DNA of 53,809 nt. Origin: a virus. The number at the start of each line of letters is the position of its first letter. Positions within the stretch are counted from its first letter, which is position 1. Position numbers and translations under genes: made by a program. Location: IMG/VR virus record IMGVR_UViG_3300032214_001510, positions 1-53,809 of that record. One strand, given 5' to 3'. Shown here piece by piece: positions 1-53,809 of this stretch. The notes beneath the pieces are model-generated. The model was given only the letters and a program-made list of their open reading frames with translations, made no database searches and had not been told where the DNA came from.

Positions 1-2
1 GT

Positions 3-47
3 ATTTCTCAATTCATTAGTGTTCTGGAGCAAATGAGAAATGACTAA
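3..47 (+). CDS. C-terminal tail of an upstream gene (partial)
   Basis: The first 47 bases read open in frame 3 and end at TAA, giving a tail that finishes in LEQMRND. It would overlap the next start codon by eight bases, a common arrangement in this genome. Frame 1 is also open, to a TGA at 34-36, so the correct frame is uncertain. Too little is present to name a function. Confidence 0.3.
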   Translation: MSQFISVLEQMRND

Positions 48-192
48 AACTCTACTCAAAATCATCAAGTTCTTATTCTCAAAAGAAATAGAAGTTGCTC
101 CTGGTGTTTTTTGGTTGGGTGGAACTCTTTATGAGAACCGAAACAAACCAAAAGGACTACCACCACTCAAATTGAAGAAGAAGGACACTTGA
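40..192 (+). CDS. small hypothetical protein, 50 aa
   Basis: This is an AT-rich ORF of 50 codons, preceded by a GGAG ribosome binding site at 26-29. The N-terminal third is hydrophobic and basic (LLKIIKFLF, residues 5-13). The middle holds a VFWLGGTLYENR stretch, and the C-terminus is very lysine-rich (LKLKKKD). I do not recognise the family. Base composition matches the rest of the phage, and the stop codon lies one base before the start of the GC-rich island, so it marks the left edge of that island. It is likely a real small accessory gene because of the ribosome binding site and the intact frame, but function is unknown. Confidence 0.55.
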   Translation: MTKTLLKIIKFLFSKEIEVAPGVFWLGGTLYENRNKPKGLPPLKLKKKDT

Positions 193-206
193 GAAACTGG
201 CACATC

Positions 207-223
207 GGGCGCCCCCAGCGTCC
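207..223 (+). terminator. GC hairpin upstream of cassette gene 1
   Basis: GGGCGC (207-212) pairs with GCGTCC (218-223) around a five-base loop, with one G-U pair. It sits between the upstream gene and the TACAAT box at 235-240. There is no T-run, so it may act as a transcription barrier or RNA-end stabiliser and not as a classical terminator. Confidence 0.45.
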
Positions 224-234
224 TCTCCACCCCC

Positions 235-266
235 TACAATACTTTCAGATCAAACGAACCAAACCC
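235..266 (+). promoter_or_regulatory. cassette promoter and leader 1
   Basis: The -10 box TACAAT lies at 235-240 and is followed by ACTTTCAG and an A/C-rich leader to the ATG at 267. The 26-base spacing from box to ATG is identical to that of cassette 2. No -35 box and no Shine-Dalgarno are seen. The predicted start of transcription is the A at about 247. Confidence 0.6.
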
Positions 267-455
267 ATGAAAGTCTACGCTGTGATCGGTGGTGCTGATT
301 ATGAGGGCGAGCACTTCGATACCCTCCGCCTGTTCGATTGCCTCTCTGCTGCCGAAGCATACAAAGCGGAACTCTATGACGGTGCTCTGGGGATCGACTA
401 CGTTCTGATGGAGACCCGTGAGGTCTGCCTGGAATCCGCCCTATGTGCCGCCTGA
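267..455 (+). CDS. cassette gene 1, small protein 62 aa
   Basis: The protein starts MKVYAVIGGADYEGEHF and continues with a helix-rich segment (SAAEAYKAEL, about residues 28-37) before a second strand (DYVLMETREV). This beta-helix-beta look, with an opening like MKVYVVIGGxDYEG, resembles small phage and bacterial proteins of the DUF7336 type; I hold this only loosely. A TTG-initiated longer form (from 189) is possible in frame, but the ATG fits the promoter and leader spacing seen in the other cassettes. The last codons (LCAA then TGA) belong to a 24-base repeat shared with the end of cassette gene 2. Function unknown. Confidence 0.7.
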   Translation: MKVYAVIGGADYEGEHFDTLRLFDCLSAAEAYKAELYDGALGIDYVLMETREVCLESALCAA

Positions 456-467
456 GGCACTGGCACA
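444..467 (+). repeat. 24-base direct repeat, copy 1 (gene end plus stop)
   Basis: The sequence TGTGCCGCCTGA followed by GGCACTGGCACA is identical to 707-730. It spans the last codons, the stop and the first downstream bases of cassette gene 1. A repeat that covers the end of two otherwise unrelated ORFs suggests a recombination seam. Confidence 0.85.
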
Positions 468-468
468 A

Positions 469-487
469 GGGTCCTGAGCACCGACCC
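469..487 (+). terminator. hairpin between cassettes 1 and 2
   Basis: GGGTC (469-473) pairs with GACCC (483-487) across a nine-base loop. It lies between the stop of cassette gene 1 and the TACAAT box at 498-503, with no poly-T tail. Confidence 0.45.
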
Positions 488-497
488 TAAACTGCTC

Positions 498-529
498 TAC
501 AATTCTCTCAGTTCACTCAACCGAACCCC
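498..529 (+). promoter_or_regulatory. cassette promoter and leader 2
   Basis: TACAAT at 498-503 is followed by TCTCTCAGTTCA and a purine-poor leader ending CCCC before the ATG at 530. The 19-base string from TACAAT through GTTCAC recurs unchanged in cassette 3. No Shine-Dalgarno is present. Confidence 0.65.
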
Positions 530-718
530 ATGCGTTACAATCCCGCCACCGACCGCGCCCTCAGCATTGATGAGATCGCCGCTCAGTGCCGCCACGCTAT
601 CCTGAAGGCGGACGCCTGCCGCGCCATCGACGCCGCGTTTGACTACGATGAGATCCTGACCTTCTACCGCTGGGAGGATGACATCCTGCGCCTGGACCCC
701 GAACCCTGTGCCGCCTGA
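530..718 (+). CDS. cassette gene 2, small protein 62 aa
   Basis: This is a 62-residue acidic protein predicted to be mainly helical (DEIAAQCRHAILKADACRAI, residues 14-33), ending DDILRLDPEPCAA. It has two cysteines in the middle and one near the end. Codon choice is strongly G/C-ending, unlike the phage structural genes. The start is fixed by the promoter-leader unit ending at 529. The end lies in the 24-base repeat shared with cassette gene 1. I do not recognise a family; small acidic phage early proteins are often host-takeover factors, but nothing here proves that. Confidence 0.7.
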   Translation: MRYNPATDRALSIDEIAAQCRHAILKADACRAIDAAFDYDEILTFYRWEDDILRLDPEPCAA

Positions 719-730
719 GGCACTGGCACA
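707..730 (+). repeat. 24-base direct repeat, copy 2 (gene end plus stop)
   Basis: Identical to 444-467. It covers the last codons and stop of cassette gene 2 and the start of the intergenic unit, 263 bases from copy 1. Confidence 0.85.
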
Positions 731-741
731 CTGAACCACAC

Positions 742-758
742 GGGGGCATCCTGCCCCC
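742..758 (+). terminator. perfect 7-bp hairpin between cassettes 2 and 3
   Basis: GGGGGCA (742-748) pairs perfectly with TGCCCCC (752-758) around a TCC loop. The next bases are TGCTACAAT, so the stem abuts the -10 element of the next promoter. This is the cleanest example of the hairpin-then-promoter layout in the island. Confidence 0.65.
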
Positions 759-790
759 TGCTACAATTCTCTCAGTTCACAAGACACCCC
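759..790 (+). promoter_or_regulatory. cassette promoter and leader 3 (extended -10)
   Basis: TGCTACAAT (759-767) is an extended -10 element (TGN plus TACAAT). It is followed by TCTCTCAGTTCAC and a short leader to the ATG at 791. The -35 region is occupied by the hairpin, which fits a promoter that relies on the extended -10. Confidence 0.65.
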
Positions 791-925
791 ATGAGAACCT
801 GCATCCGTTACTTCACCCCCTACGCTCAGGTTTGGCGGGAGCAGTGGTTCCCCACCCTGAGCGAAGCGGAGCGCATGGTAGAGTTCTACCGCTCCTGCGG
901 ATCGCCTGCTCACCTGGTGCCCTAG
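791..925 (+). CDS. cassette gene 3, very small protein 44 aa
   Basis: This 44-codon ORF runs from MRTCIRYFTPY to HLVP and TAG. It is rich in aromatic residues (two Trp, three Tyr, three Phe) and has an amphipathic segment LSEAERMVEFYRS (residues 24-36). Support comes from position: the ATG sits 23 bases after a TACAAT box, as in other cassettes, with the same WCTCTCAGTTCAC leader. A longer ORF in another frame (from 832) overlaps it but has no matching start signal. Family and function unknown. Confidence 0.6.
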   Translation: MRTCIRYFTPYAQVWREQWFPTLSEAERMVEFYRSCGSPAHLVP

Positions 926-972
926 CACCCCGACCAATCCCTGACCCTTTGACCTTCTACCTTCCTTCTATC

Positions 973-1140
973 ATGACCGCTGACCTTGCTGCCTCCCTGC
1001 TGAACCGCGCCGCCAACGGTGCCGAACTCCTGCAGGTGCTGGATACGATCGCTGACGAAGTGGCAGACGCCAACATCGCTGACGCCGCTGCCCATTATGC
1101 CGCGATCAGCGCCCCGACTGCCGATCCGATCCAATTCTGA
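973..1140 (+). CDS. cassette gene 4, small alanine-rich protein 55 aa
   Basis: The protein (MTADLAASLLNRAANGAELL to ADPIQF) is alanine-rich and should be almost fully helical. It lacks the standard cassette leader: only 47 bases separate it from the previous stop, with no clear hairpin or TACAAT box, so it may be co-transcribed with cassette gene 3 and form a two-gene cassette. An in-frame upstream extension to 832 exists but would overlap gene 3 and lacks a start signal. No family is recognised. The stop TGA is followed by TAG and then a strong terminator hairpin. Confidence 0.6.
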   Translation: MTADLAASLLNRAANGAELLQVLDTIADEVADANIADAAAHYAAISAPTADPIQF

Positions 1141-1152
1141 TAGTGGCACAAC

Positions 1153-1176
1153 GGAGGGGGATGACCCCTCCCTTTT
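1153..1176 (+). terminator. rho-independent terminator-like hairpin after cassette gene 4
   Basis: GGAGGGG (1153-1159) pairs perfectly with CCCCTCC (1165-1171) around a GATGA loop and is followed by CTTTT. This is the only cassette hairpin with a real T-run, and it closes the gene 3-gene 4 unit. Confidence 0.75.
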
Positions 1177-1181
1177 GCTTC

Positions 1182-1193
1182 TATACTGACAGC
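1182..1193 (+). promoter_or_regulatory. promoter of cassette gene 5 giving a near-leaderless mRNA
   Basis: TATACT at 1182-1187 is followed by only six bases (GACAGC) before the ATG at 1194. With the usual 6-8 base spacing, transcription would start on or next to the A of the ATG. The other cassettes have 21-26 bases here. Confidence 0.45.
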
Positions 1194-1415
1194 ATGAAAC
1201 AACCCCTGCAACCCGCTCACGGCGGCGCCTTCCTGATCAACGACACCGCCGCCAACGACCCCGCCTGCCAGGCAGCGATGGCATCCTACCTGAAGCGCCT
1301 GGAGCGGGAGGAGGAGGAGCGTCAAGCGATCCGCGACGCTTTTGCCGCTGGTGACCTGGCAACAATCGCCAAATGGGGACGGACCAGCAACTGGCACATC
1401 AGCGACCGCGACTGA
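1194..1415 (+). CDS. cassette gene 5, charged helical protein 73 aa
   Basis: The protein begins MKQPLQPAHGGAFLIND and has a highly charged helix (YLKRLEREEEERQAIRDAF, about residues 32-50), followed by GDLATIAKWGRTSNW. The repeated Glu/Arg pattern is compatible with a single long helix or a short coiled coil. An in-frame GTG start at 1143 would read through the terminator hairpin and is unlikely; the ATG right after TATACT is preferred. Its tail contains an ACTGGCACA string (1389-1397) like the ones that follow other cassette stops. Function unknown. Confidence 0.65.
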   Translation: MKQPLQPAHGGAFLINDTAANDPACQAAMASYLKRLEREEEERQAIRDAFAAGDLATIAKWGRTSNWHISDRD

Positions 1416-1419
1416 CCCT

Positions 1420-1458
1420 GCTGAGCGACTAGGATACTCTCAACAGCAACGGACCCCG
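1420..1458 (+). promoter_or_regulatory. cassette promoter and leader 6
   Basis: GCTGAGCGACTAGGATA (1420-1436) is nearly identical to 1634-1650. TAGGAT (1430-1435) aligns with TACAAT of the other cassettes and is followed by ACTCTCAAC and an A/C-rich leader to the ATG at 1459. No strong hairpin is seen upstream of this one. Confidence 0.5.
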
Positions 1459-1638
1459 ATGCAAACTCTCAAAGCAACCGCCATCGCCCTCCTGATCATC
1501 ACGCTGGCGACCGCTGGATACGCTGCCCTGCTCAACAATGGCAACGCCCGCATTGAAGCAAAGTGTGCTGGCCGCGGCGGACAGGTGCTTGTGACGCCTG
1601 GACAAGTGTCACGCTGCCTCCTGCCCATCGCCCGCTGA
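1459..1638 (+). CDS. cassette gene 6, small membrane-anchored or exported protein 59 aa
   Basis: The N-terminus has a short basic start (MQTLKA) and then a hydrophobic run of about 20 residues (TAIALLIITLATAGYAALL, residues 6-24). This predicts a membrane anchor or a signal peptide with a possible cleavage after GYA. The rest is a short basic domain with two cysteines (C36 and C53), NARIEAKCAGRGGQVLV, which could form a disulfide outside the membrane. It is the only cassette protein with a membrane segment. An upstream in-frame start (1342) would overlap gene 5 and is disfavoured. Function unknown; an inner-membrane or periplasmic host-takeover or exclusion role is possible but unproven. Confidence 0.65.
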   Translation: MQTLKATAIALLIITLATAGYAALLNNGNARIEAKCAGRGGQVLVTPGQVSRCLLPIAR

Positions 1639-1672
1639 GCGACTAAGATAAAGCATACCAAACGAAACGACC
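1634..1672 (+). promoter_or_regulatory. cassette promoter and leader 7
   Basis: GCTGAGCGACTAAGATA (1634-1650) repeats the element at 1420-1436 and includes the stop codon of cassette gene 6. TAAGAT (1644-1649) is the presumed -10 box. The leader to the ATG at 1673 is A/C-rich, lacks a Shine-Dalgarno, and has 23 bases as in cassettes 3, 6 and 9. Confidence 0.5.
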
Positions 1673-1852
1673 ATGACTTCCAACCCCTACGTTGCTCACC
1701 TGATCGGCAAGCGCGGACTGACTGAGCGGGAGATCCGCCAGAGTGCCTCCCCCGCTCCGAAGGCAACCTACCCCCGCACCATCGGCGGACGGACCTTTGA
1801 GACGGAGGCAGACTACCAGGAGGCACTGGCAGACTTCCTGAACGGGATGTGA
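1673..1852 (+). CDS. cassette gene 7, small protein 59 aa
   Basis: The 59-residue product starts MTSNPYVAHLIGKRGLTEREIRQ and ends YQEALADFLNGM. A helical N-terminal segment (about residues 5-23) is joined by a proline-rich linker (SPAPKATYPRT) to a second helix (ETEADYQEALADFLN). The two-helix, proline-linker pattern looks like a small binding protein, but I do not recognise a family. Its stop is directly followed by a GGGG/CCCC hairpin. The ORF is too GC-rich and the leader too well matched to be chance. Confidence 0.65.
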   Translation: MTSNPYVAHLIGKRGLTEREIRQSASPAPKATYPRTIGGRTFETEADYQEALADFLNGM

Positions 1853-1863
1853 GGGGCAACCCC
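1853..1863 (+). terminator. short GC hairpin between cassettes 7 and 8
   Basis: GGGG (1853-1856) pairs with CCCC (1860-1863) around CAA, starting one base after the stop codon of cassette gene 7. It is short but in the same position as the stronger stems in neighbouring cassettes. Confidence 0.4.
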
Positions 1864-1870
1864 CCCGACC

Positions 1871-1900
1871 TGCTACAATACTCTCAACCGCAACCAACCA
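1871..1900 (+). promoter_or_regulatory. cassette promoter and leader 8 (extended -10)
   Basis: TGCTACAAT (1871-1879) is an extended -10 element followed by ACTCTCAACCGCAACC and then the ATG at 1901. The ACTCTCAAC start matches cassette 6. Confidence 0.65.
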
Positions 1901-2077
1901 ATGCGCCTCTCCCCTGCTACCCGCCTCTCCGATCGCCAGACCGTATGGGTCGCCCGTAAAAACAACGACGAATCCTTCTACCGCCTGACCACCGACTACG
2001 GGGTGCCCGCTACCGTGATCGCCACCCAGTTCGCTGAGGTCCACCGCAACGACGTTCGCCAGATGCAGTGGGGGTGA
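1901..2077 (+). CDS. cassette gene 8, small protein 58 aa
   Basis: The product runs MRLSPATRLSDRQTVWVARK to HRNDVRQMQWG. It alternates short beta-like strands (TVWVARK, SFYRLTTD) with a helical C-terminal part (VIATQFAEVHRNDVRQM). The net charge is positive. The stop codon TGA forms the loop of the hairpin at 2065-2086, so translation termination and the stem occupy the same bases. No family recognised. Confidence 0.65.
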   Translation: MRLSPATRLSDRQTVWVARKNNDESFYRLTTDYGVPATVIATQFAEVHRNDVRQMQWG

Positions 2078-2086
2078 CCCCCCTGC
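2065..2086 (+). terminator. hairpin with the stop codon in its loop
   Basis: GGGGG (2070-2074) pairs with CCCCC (2078-2082) with the stop codon TGA (2075-2077) as the loop. Four more pairs (2065-2068 with 2083-2086) extend the stem past a single bulged T. A ribosome finishing cassette gene 8 would melt this stem, so it could couple translation to readthrough into gene 9. Confidence 0.6.
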
Positions 2087-2095
2087 CCCGTTTCG

Positions 2096-2127
2096 TGCTA
2101 TCATTCTCTCAGTTCACAACCACACCG
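2096..2127 (+). promoter_or_regulatory. cassette promoter and leader 9 (extended -10)
   Basis: TGCTATCAT (2096-2104) is followed by TCTCTCAGTTCACAACC and a short leader to the ATG at 2128. The post-box string matches cassettes 2 and 3. Confidence 0.6.
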
Positions 2128-2349
2128 ATGACCACCCCCACCGTGATGACCGCTGCTGATCTGAACGCCGCCATCGCCTCAGGCGCCATGACCTTCCGCC
2201 GCCTGCCCACCGCTCATGGTGCCGCTACCAACCGCTGGGCGAATCGCATCAAAGGCGGCAGCAGCAGGGTCCGCACTCATGGCGGTGCCGCTGGTTCTCA
2301 TGGCACCCGCATGACCACCGCCAACAGCGCCCTGGCAGACGTGCGCTGA
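2128..2349 (+). CDS. cassette gene 9, basic Gly/His/Arg-rich protein 73 aa
   Basis: The protein begins MTTPTVMTAADLNAAIASGAM and then becomes basic and low in complexity (RIKGGSSRVRTHGGAAGSHGTR, about residues 40-61). The C-terminal part looks unstructured and could bind nucleic acid. The ATG fits the shared leader; a longer in-frame start at 2068 overlaps gene 8 and is rejected. The gene ends at the right border of the GC-rich island, just before a compound hairpin. No family recognised. Confidence 0.65.
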   Translation: MTTPTVMTAADLNAAIASGAMTFRRLPTAHGAATNRWANRIKGGSSRVRTHGGAAGSHGTRMTTANSALADVR

Positions 2350-2350
2350 G

Positions 2351-2402
2351 GCAGTGCCCCGTGCGTTCGTGACCGCAGTGCCCCCGTGCGGGGTGCGCGG
2401 TC
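2351..2402 (+). terminator. compound GC hairpin with direct repeats at island end
   Basis: GACCGC (2371-2376) pairs with GCGGTC (2397-2402), enclosing an inner CCCC/GGGG stem (2382-2385 with 2390-2393, loop GTGC). The string GCAGTGCCCC followed by GTGCG occurs twice (2351-2365, and 2375-2390 with one extra C), making an imperfect direct repeat. It closes the island on the right. Confidence 0.55.
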
Positions 2403-2468
2403 GGCGCGGGGCCGCGTGGTTAAAAACGCCTAACTACCCTAATCTATAAAGTGTTACCAAAGGCAGCT

Positions 2469-2543
2469 AAAAATACACAAGGGGTCTAAATTTTTTTTCG
2501 GTAGTCAAAAATACTCATAAGGTCGCTATATAATACCGAAAAA
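2469..2543 (+). promoter_or_regulatory. control region with direct and inverted repeats
   Basis: Two 18-base elements (2469-2486 and 2507-2524) match at 14 positions (AAAAATAC start, GGTC end) and lie 38 bases apart. A perfect 10-base inverted repeat, TTTTTCGGTA (2494-2503) and TACCGAAAAA (2534-2543), flanks the second element and a TATATAAT box (2527-2534). The layout suggests a regulated early promoter for the gene at 2561. Confidence 0.5.
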
Positions 2544-2560
2544 TAAACGATATATGGCGG

Positions 2561-2734
2561 ATGAAAAAAAATTCAGACAATATCAGAGCAATTAGTGTTG
2601 ATCCGATCACTGGTGAGTATTATGTTATAATTCCTGAGTGGATCGCTAATGAGTTATCTTGGTATGAAGATACTGAGATTAAGTTCGATCTTGAGGGCGA
2701 TGAAGTTGTGTTATCAGAACACGACCCTTCTTGA
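2561..2734 (+). CDS. small AbrB/MazE-like protein, 57 aa
   Basis: The 57-residue acidic protein contains IRAISVDPITGEYYVIIPEWIANEL, then EIKFDLEGDEVVLSEHD. A conserved-looking PEWI followed by a Trp-Tyr-Glu turn and the strand pattern recall the swapped-hairpin AbrB/SpoVT or MazE antitoxin fold, in which VxIPxxI is typical. No toxin partner is next to it. In cyanophages such proteins occur as orphan regulators; that role here is inference. The ATG follows GGCGG (2557-2560); an overlapping ATG at 2554 opens only a 13-codon frame. It lies 27 bases after a TATAAT box. Confidence 0.55.
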   Translation: MKKNSDNIRAISVDPITGEYYVIIPEWIANELSWYEDTEIKFDLEGDEVVLSEHDPS

Positions 2735-2742
2735 CGTTCCTC

Positions 2743-2750
2743 TATATAAT
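2743..2750 (+). promoter_or_regulatory. TATATAAT -10 box before the glycosyltransferase
   Basis: TATATAAT (2743-2750) repeats the box at 2527-2534, including the preceding CT-rich context, and lies 33 bases before the ATG at 2784. No good -35 box is seen, so assignment as an early promoter is tentative. Confidence 0.4.
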
Positions 2751-2783
2751 ATGTTATGATCTGAAATGTAATTACAATCAATT

Positions 2784-3548
2784 ATGGCTAAAGGATTTAC
2801 TGTTAAAGCAAAAACGCCTGTAGTTCCAAGAAACAACCCAACTGAAGAATTTGATTACGATCTTGCCAAAGAAATGATCAGAGGCAAAAGTGTTGTTTTT
2901 TGTCTTCCAGGTAGAGGAGTTTCTTATACGTATCTGAAGAGTTTTGTACAACTCTGCTTTGATCTGGTTCAGGCAGGTGCAAGTATTCAGATTTCTCAAG
3001 ACTACAGTTCGATGGTGAACTTTGCACGGTGCAAGTGTCTAGGTGCAAATGTTCTTCGTGGACCTGATCAAATTCCTTGGGATGGCAAACTAAAATATGA
3101 CTATCAACTCTGGATTGATAGTGACATTGTTTTTAATACTGAGAAGTTTTGGCAACTCGTATTGATGGATAAAGATATTGCAGCAGGTTGGTATTGCACT
3201 GAAGATGGACATACCACATCCGTTGCTCATTGGTTGGAAGAAGATGACTTCCGTAACAATGGTGGTGTAATGAATCACGAAACTCTCGAAAGCATTTCGA
3301 AGCGTAAAAAACCATTTACAGTTGATTATACTGGATTTGGTTGGTTGCTGATTAAGCATGGTGTGTTTGAGCACCCTGAAATTAAGTATCCTTGGTTTGC
3401 TCCAAAGATGCAAGTTTTTGAGAGTGGTGATGTTCAGGATATGTGTGGCGAAGACGTTTCATTCTGTCTTGATGCAATTGCAGCAGGAATAGAGATTTGG
3501 TGTGATCCTCGTATTCGCGTTGGACACGAAAAGACTCGGGTAATCTGA
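2784..3548 (+). CDS. GT-A type glycosyltransferase
   Basis: This 254-residue protein has the marks of a GT-A fold sugar transferase. A DSD metal-binding motif (residues 112-114) sits at the end of a hydrophobic strand (YQLWIDSDIVF). A C-terminal CGEDVSFCLDA segment (221-231) is typical of the acceptor-side acidic loop, and a DPRIRVGH stretch (241-248) supplies the late histidine. Such enzymes use nucleotide-sugars to modify DNA bases, virion proteins or host surface glycans; the substrate here cannot be told. It is AT-rich, like the phage backbone, and stands in an accessory cluster. It ends five bases before the next ORF. Confidence is high for the fold and low for the substrate. Confidence 0.75.
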   Translation: MAKGFTVKAKTPVVPRNNPTEEFDYDLAKEMIRGKSVVFCLPGRGVSYTYLKSFVQLCFDLVQAGASIQISQDYSSMVNFARCKCLGANVLRGPDQIPWDGKLKYDYQLWIDSDIVFNTEKFWQLVLMDKDIAAGWYCTEDGHTTSVAHWLEEDDFRNNGGVMNHETLESISKRKKPFTVDYTGFGWLLIKHGVFEHPEIKYPWFAPKMQVFESGDVQDMCGEDVSFCLDAIAAGIEIWCDPRIRVGHEKTRVI

Positions 3549-3553
3549 TTCAT

Positions 3554-3721
3554 ATGCAAACAGGAGAAAGATATAACATCTATGTGGGAAATGAACGAAA
3601 GTTCTCTCATCTCACAGAAGAAGAATATTTTAATCTCATGGAAGATCTGTCCATAGAATATTATGAGACAGGTTTTCCAAACCCCAAAAACATTCGTACT
3701 GAAATTCTGAGGAATTATTAA
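3554..3721 (+). CDS. small hypothetical protein, 55 aa
   Basis: A 55-codon ORF starting MQTGERYNIYVGNERKFSHLTEEEYF. It has a beta-hairpin-like start and an acidic helix (TEEEYFNLMEDLSIEYYETG, residues 21-40) with several tyrosines. The end FPNPKNIRTEIL is basic. It begins five bases after the glycosyltransferase and stops two bases before the next ATG, so it is part of a compact operon. The LTEEEYFNLMEDL pattern is common in small phage proteins, but I cannot name a family. Confidence 0.6.
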   Translation: MQTGERYNIYVGNERKFSHLTEEEYFNLMEDLSIEYYETGFPNPKNIRTEILRNY

Positions 3722-3723
3722 TT

Positions 3724-3876
3724 ATGGCTGTAAAATCTAAAGTTGGTCTGAATAAAACTGGTTATATTCCTGGTCCTCCCAAAAAGTCTCGTCAAGGAGA
3801 CGGCATGGGAACCAAGTATGCCGCTTCGTCTCGTAATAAAGCACGTAAAAAGTATCGTGGACAAGGTAAGGGGTGA
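3724..3876 (+). CDS. small basic protein, 50 aa
   Basis: A 50-residue, highly basic protein: MAVKSKVGLNKTGYIPGPPKK, then SRQGDGMGTKYAASSRNKAR and a KKYRGQGKG tail. The Gly/Lys/Arg composition and lack of hydrophobic core suggest a disordered nucleic-acid-binding or structural peptide. The string resembles a short conserved cyanophage protein I recall, without a known function. Its stop codon directly abuts the next ATG (TGA then ATG at 3877), implying translational coupling. Confidence 0.6.
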   Translation: MAVKSKVGLNKTGYIPGPPKKSRQGDGMGTKYAASSRNKARKKYRGQGKG

Positions 3877-4332
3877 ATGAAAGATCTTGAGAAATGGATT
3901 GAGACTGTTAAGCAATCACATCCAGATCTCAAAGGACACTCTATTTGCCCATTTGCGAAAGCAAATACCTATAAAATAGAAAAATGTTCAATTAACGACA
4001 TCAAACCTCTTAAAGAAGAGTATGGTGTCGTTATTTTTGTCGTTGAAGATGATCTTGATCTTGATTATGGTTATCAAAAGATCGAAGAACTGAATGAGCA
4101 TTACCCAAAATACAAATTTTTTGATGATTTTCGTGATGAACCCAGTTATATTAACGGCGTTCAGAGTAATAATGGTCTGTATAATCTTGTTTTATACCAA
4201 GATTCTCAGTTTTTGACTAAAATGAGGCAAATTTTGGCAAAAACGAACTATTATAACTTTTGGAATGATGAGTATTTAAAGAAAATTCTCGAAAAAGACT
4301 ATGAAATGGTCCAAAAAATTCGAAATAAATAG
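3877..4332 (+). CDS. hypothetical protein with HSICPFAK motif, 151 aa
   Basis: The 151-residue protein begins with a helix (MKDLEKWIETVKQSHPDL) and then a CPFA motif (HSICPFAKAN, residues 21-30). An acidic hydrophobic strand follows (VVIFVVEDDLDLDYG, 47-61). The C-terminal half is rich in Tyr, Asn and Lys and ends in helices. The CPFA start recalls DUF1415-like proteins, but the rest does not let me confirm it. The single cysteine and the DDLDLD patch could bind metal. It is translationally coupled to the upstream 50-aa gene, and its stop overlaps a late-promoter-like ATAAATA. Confidence 0.6.
   Translation: MKDLEKWIETVKQSHPDLKGHSICPFAKANTYKIEKCSINDIKPLKEEYGVVIFVVEDDLDLDYGYQKIEELNEHYPKYKFFDDFRDEPSYINGVQSNNGLYNLVLYQDSQFLTKMRQILAKTNYYNFWNDEYLKKILEKDYEMVQKIRNK
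4325..4331 (+). promoter_or_regulatory. late-type promoter box before speD
   Basis: ATAAATA, in the context AAATAAATAG, overlaps the stop codon of the preceding gene and lies 36 bases before the preferred speD ATG. It matches the T4-type late box (TATAAATA) used by cyanophages. Confidence 0.45.
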
Positions 4333-4367
4333 ATTTTTTGGCAATTTGTGCATTGGAACAGCATTCT

Positions 4368-4694
4368 ATGGGTAAGCACCTGCTTTTAGAGGTGTATGAT
4401 GTAGATTTTAATCTTCTTAATGATGGTGAAGCACTTCAGGCAGTGATGGTGAAGGGTATCGAACGTGCAAAAATGACAATTTTGAACGTTTTTCACCATT
4501 GTTTCATTCCTCAAGGATGTACAGTCGTAATTGCCCTCTCAGAAAGTCATGTTTCATGCCATACTTGGCCAGAAAATGGTTGTATTGCCATTGATGTTTA
4601 TACTTGTGGGGAAGGAAACCCTCGTTTGATTGCACTTGAGATGCTTAAATATTTAAATTCGACTAACTATAGTATAAGAGAGATATCCAGATAA
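4368..4694 (+). CDS. speD: S-adenosylmethionine decarboxylase proenzyme
   Basis: This 108-residue protein matches prokaryotic SpeD, the pyruvoyl enzyme that makes decarboxylated SAM for spermidine synthesis. The signature region is intact: ALSESHVSCHTWPE, with the self-cleavage Glu-Ser at residues 59-60 (Ser60 becomes the pyruvoyl group), His65 for processing, and DVYTCGEG with Cys80 as the likely proton donor. Length fits the family (about 110-130 aa). A TTG start at 4338 would add ten residues, but the ATG gives the usual MGKHLLLEVYD opening. speD is a recurrent auxiliary metabolic gene of marine T4-like cyanophages, thought to sustain host polyamine synthesis during infection. No spermidine synthase lies nearby, so host SpeE would be needed. 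Confidence 0.9.
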   Translation: MGKHLLLEVYDVDFNLLNDGEALQAVMVKGIERAKMTILNVFHHCFIPQGCTVVIALSESHVSCHTWPENGCIAIDVYTCGEGNPRLIALEMLKYLNSTNYSIREISR

Positions 4695-4695
4695 C

Positions 4696-4718
4696 GTTGC
4701 TTCAGGGATAGCAACCCC
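4696..4718 (+). terminator. hairpin after speD
   Basis: GTTGCT (4696-4701) pairs perfectly with AGCAAC (4710-4715) around an eight-base loop, starting two bases after the speD stop. The following CCCTTT is a weak T-run, so termination may be partial. Confidence 0.5.
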
Positions 4719-4754
4719 TTTAAAAGTTCTGTTTACCCTTTTTGGAGAAAACAG

Positions 4755-5015
4755 ATGGCAACCAATCCTAATCCTGATCGAAATAGTGACTACATGTACC
4801 AGATGTGGGGCACAGATAAACTTATTACTGATTATACAGTGTTACCTGAGAATTATAAAAAGCAGGTGATTCAAGAAATCATGCATGATGAAATTCCAGC
4901 TAAAAAGCATAATTTAACTGAACAAACTAAAATTCATGAACAAATTCGTAATGATGAAGATTATGATGATTGGGAGTATGGAACTGAACCAGCATACGGT
5001 TCTTCCTGGAAGTAG
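4755..5015 (+). CDS. hypothetical acidic protein, 86 aa
   Basis: An 86-residue hydrophilic protein, MATNPNPDRNSDYMYQMWGTD to GTEPAYGSSWK. The middle is helical and charged (NYKKQVIQEIMHDEIPAKK, residues 33-51), and the C-terminus is acidic (RNDEDYDDWEYG). A good ribosome binding site (GGAG, seven bases from the ATG) supports the start. It stands alone between the speD hairpin and the late promoter for gp25. No family recognised; it may be a small virion or assembly-associated protein because it directly precedes the baseplate genes. Confidence 0.6.
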   Translation: MATNPNPDRNSDYMYQMWGTDKLITDYTVLPENYKKQVIQEIMHDEIPAKKHNLTEQTKIHEQIRNDEDYDDWEYGTEPAYGSSWK

Positions 5016-5017
5016 GC

Positions 5018-5024
5018 ATAAATA
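5018..5024 (+). promoter_or_regulatory. late promoter for the gp25 operon
   Basis: ATAAATA directly after the preceding stop codon, 24 bases before the gp25 ATG. It matches the T4-like late promoter core and begins the baseplate block. Confidence 0.65.
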
Positions 5025-5048
5025 AATTTAGAAATTTATATCCTATAA

Positions 5049-5450
5049 ATGCCTGTACAAAGGATATCAAGGGGATTTAAAGATATTAGTTTATCTTTTG
5101 ATCCCCATCCTGTCACTAAAGATTTGCCAATCATTAAAAATGAATCGGCAATTATCCGTGCAGTTAGAAATTTGGTTCAAACAGTTCCAACAGAAAGAGT
5201 TTTTAATTCTTCTCTTGGGTCTGATATAACACAAAGTCTGTTTGAATTTGTTGATTATGGTACAGCAGCAGTTATTCGTGAACAAATTATTGCATCAATT
5301 AAAAATTATGAACCTAGAGTTACTGGTTTAATTGTTGAAGTGGCACCAGAACCAGACTCAAATACTTTTACAGTTGATATATCTTTTGATATTCTTGGTC
5401 AAGAAACTCCAGCACAACAATTCACGTTCATATTAGAGGCAACTAGATAA
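5049..5450 (+). CDS. 25: gp25-like baseplate wedge protein
   Basis: The 133-residue protein belongs to the GPW/gp25 family, small wedge components that initiate sheath assembly at the baseplate in contractile tails. The typical features are the start FKDISLSFDPHPVTKDLPIIKNESAI, the central VFNSSLGSDITQSLFEF (residues 51-67) and the helix AVIREQIIASIKNYEPRV (74-91), ending in beta strands. T4 gp25 has 132 residues, so length is normal. It is the first gene of the baseplate operon and stops one base before gp6 starts. Start codon choice is fixed by the late promoter 24 bases upstream. Confidence 0.9.
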   Translation: MPVQRISRGFKDISLSFDPHPVTKDLPIIKNESAIIRAVRNLVQTVPTERVFNSSLGSDITQSLFEFVDYGTAAVIREQIIASIKNYEPRVTGLIVEVAPEPDSNTFTVDISFDILGQETPAQQFTFILEATR

Positions 5451-5451
5451 A

Positions 5452-7347
5452 ATGCCTTTTACAAAATTTACAAATCTAGATTTTGATCAAATAAAAGCGT
5501 CCATCAAAGATTATCTTCGTGCAAATTCCAATTTCACGGACTTTGACTTTGAGGGATCAAACTTTTCAGTTTTAATTGATACTCTAGCGTACAACACATA
5601 TATTACTGCATTCAATACCAATATGGTTGCGAACGAGGCATTCCTCGATTCTGCAACCATTAGAGAAAATGTTGTTTCTCTTGCTCGAAATATTGGTTAC
5701 GTACCTCGCTCTAGAACGGCGGCAAGGGCACAGGTTTATTTTAGTGTGCCAACATCATCTACATCATCTACACTTACCTTACAGGCGGGACTGGTGTGTG
5801 TAGGCAACACAAATGACAGTTCATATATTTTCTCAATTCCAGAACCAATTACAACAACAATTGTAAATGGCGTTGCTAATTTTGGCACAGCAAGTGAACC
5901 AATTAGTGTATATCAAGGGACATTCCTTAAAAAAGAATTTGTTGTAAATGGATCCCTTGATCAGAGATTTATTTTAGATAACTCGTTTATTGATACTTCT
6001 ACTATTCTTGTTAAAGTTAGAGGACTATCGGACGGTGGAGAAGGTAAAGAATATCAACAAATTGATAATATCTTAAATGTTAAGAGTGTATCTGAAACTT
6101 ATTTAATTCAGGAAATTAAAGACGAAAAATACGAATTGCTATTTGGTGATGGTATTTTTGGTAAGAAACTTGAGAATGGATCTATCATCACAGCAACTTA
6201 TATTGTAACTGATGGCTCGGATGGAAATGGTCCAAGTTTATTTGATTATTCTGGAACATTAAGAGGTGCTGTTGGTGAACTTGTGATTCCAACAGGAAAT
6301 ATTGCGGTTAATACTGTTAGAAATGCTCAAGGTGGTGGAGAAATAGAATCTATTGATTCTGTAAAATATTTTGCACCAAGATTATACTCATCACAATATA
6401 GAGCAGTTACTAGCAGAGATTATGAATCGGTAATACAAACGATTTACCCAAATACAGAATCTGTTTCTGTTGTTGGTGGAGATGAATTAAGTCCACCACA
6501 ATACGGGAAAGTTTTAATTAGTATCAAACCAAAAAATGGAGATTTTATTTCTGATTTTGATAAGCAATTTATATTGAGTAAGTTATCGGGTTATTCTCTT
6601 GTTGGCATCAAACAAGAAATTATCGATCTTAAAGTTCTCTATGTTGAACTTGACAGTTATGTTTATTATAATTCTTCTCAAGTCACTAACATAGAAAACT
6701 TAAAATCAACGGTATTTAATGTAATTGATGCATATTCCAAGTCTGTTGATGTAAATAAATTTGGTGGAAGGTTTAAGTATAGTAAGGTACTACAATTAAT
6801 TGATAATTCTGATGTTGCTATTACATCGAATATCACCAAAGTTATTATGAGAAGAAATCTCAATGCCCAAATCAACAGATTTGCCCAATATGAATTGTGT
6901 TTTGGAAATCAATTTCATATTAATTCAAGTGGTTTTAATATTAAGAGCACTGGATTTAGTATTTTTGGAGAGAATAATACTTGTTTCTTAACTGATACTC
7001 CAAACAGTAATGGTAGTGGAATTATATCAATTGTAACTTTAGATGAGGGATCTACTCGGTATAGAGTGGTTAATAATAAAGTTGGTACAGTTGATTATGA
7101 TAAGGGAGAAATCTTTTTAGGACCAGTTCAAATTACTTCGACTATTTTACCAAATAACGTTATACAAGTTCAAGCATATCCAGAATCAAATGATGTTGTT
7201 GGATTAAAAGATCTATATCTATCATTAGATGTTTCTAATAGTAAGATAAATATGGTTAAGGATACCATATCTTCAGGTGAGCAAATATCAGGTGTCGGAT
7301 TTAAAGTTACATCAAGCTATTCAAACGGGGAATTAACGAGGAGATAA
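5452..7347 (+). CDS. 6: gp6-like baseplate wedge protein
   Basis: The 631-residue protein corresponds to T4 gp6 (660 aa), which forms the inner wedge ring of the baseplate. The N-terminal part (DFDQIKASIKDYLRANSNFTDF; then FSVLIDTLAYNTYITAFNTNMVANEAFLDSAT, about residues 38-69) is the conserved baseplate-J-like core, followed by RENVVSLARNIGYVPRS. Middle residues 210-330 contain the ELLFGDGIFGKKL segment common in J-like proteins. The gene sits between gp25 and the giant wedge protein, as expected in cyanophages. The C-terminal 200 residues are beta-rich and less recognisable. Confidence 0.9.
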   Translation: MPFTKFTNLDFDQIKASIKDYLRANSNFTDFDFEGSNFSVLIDTLAYNTYITAFNTNMVANEAFLDSATIRENVVSLARNIGYVPRSRTAARAQVYFSVPTSSTSSTLTLQAGLVCVGNTNDSSYIFSIPEPITTTIVNGVANFGTASEPISVYQGTFLKKEFVVNGSLDQRFILDNSFIDTSTILVKVRGLSDGGEGKEYQQIDNILNVKSVSETYLIQEIKDEKYELLFGDGIFGKKLENGSIITATYIVTDGSDGNGPSLFDYSGTLRGAVGELVIPTGNIAVNTVRNAQGGGEIESIDSVKYFAPRLYSSQYRAVTSRDYESVIQTIYPNTESVSVVGGDELSPPQYGKVLISIKPKNGDFISDFDKQFILSKLSGYSLVGIKQEIIDLKVLYVELDSYVYYNSSQVTNIENLKSTVFNVIDAYSKSVDVNKFGGRFKYSKVLQLIDNSDVAITSNITKVIMRRNLNAQINRFAQYELCFGNQFHINSSGFNIKSTGFSIFGENNTCFLTDTPNSNGSGIISIVTLDEGSTRYRVVNNKVGTVDYDKGEIFLGPVQITSTILPNNVIQVQAYPESNDVVGLKDLYLSLDVSNSKINMVKDTISSGEQISGVGFKVTSSYSNGELTRR

Positions 7348-7348
7348 T

Positions 7349-10300
7349 ATGATTACAACTGGATTTGATGCGAGAGTTAAAGTCGGTCAAATAATCGAAA
7401 GTCAACTTCCAGAGTTTTTACTTAGCGAAAGCCCAAAAACGGTTGACTTTTTAAAACAGTATTATCTTTCACAGGATTTTCCTGGTGGGCCAGCGGATAT
7501 TGCAGAAAATCTAGACTTATATCTAAAGCTTGATAATCTTACACCAGAAGCAATGTCTGGATATACGACATTGACTTCTGCGGTTGGATTAAATGATACT
7601 GAAATATTTGTAGATAGTACTAAAGGTTTTCCACCTAAAAATGGATTACTAAAAATTGATGATGAAATTATCACATATACGGAGTCTACATCAACAAGTT
7701 TTACTGGATGTGTTCGTGGATTCTCTGGAATTACAAGTTGCCATTCATCTTTAGATCAAGAAGAATTAGTCTTTTCAACTTCAGTAGCCAGCACTCATCA
7801 ATTATCTGCTAAAGTTGAAAATTTAAGTATATGTTTTCTTAGAGAATTTTATAAAAAATTAAAGTCTGCACTTACACCAGGATTAGAAGATGTTGAGTTT
7901 GTTGCAGGTCTTGATGTAAGTAATTTCATAAAAGAAGCAAGAGTATTTTATCAATCAAAAGGAACTGAAGAATCATTTAGAATACTTTTTAATGTATTAT
8001 TTGGAGAAACTCCAAAAATAATCAATTTAGATAATCTACTGCTTAAACCATCCTCTGCTCAATATATTAGAAGAGCGGTTTTAGTAGCAAAGAATATTAG
8101 TGGAGATCCTCTTAACTTAATTGGTCAAACTCTTTTTAGAAAAAATGACCTGGAAACAAGAGCTTCTATCTCTAACGTAGAAATTTTATCTAGAGCGGGA
8201 GAAATTTTTTATAGAATAGATCTTTTCTTAGGTTTTGCTGATACTGATAGTATTCAGGGAACATTTACGATTACACCTAAAACTAAAGCAATTGGAAATG
8301 TTGCTGTTGATTCTTCAGTTATTACTGTAGATTCGACTGTAGGATTTCCAGAGTCTGGTACTATTATTTCTGGTCAAAATAATATCACTTATAGTGAAAA
8401 AACAATTAATCAATTTTTAGGATGTGAAAATATTAATTTTAATATTTCAACTACAGATGATGTTATCTCTGATGATTTATATTTTGGATATGAAAATGCA
8501 GATACATCCAAAATATGCGAACTAAGAATTACTGGAGTTTTATCTAATTTTATAACAAAAACTAAAAATCAGGAATTGGATGAAGGTGAGAAAATAGCAG
8601 TAAAAAATATTGGTATTTCAATTAAAAATCCACCAGAAAATAAAACTTTTAAAGAAATATTTGCTAATTCGTGGATTTACAATACAAGTGTTAGATATCA
8701 AGTATCAACAATTAGTGGTTCTTCTTTCACTTTATCGAGTTCTATTGATAAATCTAGTTTAAAAGAAGGTGATTTAATAGACGTTATATTAAGAGGATCT
8801 GTAAATAATGTAGTATTTTCAGATGCATTAGTATCGAATATTAATTATTCAAACAGTCAAATAACATTAGATAATCTTATTGGATTTGTAGCTAATCCTT
8901 CTCTTTCATATGATATTAGAAGAAAATTAAATAAAGCATCTTCATCTGGATCTCCTATACAATATGGAAATAATATTGTTACTTCAGATATTCAAAACGT
9001 TTATGTGGATAATGATGATTATTTTTATGTTGCATCTAATTCATTTCCATCATATTCTATTGATGTCCAATTAACTGAATCTGTATTATTAAATGCAGAA
9101 GGAGGAACTTCTCTACAAGGATTAGATATTCAGACTTTACTTTATCATGTTCTATCTTTTTCATCTGCAGTTCCTTTCGCAACAGGGGATGAAGTTGTTT
9201 ATTTTCCAGAATCAACACCTATAGAAGGACTACAACCTGGACTTTCTTACTTTGTAAAAGTTGATGATGTTTTTACAAATAAAATCACTCTTTATAATTC
9301 TAGATCATTTATTGAGAGTGGAGATTATGTTGAGTTTTATGCTCTCCCATTAGGAGTTGGTGGAAAGCATTCGTTTGTTTTAAAAGATCAAAAAGATCGC
9401 TTTTTAAAACCTCAAAAAAATCTTATAAAATTTTTAGGAAAACAAGATATCATTAATGGTCTGAATGAAAAAACACAACCAGGAAAAGTAGCTATTCTTG
9501 CAAATGGCGTTGATGTTATCAATTATAAAACAAATGATAAGATTTATTATGGACCAATAAAAAATATTACTCTATTTAATCAAGGTGTGGATTATGATGT
9601 GATAAATCCACCAACAATTGAGGTTATAAATCCATCTGCTGGTGGAACAAAAGCACTCATCCAACCAGTTGTTAGTGGAAATGTTAAAAAAGTTTTTATT
9701 GATCCGCAAGATTTTGATATTGAGAAGGTAATTTCGGTTACAATTGCAGGTGGGAATGGAAATGGATGTACTTTAGAACCTGTTTTAGAAAAAAGATATA
9801 GGGAAGTTGAATTTGATGCAAGGCGACTGGATTTTGCTGGTGGAGTTAGTGTTGATGCAGAAACTATCACATTTTTAACAAATCACAATTTTAAAAATGG
9901 GGAGCAAGTAGTATACAATCCAAATGGTAATGCACCACTTGGATTGGGAACCTATCTTGGTGGTAATTTTGATCAGAACTTAACATTGGTTAGTGGGGCA
10001 AGTTACTATGTTAAGTTGGTTAATAATAATACTATTCAGTTATATCCTAGATTTAATGACTACATTTCGGGAATTAATACTATTGGATTTACAACTATAA
10101 GTGCCGTTGGTATTCATAAGTTTAGAACCTTTGATGCAAAAACAACTATTAAAGAAATAAAAGTTACAAATCCTGGATCAGGATATCAAAATAGAAAATT
10201 ATATATTAAACCAGAAAAAGTTATTATTACTCAAGATTGGATAACATTTGATAATCATAATTTTAACGATGGTGATTTGGTTGAGTATCAATGTGTTGGT

Positions 10301-13300
10301 GCAGGAAGCACACTTATTTCTGGTCTATCAACTTCTAATAATTACTACATTTTAAAAGTTGATTCAAATACTTTTAGATTATCTAATGCTGGCATAGGTG
10401 GATCTATTACTTCAAATTATGATAGAAGAAATTATGTTAAGTTAGAATCTCAAGGTTTAGGATATCATATTTTTAAATATCCAGATATTTCTCTATCAAT
10501 TAATGTTTCTTATGGTAGTAGCGTAAGTGGAATTATAACAGCGACTCCTGTTATTAGAGGAAATATTATTGATGCTTACCTCTACGAAAATGGCAGTAAA
10601 TATGGATCGCAAACCATCAATTTACACAAAAAACCAAAAATTACGATTAAAAATGGAAAAGGTGCTGAATTAAAACCATTCATTTCTGGTGGATCTATAA
10701 AAAGTGTTGAGGTGTTGGTTGATGGGGATGAATATAATGCTTCACCAGATTTAATTGTAAATGGATCTGGAGTTGGTGCAGTTTTAAGAGCAAATGCTTC
10801 TAATGGAAAATTAACTAGTGTTGTTGTAATTAATGGTGGTATCAATTATGATGAAAATACAACGATCAGCATTATTCCACCAGGAAGAAATGCATTAATA
10901 GATCTTTTCGTAAGGGACTTAACCTTAAACGCAGAATTTAGATATGGTACAGAAGTTATTGCGCCATCTAACAATGGACTAGGATATGGTTGGGTTGGTT
11001 ACAGTACAAGTTATGGTGCTAGTGAATTTGGTGATAAGGGATCTACTCATTCCCCAATAATTGGTTGGGCATATGATGGAAATCCAATTTATGGTCCTTA
11101 TGGATATTCGAATCCAGAGGATAGTGATTCCCCAGTAATATTAATGAGAACAGGTTATATTGATAATACTTCTTTAGTATTTGATAGACCTGCATCTTTT
11201 AGCCCTGGATTTTTTGTCGATGATTATGTTTTTATAGGAAATCAAGATTTAGATACACATAATGGTAGATATTGTGTTACTCCAGATTTTCCAAATGGAA
11301 CATATGCATATTTTGTTGGGATAAAGACTGATGCTCTGAATAACTTAGTCCCAACTTTCCCATATTTTGTTGGAGACACGTATAGATCAAAGGTTATTAC
11401 TGATAATTTCCTAAATCTAAATCAGTCTTTTGACTTTAATAGCTCCAATTTAGTTAGAAATACATTCCCATATAAAGTAAATGATGATACTGCTGCATGT
11501 GAATTTTTATATGAATCAAATAATATAACAAATCAATTCCTGATTGTTGATTCCGTAACTAGTGGATCTATAATTGATTATAATGTCATAGAACCTGGAG
11601 ATGGATACTCTGTAGGCGATCTTGTTAAATTTGATGAAACTAGTACAAGAGGAACGGGATTAAATGCTGCCGTTTCTTCCATTATTGGAAAAGATATTGT
11701 TAGTATTGCATCTACAACTTTACAATATGAAAATACAGTTTTCACTTGGAAAGATAAGGCAACAGTTAGAGCTCACTTACCATCGTTCCATGAATTTTAT
11801 GGATCTAATAATATTATCTCAGTTTCTGGGTTAACAACGTATGTTCCAAAAATAACAGGAACTCATATTGTAGGGATAAGTTCTGATTATATTAATGTTA
11901 TTAAAGAAATACCATTAAACTTATCATCTGGAATTGTTACTGACATTTATGTATCTAGAGTTTCATCTTCAGTTTCTATTGGATGTACTTTGGGTATAGG
12001 ATCGGAGTTTTTCTCAGTATTAAATATTTTTTCAGAAAGAAATATTTTAAGAGTTAAGAGGGGGGTAAGTGGGTCTGCACATACTATTGGAACAAAAATT
12101 TATATTAAGACCAATAAATTAGATATTCCAGTATCTCTTGATTATTTTGATTCAGAATATAACGAAACACTATATTTTAATCCAACAGTTTCAGTTGGTA
12201 TAGGATCTACATCTTCGAATGTAGAATCTATAAATTATCCTTTAGGTGATGTTTCTTATCCAATATCTGTACAAACTCAAAGTATTTACATACCAAACCA
12301 CCCATTCAAGACAAATCAAGCAGTTATTTTATCTAAACCATCTGTTTCATCCAGTTCCTTGTCTGTAGGAAGTACTTCTGTAAGTCCAAATTTTTCACTT
12401 CCTGCATCACAATCTCAAATAGTTTATATAATTAATAAATCAAAAGATTATATTGGTTTAGCAACACAAGTTGGATTAACAACAACTGGAGGAGTATTTT
12501 TCTTCACCAATGGTGATGATAATTATGAATATTCACTAACCCCCACTAAATTTGAGGTTGAGGGTAATGTCATAAACAATAAAACTACAGTATCACTATC
12601 AACTTCACATGCTTTAAAGAGAAATGATGTTATCAATCTTTCAGTTAATCCAGAATTAACTCAAGGTATTGGAAATTCTTCATATGTATACTTAAAATAT
12701 AATAGCAGTTATGATAAAGTTTTAGTAAATCCTGTAGGATTTGGATCAGTATCCGTAGACTCATACAAAAATACCCTCTATCTCCCATTACATGGATATA
12801 ATACTGGAGATAAAGTTTTTTATGATTCTGCAGATTTGATTATCAGTGGATTGCAAACTGGATCATACTATGTCTATAGAATTGATGATAATGTTATTCA
12901 ATTGTGTGAAACTCTTAAAGATTTAAAATCAAATCCAATTATTGTTGTTGGTTTTGCAAATACGGGTGGTAGTCTAAATGAAATAAGTTTAATTAATCCT
13001 CCCTTAAGTGCTTATAAAAATAATAATTTAAAATTTGACGTATCTAACTCATCTCTAACTGGATATCAGTTAAAGTTATATACTGATGCCAACTTGGCTA
13101 ATGAATTCGTATCTGTTGGAACTACTGCGGAATTTAATCTTATTAAAAATGGAGTTCCTGGTATAACAGGATCATTTGTTACTCTAGAATATTCTGATTT
13201 AATCCCATCAAGACTCTTTTATCAATTAGAAAAATCAGGATACATAAGTACATCAGATGTTGAGGTTTTAAATTACTCCCAAATAAATTATGTTGATAGT

Positions 13301-16300
13301 GTTTATAGTGGATCATATAGTATTTCGGGAATTGGTGCTACATCTTTTGATATTTCCTTGAGATCTAGACCAGAAAAAAGTTCATACACATTTAATGAAG
13401 CAGTATTAAAGTACACAACTTCCTCTCAAAATGATGTTGGTGGTGTAGATAAAATTAATATTATATTTGGTGGATTTGGTTATAAAAAAATCCCATCATT
13501 TGTTGAAATTGAATCAAACGGAGGTACGAATGCCAATATTGATATTGTTGGTAGTGGTATTGGTGATATTAGAGAATTTAAAATATTGGATCAAGGATTT
13601 GAGTACTCCTCCGATAAGACTTTAAGACCAGAAGCATTAATTTCACCAAGATTGGAATTAATTAACAATAATGAAATAGTTGGAGTTGATATATTATTTG
13701 CAGGCAAAAAATATACTTCAAATCCAGATATTATTGTTTTTAATCCAGTTACTAAACAAATTATAAATTCTGGAACTTTACGAGCTAATGTATATTCATC
13801 ATCGATTCGTAATATTGATATAGTTGAGACACCAAAAGGTTTAAATTCTGTTTTACATGAGTTATACACTGTTCAAAATAGTAATGGTGTTGGGATCAAT
13901 AGTGTCATCACTGCTGGAGTTGGAATTGTAACTGTATTTTTATCAACTCCATTTTTGGGATTTAGCACTGCTCCATTTTCTCCTGGTGATGATATTTTTG
14001 TAGAAAATATTGTTCTTGAGAGACCAGGATTAGGATTTAATTCTAGAGATTATGACTTTAAGTTTTTCAAAGTTGTTTCTTATGACAATACAATTCCAGC
14101 AAAATTAGAATATAGTATTGTAGGTTTTGCAGATGGAAATCCAGGTTTAGCAAAAACAGAACAATTCTCCTTTGCTTCTATCACTAAAAAATCAGATTAT
14201 CCAATTTTAAAACCTATTCAATCAAGATCTAACTTTGTAATCGGAGAAAAAATTTCTGTAAGATCTAATACAGGAACTTTTATTGAGACTGATTTAGAAG
14301 TTACTGACTTTAGATCAAATAACGTTAAACTTTTTGGTGAATATGAATTGTTTGTTGGAGATGTTATTAGAGGAGTTCTTTCTGGAACATTGGCGTCTAT
14401 TAATGAATCTTCAAATAATCAAGGTGAATTCGAAATTTCATTCTCTTTAAGAAAAGATTTTGGTTGGTTAGATGATGTTGGTAAATTAGATGAAGATTAT
14501 CAGGTCATACCTGATAATGATTATTATCAAAATCTATCATATTCTGTTAAAAGTACAAAAACATATGATGAAATAGTTGATACTGTTAATCGTTTGGTTC
14601 ACCCAGTTGGACTTAAAAATTTTGCAGATACTCAAGTTTTATCTAGTTCTTCATCACCAGTTGTTGGAGATGGATTTGGTGACATAGCTGTTTTTGATTT
14701 AATTGACGAAAGAAGAGTAGATACTGTTAGTAACTATGATCTTGTACAAGATCAAGATCTTATTATTAATGAAGGTAAAACTTATTCCAAGTTTATTAAA
14801 TTTAAGAGTAAAAAATTATCAGATTACATTGAGTGTAGAACAAATAGAGTTTTAACTGTTGATAATATTGGACCACAATTCTCCAATTCAAATACTGCAG
14901 AAGGTGGATTTACAGATCTTTATACTTATGCCGAACCATTTGCAAGATTCTTAGTACAAATTAAAAATTCTAAGTCCAGAGAAACTCAGTTAACTGAATT
15001 AATTGTTCTTTATACCGATAGTGATGTATTGATAGAAGGTATTAAAGATGCTAATGTTTTTACTGTAGAAAAGGGAACACTGTCATCTAATGGTGATCAA
15101 ATACCAGTCGCTGAGTTGCTAGGAAATGTTGATCAATTTGATAATTTAACTCTAAGAATATTCCCAGAATCTATTTTTAAAGATGATTATGACATCAAAA
15201 TTTTGGTAAATCAATTTAATACTACTATTGCAGGAATTAGCAGTGCTCTTGATATTGGAGCTACAACTCTATACACTAAAGTTAGTACTTGTGGAATTAC
15301 AACATCAACAACAATTTTTGAGGTAGATTCTGATAAAGTTCAATCATTTATAGCTTCTATTCACGTTTTAGACTTGGATAATAATGAACAGAATTATGCC
15401 GAAGTTTATGTATCTCACGATGGCGTAGATACTTATCAGTCAGAAGTTATTGCTGATAATAACAAATATACTACTGCAGTAACTTCAGTTTCTATTGGCA
15501 CTTTTACATCATATATTGATAGTGGAGTATTAAAACTTGATTTTGCAAATCCAAGATCTACCAATCAACAAATTAGGCATAGAATCATTGGATTTGGGAC
15601 AGAAAGTGTTGGATTGGGGACCTACAGATATGCATTAGAAGGTCAAGCAAATGAGAGAAGTGCTAGATATGTTACTAATGTAGTTCAAAGTGTTGGATCT
15701 GCATCAACAACTCTCGTTGGTGTTAGTACGAACTTGATTACATCATTTAAATCTTACGTAAATGTAAGCATTGGTGAAACACGTGCGGTTCATCAATTGA
15801 TGACCATGCATGATGGTAGAGAAATTTATATCTTACAAGGACCATTTTTATCAATTGGAAGTACAACTGGTATTGGCACTTTCAGTGCAGAGTATGTTGG
15901 TGAAAATCTTGAATTTAAATTTAATCCAGATCCAGATATTACAGGAACTTGTAATATAATTTGTTTTAGTGAGCAACTCTATAGTGAAATAGACGCTGCT
16001 AATATTCCGCCAGATTTAATTAATGGACCACTTACTGAAAAAGTTTTTCTAGGAGAATTTAATGGTTCACAAGGTGATAGAATTAATAGGTTGGATTTTA
16101 CAATAAGTTATGAGGGTATTCCAGTATTCAGCAAACTTTTTAATCCAAATAATATTGACCAAATAAATCTATCTACAGGAATTTTTAGACTTAGAGATCA
16201 CTTTTTCTCTCCAGATGAGGAACTAACTTATACTGAAGGATCTACTTTTGTTGGTGTTCCAGCTCTTCCAATAGGAATTGGATCAACTCTTGTTGGTGGA

Positions 16301-19300
16301 ACAGTATTTACTGGAGATTTTCTTGCTGGATTTAGCACAATCACTGGTGTATCAACCTCTACAGGTTTAAATCCAGGTCAATCTGTTATTGGACTGGGAA
16401 TCCCTGCAGGAAGTACAATCGTTAGCGTCGGGCAAACATATCGATATTTTTCTGGAAATGTTTCTTCTGGATCAACAATAATTACTGGTGTTGCTAACAC
16501 ATCAATTTTAAATTTTGTTGGTGCTGGAATATTTTCGGGTAATGGCACTGGAATTGGAACGGTTGTTTCTGTTGGAATCGGATCAATTATTTCAAGCGGA
16601 ACTATCGCAGTTGGAACTGGAGTAACGTATTATTTAAATGTTCTTGGTGTAGGAGTTTCCCTATCATCTGTAGCGGCAGGATCAAGTTTCAGAAATTCTT
16701 ATACATCAGGAATAACTACAAATGTTTGTCCAAATGATGTTTACGTAATCAGACTTGATTCTGATAGATTTAAATTAACTGGAACTAGAAACAGTGGTAT
16801 TGGATTTACGTTCACAAGTCCAGGAAGTGGAAATGCCCACAAATTAACTATGAAGAAGAGATTGGAAAAATCTCTGATTATGATTGACAATGTTGTACAG
16901 TATCCACTTACATATACGCCATTAAATTATACTTTAGTTAACAATGGGGGGCAAATTAGTTTTGCATCAACTATTTTTGGTATCAGTGGAATTAGTTCGA
17001 TAAGAATTAGTGACGTTTTAGAAATTAACAATGAATTTATGAAGGTTGTTAATTTTGGATCAGCACCTTCACCATCTGGTCCAATAAGTGGAGTTGGAAC
17101 TTATTTGGCAATGAATGTTCAGCGTGGATTCTCTGGCACAATAGCAACGGCACATTCTGATGGATCTGTAGCAAGAGTTTATAGAGGTGGGTATAATATA
17201 GAAGATAGTATATTATACTTTACTCAAGCACCTCTTGGTAGTGGATTTGCTAGACTTGATAATAGTAACTTATTAAGACCTTATGCAAAATTTGATGGTA
17301 GAGTGTATTTGAGGAAAGATTACACAACAAATAAAATTTATGATGATATTTCTGATCAGTTTAGTGGTATTGGAGTAACATTTAGGCTAACCTCTTCTGG
17401 AGAAGATACTACTGGTATAGAACCTGGTAATAGCATATTGTTTAATAATCAAATCTTCCAAACACCTACGACGAGTAACAATGGTGGAAATAATTATGAG
17501 TTACAAGAAAGTTCTGGTAAAACGGAGATAGTTTATACTGGTATTACATCAAGTGATGGATCTATTGTCAAATCATTGGTTGATATCAATCAAAATCAGT
17601 TGCCAAGAGGTGGTATTATTATTTCTTTGGGGTCAACAAATGGATTGGGATATGCTATCCCAGAAAATGCAACGGTTGGTATTAAAACTGGACCATCGGG
17701 TCAAATTACTGAAATTATTGGATATGCAACTACATCATCCTATAATTCATTTACAAATTTTGCATACTCACATGTAACTGGAATTGCAACAGTTACGACT
17801 GCATCTCCACATAATTTTGTATATGGAGATCAGATCTCTATAAGAAATCTTAAATTGGAATGCCCAGATGGGTATGCTGGTTTAACACCAAATGTTGGAA
17901 TTAGTACAGTTTCTTATGATAAGACAACTGGAATTATGACCGTTACAACGGCAACTCCACACTATCTTGCAACTGGAGTTAATCTGAGATTACGTAATCT
18001 GAATTTTAGTTGTAGTGGACCTTCTGGAATTACAACAACTATATTCCCAGATGGAACTAGAGGTTTTATTTTTACTACGAATAAGATTATTAACTCAACC
18101 AATTTCGAGACTAATGTTGGTATAAGCACCATCACTCATAATTACATGAGTGATGGCACTGTTGAGGTTGGAATTACGACTGATATTTTCCCAGATCAAA
18201 GAGGAATTCCATATACAATTAATAATTTTGATTATTATAAGACCACTGGCGTATCAACAATAACATTTAATTATAATCACAATTTTAAAATTGGCGATAC
18301 AATCAAATTACAAAATATTCAGTTTGACTGCCCAATAAGTGCTGGAGCAACTATTGGTATCACATCAGTTACTTATGATAATGTAACTGGTATTATGACT
18401 GTAAGTACTAACTGGAATCATTTACTGTCTCCAGGAAATACTATTAGATTGTTTGATTTTAACTTCTCATGTGATTCTTCTGGATATGGTACTACAACTA
18501 TATTCCCAGACGGATCTCAAGGTTATTATTTCCCAGTAAATTCTATTGGATTTGCTACTGAATTTACCACTAACGTTGGAACATCAACAATTTCACACTA
18601 TTACGTTGATGGTGGTTATGTTCAGGTTGGTATTACAACTAGTGTATTTCCAGATTCTGATAATAATTATCACATTGTAAATATTCCTACTGCAGATTCG
18701 ATTGTTGTTAATGTTGGTCCATCAACAATTACTCATAATTATGTTGGCGATGGTTATGCATATGCTAAGAAGAGAGTTGGTCCCTATAGAGTCAGAACAA
18801 TTGTAAATACAAATACTTTTGAAACAGATCTTTATACTGTTGGTTTTGCTCATACTTATGTAAGTGGTGGTGAAGTCAGCAAATATTACAACTTTAATAT
18901 TGGATCTGGATATAGGGGTGGTGAAGTTGGTGTTTCAGTGACTTCTCTAACTGGTTATGGTGCAACTATAAGAGCATTTGCTGGAATTGGTGGAACTTTA
19001 GGATTTACGATTGATGGGGGAGGGGTTGGATATGCATTTACGAATACAACTGTAATTATTCCCGAACCATCTTATGAAAATTTAAATATTAAAGGGGTTT
19101 CTAGAGTTGGAGTTGGAACAACCACAGAAACTGGAATTGGTTTACTGCTTTCGGTTGATATTGGTCCTGCACAAAGTGAATATGGTGGAACAATTGGTAT
19201 TGTAACTGCACAATACGATAAAACCACTGGGATAATCACTGTTACAACTGACTCAATCCATAGCTTGAGCGTTGGCAATCACTTCCAGATGTATGATATT

Positions 19301-21451
19301 GTTTTTGATTGTCCAATAGGTGCTGGAGCAACCATTGGTATCACATCAGTTACTTATGATAATGTAACTGGTATTATGACCGTAAGCACTGCTTGGGATC
19401 ATTTACAATTGTCTGGTGATACTATAAAATTATTTGGGCTCAACTTCTCTTGTGATTCCTCTGGATATGGCACCACAACTATTTTCCCAGATGGAACTCA
19501 AGGTTACTATTTCCCAGTCAATAGTGTTGGTTTTGCAACAGAGTTTACCACAAATGTAGGCATATCCACAATTTCACATTATTACGTTGATGGTGGTTAT
19601 GTTCAGGTTGGAATTACGACAAGTGTGTTCCCAGATGGAACTAGAGGATATGACTATAAGGTTACAAATGTTGTTGGTATAAAAACTTTTACAACTAATG
19701 TTGGAACTTCTACTATTACTCACAATTATATTAGTGGTGGATATATTAAACCTATTGGAATTGGTAGTGAAACTGGAGAAGTTAGATCGTTTAGAGTTTC
19801 TAGACCTGGATATGCCTTCCAAAGAGGAGACGTATTTACTGCTGTTGGATTAGTAACTGCAAAAGGTTATGCTCAACCAATAGCTCCTTTTGAGTTGACA
19901 GTTTTAGATGTATACACAGATACCTTTGCTGCTTGGCAATTTGGTGAACTAGATTTCATTGATTCTATCAAACCATTGCAAGATGGTGCTAGAACTAGAT
20001 TCCCATTATTATATAATGGTCAACTCCTAAGTTTTGAGAAGAATCCAGGAGATCCAGATTCATCACAAATTGATTTGGATAGTGTACTCTTAATATTCAT
20101 TAACGGTGTCCCACAAACACCAAAAATATCCTATCAATTTACTGGTGGTACTTCATTCACATTCACATCTCCACCAAGTGCAGACTCAAATATTGCTATT
20201 TTCTTCTATAGGGGATCGAGAGATAGTGATAGTGTATTTGTTAATGTTAATGAAACTATTAAAAAGGGAGACCTTGTCCAAATAGAATCAAATAATGATA
20301 TAAGAACTACTGTTTCACAAAATCAAAGAGTAGTTTATGAAGTTGCTGCAGCGGATAAACTTGAAACTAATTTATATAATGAGCAAGGGGTTGATGATTC
20401 TAATTTTAAACCATTGTCTTGGACTAAGCAAAAAGTTGACAGATTTATTTCTGGGGAAACTGTTTATAAAACAAGAGATATTTTAGAATCTCAAGTATAT
20501 CCAACAGCTCAGATTATTAAAAATGTTTCATCAGATGAAGTAGAGGAAATCTTTATTGATAAAGCAGAATTGTTTAGATATGAAGAAGATGAATCTGCTC
20601 TTGTTCTTGGTGAAATAAGTGCTTTTATTGGTCTTGTTGGTGATGATCCAATTGCTGCAAAACTATCATCTTCAGTCAGTGCTGGTGGAACTATTCAGGC
20701 AGTAAACGTAATCAATGGTGGAAGTGGATATAGTGGTCCTTCGGTTGATATTGCTATAGCAGCACCAAAGACGATAGGGGTTGGTATAGGAACAACTGCA
20801 ACTGCAACTGCATCTATTGTAAATGGTTCTATTGTATCTGTTTCAGTCAATAATCCTGGTCTAGGGTACAATACTGCAAAACCACCACAAGTTCTAGCAC
20901 CAGTAGCAACACTTGTATATGAAAACATTACTAGTATAAATGAAGTTTTTGGATTCTCGGGTATTATTACTGGAATAACAACCACAACTGGAATTGGTGG
21001 ACATCCACTAGCACTTAAACTATTCCTAAATGCAAATACAACTTTTGCACCATTGTTAGTTGGATATCCAATTAATGTATTTGATACAAATGTTGGATCT
21101 GGAGTAACTTCTGTTGACTTTGATGACAATTCGATTGTTGGAATTGGAACTTCATACTTAGATAATATCTACTATATTCATGACATAGTATTTCTTGGTC
21201 AAAATGCGGAGGTAACCACAAATGTGGCTTCCTATAGTTCCATAGTTGGAATAGTTACTGTTGGTAGTGCCACAACTAACGTTGGAAGATTTAGTTGGGG
21301 AAGATTGACTGGATTTACAAGAGGATCTGAACCGTTATCAATAGCAGTTACAGGATTTACTGTTAATCCTGGTTTAACAACTTTCCCATATATTCAAAGA
21401 AGAGGATATGGTTTAAGAGATCAAGGTCCGTTGAGAAAGATACTACAATAA
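7349..21451 (+). CDS. giant virion baseplate protein in the gp7 position, 4700 aa
   Basis: The unbroken frame of 4700 codons starts one base after gp6. The N-terminus (DARVKVGQIIESQLPEFLL; VDFLKQYYLSQDFPGGPADI; NLDLYLKLDNLTPE) is the conserved opening of large cyanophage wedge proteins that take the place of T4 gp7 (1032 aa). After about residue 70 it is nearly all beta-rich modules: repeats with VDSTxGFP, DEIITY and CVRGFSG; GSGY-type repeats; a YHYH-like motif (SPIIGWAYDGNPIYGPYGY, near residues 1235-1253); and a tandem repeat zone near 3470-4100. The last 300 residues carry further glycine-rich GGSGY modules. It likely forms peripheral baseplate arms or contacts to fibres. Role by position is inference; it is exceptionally long for a phage protein. 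Confidence 0.8.
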   Translation: MITTGFDARVKVGQIIESQLPEFLLSESPKTVDFLKQYYLSQDFPGGPADIAENLDLYLKLDNLTPEAMSGYTTLTSAVGLNDTEIFVDSTKGFPPKNGLLKIDDEIITYTESTSTSFTGCVRGFSGITSCHSSLDQEELVFSTSVASTHQLSAKVENLSICFLREFYKKLKSALTPGLEDVEFVAGLDVSNFIKEARVFYQSKGTEESFRILFNVLFGETPKIINLDNLLLKPSSAQYIRRAVLVAKNISGDPLNLIGQTLFRKNDLETRASISNVEILSRAGEIFYRIDLFLGFADTDSIQGTFTITPKTKAIGNVAVDSSVITVDSTVGFPESGTIISGQNNITYSEKTINQFLGCENINFNISTTDDVISDDLYFGYENADTSKICELRITGVLSNFITKTKNQELDEGEKIAVKNIGISIKNPPENKTFKEIFANSWIYNTSVRYQVSTISGSSFTLSSSIDKSSLKEGDLIDVILRGSVNNVVFSDALVSNINYSNSQITLDNLIGFVANPSLSYDIRRKLNKASSSGSPIQYGNNIVTSDIQNVYVDNDDYFYVASNSFPSYSIDVQLTESVLLNAEGGTSLQGLDIQTLLYHVLSFSSAVPFATGDEVVYFPESTPIEGLQPGLSYFVKVDDVFTNKITLYNSRSFIESGDYVEFYALPLGVGGKHSFVLKDQKDRFLKPQKNLIKFLGKQDIINGLNEKTQPGKVAILANGVDVINYKTNDKIYYGPIKNITLFNQGVDYDVINPPTIEVINPSAGGTKALIQPVVSGNVKKVFIDPQDFDIEKVISVTIAGGNGNGCTLEPVLEKRYREVEFDARRLDFAGGVSVDAETITFLTNHNFKNGEQVVYNPNGNAPLGLGTYLGGNFDQNLTLVSGASYYVKLVNNNTIQLYPRFNDYISGINTIGFTTISAVGIHKFRTFDAKTTIKEIKVTNPGSGYQNRKLYIKPEKVIITQDWITFDNHNFNDGDLVEYQCVGAGSTLISGLSTSNNYYILKVDSNTFRLSNAGIGGSITSNYDRRNYVKLESQGLGYHIFKYPDISLSINVSYGSSVSGIITATPVIRGNIIDAYLYENGSKYGSQTINLHKKPKITIKNGKGAELKPFISGGSIKSVEVLVDGDEYNASPDLIVNGSGVGAVLRANASNGKLTSVVVINGGINYDENTTISIIPPGRNALIDLFVRDLTLNAEFRYGTEVIAPSNNGLGYGWVGYSTSYGASEFGDKGSTHSPIIGWAYDGNPIYGPYGYSNPEDSDSPVILMRTGYIDNTSLVFDRPASFSPGFFVDDYVFIGNQDLDTHNGRYCVTPDFPNGTYAYFVGIKTDALNNLVPTFPYFVGDTYRSKVITDNFLNLNQSFDFNSSNLVRNTFPYKVNDDTAACEFLYESNNITNQFLIVDSVTSGSIIDYNVIEPGDGYSVGDLVKFDETSTRGTGLNAAVSSIIGKDIVSIASTTLQYENTVFTWKDKATVRAHLPSFHEFYGSNNIISVSGLTTYVPKITGTHIVGISSDYINVIKEIPLNLSSGIVTDIYVSRVSSSVSIGCTLGIGSEFFSVLNIFSERNILRVKRGVSGSAHTIGTKIYIKTNKLDIPVSLDYFDSEYNETLYFNPTVSVGIGSTSSNVESINYPLGDVSYPISVQTQSIYIPNHPFKTNQAVILSKPSVSSSSLSVGSTSVSPNFSLPASQSQIVYIINKSKDYIGLATQVGLTTTGGVFFFTNGDDNYEYSLTPTKFEVEGNVINNKTTVSLSTSHALKRNDVINLSVNPELTQGIGNSSYVYLKYNSSYDKVLVNPVGFGSVSVDSYKNTLYLPLHGYNTGDKVFYDSADLIISGLQTGSYYVYRIDDNVIQLCETLKDLKSNPIIVVGFANTGGSLNEISLINPPLSAYKNNNLKFDVSNSSLTGYQLKLYTDANLANEFVSVGTTAEFNLIKNGVPGITGSFVTLEYSDLIPSRLFYQLEKSGYISTSDVEVLNYSQINYVDSVYSGSYSISGIGATSFDISLRSRPEKSSYTFNEAVLKYTTSSQNDVGGVDKINIIFGGFGYKKIPSFVEIESNGGTNANIDIVGSGIGDIREFKILDQGFEYSSDKTLRPEALISPRLELINNNEIVGVDILFAGKKYTSNPDIIVFNPVTKQIINSGTLRANVYSSSIRNIDIVETPKGLNSVLHELYTVQNSNGVGINSVITAGVGIVTVFLSTPFLGFSTAPFSPGDDIFVENIVLERPGLGFNSRDYDFKFFKVVSYDNTIPAKLEYSIVGFADGNPGLAKTEQFSFASITKKSDYPILKPIQSRSNFVIGEKISVRSNTGTFIETDLEVTDFRSNNVKLFGEYELFVGDVIRGVLSGTLASINESSNNQGEFEISFSLRKDFGWLDDVGKLDEDYQVIPDNDYYQNLSYSVKSTKTYDEIVDTVNRLVHPVGLKNFADTQVLSSSSSPVVGDGFGDIAVFDLIDERRVDTVSNYDLVQDQDLIINEGKTYSKFIKFKSKKLSDYIECRTNRVLTVDNIGPQFSNSNTAEGGFTDLYTYAEPFARFLVQIKNSKSRETQLTELIVLYTDSDVLIEGIKDANVFTVEKGTLSSNGDQIPVAELLGNVDQFDNLTLRIFPESIFKDDYDIKILVNQFNTTIAGISSALDIGATTLYTKVSTCGITTSTTIFEVDSDKVQSFIASIHVLDLDNNEQNYAEVYVSHDGVDTYQSEVIADNNKYTTAVTSVSIGTFTSYIDSGVLKLDFANPRSTNQQIRHRIIGFGTESVGLGTYRYALEGQANERSARYVTNVVQSVGSASTTLVGVSTNLITSFKSYVNVSIGETRAVHQLMTMHDGREIYILQGPFLSIGSTTGIGTFSAEYVGENLEFKFNPDPDITGTCNIICFSEQLYSEIDAANIPPDLINGPLTEKVFLGEFNGSQGDRINRLDFTISYEGIPVFSKLFNPNNIDQINLSTGIFRLRDHFFSPDEELTYTEGSTFVGVPALPIGIGSTLVGGTVFTGDFLAGFSTITGVSTSTGLNPGQSVIGLGIPAGSTIVSVGQTYRYFSGNVSSGSTIITGVANTSILNFVGAGIFSGNGTGIGTVVSVGIGSIISSGTIAVGTGVTYYLNVLGVGVSLSSVAAGSSFRNSYTSGITTNVCPNDVYVIRLDSDRFKLTGTRNSGIGFTFTSPGSGNAHKLTMKKRLEKSLIMIDNVVQYPLTYTPLNYTLVNNGGQISFASTIFGISGISSIRISDVLEINNEFMKVVNFGSAPSPSGPISGVGTYLAMNVQRGFSGTIATAHSDGSVARVYRGGYNIEDSILYFTQAPLGSGFARLDNSNLLRPYAKFDGRVYLRKDYTTNKIYDDISDQFSGIGVTFRLTSSGEDTTGIEPGNSILFNNQIFQTPTTSNNGGNNYELQESSGKTEIVYTGITSSDGSIVKSLVDINQNQLPRGGIIISLGSTNGLGYAIPENATVGIKTGPSGQITEIIGYATTSSYNSFTNFAYSHVTGIATVTTASPHNFVYGDQISIRNLKLECPDGYAGLTPNVGISTVSYDKTTGIMTVTTATPHYLATGVNLRLRNLNFSCSGPSGITTTIFPDGTRGFIFTTNKIINSTNFETNVGISTITHNYMSDGTVEVGITTDIFPDQRGIPYTINNFDYYKTTGVSTITFNYNHNFKIGDTIKLQNIQFDCPISAGATIGITSVTYDNVTGIMTVSTNWNHLLSPGNTIRLFDFNFSCDSSGYGTTTIFPDGSQGYYFPVNSIGFATEFTTNVGTSTISHYYVDGGYVQVGITTSVFPDSDNNYHIVNIPTADSIVVNVGPSTITHNYVGDGYAYAKKRVGPYRVRTIVNTNTFETDLYTVGFAHTYVSGGEVSKYYNFNIGSGYRGGEVGVSVTSLTGYGATIRAFAGIGGTLGFTIDGGGVGYAFTNTTVIIPEPSYENLNIKGVSRVGVGTTTETGIGLLLSVDIGPAQSEYGGTIGIVTAQYDKTTGIITVTTDSIHSLSVGNHFQMYDIVFDCPIGAGATIGITSVTYDNVTGIMTVSTAWDHLQLSGDTIKLFGLNFSCDSSGYGTTTIFPDGTQGYYFPVNSVGFATEFTTNVGISTISHYYVDGGYVQVGITTSVFPDGTRGYDYKVTNVVGIKTFTTNVGTSTITHNYISGGYIKPIGIGSETGEVRSFRVSRPGYAFQRGDVFTAVGLVTAKGYAQPIAPFELTVLDVYTDTFAAWQFGELDFIDSIKPLQDGARTRFPLLYNGQLLSFEKNPGDPDSSQIDLDSVLLIFINGVPQTPKISYQFTGGTSFTFTSPPSADSNIAIFFYRGSRDSDSVFVNVNETIKKGDLVQIESNNDIRTTVSQNQRVVYEVAAADKLETNLYNEQGVDDSNFKPLSWTKQKVDRFISGETVYKTRDILESQVYPTAQIIKNVSSDEVEEIFIDKAELFRYEEDESALVLGEISAFIGLVGDDPIAAKLSSSVSAGGTIQAVNVINGGSGYSGPSVDIAIAAPKTIGVGIGTTATATASIVNGSIVSVSVNNPGLGYNTAKPPQVLAPVATLVYENITSINEVFGFSGIITGITTTTGIGGHPLALKLFLNANTTFAPLLVGYPINVFDTNVGSGVTSVDFDDNSIVGIGTSYLDNIYYIHDIVFLGQNAEVTTNVASYSSIVGIVTVGSATTNVGRFSWGRLTGFTRGSEPLSIAVTGFTVNPGLTTFPYIQRRGYGLRDQGPLRKILQ
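11041..11165 (+). other. YHYH-like motif inside the giant protein
   Basis: The encoded residues about 1231-1272 contain HSPIIGWAYDGNPIYGPYGY followed by an acidic loop and an MRTGY strand. This matches the core of YHYH-domain proteins (HSPxxGYAxDGxPIYGPYGY), often secreted bacterial proteins of unknown function. It is one isolated copy in a 4700-residue chain. Confidence 0.6.
17771..19636 (+). repeat. tandem coding repeats in the giant protein
   Basis: Three full modules of about 100 codons (17894-18196, 18353-18658, 19334-19636) share VTYDNVTGIMTVST, then NFSC, TTTIFPDG, TNVGISTI and GGYVQVGITTSVFPD. Copies 2 and 3 are almost identical. Half-modules with the first part only lie at about 17771-17880, 18240-18350 and 19196-19330, so the order is half, full, half, full, spacer, half, full. 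Confidence 0.8.
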
Positions 21452-21457
21452 ACCCAC

Positions 21458-21464
21458 ATAAATA
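21458..21464 (+). promoter_or_regulatory. late promoter for gp8
   Basis: ATAAATA seven bases after the giant gene's stop codon and 19 bases before the gp8 ATG. It would reset transcription after a 14-kb gene. Confidence 0.65.
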
Positions 21465-21483
21465 GAAAAAAAAACCTAATAAA

Positions 21484-23037
21484 ATGGCATCAATTGTCAC
21501 AGATCAATTAAGGATTTTAAATGCAAATAATTTTATAGAATCTGTTTCAGATTCTAATAATTCATATTATGTTTTTGTTGGATTACCAAATCCAACTCAA
21601 GTTGGATTTGGAAGAACTAGTGATTGGAACACAAATGTTCCAAATCCAATTGATTCTATCAACGATTTAAACCATACATATGATAATATAATTTTTGGTA
21701 AAAAAATTACAGAATCAAACGTTAAGAGGTTGGTGAGAAGAATCGATTGGACTCAAGGAAGTAGATATGAAATTTATAGGCATGATTATTCTATTAGCAA
21801 TCCATCAGCAATAACACAGTCTTCTCGTTTATACGATGCAAATTACTACGTAGTTAATGCTGATTATAGGGTTTATATTTGTATAGACAATGGTTCTTCG
21901 GGTATTAACACAGTCGGAAATGCATCACAAGATGAACCAACATTTACAGATTTAGAACCTTCTAAAGCTGGAGAAAGTGGTGATGGATATTTATGGAAAT
22001 ATTTGTTTACAGTTTCTCCTAGTGATATTGTTAAATTTGATTCCACAGAATATGTTGCCGTTCCAAGTAATTGGAATACTTCATCAGATGCTCAGAATCA
22101 AGCGATCAGAGAAAATGGAGATTCAACAGTAAATGAAAATCAAATAAAAAAAGTTTATATTGAGAGGCAAGGTGAAAACTATGCAAGTGGATTAGGTCAA
22201 GAAGTTAATATATTAGGAGATGGAACTGGAGCAAAAGTTGTTTTAGATGTTGTTGGTGGAAAAATAACTAATGCGGTTGTTTCTTCTGGTGGAAAAGGTT
22301 ACACTTATGGAATTGTTGATTTGGGTCCAGTGAATGCTAACGTTATCCCAGCAAAAGCAGCAAAATTAATTCCAATTATTCCCCCATCCAAAGGACATGG
22401 ATTTGATTTATATAAAGAATTAGGAACTGATAAAATTTTAGTATATGCAAGATTTGATGATTCGACAAAAGATTTTCCAAGCGATACTAAGTTTTCGCAA
22501 ATAGGAGTGCTCAAAAATCCAACATCAATTGGATCAACTAATACCTTCACAGAAAACCAGTTTTCTTCTGCATATGCTATTAAATTTGTGTCTACTAATG
22601 GATCATTAAATATTGGTGATATTATTAGACAACCTGTTTCTGGAGGAATTGCTTTAGGTTATGTTTCGGCATATGATCTAGAAACAAAAGTTGTAAAGTA
22701 TACAAGAGATAGATCATTATTTTTTAATGATGGATCTTTAGATCAAACTGATTATGTTGGTGTATCAACTGCTGGAAAAGTTTTAAATTTCGAATCTTCA
22801 GCAACAGTTGTTACCACAACTGGAGGATTTTCTGGTGCAGTTGATATTGGATTTAGTGGAATTACAACTAATCCAACTGGAACAAAAGTTCTTAATTTGG
22901 GTGTTCAGTTTACAAATGGTCTTGCTTCACCTGAAATAAATAAAGCATCTGGTGAAATTTTATACTTGGACAATCGCCCATTGATTTCTAGAAACCCTAG
23001 ACAAAAAGAAGACGTCAAAATTATTCTGGAATTTTAA
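21484..23037 (+). CDS. 8: gp8-like baseplate wedge protein
   Basis: The 517-residue protein matches cyanophage gp8, a wedge component that binds gp7 and gp10 in T4 (T4 gp8, 334 aa). The N-terminal part (VTDQLRILNANNFIESVS; NSYYVFVGLPNP; WDLN-like DWNTNVPNPIDS) and the LVRRIDWTQGSRYEIYRHDYS segment (about residues 80-100), then GDGYLWKYLFTVSPSDIVKF (about 162-181), are highly typical. The extra length comes from inserted glycine-rich modules (ENYASGLGQEVNILGDGTGAK; SSGGKGYTYG, about 233-275) of the GxGY type also found in the giant protein and gp14. The C-terminus ends with LDNRPLISRNPRQKEDVKIILEF, the usual gp8 end. Confidence 0.85.
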   Translation: MASIVTDQLRILNANNFIESVSDSNNSYYVFVGLPNPTQVGFGRTSDWNTNVPNPIDSINDLNHTYDNIIFGKKITESNVKRLVRRIDWTQGSRYEIYRHDYSISNPSAITQSSRLYDANYYVVNADYRVYICIDNGSSGINTVGNASQDEPTFTDLEPSKAGESGDGYLWKYLFTVSPSDIVKFDSTEYVAVPSNWNTSSDAQNQAIRENGDSTVNENQIKKVYIERQGENYASGLGQEVNILGDGTGAKVVLDVVGGKITNAVVSSGGKGYTYGIVDLGPVNANVIPAKAAKLIPIIPPSKGHGFDLYKELGTDKILVYARFDDSTKDFPSDTKFSQIGVLKNPTSIGSTNTFTENQFSSAYAIKFVSTNGSLNIGDIIRQPVSGGIALGYVSAYDLETKVVKYTRDRSLFFNDGSLDQTDYVGVSTAGKVLNFESSATVVTTTGGFSGAVDIGFSGITTNPTGTKVLNLGVQFTNGLASPEINKASGEILYLDNRPLISRNPRQKEDVKIILEF

Positions 23038-23039
23038 AA

Positions 23040-26000
23040 ATGCCACAAAAGACTAATCTCAATATAAATCCATACTATGATGATTTCGATAAAAATGATA
23101 ATTTTTATCGAGTATTATTTAAACCTGGATTTCCTGTCCAAGCTAGAGAATTAACATCTCTACAAAGTATTCTCCAAAATCAGATAGAATCTTTTGGTAG
23201 TCATATTTTTAAAGAAGGATCTATGGTAATTCCTGGAGGAATTACTTATGATAATGCTTATTATGCAATTAAAATAAATCCAGATCACTTGGGAATCGAT
23301 GTTTCATTATATTTGGATTCTTTAATAGGTATTACCTTACAAGGTCAAACTTCTGGATCTACAGCAGTTGTTGATAATTATATTCTCCCTCCAACTTTAG
23401 ATGTAGAAGTTCCAACACTTTTTATTAAATATAGAAGTGCTGGAGCTGAGGCAGCGTTTTCTACTTTTGAAGATGGGGAATTATTAATAACTCAATCAAA
23501 TGTACAATATGGAAGTAATGTAATTAATTCTGGTTCTTCTGTTGCAACCGTTTTTTCCATAGGAGCTTCTGCGATTGGAACTAGAGTTAATATTTCACAG
23601 GGTGTGTACTTCATTAGAGGTACTTTTGTAGATGTACAATCTTCTCAGATTATTTTAGATGCTTATGAGAATACACCATCATATAGAGTTGGTCTGACAA
23701 TTTTAGAAGAAATTATTACAGCAGGTGATGATGAAGACTTATATGACAATGCAAAGGGGTTTTCAAATTATGCAGCTCCAGGAGCTGACAGATTAAAAAT
23801 TACTGCTGTTTTATCAAAGAAAGCACTGACAGATTTTGATGATAAAAACTTTGTTGAGTTAATTCGTTTAGACAATGGGGAAGTAAAAAAACTTGCTGAT
23901 AAGACTCAATATAATATCATAAGAGATTATTTTGCAAAAAGAACTTATGAAGAATCTGGAGATTATTCAGTTGATAAATTTTCTGTTGAAGTAGCAAACT
24001 CATTAAATGATTTAATATCAAGTGATGGAGTGTTCTTAGATACTCAAAAAACAGATCAAGGAAATACTCCAGCAGAAAATCTTCTAGCAGTTAAAGTATC
24101 TGCAGGTAAAGCCTATGTTCGAGGATTTGATGTAGAATCAAAAACAACAACTATTATAGATGTTGATAAACCTAGAGAAACAAAAACCGTAGGAACTTCT
24201 TTAGTACCATTCGAATTAGGATCTTTAATAAGAGTAAATAACGTTTATGGTACTCCTTTTATTGGAATAAATCAAACCAATAATACCGTAGATTTAAGAG
24301 ATAGGAGAATAACAAACCCAACAGCATCTTCTGGATCAGCTATTGGAAAGGCAAGAGTATATTCATTTGGGTTATCAGAATCTTCTTATGCAAACCCATC
24401 AACTCAGTGGGATTTGTATCTTTTTGATATCCAAACCTATACTACATTAGAAATTAACACATCTCTTGTGGCGGCTCAATGCCCAGCTTCATCTTTCATT
24501 CGTGGTTTAAGTAGTGGTGCAACAGGATATGTTGTAACTGCACCTTCGGGAACAACAGTTACGTTATCACAAGTTTCTGGAAAATTTATTGCTGGTGAGC
24601 AAATTTATGTTAATGAAACTTTAGAATTTACAAGATCAATTAAAAAAGTTAAAGATTATACTGTTGATGATATTAAATCAGTATATCAAGCGAGTAATTC
24701 TATCACTGCTGAATTAAAAACTATTTTTAACGCAGATGTAGTTCTTCAGCAAAAAACTGCTCCAGGTTTTAGTATTGTTGATAATCTTTTTATTGCTGCA
24801 AGTGGAATTGCAACTTGTGCTGGAAGATCATTTTTGGGAATCAGAACCGATGCTCTAGTTAGATACCAACAAGTTGGAGTTAATACAGCAACGTTTAATA
24901 GAGTCGAATATGTTTCTTCTGATGGAAAAACTCTTAAGTTAGTTGGAATTAGTAGTGATGTTGTTGGTGTCTCGTTAGGTAACTTACCAACAACACCATA
25001 TGCTGGTCCGTTTTCAATTGTCACTCCTCTTCTAAGAGAAAAAGAAGATACATCTTTAACAGCACCAATCAACTCTACAAATGTTTCCAGAGTTGATCTA
25101 GGTCAATCAAATCTTTTAATTTCTTACCAATTCCGTCAGTTAAGTACAGATGCTGGGGGAACTTTAACCGTAAATGTCTCTGCATCTGGAATCAGCAGTG
25201 CATTCTTTGAGACATATGATGCAGATCGATATTCAGTTCATTATGCTGATGGAATTATTGAAGATTTGACTCCAGACCAATTTACTCTACAATCTAATAG
25301 TACTATTCTAAGATTGGATGGATTAAAAGTTAGCCAATCAAATAATGTAACTGTAAACGCAACAATAAGAAAAATTAGTGTTAAAAATAAGCAAAAACTT
25401 TTTGTTAGAAGTGAAAAATTAGGAGTTACCAGAACAGTTTCAGCAGCTTCGACTGACATAACTGGATTAACAACTAGTTTTTATTATGGATCTAGAGTAG
25501 AAGATAGAGAAATAAGTTTAAATTATCCAGACGCTGTAGAAATTATTGCAGTATATGAATCCTTAGATAAAAGTGTTCCTGTTTTAGACAAGTTAACCTT
25601 TGTTTCTGGTTTAAATTTAGATACTGCATCCGTAATTGGTGAAAAAATTATTGGTAAAAATAGTAAATCTGTAGCACAACTAGTTACAAGATCTTCATCA
25701 ACAGAAGTTGAGTTTGTTTATCTGAACAAATCCAAATTCATTTTGGGAGAAGAAGTCACTTTTAGTGAATCAAACATATCATCAACTATTCAGGGAATAA
25801 CTGCTGGTCAGTATTTAAACATTGGTGATAGATATTCCTTAGAAAAGGGTCAAAAAAATCAATATTATGATTATTCTAGAATCGTAAGAAAATTAGGTCA
25901 ACCAGCACCATCCAAGAGATTATTGATTATTTTCAATAGATATGATGTTCCAACAAACGATACTGGAGATATTTACACTGCCAATTCATATGAACAAGAA

Positions 26001-29000
26001 AGATATGCTAAAGATATTCCAACTTTACCTGATGGTACAAGATTAAGTGATGTTTTGGATGTTAGACCAAGAGTTGCTTATTTTGATTCATATACTTCCT
26101 CACCATTTGACTATAGCACTCGCTCTTTTGGATCTGTTGCTTCTAATACAACATTAGTAGTTTCTCCCAATGAAAGTTCCCTGATTGGTTATTCTTATTA
26201 TTTACCTAGAATTGATAAGATTGTTTTAAATAAAGAAGGTGAATTCTCATACTTAAAGGGTACACCAGCAGATAATCCCAAACCACCAACAAATGCTGAA
26301 TTTGCTATGGAAATTGCAACAATTCAGTTTCCAGCATATCTTTATAATCCGAGAAAAGACTCCAAAATAACTTTGGTGGATAATAGAAGATATACAATGC
26401 GAGATATTGGAAAACTAGAGGATAGAATTGAAAATCTAGAGATTGTGACCTCATTGTCCTTATTAGAACTTGATACTAAAACTTTACAAGTTCAGGATGC
26501 TGATGGACTAACAAGATTTAAAAGTGGATTTTTTGTTGATGATTTTAAAGATAATAATTTACTGGGTGCTGGCACAAAGGCAGATATTAATGTAAATGAA
26601 AGTAAATTGATTACAGAGACTGATTTTTATTCATTCCAACCATTATTAGCACTAGACCCATCTATTGACGAAAATGCTGCAGATTTTAATACTGATCTTT
26701 CTCTATTAGATCCAAATGTAAGAAAAACTGGTGAACTAATAACACTAAATTATGAGGAAAAGGGGTGGTTAGAGCAACCCTTAGCATCAAGAGCTGAAAA
26801 TGTTAATCCATTTAATATGGTTGCATTTTTTGGATCTGTCATACTTCGTCCAAATGCTGATACTTGGGTAAGAAATGTTTATGTTCCTGGTGGAACAAGG
26901 CAAGTTACGGGTGGTAGCGATTATGAATTTATTGAGAATATTAAAATTGCATCAGCACCAGAACAATGGATGAGATCTAGGAATGTTGAGTTTGTTGCTG
27001 GTGGATTAAGACCTGGAGATACTTATTACACGTTCTTGGATGGTGTAAGTGGAATTGATATTATTCCAAAAGTTCTTGAGATTGAGATGACTTCTGGCGT
27101 CTTTAATATTGGAGAAACTGTTGAAGGATATGTTGGGAACGAAAGAATTATTAGATTTAGAGTTGCATCACCAGTTCATAAAGATGGTGCTTATGATAAC
27201 CCATCAAGAGAGTATGCAGTAAATCCTTATAATTTCTCACAATCAATGCCGAGAAATTATTCAGCATCATCTACAACTTTAACTATTGATACCAATGCAA
27301 TGTCCAGACAAGCACTGGGTGAATATTTTGGTAGAGTTGAGATTGGATGCACATTATATGGAAGATCATCTAATGCAATTGCAAAGGTTTCAAAAGTTCG
27401 TTTAAGAACTGATAACTTTGGAGATCTTTTAGGATGCTTCTTCTTAAAAGATCCATTAACAACTCCACCACCAAATATCCGTATTGGAACTGGAGTAAAA
27501 TCTTTCCAAATTACGACTAGTGCAACCAATGCACAACCTTTACCAGGAAGTCTATTAATAAGCAATGCTGAAACAGTTTATTCATCTACTGGTATTGTTG
27601 ACACATATCGCCAAGATAGAGTAATTGTTAGAAGACCACCTCCACCTAGAGGAAAGGGTAAGGATCCACTTGCACAGTCATTTACGGTTGATGAAACTGG
27701 AGCATTCTTGACTTCTGTTGATCTTTTCTTTGCAAGTAAAGATGAAGATGAAAGATGTTTTGTTGAGGTTAGGGAAGTTGAGTTAGGAACTCCTAGAAAC
27801 TCTGCTATGGCAGATTTTGCTGGTCAGGCTTTAGAACCAAGTCAAATTGCAATCTCAACTAACGCAACAATACCAACAAGAGTTACTTTCCCATCACCAA
27901 TTTACTTGGAACCAAGAAGAGAATATGCAATTGTTGTTCTTGCACCATCAACAAACAATTATGAACTTTGGGTAGCAAGAATGGGTGAAAAAACTGTAAA
28001 CTCTCAGTTTTTACCAGATGCTGAAAGTGTCATTGTAACTAAACAGTACACTGGAGGATCACTATTTAAATCTCAAAATGGATCAATTTGGACAGCAAGT
28101 CAATTTGAAGACATGAAGTTTAAGCTTTATAAAGCAAACTTTACATCATCCGATGGAACAGCTTATTTCTACAATCCAAGTTTGGGAATTGATGATGATA
28201 ATACTCCATCACTATTGCCAAATCCTTTAAAAGTTAATCCAAGAAAATTAAAAGTTGGAATTACAACCACAACTATATTGGGAAGTGTCTTGATTCCTGG
28301 TACTAAAGTTAGTGAGGGTACTCAACCTGGTCCTTATGGATTTATTGAAAAACTAGGAAGCAAAATAACTTCAGTCAATATAACCAATGCAGGATCTGGT
28401 TATACCTTAAGTGCATCTTATACAGCAGTACCACTTTATAATATTACTGGATCAGGAACAGGAGCAACAGCTAATTTAACTTTCTCAGGAAATGTTCTTA
28501 CTGGAATTACTGTAAATGCAGCTGGTAATGGATATGCTGTTGGTGATGTTTTGGGAGTTACAACAAGTTCTGTCAGTAAAGGTAGAAATGCCCAAATTAC
28601 AGTAACTGCGATTGATGGAATTGATACATTATACTTAACAAATGTTCAGGGTGAGACATTTACTGCTGCTCAACAACTTGTTTATTATAATGGCACTTCT
28701 TCGGTTTCTCTAGCACTAACCACAATTTTAAATTCTTCTGTATTGAGTGATTTTTATGATGGTACTGTTTTTGAGGTTGCCTCTTATGGTCACTCAATGC
28801 ATTCTCTGAATAATAGAGTTCAGATAAAAGGCATAGAACCTGATACAGTTCCAACAGTATTGTCAAGTAATTTTGGTCTTTCAGATAATACATTATCTAT
28901 TGCCAGTACTTCTGGATTTAATAACTTTGAGGGAATTAGCACTTCTAGTGGGTATGTTAAAGTTGGATCTGAGATCATGTTCTACCAGTCAATAGGATCT

Positions 29001-30086
29001 GGTTCACTAGGAATTACTTCTAGAGGAGTTGATGGAACTTCCATTCTAACCCACGAATCTGGTGAATTACTTTACAAGTATGAATTTGGTGGTGTTTCTT
29101 TAGCTAGAATCAATAAAACACATTCTTTCCCAACCAATTCATCATTACAGTCTAAAAATGATTTAAACAAATATTATATTCAAATTTCTAGACCTGCAGA
29201 TAGAAATTCTGGAGATTCTCTCTTAAGTTTTAATAGAGAGTTTCAGGGTGGTGGAGATTTAGGAGAATCTTCTCGCAACTTCCAGTATTCTGGAATTACT
29301 CCACAAATCACTGCTATTGCTCCTGGAGACAGTACATCAATTTCAGCACAATTAAGAACTGTAAGTGGAACTAGTGCTGGTGGAAATGAAGTTTCCTTTG
29401 TTGATCAGGGATATGAAAGCATTCAACTTGGTGCTATTAACTTTTTATCAACAACTAGGTTAGTTGCATCAAGAATTAATGAAACCACATATCTTACAGA
29501 TCTTCCAAAAAATAGATCATTAACTGTTGGGGTTAGACTTCAAACCGAAGATCCTAATCTTTCACCAGTTATTGATTTAAATACAACTAATATTACTCTT
29601 CGTAGAAGTTTATTAAATAATCCAATAACTGATTATGTTACTGATGGAAGAGTAAATGAACTTAATAATGATCCCCACGCTGCGGTCTACCTATCAAGAA
29701 GAATAAACATTGCACAACCAGCATCATCATTGAAAGTTTTAGTTGCAGCAAATAGACCTGCATCTGCAGATTTTAGAGTTCTGTATAGACTTTTCCGCCC
29801 AGATTCCAGTGGTGTTGAACCAACTTTTGATCTTTTTCCTGGATATGATAATTTAATTGATACGGACGGTGATGGATTCGGTGATACTATTGTCGATGAT
29901 TCTTTAAAAACTGGTAAAGCAGATGCTGAAGTTAGAGCAAGTAAAACTGGTGAATTTTTAGAATATCAATTCTCGATTGATAATCTAAGCCCATTCAGTG
30001 GATATCAAATTAAAATTGTTATGAGTGGAACTGATGAGGCTAATCCACCAGAATTTAAAGATCTTAGAACAATTGCATTGGCATAA
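23040..30086 (+). CDS. DUF4815-domain virion structural protein, 2348 aa
   Basis: The N-terminus (NLNINPYYDDFDKNDNFYRV; LFKPGFPVQARELTSLQSIL; GSHIFKEGSMVIPGG, residues 5-65) is the DUF4815 signature found in large T4-like cyanophage structural proteins next to gp8. The protein is beta-rich over most of its length. Around residues 1115-1160 there is a short helical region (MRDIGKLEDRIENLEIVTSLSLLELDTKTL) that looks like a trimeric coiled coil. Near 1770-1870 it has GSGYTLSAS and GNGYAVGDV modules shared with other virion proteins, and near 1950-2020 a GFxxxG, SEIMFY and GTSILTHE module. It replaces gp9-gp12 type appendage genes by position; a baseplate or short-fibre role is inferred. Confidence 0.8.
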   Translation: MPQKTNLNINPYYDDFDKNDNFYRVLFKPGFPVQARELTSLQSILQNQIESFGSHIFKEGSMVIPGGITYDNAYYAIKINPDHLGIDVSLYLDSLIGITLQGQTSGSTAVVDNYILPPTLDVEVPTLFIKYRSAGAEAAFSTFEDGELLITQSNVQYGSNVINSGSSVATVFSIGASAIGTRVNISQGVYFIRGTFVDVQSSQIILDAYENTPSYRVGLTILEEIITAGDDEDLYDNAKGFSNYAAPGADRLKITAVLSKKALTDFDDKNFVELIRLDNGEVKKLADKTQYNIIRDYFAKRTYEESGDYSVDKFSVEVANSLNDLISSDGVFLDTQKTDQGNTPAENLLAVKVSAGKAYVRGFDVESKTTTIIDVDKPRETKTVGTSLVPFELGSLIRVNNVYGTPFIGINQTNNTVDLRDRRITNPTASSGSAIGKARVYSFGLSESSYANPSTQWDLYLFDIQTYTTLEINTSLVAAQCPASSFIRGLSSGATGYVVTAPSGTTVTLSQVSGKFIAGEQIYVNETLEFTRSIKKVKDYTVDDIKSVYQASNSITAELKTIFNADVVLQQKTAPGFSIVDNLFIAASGIATCAGRSFLGIRTDALVRYQQVGVNTATFNRVEYVSSDGKTLKLVGISSDVVGVSLGNLPTTPYAGPFSIVTPLLREKEDTSLTAPINSTNVSRVDLGQSNLLISYQFRQLSTDAGGTLTVNVSASGISSAFFETYDADRYSVHYADGIIEDLTPDQFTLQSNSTILRLDGLKVSQSNNVTVNATIRKISVKNKQKLFVRSEKLGVTRTVSAASTDITGLTTSFYYGSRVEDREISLNYPDAVEIIAVYESLDKSVPVLDKLTFVSGLNLDTASVIGEKIIGKNSKSVAQLVTRSSSTEVEFVYLNKSKFILGEEVTFSESNISSTIQGITAGQYLNIGDRYSLEKGQKNQYYDYSRIVRKLGQPAPSKRLLIIFNRYDVPTNDTGDIYTANSYEQERYAKDIPTLPDGTRLSDVLDVRPRVAYFDSYTSSPFDYSTRSFGSVASNTTLVVSPNESSLIGYSYYLPRIDKIVLNKEGEFSYLKGTPADNPKPPTNAEFAMEIATIQFPAYLYNPRKDSKITLVDNRRYTMRDIGKLEDRIENLEIVTSLSLLELDTKTLQVQDADGLTRFKSGFFVDDFKDNNLLGAGTKADINVNESKLITETDFYSFQPLLALDPSIDENAADFNTDLSLLDPNVRKTGELITLNYEEKGWLEQPLASRAENVNPFNMVAFFGSVILRPNADTWVRNVYVPGGTRQVTGGSDYEFIENIKIASAPEQWMRSRNVEFVAGGLRPGDTYYTFLDGVSGIDIIPKVLEIEMTSGVFNIGETVEGYVGNERIIRFRVASPVHKDGAYDNPSREYAVNPYNFSQSMPRNYSASSTTLTIDTNAMSRQALGEYFGRVEIGCTLYGRSSNAIAKVSKVRLRTDNFGDLLGCFFLKDPLTTPPPNIRIGTGVKSFQITTSATNAQPLPGSLLISNAETVYSSTGIVDTYRQDRVIVRRPPPPRGKGKDPLAQSFTVDETGAFLTSVDLFFASKDEDERCFVEVREVELGTPRNSAMADFAGQALEPSQIAISTNATIPTRVTFPSPIYLEPRREYAIVVLAPSTNNYELWVARMGEKTVNSQFLPDAESVIVTKQYTGGSLFKSQNGSIWTASQFEDMKFKLYKANFTSSDGTAYFYNPSLGIDDDNTPSLLPNPLKVNPRKLKVGITTTTILGSVLIPGTKVSEGTQPGPYGFIEKLGSKITSVNITNAGSGYTLSASYTAVPLYNITGSGTGATANLTFSGNVLTGITVNAAGNGYAVGDVLGVTTSSVSKGRNAQITVTAIDGIDTLYLTNVQGETFTAAQQLVYYNGTSSVSLALTTILNSSVLSDFYDGTVFEVASYGHSMHSLNNRVQIKGIEPDTVPTVLSSNFGLSDNTLSIASTSGFNNFEGISTSSGYVKVGSEIMFYQSIGSGSLGITSRGVDGTSILTHESGELLYKYEFGGVSLARINKTHSFPTNSSLQSKNDLNKYYIQISRPADRNSGDSLLSFNREFQGGGDLGESSRNFQYSGITPQITAIAPGDSTSISAQLRTVSGTSAGGNEVSFVDQGYESIQLGAINFLSTTRLVASRINETTYLTDLPKNRSLTVGVRLQTEDPNLSPVIDLNTTNITLRRSLLNNPITDYVTDGRVNELNNDPHAAVYLSRRINIAQPASSLKVLVAANRPASADFRVLYRLFRPDSSGVEPTFDLFPGYDNLIDTDGDGFGDTIVDDSLKTGKADAEVRASKTGEFLEYQFSIDNLSPFSGYQIKIVMSGTDEANPPEFKDLRTIALA

Positions 30087-30087
30087 T

Positions 30088-30288
30088 ATGATTAAAGTAG
30101 AAGGGCATGGGAACTTGTTTAGAGATGAAGATAGTGGTGCTATCATGAACTTAGATCATTCTGGATATCAAGAATATGTTAGAAAACGTAGTTTAAAAAA
30201 GAAAGAAAAAGAAGAAGTTCAGAATCTTAGATCTGAAATTGAAGAAATTAAGTCTATGTTGCACCAAATTCTAAATGATAGGAAATAG
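30088..30288 (+). CDS. small coiled-coil protein, 66 aa
   Basis: The product MIKVEGHGNLFRDEDSGAIMN, with LDHSGYQEYVRKRSLKKKEK, ends in a clear heptad-like coiled coil (EEVQNLRSEIEEIKSMLHQIL, about residues 41-61). The N-terminal VEGHxNLxRDxxSGAIxN pattern is known from short proteins in many T4-like phage virion clusters, without an assigned role. An in-frame start at 30025 overlaps the DUF4815 gene and is rejected; the ATG begins one base after its stop. Likely a small virion or chaperone-like protein. Confidence 0.65.
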   Translation: MIKVEGHGNLFRDEDSGAIMNLDHSGYQEYVRKRSLKKKEKEEVQNLRSEIEEIKSMLHQILNDRK

Positions 30289-30293
30289 GTTGA

Positions 30294-30301
30294 TATAAAT
30301 A
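30294..30301 (+). promoter_or_regulatory. perfect late promoter TATAAATA
   Basis: TATAAATA exactly matches the T4 late consensus and lies 23 bases before the ATG at 30325. It would drive the fibre-like gene group. Confidence 0.7.
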
Positions 30302-30324
30302 AGTATAGAATTTGATTTTAGTAA

Positions 30325-30666
30325 ATGGCAGCAGTCTATACTAGTAATCTGGTAATTAATGCTGGCACAGACTTCAGTCAGATCTTTTCTTTGGAAAATA
30401 ATACTTCCAGTTCTGATTTAAATCTAACAAATTATTCTGTCAATGCATTATTGAGAAAACATCATGGAAGCAGTTCTTCAACTGTTTTTTCTGCACAGGT
30501 AACCGATGCATTGGCTGGAAACGTTAGAATTGGTTTAGGTGCGACAATAACCGCATCATTAAAACCAGGAAGATATGTATATGACGTTGTTATTACTGAC
30601 AACGTAGGTGCCAAGACTCGTGTTGTAGAAGGGATGGCTTTAGTCAGGGAGGGAGTTACTCGCTAA
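30325..30666 (+). CDS. virion structural protein, 113 aa
   Basis: A 113-residue beta-sandwich-like protein: AVYTSNLVINAGTDFSQIFSL, then LNLTNYSVNALLRKHHGSSS (about residues 32-52) and LKPGRYVYDVVITDN (about 79-93). The PGRYVYDVVITD pattern is common in phage BppU-like or Ig-like fibre-attachment domains. It follows a perfect late promoter and overlaps the next gene by one base (TAATG), so it is the first of a three-gene translationally coupled set. A role in the fibre or baseplate periphery is inferred from position. Confidence 0.65.
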   Translation: MAAVYTSNLVINAGTDFSQIFSLENNTSSSDLNLTNYSVNALLRKHHGSSSSTVFSAQVTDALAGNVRIGLGATITASLKPGRYVYDVVITDNVGAKTRVVEGMALVREGVTR

Positions 30667-30893
30667 TGGCAGACGTAAGAGTTAGAGTTGGACAACAACC
30701 TGCTATTAAAGTCGTATCATCTCTTGCTGGTGAAATTGGTGGTACATTAGGAAATTTGAGTGATGTTAATATCACTAACCCATCAAACGGAATGGTTCTT
30801 GTATATAATGGATCAACGGGAAAATGGGACGCAACTTTGGAATTGACACCAGGCGTCACTCAGAATTTAGACATCAACGGAGGTAGCTTCTAA
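30666..30893 (+). CDS. small fibre-like protein, 75 aa
   Basis: A 75-residue protein with LGNLSDVNITNPSNGMVLVY and then NGSTGKWDATL, the repeat unit typical of phage tail-fibre shafts (LSDVxxxxPxxGxxLxYNGxxxxW). It ends in DINGGSF, similar to the DGGTF end of the next protein. It overlaps both neighbours by one base. Probably a short fibre adaptor or a separate N-terminal piece of the fibre encoded next. Confidence 0.65.
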   Translation: MADVRVRVGQQPAIKVVSSLAGEIGGTLGNLSDVNITNPSNGMVLVYNGSTGKWDATLELTPGVTQNLDINGGSF

Positions 30894-32551
30894 TGGCAAG
30901 TATCATAAGGGTCAAAAGATCTAGTGGTACTAATATACCAGGATCCCTACAATGGGGTGAATTAGCATATGTTACTGGTATTGGTAGTTACGGTGGTCTA
31001 AACCAATACAAAGACAGAGTTTTCATTGGGGATGATGGATCCAATGTTCTCTCAATCGGTGGTAGATATTATACCTCCATGATGGATCATCAACCTGGAA
31101 CTGTTCAGGGAGTTGTTAATACAAGAAATTCCGATGGTGGCATACTTGCCATCATGGATAATAATAGAAAAGTTGATCAGTGGAACGTAGACAATCTCCG
31201 TTTAGACGGCAATACCTTCTCAAGTGAAAATACAAACGGTGATATTATAGTTTCTCCAAATGGAACTGGGGACTTTATTTTCACTGGTGGAGCATCTCAA
31301 CAGTATAGAATTAACGATGGAGTTATTGATCGATTTATTGTTGATACGATTAATGGATCAACAACGATTAATCAAGGAACTCTGACTGACAATGAGCCAA
31401 CTTTAGAATCTGGAGCAACTTGGAATAATCCTGGAGTAGCTTTTACAGGAATTACTTTTAATGCAATTAATCTCGATTCTGCTGCTGGTTCAAGTTTACT
31501 TCTTTTAAGAGCAAACAGTCAAGATGTATTTTCAGTTGGTGTAAATGGTATTACAACCACAACTGGTATTGGAACAGTAGTTTCTGGAGCAGGTGGTCCT
31601 GGTAATTTCTTTGTCAATAATCTTTTAAGTGCTCAAACAACTACAACTCAGAACTTAAATGTTTTAAGTTCTTTTAATCTCATAGGAATTACTTCGTTCT
31701 TAGGTAGAATTAATCAAACTGGATTATTCTACAATGAAGGTGGAGCAGTAATCGATAACATTGGAATTAGTTCTAATGTTATTTCTACAAAACCAGGTGC
31801 AGGTAATCAACTATTCATTGACCCATATCCTGATGGTAAGAGTAATGAAGGTACTGTTATCATTAAGGGTGACCTACAAGTTGATGGTACTACAGTTACT
31901 GTAAACTCCTCATCAACAACTATTAATGATGCTATTCTTCGTCTCGGTGATGTAACAACCGAAAGAGTTGTTATGTCAGATGCCCTTGCTGGTGTTAGTA
32001 CAATTCGTTTAGACTCGGTTGTTGGACTCAATACAAATGATGTAGTTTCTGGATCTGCTAAACTTTCACCATCTGGAATTACAACTATTACATCAATTGA
32101 TAGTGGAACCAAAATCATCACTATCAATGATACTGTACAGGCAGGTGGTATCTCAACAACAACTCAACTAGTTATTACAACTGGTTATGATACCAATACC
32201 GATCGTGGTATTTCATACAACTGGAATAGTGGAATTGGGTCAGGTAACAATAAACTAGGATTCTTTGGTTATGACGATAGCACTGGTTATTGGACTTATG
32301 TACCAGATGCAACTAATACTAATGAAGTTATTAGTGGAGTAAAGGGAACTTTAGATGTTGGTGCAATTTATCTTGATTGGGCAGTATCTGGCATACATAC
32401 TAGAGGATCATTATACTTCGATTCTCTTGGAAAAATTATTAGTACAAATTCACCAGAAACTGGATATGCATCCACTTCTAATTATGTACTAACAACTAAT
32501 GCAAGTAATGTTCCTGTTTGGACTGATGCAATTGACGGAGGTACTTTCTAA
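30893..32551 (+). CDS. tail-fibre-like structural protein, 552 aa
   Basis: The 552-residue protein starts IIRVKRSSGTNIPGSLQWGE and LAYVTGIGS, the opening typical of cyanophage fibre proteins that bind the baseplate (KRSSxxxxPxxLxxGELAYV). The body is Thr/Ser/Gly/Asn-rich and beta-repetitive (GDIIVSPNGTGDFIFTGG; INQGTLTDNEPTLESGATWN; VDGTTVTVNSSSTTINDAIL; GISYNWNSGIGSGNNKLGFF), with no enzyme motif. The NLxxxxTTVTVNSSSTTINDAILRLG unit is a known fibre repeat. It overlaps the upstream gene by one base. It may determine host adsorption, but no receptor domain can be named. Confidence 0.7.
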   Translation: MASIIRVKRSSGTNIPGSLQWGELAYVTGIGSYGGLNQYKDRVFIGDDGSNVLSIGGRYYTSMMDHQPGTVQGVVNTRNSDGGILAIMDNNRKVDQWNVDNLRLDGNTFSSENTNGDIIVSPNGTGDFIFTGGASQQYRINDGVIDRFIVDTINGSTTINQGTLTDNEPTLESGATWNNPGVAFTGITFNAINLDSAAGSSLLLLRANSQDVFSVGVNGITTTTGIGTVVSGAGGPGNFFVNNLLSAQTTTTQNLNVLSSFNLIGITSFLGRINQTGLFYNEGGAVIDNIGISSNVISTKPGAGNQLFIDPYPDGKSNEGTVIIKGDLQVDGTTVTVNSSSTTINDAILRLGDVTTERVVMSDALAGVSTIRLDSVVGLNTNDVVSGSAKLSPSGITTITSIDSGTKIITINDTVQAGGISTTTQLVITTGYDTNTDRGISYNWNSGIGSGNNKLGFFGYDDSTGYWTYVPDATNTNEVISGVKGTLDVGAIYLDWAVSGIHTRGSLYFDSLGKIISTNSPETGYASTSNYVLTTNASNVPVWTDAIDGGTF

Positions 32552-32553
32552 AA

Positions 32554-32799
32554 ATGAATGGTGAAATTGATGTGAACATTTTAGCTTCTGTTTACAGTGA
32601 AAAAATAAATGCTTTAACTTCACAAAACATTTTATTAGAAGCAAAATTAAAATCCATTATTAAGGATTTTAGTGAGGAAAAAAATAAGTTGTTAATGGCA
32701 AACTTGGAATTGCAAAGACAACTTGATACACTCGATGGTGATGATGATTTTACCCCTAAAAAATCATCAAAAACAGAAACAAAAGATTACACGGAATAA
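32554..32799 (+). CDS. small coiled-coil protein, 81 aa
   Basis: An 81-residue protein that is helical from residue 6 to about 57, with a heptad pattern (ILASVYSEKINALTSQNILL; EAKLKSIIKDFSEEKNKLLM). The tail is acidic and then lysine-rich (DGDDDFTPKKSSKTETKDYT). It begins two bases after the fibre gene and is followed by the neck gene gp13, with an AAGGAG ribosome binding site. Conserved position between fibre and neck genes suggests a minor virion or assembly protein; no family named. Confidence 0.6.
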   Translation: MNGEIDVNILASVYSEKINALTSQNILLEAKLKSIIKDFSEEKNKLLMANLELQRQLDTLDGDDDFTPKKSSKTETKDYTE

Positions 32800-32809
32800 G
32801 GAGTGAAAA

Positions 32810-33652
32810 ATGGCAAAACCAAGTACAAGACAGGAATTGATTGATTATTGTCTAAGGAGACTTGGTGCGCCTGTTTTAGAAATTAATGTTGATGACGATC
32901 AAATTGATGACTTAGTGGATGATGCCATTCAGTACTTCCAGGAACGTCATTTTGATGGCGTTGAAAGAATGTACTTAAAGTACAAGATTACTCAAGATGA
33001 TCTTGATAGGGGTAGGGCAAAAAATACGAATGGGATTGGTATTGTAACAACAACTGCAAATTCTACCATTCCTGGATATGGAACTACATCATTTAATTTT
33101 TATGAAACATCCAACTACATCCAAGTTCCTGATTCTGTTATAGGAATAGAAAAAGTTTTTAAATTTGATACTAGTTCCATATCTGGTGGTATGTTTAGTA
33201 TCAAATATCAGTTATTCTTAAATGATCTTTATTATTTTAATTCAGTTGAGTTACTGCAATATGCAATGACTAAAACATATTTGGAAGATATTGACTTTTT
33301 ACTCTCTACAGATAAACAAGTTAGATTTAATAAGAGACAAGATCGTCTTTATCTTGACATTGATTGGGGATCAGAATCAAAAGATAATTGGATAGTTCTT
33401 GATTGTTATCGAGCATTGGATCCAGCATCCTTTAGTCAAGTATATAATGATTCTTTCCTCAAAAAATATCTAACAGCATTGATTAAGAGGCAATGGGGTC
33501 AAAATCTTATTAAATTTAATGGTGTTAAGTTACCAGGCGGAATTGAGTTAAATGGTAGACAATTATATGATGATGCTGAAAGAGAATTAGATGACATTAA
33601 GTCAAGAATGACTTTAGAGTACGAATTACCACCTTACGATTTTATTGGATAA
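32810..33652 (+). CDS. 13: gp13-like neck protein
   Basis: The 280-residue protein corresponds to T4 gp13 (309 aa), which with gp14 closes the filled head and prepares the tail-binding neck. The N-terminus is diagnostic: RQELIDYCLRRLGAPVLEIN, then DDQIDDLVDDAIQYFQERHF (about residues 24-49) and DGVERMYLKYKIT. The C-terminal region has QWGQNLIKFNGVKLPGGIELN and YDDAERELDDIKSRM, also typical. It overlaps gp14 by one base, so expression is coupled. An AAGGAG ribosome binding site (32797-32802) supports the start. Confidence 0.9.
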   Translation: MAKPSTRQELIDYCLRRLGAPVLEINVDDDQIDDLVDDAIQYFQERHFDGVERMYLKYKITQDDLDRGRAKNTNGIGIVTTTANSTIPGYGTTSFNFYETSNYIQVPDSVIGIEKVFKFDTSSISGGMFSIKYQLFLNDLYYFNSVELLQYAMTKTYLEDIDFLLSTDKQVRFNKRQDRLYLDIDWGSESKDNWIVLDCYRALDPASFSQVYNDSFLKKYLTALIKRQWGQNLIKFNGVKLPGGIELNGRQLYDDAERELDDIKSRMTLEYELPPYDFIG

Positions 33653-35322
33653 TGGCACTTAATCCATTTTTTCTTCAGGGATCTTTTAGTGAGCAAAGAC
33701 TTGTACAAGAGTTGATTAATGAACAACTCAAGATATATGGTGTCGAAGTTACTTATATTCCAAGAAAAGTAGTTGGGAGAGGAAAACTTTATGGATATGA
33801 AGATCTAAAAGAAATTAGTTCGTCAACTTTCGACGATAATTTTTTATTAGAAGCATACGTACAAAACTACGAAGGATATGCTGGTTCGGGGGATATTTTA
33901 ACCAAATTTGGAATGTCTCTAAGAGACGAAGTCACACTAGTTATTTCTAGAGAACGATTCGAGGATTTTATATCTCCATTTTTGTCAGGATTGCCAGAAG
34001 ATGAAATTTTACTAAGTGCAAGACCTAAAGAAGGTGATTTGATATATTTTCCATTAGGTGGAAGATTATTTGAGGTTAAATTTGTTGAGCATGAAAGTCC
34101 ATTTTATCAGTTAGGTAAAAATTATGTTTATGAATTAAAATGTGAACTCTTTGAGTATGAAGATGAAGTTATTGATACTTCAATTGATGAGATTGATCGC
34201 ACAATTGAGGATGATGGTTACATCACTACGCTCATCTTGTCTGGATTGGGTGTAACTGCGACCGCTAATCCAACTGTTAACACTGGATATGTCAGAGAAA
34301 TATTTTTAAATGATGATGGGTATGATTATACATCAACCCCAACGATTACTTTCTCATCTCCATCTGGAGGAACTCAGGCAACTGCGGTTGCTATTACAAC
34401 TAACAAAAGTGGAGTTTATTCGATATCACAAATTTTATTAACAAATGCAGGTAGTGGATATACTTCTGCACCCAGTATAATAATTACTGGTGGAAATGGA
34501 ACTGGGGCAGCAGCAACTTGCAGTATAGCAAATGGATTTGGATATTTTGGGATAACTCAACTTACTTTGGGTGCTCAAGGATCTGGATACCCAACTCCAC
34601 CAATTGTTACAGTATCAAATCCAACTGGTGTGGCAGGAGTTGCCACTGCTGGAATATCAACTCTTGGATCAGTTAATGCAATAAGTATTGCTAATGGTGG
34701 AACTTTCTATGATCCAAATAAAAATCCAGTAGTTACCTTCTCCACACCAAGTCCACAACCATCTGGATTTGTAACTGCAACTGGATATGCTGTAGTAGGA
34801 TCTGCAGGTACTATAACCTCAATTGTATTATCCAATGTTGGATTTGGATATACTGTACCACCGACAATAAGTATTGGTAGTAGTTTTGCTGACAAAGTTG
34901 GATTAAATACTGCAAGAGCTGTGGCAGTTGTTAATAATGCAGACCAAGTTTCAGGTTTAAGAATTGTTGATCCTGGTAATGGATATATTTCTGGTAACGT
35001 AACAGTTACTATTGCAAATCCACCAAGAATTACTGGAATAGGTACATATCAATTTAATGAATTGGTTGTTGGATCGCAATCCAGAACTACCGCAAGAGTT
35101 AAATCTTGGGACTCGGATACGAGGACTCTTAAAGTTGGAATAAATAGTGGAACCTTCTATGAAGGTGAGGACATAGTTGGTGCCGCTTCTTCGGCAATTT
35201 TCTCACTGTCTTCATATGATCAAATGGATATTTACGATCCATATGCACAAAATGACGAGATAGAAGCAATAGCAGATCAACTTATAGATTTTTCAGAATC
35301 GAATCCATTTGGTAATTACTAA
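33652..35322 (+). CDS. 14: gp14-like neck protein with an inserted repeat domain
   Basis: Residues 1-190 are the gp14 core (NPFFLQGSFSEQRLVQELIN; EQLKIYGVEVTYIPRK; YEGYAGSGDILTKFGMSLRD), and the C-terminus (YDQMDIYDPYAQNDEIEAIA) is also typical. T4 gp14 has 256 residues; here 556. The excess is a block of glycine-rich repeats at about residues 212-465 with the unit NxGxGYTxxPxIxIxxPxGxxAxA, present about five times. Such GSGY repeats also occur in gp8, the giant protein and the DUF4815 protein. They may form a neck decoration, possibly whisker-like in a phage that lacks wac. The core identity is secure; the role of the insert is inference. Confidence 0.85.
   Translation: MALNPFFLQGSFSEQRLVQELINEQLKIYGVEVTYIPRKVVGRGKLYGYEDLKEISSSTFDDNFLLEAYVQNYEGYAGSGDILTKFGMSLRDEVTLVISRERFEDFISPFLSGLPEDEILLSARPKEGDLIYFPLGGRLFEVKFVEHESPFYQLGKNYVYELKCELFEYEDEVIDTSIDEIDRTIEDDGYITTLILSGLGVTATANPTVNTGYVREIFLNDDGYDYTSTPTITFSSPSGGTQATAVAITTNKSGVYSISQILLTNAGSGYTSAPSIIITGGNGTGAAATCSIANGFGYFGITQLTLGAQGSGYPTPPIVTVSNPTGVAGVATAGISTLGSVNAISIANGGTFYDPNKNPVVTFSTPSPQPSGFVTATGYAVVGSAGTITSIVLSNVGFGYTVPPTISIGSSFADKVGLNTARAVAVVNNADQVSGLRIVDPGNGYISGNVTVTIANPPRITGIGTYQFNELVVGSQSRTTARVKSWDSDTRTLKVGINSGTFYEGEDIVGAASSAIFSLSSYDQMDIYDPYAQNDEIEAIADQLIDFSESNPFGNY
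34285..35045 (+). repeat. GxGY repeat block inside gp14
   Basis: About five units with NDDGYDYTSTPTITF, NAGSGYTSAPSIIIT, AQGSGYPTPPIVTVS, NGGTFYDPNKNPVVTF and NVGFGYTVPPTISI, each followed by an alanine-rich strand. They are degenerate at the nucleotide level and so are old. Confidence 0.7.
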
Positions 35323-36365
35323 TGTTAGGAACTTATTTTTATCATCATATTATTAGAAAAACTGTAGTATCTTTTGGTACTATTTTTAATCAAATTCATA
35401 TTAAACATAAAGATGATGATGGATTGGCAATTAGTGATATGCGGGTTCCACTGGCATATGGTCCAAGACAAAAGTTTTTAGCGAGAATTGAACAGCAACC
35501 AGAGTTAAATAAACCAACTCAGATTAGTTTGCCAAGAATGTCATTTGAGATGAATTCTTTGCAATATGACGCAACTAGAAAGGCAGGTGTAACGCAAACA
35601 TTTAAAGCTTCTGATGGAACTAATTTAAAAAAGGTATATTTACCAGTTCCATATAATATTGGATTTGAACTTAATATCTTAACTAAACTAAATGATGATG
35701 CTCTTCAGATAGTGGAGCAGATACTACCATTTTTTCAACCAGCATTTACAATCACAATTGATCTCATTGATTCAATTGGGGAAAAAAGAGATATTCCTGT
35801 TGTCTTGGAATCGATAAACTTCCAAGATGATTATGAAGGAGATTTCTCAACTCGAAGATCACTAATTTATACACTTCAGTTTACAGCAAAAACTTATCTC
35901 TTTGGTCCTATTGCTGAGACAACTGATGGACTCATTAAGAAAGTTCAGGTTGATCAGTACAGTTCTCTCGATAGAACAACTGCTAAGAGAGAGATGAGAT
36001 ATACAGTGACAGCGAAGGCACTTAAAGATTATGATTCTGATGCCACAACGTTTATAACTGATCCAATTAATAAAGCAGTTATAACTTTAGAAGTTAATGA
36101 TGCATCACTTCTTTCAGTTAATAATAGAATTGCCATTGATGATGAAATTATGTTGATTAACTCCATATCTGGAAATACGCTTACAGTACAAAGAGCATAC
36201 GATGGTACAATCGCTACAGAACATACAGATAATAGTACTATTAATGTTTTAACCGCTGCAGATGATGCGAGAATAGATCCAGATGATGACTTTGGATTCT
36301 CAGAAAACTTTGATTACTTTGCAGATTCTAGGACTTATAGCCCAGTTCGCCAAATTGATGTTTGA
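35322..36365 (+). CDS. 15: gp15-like tail sheath stabiliser/terminator
   Basis: The 347-residue protein corresponds to T4 gp15 (272 aa), a hexameric ring that caps the tail sheath and docks the head. Hallmarks are LGTYFYHHIIRKTVVSFGTI, then FNQIHIKH, MRVPLAYGPRQKFLARI and LPRMSFEMNSLQYDATRK (about residues 66-84). The VPVPYNIGFELNILTKLNDD-like stretch and DDYEGDFSTRRSLIYTLQFT also fit. An extra module near the C-terminus (about residues 251-311: EVNDASLLSVNNRIAIDDEI; RAYDGTIATEH) is the same GF/DEI/RG type repeat found in the giant protein, and explains the greater length. Starts by one-base overlap with gp14. Confidence 0.88.
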   Translation: MLGTYFYHHIIRKTVVSFGTIFNQIHIKHKDDDGLAISDMRVPLAYGPRQKFLARIEQQPELNKPTQISLPRMSFEMNSLQYDATRKAGVTQTFKASDGTNLKKVYLPVPYNIGFELNILTKLNDDALQIVEQILPFFQPAFTITIDLIDSIGEKRDIPVVLESINFQDDYEGDFSTRRSLIYTLQFTAKTYLFGPIAETTDGLIKKVQVDQYSSLDRTTAKREMRYTVTAKALKDYDSDATTFITDPINKAVITLEVNDASLLSVNNRIAIDDEIMLINSISGNTLTVQRAYDGTIATEHTDNSTINVLTAADDARIDPDDDFGFSENFDYFADSRTYSPVRQIDV

Positions 36366-36371
36366 TAAATT

Positions 36372-36794
36372 ATGTCAAATTCTTTCGATAAATTAGATAA
36401 AATTCTTTCTACAGAAAGTAATATTGTTGATGTTGATTCTGATAGCACTGCGATAGAACTTGTAAGTGATGATAAAGGTGATATAAAAAAGGATTATGAT
36501 TATACAAGGGCAAATCTTTATTCATTGATTGAGAAAGGTCAAGAAGCAATCAATGGCATCTTGGAACTTGCTGGAGAAGGTGGAAGTCCAAGAGCATATG
36601 AAGTTGCTGGTCAATTAATTAAAAGTGTTGCAGATACAACTGATAAATTAATGGATCTACAGAAGAAACTGAAAGATGTAGAGGAAGAATCTACAAAATC
36701 AACAACAAATGTTACCAATAACTCTTTATTTGTTGGGTCTACTGCTGAGTTATCAAAATTATTAAAACAAGGTTTTCTAAATAATAAAGAGTAA
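36372..36794 (+). CDS. 16: gp16-like small terminase subunit
   Basis: The 140-residue protein corresponds to T4 gp16 (164 aa), the regulatory subunit that recognises concatemer DNA and stimulates the gp17 motor. The central helical hairpin is clear: DYDYTRANLYSLIEKGQEAI, then NGILELAGEGGSPRAYEVAG, QLIKSVADTTDKLMDLQKKL (about residues 40-100), as in T4-like small terminases that form an oligomeric ring. The C-terminus ends in FVGSTAELSKLLKQGF, a conserved tail. It lies six bases after gp15 but, unlike T4, is separated from gp17 by four other genes. Confidence 0.85.
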   Translation: MSNSFDKLDKILSTESNIVDVDSDSTAIELVSDDKGDIKKDYDYTRANLYSLIEKGQEAINGILELAGEGGSPRAYEVAGQLIKSVADTTDKLMDLQKKLKDVEEESTKSTTNVTNNSLFVGSTAELSKLLKQGFLNNKE

Positions 36795-36806
36795 TCTTTT
36801 ATTAAT

Positions 36807-38327
36807 GTGCATAAGTTAAAGTCTCACAAAACGGTTGAGCAGATTGCAAAGAAGCATCGTATGGAGGTTTCTTTTATTCAAAAGCAACTGGATATGGGGG
36901 AACCAATTGAGCACGAGCACACAAAAAATCATGATCTTGCTAAAGATATTGCCCTTCAACATCTAGATGAAATTCCAGATTATTATACTCGATTAATTAA
37001 AATGGAAAGAAGTGCGAAGAAAGAGCATAAGAAATTTAAGGATGTAAAAGAAGATCTTCGCAACTGGTTTAATCCATCGCACCCAGAGGGCGGTTGGAGG
37101 CGTTACAACACTAAAGGAGAGGCAATAGGACAATGTGCCAGAAAAGAGGGGGAACCCAAGCCCAAGTGCCTGTCCAACGAGAAGGCGGCGAAATTACGTT
37201 CTCAAGGGGGTGCAAAGGCGATTGCCAGTGCCGTAAGGAGAAAGAGGAGTCAGGATCCAGTGGCAAATCGTAAAGGAAAGGGTGGTAAACCAAAAATGGT
37301 ATCAAATAAAATAGAGGAGCAATCAGGAATGATTAGGTATTGCCCTAAATGTCAAAAAAATGAAATGCAAAGTGAGTGCAAGTATGGCCCTAGTTTTTGG
37401 GCGATGTACTCTACACCACCAATGCTCACAACTAATCAAATGAAATTTGATATTGCACAGGTTCATCCTACAAATGAGGGAAAAGATCATGAGTACTCAA
37501 TGGCAAGATCCGAACTTTCTACAATCATTAAAGCAGCAAAGAGATTGCAGAAAAAAATGAAAGGTGAGGGTGAAATTGAGGCTTGGGTGCAATCAAAAAT
37601 TACCAAAGCAGCAGATTATATTGACACTGCAGCAGATTATCTTGAGAGTGGAGAACATAAAGTAGATGAAGCGTGTTGGGATGGATATGAACAGCGTGGA
37701 ATGAAAAAGAAAGGAAAAAGAATGGTTCCTAATTGTGTAAAGGAAGAGAATAAACCAACCAATCCTAAACTTTGGGCAAAGTGGAAATCAAAGGCAAAAG
37801 CAAAATTTGATGTATACCCATCTGCCTATGCCAATGGTTGGGCAGCGAAGGGATATAAATCAGAAGGTGGTGGATGGAAATCTGTAAGTGAGGGAGTAAG
37901 TTTTGACATTGGTTCTGGACATAAACAAGCGCAGAAACAAGCAAAGATCAGAAATCTTGCAACTGGTACAACCAACCCCAATGAGAAGTCTGCTGCCCTC
38001 AGAAAGCTAAGTGGGCCTTCACTTCCTCTTGCAGATTCATACTCAAATTGGAGACAAGAATTGGGTGAGGATTGGCAATCAGTAAATCGCAAAGATAAAA
38101 CTGATGGTCTCAGTCAAAAAGCTGTAGATGCTTATCGTCGTGAGAATCCAGGTTCAAAACTTCAGACTGCAGTAACTGAGAAGAAACCAACTGGTAAAAG
38201 AGCAAAGCGTCGTTCCAATTTTTGCAGCAGAATGAAAGGTATGAAGTCTAAACTAACTTCTGCCAAAACTTCTAGGGATCCAGATAGCAGAATAAATAAA
38301 GCATTACGTCGTTGGAATTGTAACTAA
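36807..38327 (+). CDS. modular basic protein between the terminase genes (DUF5661/DUF5872-like)
   Basis: The 506-residue protein begins at GTG, since an earlier ATG is out of frame and the N-terminal motif needs this start. It is a string of short modules: HTKNHDLAKDIALQHLDEIP with DYYTRL (37-63; DUF5661-like); NWFNPSHPEGGWRRYNTKGE to AVRRKRSQDPVANRKGKGG (86-160); a Cys cluster YCPKC to EC (178-191); a helical SELSTIIKAAKRLQKKM part (235-251); ACWDGYEQRGMKKKG (289-303); KLWAKWKSKAKAKFDVYPSA (321-340; DUF5872-like); and a C-terminal RSNFCSRMKGMKSKLTSAK with DSRINKALRRWNC (469-505). Such modules recur in different order in marine phages. DNA or capsid association is inferred from charge and position. 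Confidence 0.7.
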   Translation: MHKLKSHKTVEQIAKKHRMEVSFIQKQLDMGEPIEHEHTKNHDLAKDIALQHLDEIPDYYTRLIKMERSAKKEHKKFKDVKEDLRNWFNPSHPEGGWRRYNTKGEAIGQCARKEGEPKPKCLSNEKAAKLRSQGGAKAIASAVRRKRSQDPVANRKGKGGKPKMVSNKIEEQSGMIRYCPKCQKNEMQSECKYGPSFWAMYSTPPMLTTNQMKFDIAQVHPTNEGKDHEYSMARSELSTIIKAAKRLQKKMKGEGEIEAWVQSKITKAADYIDTAADYLESGEHKVDEACWDGYEQRGMKKKGKRMVPNCVKEENKPTNPKLWAKWKSKAKAKFDVYPSAYANGWAAKGYKSEGGGWKSVSEGVSFDIGSGHKQAQKQAKIRNLATGTTNPNEKSAALRKLSGPSLPLADSYSNWRQELGEDWQSVNRKDKTDGLSQKAVDAYRRENPGSKLQTAVTEKKPTGKRAKRRSNFCSRMKGMKSKLTSAKTSRDPDSRINKALRRWNCN

Positions 38328-38503
38328 TGAAATTAGATCCTGACGAGATTTCTCTGGATAATCTTACTAAGAACTTTGAGTATACAAAAATCTCTCGTGA
38401 AATTGATTCTTGTGAGGATCTAGAGTATATGAAAAATGTTGCAAAATGTTATGTGAAACTTTATTTTAAAACACAAGAAACAATCGCAGCAATGGTCAAA
38501 TGA
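38327..38503 (+). CDS. small hypothetical protein, 58 aa
   Basis: A 58-codon ORF missed by length cut-offs. It starts by one-base overlap with the stop of the modular protein (TAATG) and overlaps the next ATG by four bases (ATGA), so it is translationally locked into the operon. The sequence MKLDPDEISLDNLTKNFEYT, then KISREIDSCEDLEYMKNVAK and CYVKLYFKTQETIAAMVK, reads as a helical protein of the type often found among T4-like phage early-late operon genes. Function unknown; two cysteines at 29 and 41. Confidence 0.7.
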   Translation: MKLDPDEISLDNLTKNFEYTKISREIDSCEDLEYMKNVAKCYVKLYFKTQETIAAMVK

Positions 38504-38823
38504 AATCCTTCAAGCAGTTCATTTCAGAAAGTGTAAATATTGCTGGAGATTTTAATGGAAATCTCTATATGAATTCATCTGTACAAGAACCAGAAGATGT
38601 TGGTGAAAACTTTTTAGCTGATATTTTATATCAGGGAAGTCTTCATAGATTAAATCTAAGAAGTAAATCTGGAATCCCTACCAGAGAAGAATTGGGTGAA
38701 CATATCCAATCTGAGTATCCTGGAGCAATTGTACATACAATTTATACTGTAGACGTATCAAATTCTCCATACAAAGTACATGATTCTCAAAGATATCACC
38801 CCTCTAAGTTAGAGTGGATTTAA
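38500..38823 (+). CDS. putative internal head protein with T4-like capsid targeting sequence
   Basis: The 107-residue protein opens MKSFKQFISESVNIAG. T4 internal proteins packaged in the prohead begin with a ten-residue capsid targeting sequence (MKTYQEFIAE) that the gp21 protease removes after (L/I)-x-E. Here the first ten residues have the same pattern, with I-S-E at residues 8-10 and Ser next. After this the protein is a small mixed fold (GNLYMNSSVQEPEDVGENFL; LHRLNLRSKSGIPTREELGE; GAIVHTIYTVDVSN) ending in SQRYHPSKLEWI. The targeting role is inference from the match. The gene lies between the terminase genes with a late-cluster context. Confidence 0.6.
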   Translation: MKSFKQFISESVNIAGDFNGNLYMNSSVQEPEDVGENFLADILYQGSLHRLNLRSKSGIPTREELGEHIQSEYPGAIVHTIYTVDVSNSPYKVHDSQRYHPSKLEWI

Positions 38824-38827
38824 TTTT

Positions 38828-40102
38828 ATGGCACAGTGGAATAAGAAAACACAAGACTTCTTAGATCAAGAAAGAAGTCTCTTTGAGGTTTATAATATTG
38901 CAGATCACTGGGGAAACCAGACTGACTGGAGACCTCAATTTACTAACAACAACAGATTTAAAATATCTCCATATCAAACAGTATTCTTTAACACCTTTCA
39001 GTACGGTAAAGAGACTGATGTATGGGATGAAAGAATAGTTGGAATTGCAACCGCAACATTTAATACAAATTCCAGTAATGTTGTGATGCAAGTTGGTTCC
39101 ACTACAGGAAGCAAAGTTATTCGTCAAACCAAGAATGTGATGAGATACATTCCTGGTAGAGGTGCAACTCTTGCATTTGCAGTTCGTCTTGATACTCCAC
39201 AGGTAGGTATTCGCAGAAGATTTGGATTGTTTGATGATAATAATGGTGTTTTCTTTGAGGATAATGGAGGAACATATTCTTATGTAATTCGCAGTAGTGT
39301 AACTGGAATTACTACAGAAACCAGAGTATACAGAGATGATTGGAATGGTGAAAAGTTTGATGGTAATGGTTGGACTGGAGTGACTGCAGATCCAACAAAA
39401 CAACAAATGATTTCCATCAATTATGAATGGTATGGTGCTGGCATTGTGCAATTTGCTTGGTTGATGAAGAATGAGACTATTGCATCTCATACTTTTGAGA
39501 ACTCAAATACAAATCCAGGAGTGTGGTGTTCTACTCCATTCTTACCTATTAGACTTGAGATAGAAAATGTAACTGGTGTTGCAGGAACTCATTACATGTA
39601 TCAGGGTTCCAATTCTCTGATTCAGGAAGGAGAACCAGAGAAACTTGGAACTCTTTTGAGTATATCAAATCCCATCACAGGGACAACGATGGCATCGGCA
39701 AATACATTTTATCCAATTATAAGTATTCGTCTCAAATCTAATAACCTAACTGGCGTAATGCTACTGAGATCATTACAGGCAGCAACTGATGATAATACGA
39801 ATGTTTATTGGCAACTTCTACAAAATGCAACATTGACTGGAGGAACTTGGGTAAATCATCCAGATCCAAACTCTTTTATGCAGTATAATATTACTCAAAC
39901 TGCAGTGTCTGGTGGAAGTGATCTTTTGAGTGGTTTTGTGATTAATGGTAGTGGTGCTTTAGTTGATCTTGATGTTAGAGCAGCACTTCAGTTAGGTAGA
40001 AGTGGTATTGGAACAATCAGTGATACTTATACTCTTGTTTGTGCAAGTCCTAATACTAACAAGAAAGCACTTGCAGTTCTGAACTGGATTGAACAAAGGT
40101 AA
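38828..40102 (+). CDS. virion structural protein, 424 aa
   Basis: The 424-residue protein (AQWNKKTQDFLDQERSLFEV; YNIADHWGNQTDWRPQFTNN; RFKISPYQTVFFNTFQYGKE at the N-terminus) resembles a conserved structural protein that sits just before the large terminase in many T4-like cyanophages. It is beta-rich, with no transmembrane or enzyme motif. A C-terminal region with SISNPITGTTMASANTFYPI and SIRLKSNNLTGVMLLRSLQA resembles fibre or tip domains that bind ligands. It begins four bases after the internal-protein candidate and ends seven bases before gp17. Identity as a virion protein is from memory of gene order. Confidence 0.65.
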   Translation: MAQWNKKTQDFLDQERSLFEVYNIADHWGNQTDWRPQFTNNNRFKISPYQTVFFNTFQYGKETDVWDERIVGIATATFNTNSSNVVMQVGSTTGSKVIRQTKNVMRYIPGRGATLAFAVRLDTPQVGIRRRFGLFDDNNGVFFEDNGGTYSYVIRSSVTGITTETRVYRDDWNGEKFDGNGWTGVTADPTKQQMISINYEWYGAGIVQFAWLMKNETIASHTFENSNTNPGVWCSTPFLPIRLEIENVTGVAGTHYMYQGSNSLIQEGEPEKLGTLLSISNPITGTTMASANTFYPIISIRLKSNNLTGVMLLRSLQAATDDNTNVYWQLLQNATLTGGTWVNHPDPNSFMQYNITQTAVSGGSDLLSGFVINGSGALVDLDVRAALQLGRSGIGTISDTYTLVCASPNTNKKALAVLNWIEQR

Positions 40103-40109
40103 TTAAATT

Positions 40110-41795
40110 ATGTCTGATGATGTTTACTTAGGTAATCCAAACCTCAAGAGGGCAAATACCCCTATTGAGTTTACGGAAGAAAATATTGTAGAATTTGTAA
40201 AATGTAAGACTGATCCTGTTTACTTTGCAAAAAATTATATTAAAATCGTAACTCTTGATCATGGATTACAACCATTTAAGATGTATCCGTTTCAGGAGAA
40301 GTTAATTAAGAATTTCCACAATCATAGATTTAATATCTGTAAGATGCCTCGTCAGACGGGCAAATCTACAACTTGTGTTTCATATTTGTTACATTATGCT
40401 ATCTTTAACGACAACGTTAATATAGCTATATTGGCGAACAAAGCATCTACGGCAAGAGATCTTCTTCAAAGATTACAACTTGCTTATGAGAACTTGCCCA
40501 AGTGGATGCAACAAGGTATTCTATCTTGGAACAAAGGTTCTTTAGAACTCGAAAATGGATCTAAAATTTCAGCAAACTCTACATCTTCATCTGCTGTCAG
40601 AGGCGGATCGTATAATATCATCTTTTTGGACGAATTTGCATTCATCCCGAATCACATTGCTGATGACTTCTTTGCCTCTGTTTATCCTACTATTTCTTCA
40701 GGTCAAAGCACAAAGGTCATCATAGTTTCCACGCCACGTGGTATGAATCATTTCTACCGTATGTGGCACGATGCAGAAAGAGATAAAAATGAATATGTGC
40801 CAACGGAAGTTCACTGGTCTGAAGTTCCAGGAAGGGATGATAAGTGGAAGGCACAGACAATTGCAAACACATCGGAACAACAGTTCAGAGTAGAATTTGA
40901 GTGCGAATTCTTAGGTTCTGTCGATACACTAATCAATCCAGCAAAACTAAGAACGTTAGTTTATGATGATCCAATAAGAAGAAATAAAGGTCTGGATGTC
41001 TATCTGAACCCGATTGAGGAACACAACTATCTCATCACAGTCGACGTTGCACGTGGTGTTGGTAGTGATTATTCCGCTTTCATTGTTTTTGATATTACCA
41101 ATTTTCCATATACAGCTGTTGCAAAGTATAAAAATAATGAAATCAAGCCAATGATGTTTCCATCAATCATTCATCAGATTGCAAAGGCATACAATGAGTC
41201 TTGGGTCTTAATTGAGGTTAATGACATTGGGGATCAAGTTTCAAACATCTTACACTTTGATCTTGAGTATGATAATGTTTTAATGTGTGCTATGAGGGGA
41301 AGAGCAGGTCAAATTGTTGGATCTGGATTTAGTGGTAAGAAATCTCAACTTGGTGTTCGCATGACCTCTGCAGTTAAGAAGTTGGGATGTTCTAATTTAA
41401 GAACTTTAATTGAGGATGACAAACTAGTCATCAATGATTATGATATTATTAGTGAATTAACTACATTCACTCAACGCCACAATACATTCATGGCAGAAGA
41501 AGGATGTAATGATGACCTTGCAATGTGTCTTGTTATTTTCTCTTGGTTAGTTGCTCAACAATATTTTAAGGAGATGACAGATAATGATGTTCGTAAGAGA
41601 ATTTATGAAGAGCAAAAAAATCAAATCGAACAAGATATGGCACCATTTGGTTTCATTATGGATGGGTTAGATGAAGATGTTTTTGTCGAAAAGCAAACGG
41701 GAGATCGATGGATGTCAGTTAAATCAAAAGATTCTATGGAGTCTTGGAATGTTGATGAATATGGAGATCGCTCTTACATGTGGGATTATAGATAA
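40110..41795 (+). CDS. 17: gp17 large terminase subunit (ATPase and nuclease)
   Basis: The 561-residue protein is the packaging motor (T4 gp17, 610 aa). The ATPase domain has Walker A RQTGKST (residues 81-87), Walker B IIFLDE (170-175) and the coupling STP motif (207-209). The RNase H-like nuclease domain starts at ITVDVARGVGSDYSAFIVFD (309-328) with the first metal-binding Asp312; the EVNDIGDQV segment supplies later acidic residues. The protein translocates DNA into the prohead through gp20 and cuts concatemers. It stops by overlap with the next small gene (TAATG). Confidence 0.95.
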   Translation: MSDDVYLGNPNLKRANTPIEFTEENIVEFVKCKTDPVYFAKNYIKIVTLDHGLQPFKMYPFQEKLIKNFHNHRFNICKMPRQTGKSTTCVSYLLHYAIFNDNVNIAILANKASTARDLLQRLQLAYENLPKWMQQGILSWNKGSLELENGSKISANSTSSSAVRGGSYNIIFLDEFAFIPNHIADDFFASVYPTISSGQSTKVIIVSTPRGMNHFYRMWHDAERDKNEYVPTEVHWSEVPGRDDKWKAQTIANTSEQQFRVEFECEFLGSVDTLINPAKLRTLVYDDPIRRNKGLDVYLNPIEEHNYLITVDVARGVGSDYSAFIVFDITNFPYTAVAKYKNNEIKPMMFPSIIHQIAKAYNESWVLIEVNDIGDQVSNILHFDLEYDNVLMCAMRGRAGQIVGSGFSGKKSQLGVRMTSAVKKLGCSNLRTLIEDDKLVINDYDIISELTTFTQRHNTFMAEEGCNDDLAMCLVIFSWLVAQQYFKEMTDNDVRKRIYEEQKNQIEQDMAPFGFIMDGLDEDVFVEKQTGDRWMSVKSKDSMESWNVDEYGDRSYMWDYR

Positions 41796-42031
41796 TGGAC
41801 TTTGATTTTGATGATCAAATCGAATTAGAACATATATTATTTTTTGAGAGAAAATGTAGAGTTTGCGGAAAGGTTAAAAATTTAATGAATGATTTTTATC
41901 TAACTCGCAAAAATAAGGGAGCGTTTCCTTCAGCATATTCTTATGAGTGCAAAGATTGCACGATAAAAAGAATTACTAATGATAGAAAAACTAAAAAAAT
42001 GGCATCAGAATGGAGTTATCCTGATTGGTGA
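41795..42031 (+). CDS. small zinc-ribbon-like protein, 78 aa
   Basis: The 78-residue protein has two cysteine pairs: CRVC (residues 20-23) and CKDC (51-54), separated by FYLTRKNKGAFPSAYSYE. The CxxCGxxK...FY...CKxC pattern is common in small phage zinc-ribbon proteins and in HNH-nuclease accessory segments, but the HNH residues are missing, so no nuclease activity is predicted. The N-terminus is very acidic (MDFDFDDQIELEH). It is translationally coupled to gp17 and lies just before the gp18 late promoter. A DNA- or motor-binding role is a guess. Confidence 0.6.
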   Translation: MDFDFDDQIELEHILFFERKCRVCGKVKNLMNDFYLTRKNKGAFPSAYSYECKDCTIKRITNDRKTKKMASEWSYPDW

Positions 42032-42071
42032 GTGTTCACGCACAGTTTCCCCAATGAAAGTAACCTTTTTA

Positions 42072-42078
42072 ATAAATA
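42072..42078 (+). promoter_or_regulatory. late promoter for gp18
   Basis: ATAAATA in the context TTTTTAATAAATATTT, 35 bases upstream of the gp18 ATG. The 82-base gap (42032-42113) is one of the few real intergenic spaces in the structural block, and a purine-rich GAGGGG element precedes the ATG. Confidence 0.65.
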
Positions 42079-42113
42079 TTTCTAGGTAATTTGGATTTGC
42101 GAGGGGAATTAAG

Positions 42114-44300
42114 ATGCCGCTAAATTTAGCATCTCCTGGAATCGTTGTTAGGGAAGTTGACTTAACTGCAGGTAGAGTAGACTCGGTAACTGACAAAACT
42201 GCTGCTATTGTTGCACCTTTTGCACAAGGTCCAGTTGAACTTCCAACTGTAATCACAACAGAGCAAGCACTGTTAGACACTTTTGGTAAGCCATACTCCA
42301 CAGATAAGCACTACGAGCATTGGATGGTAGCATCATCCTACCTCGCTTATGGTGGACAACTGAGTGTTGTTAGATCTGACGACACGGATCTAAAAAATGC
42401 TTTTGTTGGATCTGGCGCCAATGTCAAGATTAAGAGTAACGAACATTATGTCCAACTAGGATACGATGAAAATACTAATGCAACTTTTTTCATCGCAGCA
42501 AAAAATCCTGGATCTTGGGCAAATAACTTAAAAGTTGCTGTTATTGATGGTCTTGCAGATCAGATTGTTTCTGTTGCTTCAGCTACAACATCAGTACTAA
42601 GAGTAGGATATGGTGTTACTCAAGCAATTTCTGCAACACTTCCTGGAGTTGGTTCTACTTCGGTTTTAGATGGATATTTAAAGGGTGTTGTTACTGCAAT
42701 TGACACCAATGCTTTCTGGGTTAAACTGGTTTCACACGTTACCGCCAGTGGTACAGAAACTGCTGTTGATTATCAAGAATCTGGTGTTTATAGATTTGCA
42801 TCTGGCACTCAAATTGGCATTAGTAGCGAAGCAGGTGTAAGTGTTGCAACTACAACTTCATCTTCAGTGACTGATTGGTTTGGATCACAATCAATTGCAC
42901 TATCTAATGGCACCACAGTTGCTTGGAATGGACTTGCAGATAGGCCACAAACATCCGAGTTTTCTGCTTCGAGAGGTGGAAGATTTGATGAACTTCACAT
43001 TGTTGTAGTCGATGACAAAGGTGAGATTACTGGAAATGCAGGCACAATTCTTGAGAAGCATCTATCACTCTCAAAAGCAAAAGATGCTGAATACTCAAGT
43101 GGAAGTCCTTCATACTGGAGAAAGTATCTCGAAATAAATTCCGAGTACCTCTTTGGTGGATCTCAACCACACAATGCAATTGGTGGTATCACCACAACAT
43201 CATTCGAGCCAATTAGTATTGGTAATACCTTTACTCTCGAAAACGACATTAACTGGGATCAGAATGCATCTGCGGTTAAATTTGGTGCTCATGGAAATAG
43301 CACTCTAACTCTTCTCGGTGGATTAAATTACAATGGACAAAGTGGATTAACTACCACTGGTTCATTATCATCGGGTCTTTCTAATATTACAAGTGGTCTT
43401 GGACTTTTCGAAAACACCGAAAATTATGATGTTGATTTCATTCTTATGGGATCTGCATCTTATGATAAAGAAAATGCACAGGCAATTGCAAATAAGTGTA
43501 TTGCCGTTGCTGAGGCAAGAAAGGATGCAGTTGCATTCATCACACCATATAGAGGAGCTGCTCTAACTGATACTTCATCACAAACTGCAACAACAATTAA
43601 TTCTGATGAAGATATTACAAATAATGTAATTAGTTTCTATGCTCCATTAACCTCATCATCTTTTGCAGTTTTTGATTCTGGTTACAAGTATATGTTTGAT
43701 AGATTTAATAATACCTTTAGATACGTTCCTCTAAATGGTGATATTGCTGGAACTTGTGCAAGAAATGATATTACCAACTTCCCATGGTTCTCACCTGCTG
43801 GAACTGCAAGAGGTGCAATTCTAAACGCCGTTAAATTAGCATACAATCCATCCAAATCTCAAAGAGATAGACTTTATACAAGTAGAGTCAATCCTGTTGT
43901 ATTCCTACCAGGATCTGGAATTGTATTGTTTGGTGATAAAACAGGTCTTGCAAGGTCTTCTGCTTTCGATCGTATTAACGTTCGTAGATTGTTCATCTAT
44001 CTTGAGCAGGCAATTTCTCAAGCAGCAAGAGATCAACTCTTCGAATTCAATGATGAGATTACAAGGACTAACTTTGTAAACATCATTGAACCATTCCTTC
44101 GTGATGTTCAGGCTAAGAGAGGAATCTTTGATTATGTTGTTGTTTGTGATGAAACAAATAACACTGCTGCTGTGATAGATAGTAATGAATTTGTGGCTGA
44201 TATCTACATTAAACCTACCAGATCAATTAACTTCATTGGTCTTACATTTGTTGCCACCAGAACTGGTGTTGCGTTTGAAGAAGTAGTTGGAAACGTTTAA
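42114..44300 (+). CDS. 18: gp18 tail sheath protein
   Basis: The 728-residue protein is the contractile sheath subunit (T4 gp18, 659 aa). The N-terminal PLNLASPGIVVREVDLTAGR is characteristic, as is the C-terminal assembly of FNHINVRRLF-like RINVRRLFIYLEQAISQAAR (about residues 620-639), followed by FVNIIEPFLRDVQAKRGIFD and YVVVCDETNNTAAVIDSNEF; SINFIGLTFVATRTGVAFEE ends the protein. The variable middle (about 130-300) is Thr/Ser/Gly-rich. It forms the outer tube that contracts to drive the gp19 tube through the cell envelope. It is preceded by a late promoter and followed 22 bases later by gp19. Confidence 0.93.
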   Translation: MPLNLASPGIVVREVDLTAGRVDSVTDKTAAIVAPFAQGPVELPTVITTEQALLDTFGKPYSTDKHYEHWMVASSYLAYGGQLSVVRSDDTDLKNAFVGSGANVKIKSNEHYVQLGYDENTNATFFIAAKNPGSWANNLKVAVIDGLADQIVSVASATTSVLRVGYGVTQAISATLPGVGSTSVLDGYLKGVVTAIDTNAFWVKLVSHVTASGTETAVDYQESGVYRFASGTQIGISSEAGVSVATTTSSSVTDWFGSQSIALSNGTTVAWNGLADRPQTSEFSASRGGRFDELHIVVVDDKGEITGNAGTILEKHLSLSKAKDAEYSSGSPSYWRKYLEINSEYLFGGSQPHNAIGGITTTSFEPISIGNTFTLENDINWDQNASAVKFGAHGNSTLTLLGGLNYNGQSGLTTTGSLSSGLSNITSGLGLFENTENYDVDFILMGSASYDKENAQAIANKCIAVAEARKDAVAFITPYRGAALTDTSSQTATTINSDEDITNNVISFYAPLTSSSFAVFDSGYKYMFDRFNNTFRYVPLNGDIAGTCARNDITNFPWFSPAGTARGAILNAVKLAYNPSKSQRDRLYTSRVNPVVFLPGSGIVLFGDKTGLARSSAFDRINVRRLFIYLEQAISQAARDQLFEFNDEITRTNFVNIIEPFLRDVQAKRGIFDYVVVCDETNNTAAVIDSNEFVADIYIKPTRSINFIGLTFVATRTGVAFEEVVGNV

Positions 44301-44322
44301 TTAATCCAGAGGTTAAAAAACT

Positions 44323-44913
44323 ATGGCAACTAGAAATCAACTAAATCCACCTCCATTAAGGAGAATCACAGACTTCAAGAGTAAGCTCACAGGTGGTGGA
44401 GCTAGAAGTAACCTCTTCGAAGTCGTCCTCTCTTTCCCAGAGGTCGCTCCCGCAGATACTGTTGTTCTTGATAAGTCAAGATTCTTATGTAAGACCGCTG
44501 CTCTTCCAGCATCAACAGTTGCTTCACTTCCAATTGCTTTTAGAGGAAGAACTCTTAATGTTGCTGGTGATCGCACTTTCGAAAGTTGGTCAGTTAATAT
44601 TATTAACGACACTGATTTTGCGATTCGTTCAGCTTTTGAGAACTGGATGAATACAATTAACAGAGTTTCTGACAACACTGGTGTTACAGATCCAGCACTT
44701 TATCAGGCAGATGCTTTCGTCTATCAATTGGATCGTGATGGTTCTACACTTAGAGCATATCACATGTATGACATTTTCCCAACTAACATCACTGCTATTG
44801 ATCTTTCATATGATCAAGAAGGAATTGAAGAGTTTACAGTAGAGTTCCAAATTCTCTGGTGGGAAGCAATTAGGGGTAACAGTCCTAATGCTGGCGGTAT
44901 CGACATCAACTAA
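44323..44913 (+). CDS. 19: gp19 tail tube protein
   Basis: The 196-residue protein is the tail tube subunit (T4 gp19, 163 aa). Typical features are RITDFKSKLTGGGARSNLFE, VVLSFPEV near the start, LCKTAALPASTVASLPIAFR (about residues 49-68) and RTLNVAGDRTFESWSVNIIN (about 70-89). The middle DTDFAIRSAFENWMNTINRV and the C-terminal FTVEFQILWWEAIR complete the tube fold. It assembles as stacked hexamer rings inside the sheath. Preceded by AGAGG at a fitting distance. Confidence 0.92.
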   Translation: MATRNQLNPPPLRRITDFKSKLTGGGARSNLFEVVLSFPEVAPADTVVLDKSRFLCKTAALPASTVASLPIAFRGRTLNVAGDRTFESWSVNIINDTDFAIRSAFENWMNTINRVSDNTGVTDPALYQADAFVYQLDRDGSTLRAYHMYDIFPTNITAIDLSYDQEGIEEFTVEFQILWWEAIRGNSPNAGGIDIN

Positions 44914-44916
44914 ATA
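44911..44916 (+). promoter_or_regulatory. weak late-type box before gp20
   Basis: CTAAATA overlapping the gp19 stop codon, 29 bases before the gp20 ATG. The box lacks the leading ATA of the consensus, so confidence is low. Confidence 0.35.
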
Positions 44917-44945
44917 GAGAATAAGGTAGTTACTCAACTTATAAC

Positions 44946-46655
44946 ATGGCAAAACTTTTTGGTTTTTCAATTGATGACAGTCAAAATAAATCTAAGAGTG
45001 TAATTTCCCCCGTCCCACCTAACAATGCGGACGGGGCTGATTATTATATTCAAAGTGGATTTTATGGACAATATGTTGATCTTGAAGGAGTTTATCGTAC
45101 AGAATATGATTTAATTAGAAGATATCGTGAGATGGCATTACACCCAGAGTGTGATAATGCAATAGAAGATGTTGTAAATGAAGCACTTGTAAGTGATTTG
45201 TATGACTCACCTGTAGAAATTGAGTTATCAAATCTAAATGCGAGTGATAAATTAAAGGAAAAAATTAGAGAAGAGTTTAAGCATATTAAAGAAATGCTTG
45301 ACTTTGATAAAAAATGTCATGAAATTTTTAGAAACTGGTACGTTGATGGACGTCTTTATTATATTAAAATAATTGATGTTAAGGATCCAAAGGCAGGAAT
45401 TCAAGAATTAAGATATGTTGATCCATTAAAAATCAAATATGTTCGTCAAGAAAAAAAGAGTGACAATAGAGTTCCACCATTATTAAACACTCAAAAAGAG
45501 ATGGTGGATAATCCAGAAATTGAGGAGTTCTTCATCTACACTAAAGGTGGGAACAATTATGCCAGTGGAACTTTTGGTGGTGGTTCATCAGGTGGAAGCA
45601 AAGGTTCTGTTAAAATTGCAAAAGATTCGATAGCATATTGCACTTCTGGATTACTTGACAGAAATAAAAATACTGTTCTTTCATATCTCCATAAAGCAAT
45701 CAAGTCACTCAATCAACTAAGAATGATTGAGGATTCTCTTGTAATTTACAGACTATCACGTGCTCCAGAAAGAAGAATTTTCTACATTGACGTGGGTAAT
45801 CTTCCCAAAGTAAAAGCAGAGCAATATCTCAAAGATGTGATGATGCGTTATCGTAACAAACTTGTTTATGATGCACAAACTGGAGAAGTTCGTGATGATC
45901 GCAAATTCATGAGTATGATGGAAGATTTCTGGCTTCCACGTAGAGAAGGTGGTCGTGGTACAGAAATCACAACTCTTCCTGGTGGACAAAATCTAGGTGA
46001 ACTTGCTGATATTGAGTATTTCCAAAAGAAACTCTATAGAGCACTTGGAGTTCCAGAATCAAGAATTGCCTCTGATGGTGGTTTTAATCTCGGTCGTTCT
46101 TCTGAAATTTTAAGAGATGAACTTAAGTTTGCTAAGTTTGTTGGTCGTTTAAGAAAGCGTTTTGCCAATCTTTTTAATGATATTTTAAGAACACAACTAA
46201 TTCTTAAAAATATTGTTAGTCCAGAAGACTGGAATGTGATGAGTGATCATATTCAGTATGATTTCTTATACGACAACCAATTTGCGGAACTTAAGGAATC
46301 TGAGCTAGTTAACAATAGATTAGGAACACTCTCAACTATTGAACCATATATTGGTAAGTATTTTTCTACTGAATATGTTCGTAAAAGAATCCTTCGCCAA
46401 ACAGATGCTGAGATTATCGAAATTGATACTCAAATTCAGGATGAAATTAAAAAAGGAATTATTCCTGATCCAAATGCAGTTGATCCAATTACTGGAGAAG
46501 CACTTCCACCAGAGGGTCAAGAAATGGGAGCAGGTGATTTAGGTCAGAATCCAATGTCCGATATGGGACAAGTTCCAACTGAACCTGATTTGGAAGCACA
46601 AGCAGCAGAATTTGATACTGGTCTGAAAAAAGATACTAAAAAAGCAGAGATATAA
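44946..46655 (+). CDS. 20: gp20 portal vertex protein
   Basis: The 569-residue protein is the dodecameric portal (T4 gp20, 524 aa) through which DNA enters and exits. The diagnostic stretches are YDLIRRYREMALHPECDNAI and EDVVNEALVSD (residues 55-85), VDGRLYYIKIIDVKDPKAGI (about 133-152), then YRLSRAPERRIFYIDVGNLP, KVKAEQYLKDVMMRYRNKLV and FWLPRREGGRGTEITTLPGG. The region is the one used for g20 cyanomyovirus typing. The C-terminus is Glu/Gln/Gly-rich and Pro-rich. Length is slightly above T4. The stop codon overlaps a perfect late promoter. Confidence 0.95.
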   Translation: MAKLFGFSIDDSQNKSKSVISPVPPNNADGADYYIQSGFYGQYVDLEGVYRTEYDLIRRYREMALHPECDNAIEDVVNEALVSDLYDSPVEIELSNLNASDKLKEKIREEFKHIKEMLDFDKKCHEIFRNWYVDGRLYYIKIIDVKDPKAGIQELRYVDPLKIKYVRQEKKSDNRVPPLLNTQKEMVDNPEIEEFFIYTKGGNNYASGTFGGGSSGGSKGSVKIAKDSIAYCTSGLLDRNKNTVLSYLHKAIKSLNQLRMIEDSLVIYRLSRAPERRIFYIDVGNLPKVKAEQYLKDVMMRYRNKLVYDAQTGEVRDDRKFMSMMEDFWLPRREGGRGTEITTLPGGQNLGELADIEYFQKKLYRALGVPESRIASDGGFNLGRSSEILRDELKFAKFVGRLRKRFANLFNDILRTQLILKNIVSPEDWNVMSDHIQYDFLYDNQFAELKESELVNNRLGTLSTIEPYIGKYFSTEYVRKRILRQTDAEIIEIDTQIQDEIKKGIIPDPNAVDPITGEALPPEGQEMGAGDLGQNPMSDMGQVPTEPDLEAQAAEFDTGLKKDTKKAEI

Positions 46656-46658
46656 ATA
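46651..46658 (+). promoter_or_regulatory. perfect late promoter overlapping the gp20 stop
   Basis: TATAAATA whose first TAA (46653-46655) is the gp20 stop codon. It is 25 bases before the gp67 ATG and would raise expression of the prohead core genes above the portal. Confidence 0.7.
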
Positions 46659-46683
46659 AAACATAGACCTATATTTAATTTTT

Positions 46684-46908
46684 ATGGAAGATATTATCGA
46701 TTTGATTGCAACAGGTTCTGCTGCATCAGACGTTAGTGACAAAATTAAAGAGATTCTTTATGCAAAATCTGCAGAAAGAATTGATCTTGCAAGACCTATC
46801 GTTGGACAATCAATGTTTGGTGAGCAAGAAGCAGAATATGAAGAAGGTGAAGAAATTGAAGTTGATGAAACTGATGAAGAAGATTACTCTGAAGGGGAAC
46901 AAGAATAA
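46684..46908 (+). CDS. 67: gp67-like prohead core protein
   Basis: The 74-residue protein matches the gp67 position between portal and protease and has the expected properties: a helical N-terminal part (MEDIIDLIATGSAASDVSDK, IKEILYAKSAERIDLARP) followed by an extremely acidic tail (EQEAEYEEGEEIEVDETDEE). T4 gp67 (80 aa) is an acidic scaffold component degraded by gp21 into internal peptides. It overlaps the next gene by one base. Confidence rests on position and composition. Confidence 0.8.
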   Translation: MEDIIDLIATGSAASDVSDKIKEILYAKSAERIDLARPIVGQSMFGEQEAEYEEGEEIEVDETDEEDYSEGEQE

Positions 46909-47453
46909 TGGCACATAGACCAGTTGGATTAAATACATCTTTTGTTACTGGTACTACAGCAGCAAAATCAACTGCATTTTCAGTTCAATCAAATGCTTTG
47001 AGAGTAACTGCTACTGGAGCAAATGCATTTGTTGCTATTGGTACTGAACCAACGGCAACTCATTCTGATTATCTCGTTGTTTCTGGTTCTTCACAAACAT
47101 TAGCATTGACAGTTGCTTCTCAAAGAGTTGCGGGAATTGAGACTGGAACCATTACAACAATCACATTCCCAGAGGGAACTGGATCTCCCTTTGAGGTAAA
47201 TGACTATGTGACCTTGACTGCAGATACTCAAACATATTACAATTTCTCACATTGTCCTGTCGTATCTGTACAAACTTCAGCATCAGTTAATGGTGGTTAT
47301 TCTACAAGAATTGGAATTGGAACAAATACATCTGGTATTTCTACAGCATTCGCAGGAACTGCTAATCTTAGAAAATCACTAAGACTTTCAGCGATTGCTG
47401 GATCTGCTGGAAACGTTTATATCCAACAAGTACAAATTTCTGGAGACGCATAA
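46908..47453 (+). CDS. virion structural protein at the gp68 position, 181 aa
   Basis: The 181-residue protein (AHRPVGLNTSFVTGTTAAKS; TAFSVQSNALRVTATGANAF; VAIGTEPTATHSDYLVVSG) is beta-rich, Thr/Ser/Ala-rich and of neutral charge, quite unlike the charged helical core protein gp68 that holds this place in T4. The composition and AHRPxGxxTxFVTGTT start look like a conserved cyanophage structural protein, perhaps a head surface or neck decoration protein. It is coupled to gp67 by TAATG, and four bases separate its stop from gp21. Function inferred only from position. Confidence 0.6.
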   Translation: MAHRPVGLNTSFVTGTTAAKSTAFSVQSNALRVTATGANAFVAIGTEPTATHSDYLVVSGSSQTLALTVASQRVAGIETGTITTITFPEGTGSPFEVNDYVTLTADTQTYYNFSHCPVVSVQTSASVNGGYSTRIGIGTNTSGISTAFAGTANLRKSLRLSAIAGSAGNVYIQQVQISGDA

Positions 47454-47457
47454 GGAA

Positions 47458-48108
47458 ATGAAACTCATCACAGAAGAGGTATCAGAAGTTAAATTTATTT
47501 CTGAAGGTAAAGGTGCATCTAAAAAGATGTACATTGAGGGTGTTTTCCTTCAGGGAAACATTTGCAACCGCAATGGAAGAATGTATCCTATGGAAACTCT
47601 CGCAAGAGAAGTTGGTAGATACAATGAAACTTTTGTTGCAAAAGGTCGTGCTCTTGGTGAACTAGGACATCCAGATGGTCCAACAGTTAACCTTGATCGT
47701 GTTTCACATAAAATTGTTTCTCTTACTCAAGAAGGAAATAATTTTAAAGGTAAAGCACAACTTCTCGAAACCCCAATGGGAAAAATCGCCAAGTCTCTTT
47801 TAGATGAAGGCGTAATGCTCGGTGTTTCTTCTCGTGGTGTTGGTTCACTCAAGATGACTAATGAAGGTCATAAAATTGTTGGTGAAGATTTTATGCTTGC
47901 AACTGCTGCTGATATCGTTGCCGATCCTTCTGCACCTGATGCTTTTGTTTCTGGAATTATGGAAGGTAGAGAGTGGGTTTGGGAAGGAGGAATTATTCGT
48001 GAAAAACTTGCAGAATCTACAAAGCGTAGAATCAATACCTTAGTTGATGAAAGAACTCTTCAGGAACATAAAGTACAATTGTTCCAAGATTTCTTATCAA
48101 ATCTCTAA
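47458..48108 (+). CDS. 21: gp21 prohead core protease
   Basis: The 216-residue protein is the maturation protease (T4 gp21, 212 aa; peptidase family U9/S78-like). The start ATG at 47458 follows AAGGA; a longer in-frame form from 47395 overlaps the upstream gene and is rejected. Signature regions are NRNGRMYPMETLAREV (38-53), GELGHPDGP with the likely catalytic His71, and GVSSRGVGSL with the likely catalytic Ser at 124-125; DIVADPSAPDAFV follows. It cleaves scaffold, core and head proteins after (L/I)-x-E, and itself has I-S-E at residues 14-16, a possible self-processing site. Confidence 0.92.
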   Translation: MKLITEEVSEVKFISEGKGASKKMYIEGVFLQGNICNRNGRMYPMETLAREVGRYNETFVAKGRALGELGHPDGPTVNLDRVSHKIVSLTQEGNNFKGKAQLLETPMGKIAKSLLDEGVMLGVSSRGVGSLKMTNEGHKIVGEDFMLATAADIVADPSAPDAFVSGIMEGREWVWEGGIIREKLAESTKRRINTLVDERTLQEHKVQLFQDFLSNL

Positions 48109-48113
48109 ATTTA

Positions 48114-48124
48114 ATAAATAAATA
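48114..48124 (+). promoter_or_regulatory. double late promoter box for gp22
   Basis: Two overlapping ATAAATA boxes (48114-48120 and 48118-48124) lie just after the gp21 stop, 26 bases before the gp22 ATG. This is the only doubled box in the window and may reflect the high demand for scaffold and capsid protein. Confidence 0.65.
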
Positions 48125-48150
48125 TAGATTATATCAAGATCTAAAAACAA

Positions 48151-49299
48151 ATGTCCGTTGGTAGAAATTTACAAGAAATGGAAAACGTAGTAACCAAAGG
48201 GGCTGCACCTGCCGAACCAATGCAAACTGGTACTGGGGCTATCACTCCAGGACAAACTGGCGCTTGGGAAGATCTCGGTGGTCCTACTCCCGAAAATTAT
48301 CGTCCAGATGACGAATCAGGAAAACTCAAAGATCCTTCAGCAACTCTTTCTCAAGTAAGAGATGTTGTTAATGCTAAAGCTGCAAAAGCAGAAGCAGTAA
48401 AGGAAGAGTCTGAGAAAGAAGAAGAGGATGAGGATGAGGAGAAGGAAGAGAAGAAATCTTCCAAGAAAAAGCATAAGGAAGAAATGAAAGAGGAGTCCGA
48501 AGAGGACGAAGATCTTGAGGATGTAGAATCCGAAGAAGAAGAGGAAGAAGTTGTAGAAGAAGACTTCAACATCGAAGAAGATGTAAATGCTCTTCTTGCT
48601 GGTGAAGAACTCTCAGAAGAGTTCCAAGAAAAAGCAAAAACAATTTTTGAAGCAGCTATTAGATCTAAAGTTGCTACCATTAAAGAGCATCTGCAAGAAG
48701 TATATGCTCAGCAAATGGTTGAAGAGTTACAATACATCAAAGAAGAATTAACCGATAGAGTTGATTCGTACCTTGAGTATGTTGCTGACGAGTGGTTCCA
48801 AGAGAATGCACTCGCAGTTGAGCACGGACTTCAGTCAGAAATGACTGAATCGTTCCTACAAGGTCTGAAAGGACTTTTTGAAGAACATTATGTATCAATC
48901 CCTGAAGAAAAATATGATGTTGTCTATAATATGGTAGACAAACTTGATGAAATGGAAGAAAAACTCAACGAGCAAATCGAAAGAAATATTGCTCTTAATA
49001 AGAGATTAGCAGAGTCGGTCGCTGATGTGATCTTTGCAGAAGTCTCTGAAGGTCTAGCACTTTCCCAGAGAGATAAACTCGCTTCTCTAGCGGAAAATGT
49101 TGAGTTTGACAGTGAAGCAGACTATCGTGAGAAACTAGAAACACTGAGAAATTCTTATTTCCCAGCAAACACTAGTGCTCCTAAGAACGTAACTGAAAAT
49201 CTTTCAGAGGAAGTAGCACAAGGAGAAATGATTGAAGAATCATATTCCCCATCAATGAGTGCTTATCTTTCGATGATGAGTAAAGTTGCTAAGAAGTGA
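48151..49299 (+). CDS. 22: gp22 major prohead scaffold protein
   Basis: The 382-residue protein is the internal scaffold for head assembly (T4 gp22, 269 aa). It has a Gly/Pro-rich start (GAWEDLGGPTPENYRPDDES, about residues 37-56), a long Glu/Lys-rich low-complexity region (about 85-150; runs of EEE and KKK) and then a helical C-terminal half typical of gp22 (FQEKAKTIFEAAIRSKVATI; LQEVYAQQMVEELQYIKEEL; VDSYLEYVADEWFQENALAV). The end SMSAYLSMMSKVAKK matches the family. It is cleaved by gp21 and leaves the head. The extra length relative to T4 is mainly the acidic region. Confidence 0.9.
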   Translation: MSVGRNLQEMENVVTKGAAPAEPMQTGTGAITPGQTGAWEDLGGPTPENYRPDDESGKLKDPSATLSQVRDVVNAKAAKAEAVKEESEKEEEDEDEEKEEKKSSKKKHKEEMKEESEEDEDLEDVESEEEEEEVVEEDFNIEEDVNALLAGEELSEEFQEKAKTIFEAAIRSKVATIKEHLQEVYAQQMVEELQYIKEELTDRVDSYLEYVADEWFQENALAVEHGLQSEMTESFLQGLKGLFEEHYVSIPEEKYDVVYNMVDKLDEMEEKLNEQIERNIALNKRLAESVADVIFAEVSEGLALSQRDKLASLAENVEFDSEADYREKLETLRNSYFPANTSAPKNVTENLSEEVAQGEMIEESYSPSMSAYLSMMSKVAKK

Positions 49300-49351
49300 T
49301 TTTTATATCATTTAATTCAAACAAACAACACTTTTAAAAAGGTAAAATCCA

Positions 49352-50743
49352 ATGCAAATGTTCAATGCTGAGCATCTGCAGGAGAAGTGGGCACCACTGC
49401 TAGACTATACAGGTCTTGATCCTATCAAGGATTCACATCGCAGAATGGTAACCGCAATCCTGCTCGAAAACCAAGAAAAAACAATCCGTGAGGAGCGCGA
49501 GTTCCTTTACGAAGGTCCAACCAATAGCACAGGTACTACTACTGGTTCTGGCACTGGTCTTAGTGCTAGTTCAACTGGCGCACTACAAGGTTTCGACCCC
49601 GTTCTGATCTCACTGATCAGACGCTCAATGCCTAACCTGATCGCTTATGATATCTGCGGCGTTCAGCCAATGAACGGTCCTACTGGACTGATCTTCGCAA
49701 TGCGCTCACGCTATAGCGATCAATCTGGTCCAGAAACCTTCTTCAACGAAGTTGATTCTGCGTTCTCTGGTCAGAACGAAGGATTCGACCTCACCAACGG
49801 CATGACTAGTGCTACCGTTGGTATGGGTACTACTGGCCAAACTGGTACTAACCCTGGTCTTCTCAATCCTGAGTCAGGTCAAACTGGCAGTACCTACAGC
49901 GTAGGTCAGGGTATGAGAACCGATGATGCTGAAGATCTCGGAACCGCTGGTGATAACTTCAACCAGATGGCATTCAGCATCGAGAAGGTCACCGTAACTG
50001 CTAAGTCACGTGCCCTCAAGGCTGAGTACTCACTTGAGCTCGCTCAAGACCTCAAGGCAATTCACGGTCTGAATGCTGAAGCGGAACTCGCAAACATCCT
50101 CTCAACTGAGATTCTTGCTGAGATCAACCGCGAAGTTATTCGTACCATCTACAGAGTTGCTGAGTCGGGTGCTCAAGTTAACACTGCTACCGCAGGTACT
50201 TTCGACCTCGACGTTGACTCCAACGGTCGTTGGTCAGTTGAGAAGTTTAAGGGTCTTATCTTCCAAATCGAGCGCGACGCTAACGCAATCGCACAAAGAA
50301 CTCGTAGAGGAAAGGGCAACACCATCATCTGCTCTGCTGACGTTGCTTCAGCACTTGCAATGGCTGGTGTTCTCGATTACACCCCTGCTCTCAACGCTAA
50401 CCTCAACGTTGATGACACTGGTAACACCTTCGCTGGTGTTCTGCAAGGTAAGTATCGCGTATACATTGACCCATACGCTGCTAACGTTGCTTCTAACCAG
50501 TACTACGTTGTTGGTTACAAGGGTTCCAGCCCATATGACGCTGGTCTCTTCTACTGCCCATATGTTCCTCTCCAAATGGTTCGTGCCGTTGGCGAGAACA
50601 CCTTCCAGCCAAAAATCGGGTTTAAGACTCGTTATGGCATGGTTGCAAACCCATTCGCTCAAGGTACTACCGCAGGCGCTGGTGCTCTCACTGTTAACGC
50701 TAACCGTTACTACAGAAGAGTTAAGGTTGCTAACCTTATGTGA
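49352..50743 (+). CDS. 23: gp23 major capsid protein
   Basis: The 463-residue protein is the major head protein (T4 gp23, 521 aa). The N-terminal prepeptide includes LQEKWAPLLDYTGLDPIKDS and RRMVTAILLENQE. A likely gp21 cleavage site is L-Y-E at residues 52-54, followed by GPTNSTG. The conserved body has PVLISLIRRSMPNLIAYDIC-like sequence and GVQPMNGPTGLIFAMRSRY (about 103-121), SLELAQDLKAIHGLNAEAEL, and the C-terminal FQPKIGFKTRYGMVANPFA. The gene is about 50% GC with mostly C-ending codons (AAC, TTC, CTC), clearly different from AT-rich neighbours; this fits codon adaptation for very high expression. A strong terminator follows. Confidence 0.96.
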   Translation: MQMFNAEHLQEKWAPLLDYTGLDPIKDSHRRMVTAILLENQEKTIREEREFLYEGPTNSTGTTTGSGTGLSASSTGALQGFDPVLISLIRRSMPNLIAYDICGVQPMNGPTGLIFAMRSRYSDQSGPETFFNEVDSAFSGQNEGFDLTNGMTSATVGMGTTGQTGTNPGLLNPESGQTGSTYSVGQGMRTDDAEDLGTAGDNFNQMAFSIEKVTVTAKSRALKAEYSLELAQDLKAIHGLNAEAELANILSTEILAEINREVIRTIYRVAESGAQVNTATAGTFDLDVDSNGRWSVEKFKGLIFQIERDANAIAQRTRRGKGNTIICSADVASALAMAGVLDYTPALNANLNVDDTGNTFAGVLQGKYRVYIDPYAANVASNQYYVVGYKGSSPYDAGLFYCPYVPLQMVRAVGENTFQPKIGFKTRYGMVANPFAQGTTAGAGALTVNANRYYRRVKVANLM

Positions 50744-50764
50744 GTTAATTCACAACTCAATCAG

Positions 50765-50789
50765 GAGGGTCTTCGGACCCTCTTTTTTT
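50765..50789 (+). terminator. strong rho-independent terminator after gp23
   Basis: GAGGGTC (50765-50771) pairs perfectly with GACCCTC (50776-50782) around a TTCG tetraloop, followed by seven Ts. It is a textbook intrinsic terminator that closes the capsid transcript and stabilises its 3-prime end. Confidence 0.95.
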
Positions 50790-50792
50790 GTC

Positions 50793-50798
50793 TAAATA
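50793..50798 (+). promoter_or_regulatory. late-type box after the gp23 terminator
   Basis: CTAAATATAAT, a TAAATA core three bases after the terminator T-run and 15 bases before the next ATG. It would restart transcription for the gene at 50814. Confidence 0.5.
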
Positions 50799-50813
50799 TA
50801 ATTAAAAAGACTC

Positions 50814-51419
50814 ATGAAGTCGTATAAACAATTTTGTGCTGATGCGAATATCCAAGAGTTTTGGAATCCATTAGCAAAAAAATCACAACCCCAAAAATCA
50901 CAACCAGTTCTTGCTTACAAAAATTATCAGCAAGGATTTGGTAAGGGTAAGGATTGGAAACCTGGAAAATGGAATCCTGAGCAGGAAAAAAGATATGGAT
51001 GGAAACCAGTAAAAGCAAGTGTTTATGCACCTGGAGACGCATTTACTCCCAATAAAGTAACAGCAACTGGAGAACCGCATAATTGGACTACAAGAAACGC
51101 TGCTGTCCCATTTAAGTATAAAGAAGGGCAAGCACCGAAAGGAAAGGAAGGAAAACCTTCGGTTCCATATGGGTCAACACTAAGAGTTACAGCAGAACCT
51201 CAAGGAAAAAAGACAAAAGAAGCAAAAGCAAAAATTAATGATGTTGGAGATTTTGGTACAACTGGTAACGTAAACAGAGATGTTTCATTTGATGTTTCTC
51301 CTCAAATTACTAAAGATGTTGCAGGGAGAAATATAACACCACAACAATGGGGTAAAAGAACAGTCTACACTCAAGTTACTCCTCCAATTTCAGCAAAAGT
51401 CGCACCTAAGAAAAAATAA
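50814..51419 (+). CDS. putative internal/structural basic protein with MKSYKQF start, 201 aa
   Basis: The 201-residue basic protein begins MKSYKQFCADANIQEFWNPL, resembling T4 internal-protein targeting sequences (MKTYQEFIAEA). A candidate gp21 site is I-Q-E at residues 13-15. The rest is a Lys/Pro/Gly-rich, probably extended chain (AKKSQPQKSQPVLAYKNYQQ; GKGKDWKPGKWNPEQEKRYG; EGQAPKGKEGKPSVPYGSTL) ending in APKKK. No family known. Such a basic, low-structure protein would suit packaging with DNA. The gene sits between gp23 and gp3, with one-base overlap with gp3. Confidence 0.55.
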   Translation: MKSYKQFCADANIQEFWNPLAKKSQPQKSQPVLAYKNYQQGFGKGKDWKPGKWNPEQEKRYGWKPVKASVYAPGDAFTPNKVTATGEPHNWTTRNAAVPFKYKEGQAPKGKEGKPSVPYGSTLRVTAEPQGKKTKEAKAKINDVGDFGTTGNVNRDVSFDVSPQITKDVAGRNITPQQWGKRTVYTQVTPPISAKVAPKKK

Positions 51420-51970
51420 TGGCAACCAGTCCCCTTTCCAATCAGATAGGCAATAGAAATTTTCTATCGCCAGTAGGATTTAGGTTCACTTTGGCAAAAT
51501 TTCCAAAGGTAACTTTTTTCTCCAACGCATCTAGAATACCAGAAATTACTTTGTCAACTGTACAACAAAGTAACTATCTGAAAATGATTGATGTACCTGG
51601 AGATCTATTAACCTATGGCGACTTTACTCTTAGATTTCTGATTGATGAAAATTTAGAAAATTATATGGCAATTCATACCTGGTTAACTGGTTTGGGGTTT
51701 CCAGAGGTTGCTTCCCAATATGATAATTTTATTACACAAAATGAAATAACCGATCCAAAAAATGCATTCTGTGATGGAACTCTAAGAATTTTAAATAGCA
51801 ACTATAAAGACGTTGCATTGGTTAAATTTAAAGACCTCTATCCAATTTCTTTAACACCAATGGAATTTGAGGCGCAAGAGACAGATATTAACTACTTTAC
51901 AGCAGAGGCAACTTTCAAGTATACTGTATATAATATCCTGAAACCTGACGGCACAACATATGAATCTTGA
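51419..51970 (+). CDS. 3: gp3 tail completion and sheath stabiliser protein
   Basis: The 183-residue protein matches T4 gp3 (176 aa), a ring that ends the tail tube and shares the tube-protein fold. Features are RNFLSPVGFRFTLAKFPKVT (about residues 12-31), the PGDLLTYGDFTLRFLIDENL segment (about 60-79) and ENYMAIHTWLTGLGFPE, also LYPISLTPMEFEAQETDINY and the C-terminal FTAEATFKYTVYNIL. The order gp23, gp3, uvsY, uvsW is the usual cyanophage one. It starts by overlap (TAATG) and its end overlaps uvsY by 11 bases. Confidence 0.82.
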   Translation: MATSPLSNQIGNRNFLSPVGFRFTLAKFPKVTFFSNASRIPEITLSTVQQSNYLKMIDVPGDLLTYGDFTLRFLIDENLENYMAIHTWLTGLGFPEVASQYDNFITQNEITDPKNAFCDGTLRILNSNYKDVALVKFKDLYPISLTPMEFEAQETDINYFTAEATFKYTVYNILKPDGTTYES

Positions 51971-52391
51971 TGAAATTCAGGAGATGTGGCAGAGAGATTC
52001 TGTCATTGATCCCGATAACTTACACGATGAATCTTTAAAAATTCCCCAACTCCACTCAAAGTATTATACCGTATACAATACAATTACCCTATTGAGAGAA
52101 AAGGCGAGAGAAACTTACAATAAAGTCAAATTAGAAAGATATAATTACTACTCAGGAAAGGCACCTGTAGAGGTTTACGAAGAAGAACCATTCCCTTATA
52201 AAGTTAGAGACAAAGAGGCATTACAGAGGCATATGGATGCCGATGAGAGATTGAATAAGATCGATCTCAAAATTAAATACTACGACATTATGCTCAAATT
52301 TCTTGAGGAAGTAATCAAAACTATTTCCAATCGAACTTATCAAATTAAAAATGCAATTGAGTGGCATAGGTTCCAATCGGGGTTTAATTAA
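51960..52391 (+). CDS. uvsY: UvsY recombination mediator
   Basis: The 143-residue protein corresponds to T4 UvsY (137 aa), which loads the UvsX recombinase onto gp32-covered single-stranded DNA. The start LDEIQEMWQRDSVIDPDNLH and ESLKIPQLHSKYYTVYNTIT are typical, followed by a helical body (LREKARETYNKVKLERYNYY; GKAPVEVYEEEPFPYKVR) and the C-terminal FLEEVIKTISNRTYQIKNAI with EWHRFQSG. It overlaps gp3 by 11 bases. It is an early/middle function in T4 but here follows late genes. Confidence 0.93.
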   Translation: MNLDEIQEMWQRDSVIDPDNLHDESLKIPQLHSKYYTVYNTITLLREKARETYNKVKLERYNYYSGKAPVEVYEEEPFPYKVRDKEALQRHMDADERLNKIDLKIKYYDIMLKFLEEVIKTISNRTYQIKNAIEWHRFQSGFN

Positions 52392-52396
52392 TACAA

Positions 52397-52403
52397 ATAA
52401 ATA
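52397..52403 (+). promoter_or_regulatory. late-type box before uvsW
   Basis: ATAAATA six bases after the uvsY stop and 21 bases before the uvsW ATG. T4 uvsW is known to be expressed from a late promoter, so the match has biological precedent. Confidence 0.65.
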
Positions 52404-52424
52404 TTTTTGTATTGATATGAACGT

Positions 52425-53809
52425 ATGTCACACTTGGTTATATCTAAAAAGAATGAGGTATATCTTCAGGTAAAAGCGGAACCGCACGTCTATTACGAAC
52501 TTGCAGACCAGTTCACATTTGACGTACCAGGCGCAAAGTTCATGCCCCAGTTTCGCAATAGACACTGGGATGGAAAAATACGCTTATTTAATACTCAAAC
52601 AGGTGAAATCTATATTGGTTTATTAGATAAAATCACACGTTTTTGTGAGACTCATGATTATAGTTATGAATTTGTAAATAATAAGTTTTATGGGATACCT
52701 TTTGAGGTTAATGAACATATCTCAAAAGAAGGTGTTAAAGACTATATGACTTCTATTTGCAAGTACGCTCCCCGTGAATACCAAGTTGAGGGAGTATACG
52801 ACGCTTTAAGACACAATAGAAAGTTGTTGATATCTCCAACTGCTTCTGGAAAGTCGTTGATGATATATTCGATTGTGAGATATTACGTTGAGAAAGGACA
52901 AAATACTTTGATAGTCGTTCCAACGACATCCCTTGTAGAACAGATGTATAAAGACTTTGCGGATTATGGGTGGGATGTTGGTTCATACTGCCACAAAATA
53001 TATGCAGGTAAAGAAAGAGAAACAGACTCTCAGGTGATTATCACTACCTGGCAATCCATCTACAAACTTCCCCGACAATATTTCTCAAGATTTAATGTGG
53101 TCGTAGGAGATGAAGCACACCAGTTTAAATCAAAGTCATTAGTATCTATAATGACAAAACTTTCTGATGCAAAATACCGTTTTGGATTTACAGGCACACT
53201 AGACGGCACACAAACTCATAAATGGGTTCTGGAAGGTTTATTTGGTCCTTCATATAAGATCATCAGAACAGAAGAACTGATGCAGAAGGGTCATGTTGCG
53301 AAACTGGACATTAATATATTGTTATTAAAACACCCACCAAATAAGTTTGAGACTTTTGAGGATGAAGTTCAGTATATTATCAATCATGAAAAACGTAATA
53401 AGTTTATTCGTAATCTTGCTCTTGATCTCAAAGGAAATACTCTGATTCTTTTTTCCAGAGTAGAGGGACACGGTCAACCTTTATACAAACTCATAAATAA
53501 GAGTATCGCTGAGAATCGTCATGTATTTTTTGTTCATGGTGGAGTGGACACCGAAGACCGAGAAAAAGTCAGAGAAATAACTGAGAAAGAAAACAATGCA
53601 ATCATCGTTGCTTCTTACGGGACTTTTTCTACTGGTGTTAACATCAGAAATTTACATAATGTTATCTTTGCTTCCCCTAGTAAATCAAGAATCAGAAACC
53701 TCCAATCAATCGGAAGAGTCCTAAGAAAGGGAGACAATAAGACAAAGGCAACTCTATATGACATTGCCGATGATATCAGTTATAAGTCAAGAAAAAATTA
53801 TACACTCAA
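52425..53809 (+). CDS. uvsW: UvsW helicase (3-prime partial)
   Basis: About 461 codons are present and the frame is open to the window end; T4 UvsW has 503 residues, so some 40 are missing. It is a superfamily 2 helicase that unwinds R-loops and branched DNA and shifts replication to recombination-dependent mode. Visible motifs: Walker A SPTASGKS (137-144), motif Ia VVPTTSLVEQM (164-174), DEAH (229-232), motif III FTGT (255-258), and the C-terminal motif VI QSIGRVLRKG. The N-terminal 100 residues (FRNRHWDGKIRLFNTQTGEI) are the small DNA-binding domain of UvsW. An overlapping ATG at 52417 is out of frame. It follows uvsY after a late-type promoter. Confidence 0.94.
   Translation, partial: MSHLVISKKNEVYLQVKAEPHVYYELADQFTFDVPGAKFMPQFRNRHWDGKIRLFNTQTGEIYIGLLDKITRFCETHDYSYEFVNNKFYGIPFEVNEHISKEGVKDYMTSICKYAPREYQVEGVYDALRHNRKLLISPTASGKSLMIYSIVRYYVEKGQNTLIVVPTTSLVEQMYKDFADYGWDVGSYCHKIYAGKERETDSQVIITTWQSIYKLPRQYFSRFNVVVGDEAHQFKSKSLVSIMTKLSDAKYRFGFTGTLDGTQTHKWVLEGLFGPSYKIIRTEELMQKGHVAKLDINILLLKHPPNKFETFEDEVQYIINHEKRNKFIRNLALDLKGNTLILFSRVEGHGQPLYKLINKSIAENRHVFFVHGGVDTEDREKVREITEKENNAIIVASYGTFSTGVNIRNLHNVIFASPSKSRIRNLQSIGRVLRKGDNKTKATLYDIADDISYKSRKNYTL

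Follow-up and report, generated by a model that had tools for sequence, protein, structure and literature searches.

A hairpin-promoter junction in a cyanophage GC-rich island and its place in a probably shuffled array of small genes

The hairpin and promoter at positions 742-767 are one of hundreds of look-alike junctions in GC-rich islands of cyanophages. Across 148 gene-pair types, the promoter core of these junctions is where gene neighbours change, and the place of change can be put to about 20 bp. Our interpretation is that 742-767 is probably one junction in an array of separately promoted small phage genes that is rebuilt by shuffling, and we give this reading of the sequence comparisons a probability of roughly two in three. 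The stretch analyzed here, called the window, is a 53.8-kb virus record. Features with coordinates in the window are on the plus strand.

The island and its phage

The window comes from a T4-like cyanophage with 34% GC, and its GC profile reveals an island of about 61% GC at approximately 200-2430. This island holds nine small promoter-headed ORFs and occupies the same position in relatives. It lies directly upstream of a module comprising genes for a glycosyltransferase and AdoMetDC, the baseplate gene gp25 (at 5049) and gp6 (at 5452). The genes from 2784 on match those of Synechococcus and Prochlorococcus myoviruses, the best being S-SRM01. Homology and synteny are those of Kyanoviridae (T4-like cyanophages), with S-SRM01 and others matching from 2421 on and the gp25/gp6 order kept. 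The segment 3' of the last island gene (2350-2425) is very GC-rich, with a possible hairpin (TGCCCCCGTGCGGGGTGCGC), and is followed by AT-rich genome; it is possibly the right edge of the island.

The junction under study separates two small genes. The upstream one (530-718, stop codon TGA at 716-718) encodes 62 aa beginning MRYNPATDRAL, and belongs to a family, F7, that recurs in nine arrays. The downstream one (791-925) encodes 44 aa and belongs to family F3, which has 13 members in arrays. The 3' untranslated stretch of the F7 gene (719-741) carries a recurrent module, GGCACTGGCACA, that was recognized from repeats. This module, in the forms GGCACTGGCACA and TGAGGCACTGGCACA, follows stop codons at 454-469 and 717-732 of the window and in 27 related junctions. 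The form TGAGGCACTGGCACA is common to several unrelated array genes and often lies 5' of a hairpin.

The original prediction placed a perfect 7-bp stem at 742-758 and TGCTACAAT at 759, and this is exact to the base. The arms are GGGGGCA (742-748) and TGCCCCC (752-758), with TCC as the loop. The promoter core (759-774), defined from the consensus of 196 junctions and the seam analysis below, consists of the extended -10 element TG-C-TACAAT (759-767), a TCTCTC discriminator and a presumed start at the A at 774. TGCTACAAT thus has TGn directly before the -10 hexamer, as expected of an extended -10 sigma-70 promoter. There is no -35 box, the 17-bp position being occupied by CACGGG. The following leader (775-790) is C/A-rich, has no Shine-Dalgarno sequence and, according to the junction comparison, moves with the downstream gene. 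The promoter lies directly 3' of a stem-loop between genes, which is an arrangement expected of a PeSL (promoter-early stem-loop).

With up to one mismatch, TGCTACAAT occurs 18 times in the window against an expected 17.8; it is thus not enriched, and was rejected as a signal by itself. The longer CTACAATNCTCTCA occurs solely within the island, with four matches at up to one mismatch and none for the reversed-pattern control.

Related junctions and promoter type

We scanned IMG/VR with GCTACAATNCTCTCA and then built a PWM from the matching loci. In dozens of related IMG/VR contigs, small genes at the corresponding locus are preceded by the promoter TGCTACAAT(A/T)CTCTCA. In many of these contigs the element recurs at intervals of 200-500 bp within an island of about 60% GC that is surrounded by lower-GC sequence, and the PWM finds up to 12-13 copies. 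In the fetched loci there are 311 PWM matches scoring above 15, and none in reversed sequence. Another pattern that we tried, ACTGGCACAN{8,35}CTACAAT, was so loose that its numerous matches, in scattered contigs, were uninformative.

Our junction set comprises 196 non-redundant junctions. Their order is a stop codon, an optional hairpin, TG (in 62%), TACAAT, (A/T)CTCTC, an A that is the presumed start, a leader, and ATG (in 193 of 196). The leader is 15-22 nt long and 75% A+C, and has a Shine-Dalgarno-like 4-mer in only 18 of the 196. The stop codon often abuts the promoter; the median distance between the two is 11 nt in junctions without a hairpin and 33.5 nt in those with one.

It had been proposed that the stem replaces the -35 region. 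However, across the family it is the TG that trades off with a TTGAC box: TG is present in 9 of 29 promoters that have TTGAC at a spacer of 15-20 bp, versus 113 of 167 that do not (Fisher p = 3e-4). Leaving aside boxes that a stop codon would explain, TTGAC is found 13 times at spacers of 16-19 and 7 times elsewhere. The hairpin loop itself contains TTGAC in 15 of the 57 hairpin junctions, e.g., GGGGCAGG-ttgacc-CCTGCCCC. Given the trade-off and these loops, the stem is not a general substitute for the -35 box, and often frames it. Both the trade-off and the -35 spacing are what would be expected of real sigma-70 promoters, to judge from sequence.

Similar elements were observed in other phages. 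Five copies of TATAATACTCTCA occur on one strand in a 12-kb stretch of S-SRM01 (MW015081.1, 49123-61594), which suggests that CTCTCA 3' of the -10 element is a feature of cyanophage early promoters more widely. Two AT-richer contigs (L131, 7042-10305, and L231, 5074-7693) have repeated units of TANAATACTCTCA with a TTGTCAG-like -35 box, and seem to represent a distinct group of phages whose promoter is similar. Our literature search turned up nothing about early promoters of cyanophages.

Gene neighbours change at the promoter core

The ORFs flanking the junctions were clustered into 82 families, and 186 junctions represent the 148 gene-pair types. When two junctions share only the upstream gene, family-averaged identity is 0.66 up to the core and 0.30, the background level, in the next gene. 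When only the downstream gene is shared, identity is 0.28 before the core and 0.68 after it. The hairpin region follows the upstream gene and the leader follows the downstream gene. When two junctions have an upstream similarity of at least 80%, their downstream sides are unrelated in 64% of cases; in the reverse direction the figure is 42%, versus 0-7% within genes at comparable distances. Because junction pairs are not independent events, these figures characterize the present sample and should not be read as rates.

Ungapped mapping of break points was discarded, as it is inflated by 1-nt indels. Mapping with a k-mer filter confines breaks to the promoter by construction, and we therefore rely on the within-gene control. 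The core is a point of exchange between unrelated genes. A seam at this position is no proof of recombination beginning in the core, since selection may eliminate breaks that fall within genes. Homologous recombination in the core would be the cause of the breaks under the shuffling interpretation, against which it must be said that a shared core of 20 bp is short for homologous recombination.

Hairpins upstream of the promoters

We counted perfect compact stems, because MFE separates promoters from shuffles only weakly. A strong perfect stem within 45 nt upstream of the promoter is present in 17.9% of the 196 junctions, the corresponding values being 2.3% for dinucleotide shuffles and 1.0% for coding controls. 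This result was replicated with loci fetched via the neighbouring glycosyltransferase gene (22.5%, versus 2.6% for shuffled sequence and 0% for coding sequence). Hairpin centres peak within 20 nt before the promoter core. At such a distance, a perfect stem with the strength of that at 742-758 is found in none of 195 ORF controls and in roughly 1% of dinucleotide shuffles.

The original prediction included equivalent but weaker hairpin-promoter pairs elsewhere in the island. When each junction was folded, two modest hairpins were upheld, but one hairpin is offset from its promoter and one pair folds no better than shuffled sequence. At 207-240 a stem does exist (207-212/218-223, z = -2.8), but its end and the -10 element are 11 nt apart, and the promoter lacks TG (CCCTACAAT); the promoter core there is TACAATACTTTCA (235-247, PWM score 31.5). 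At 469-503 there is a 6-bp stem with a 9-nt loop (AGGGTC/GACCCT, 468-488, z = -0.4), but again no TG (CTCTACAAT), and the core is TACAATTCTCTCA (498-510, PWM score 29.6). The pair at 1853-1879 is at the shuffled level (z = 0.06), and the core TGCTACAATACTCTCA at 1871-1886 (PWM score 40.4) has no convincing hairpin upstream. For 2065-2104, the fold yields a 5-bp stem (z = -1.46), GGGGG-TGA-CCCCC at 2070-2082, whose loop is the stop codon of the upstream gene; the core TGCTATCATTCTCTCA follows at 2096-2111 (PWM score 26.4), so that the whole feature spans 2066-2111. A diverged core, TAGGATACTCTCA, lies at 1430-1442 (PWM score 12.4).

The strongest hairpin of the island had been overlooked. It is GGAGGGG-GATGA-CCCCTCC (1153-1171, z = -4.6), and is followed by CTTTTGCTTC and the -10 element TATACT (1182-1187), the feature as a whole occupying 1153-1187. 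In a terminator scan of 150-2600 it is the sole terminator-like hairpin with a T-run.

What the hairpins might do

The hairpin at 742-758 would be the 3' end of the upstream transcript, acting as a terminator or a stabilizer. On a stronger reading of the original prediction, hairpins would be true terminators that insulate each gene, and hairpin plus promoter a full PeSL. Hairpins do directly follow stop codons, and a T-run at 1153-1171 and an ATTTTG tail in S-PM2 (L006:7892) are consistent with termination, as is the absence of Rho from cyanobacteria (PMC13289151). However, the intrinsic-type cyanobacterial ends in that study were defined by a hairpin plus a U-tract (PMC13289151). The stem at 742-758 is followed by TGCTACAA, which is not a U-tract, and so it does not have the sequence of a canonical intrinsic terminator. 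The 8 nt after the stem usually contain 0-3 T, and among 35 strong hairpins just 2 exceed 2 T there; most hairpins thus lack a U-tract and are not canonical terminators. Moreover, a hairpin is directly before the promoter at 18-29% of the 196 junctions, and some 70-80% have no strong hairpin, the stop codon often abutting the promoter, which argues against insulation of each gene. We therefore consider general termination unlikely, 1153-1171 being the place in the island where the terminator sequence is present. A REP-like hairpin that stabilizes the 3' end of the upstream mRNA without terminating it would agree with GC-rich stems that have no U-tract and move with the upstream gene, and such stems stabilize ends in E. 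coli; however, they are largely absent in the cyanobacterium studied in the same work (PMC13289151), and we hold this role at less than even odds.

Two further explanations were considered. The inverted repeat could act as DNA, i.e., as an operator around the -35 box that is bound by a dimeric regulator, and the central position of TTGAC in the inverted repeat at the loop-borne boxes described above is compatible with this. However, an operator should keep its sequence, and the arms vary widely while pairing is kept; in addition, it is invariably the 5' arm that carries the G-run. We regard an operator as very improbable. Alternatively, the inverted repeat at 742-758 could have arisen by chance in DNA that is rich in GC, and the promoter alone would matter. 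When 716-768 is folded alone (-16.5 kcal/mol, z = -1.47), 17 of 200 shuffles are equally stable, so the hairpin by itself is only modestly unusual. Its stem directly abuts the TG, which is unusual given that the usual gap is 5-7 nt, and all 8 of the other copies of the upstream gene among those listed have a different 3' end. On the other hand, a homologous gene pair at another locus (L223) has a different and equally strong hairpin, GGGGGTC/GACCCCC, and hairpins are enriched about 8-fold over shuffles across the junction set. Chance is thus quite improbable in our view.

The array occupies a single locus

In multi-unit loci that extend more than about 2 kb past the last unit, the array always precedes the same module: a 57-aa ORF, a glycosyltransferase, in most cases S-adenosylmethionine decarboxylase, and then gp25 and gp6. 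Two single-unit loci (L133 and L195) extend 2.8 and 4.5 kb, respectively, without this module, and their units may be chance matches. Among 57 loci that were fetched without using the motif, 43 have a GC island at the same place, and 32 of these 43 contain at least one unit. Related genes are at the same place in S-PM2, S-RSM4, S-H9-2 and S-WAM2.

It had been suggested that the cassette works wherever it lands. Instead, in the multi-unit loci that extend far enough, the array is at one place upstream of gp25. In two contigs longer than 200 kb, the motif is clustered in one place, with one isolated TATAATACTCTCA elsewhere, and a dispersed array was rejected for these contigs. In 386 cyanobacterial genomes we found ten single matches and no array, and a host origin was rejected on this basis; a scan of genome contigs likewise gave scattered single matches only, among the matches listed.

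Ten related units (TANNNT, 5-7 nt, AGTTCA) are packed into 3 kb next to gp25 in the cultured phage S-PM2. One of them, GGGAGCAGG-ttgacg-CCTGCTCCC, has a 17-bp spacer to TATACT. In the corresponding region (L006, 6749-7852), the public annotation misses several promoter-headed ORFs, e.g., 7057-7260, 7297-7512 and 7583-7852, and places a minus-strand gene over one missed array ORF.

The array genes mostly have no Pfam match or informative PHROG match. One family (F14; L138, 5028-5249, and four other arrays) resembles HicA-type toxins (PHROG 18430 at 8e-17), and its match to Pfam HicA is below the curated cut-off. Another (F10; L190, reverse strand, 2323-2664) has an HExxH motif (HELIHC) and weak matches to metallopeptidases.

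Proposed mechanism

We infer promoter activity, early timing and a role for the hairpin from these comparisons. Each small gene would be started at the core by host RNA polymerase, using a host-type sigma-70 promoter with either an extended -10 element (TGnTACAAT) or a -10 element plus a TTGAC -35 box. The promoter, sited immediately 3' of the previous stop codon, would be followed by CTCTCA and a C/A-rich leader of 15-22 nt. At a minority of junctions, the upstream gene would end in a GC-rich hairpin that adjoins or overlaps the promoter, and this hairpin, as part of the 3' end of the upstream transcript, might finish or protect that transcript. Exchanges within the core would then swap genes, each of which would keep its promoter because it is flanked by the same core of about 20 bp.

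A more ambitious proposal is that this is a dedicated shuffling array, built on an element of about 35-60 bp with three jobs. The hairpin would end the upstream gene, with whose last codons and stop codon it would sometimes overlap; the loop or the following TG would be the upstream contact of the promoter; and the 20-bp core would be the seam for homologous recombination. This proposal is possible, but we hold it with less than even confidence.

Comparison with known systems

The PeSLs of T4-like phages (Arbiol 2010, Comeau 2014), which are also cited in PMC4503421, reportedly pair an early promoter with a stem-loop that terminates transcription, and serve as points of exchange. The array resembles them as a set of small stem-loop/promoter composites between variable small genes, with exchange points and several composites per hypervariable region. 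However, its stem-loop is optional and mostly has no U-tract, and its promoter is centred on the -10 element, with TG or a loop-borne -35 box, and is not a T4 early promoter. It also lies entirely in one GC-rich island by gp25, and the hosts are cyanobacteria. The comparison with PeSLs in the original prediction therefore holds for the extended -10 promoter at a gene junction, the enrichment of hairpins upstream and the exchange seam, but not for the terminator at most hairpins. For the latter reason we do not classify the array as a PeSL; by analogy, its exchange of genes suggests that it may work like one.

Extended -10 sigma-70 promoters (TGnTATAAT) have TG one base upstream of the -10 element and need no -35 box. 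The array promoters share this TG and, across the set, its trade-off with the -35 box, but differ in the conserved CTCTCA 3' of the -10 element and in their fusion to a preceding stop codon or hairpin. Intrinsic terminators and REP-type 3' hairpins are similar in being GC-rich hairpins directly after a stop codon, but the array's hairpins mostly have no U-tract, and they overlap or abut the next promoter.

The ORFanage of S-PM2 (ORFs 017-050) consists of small orphan genes that are frequent in freshwater metagenomes and whose order is not conserved (PMC4503421). Few stem-loops were found in it, and PeSLs were considered and judged unlikely or too sparse (PMC4503421). Like the array, it groups small orphan genes together in the genome of a T4-like cyanophage. 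However, it is in another region of the genome, and the array on the gp25 side of the same phage is dense.

Implications

These results address the open question of how the small genes next to the structural genes of T4-like cyanophages come to be re-ordered time and again, by placing the exchange seam to about 20 bp. Because a related array is present in the cultured phage S-PM2, the idea of shuffling is directly testable. The junctions also provide a naturally occurring set of compact promoters from a group of hosts without Rho, and in some of these promoters the -35 box is placed in a hairpin loop. If the three-job element were true, any gene flanked by the core would slot in ready for expression.
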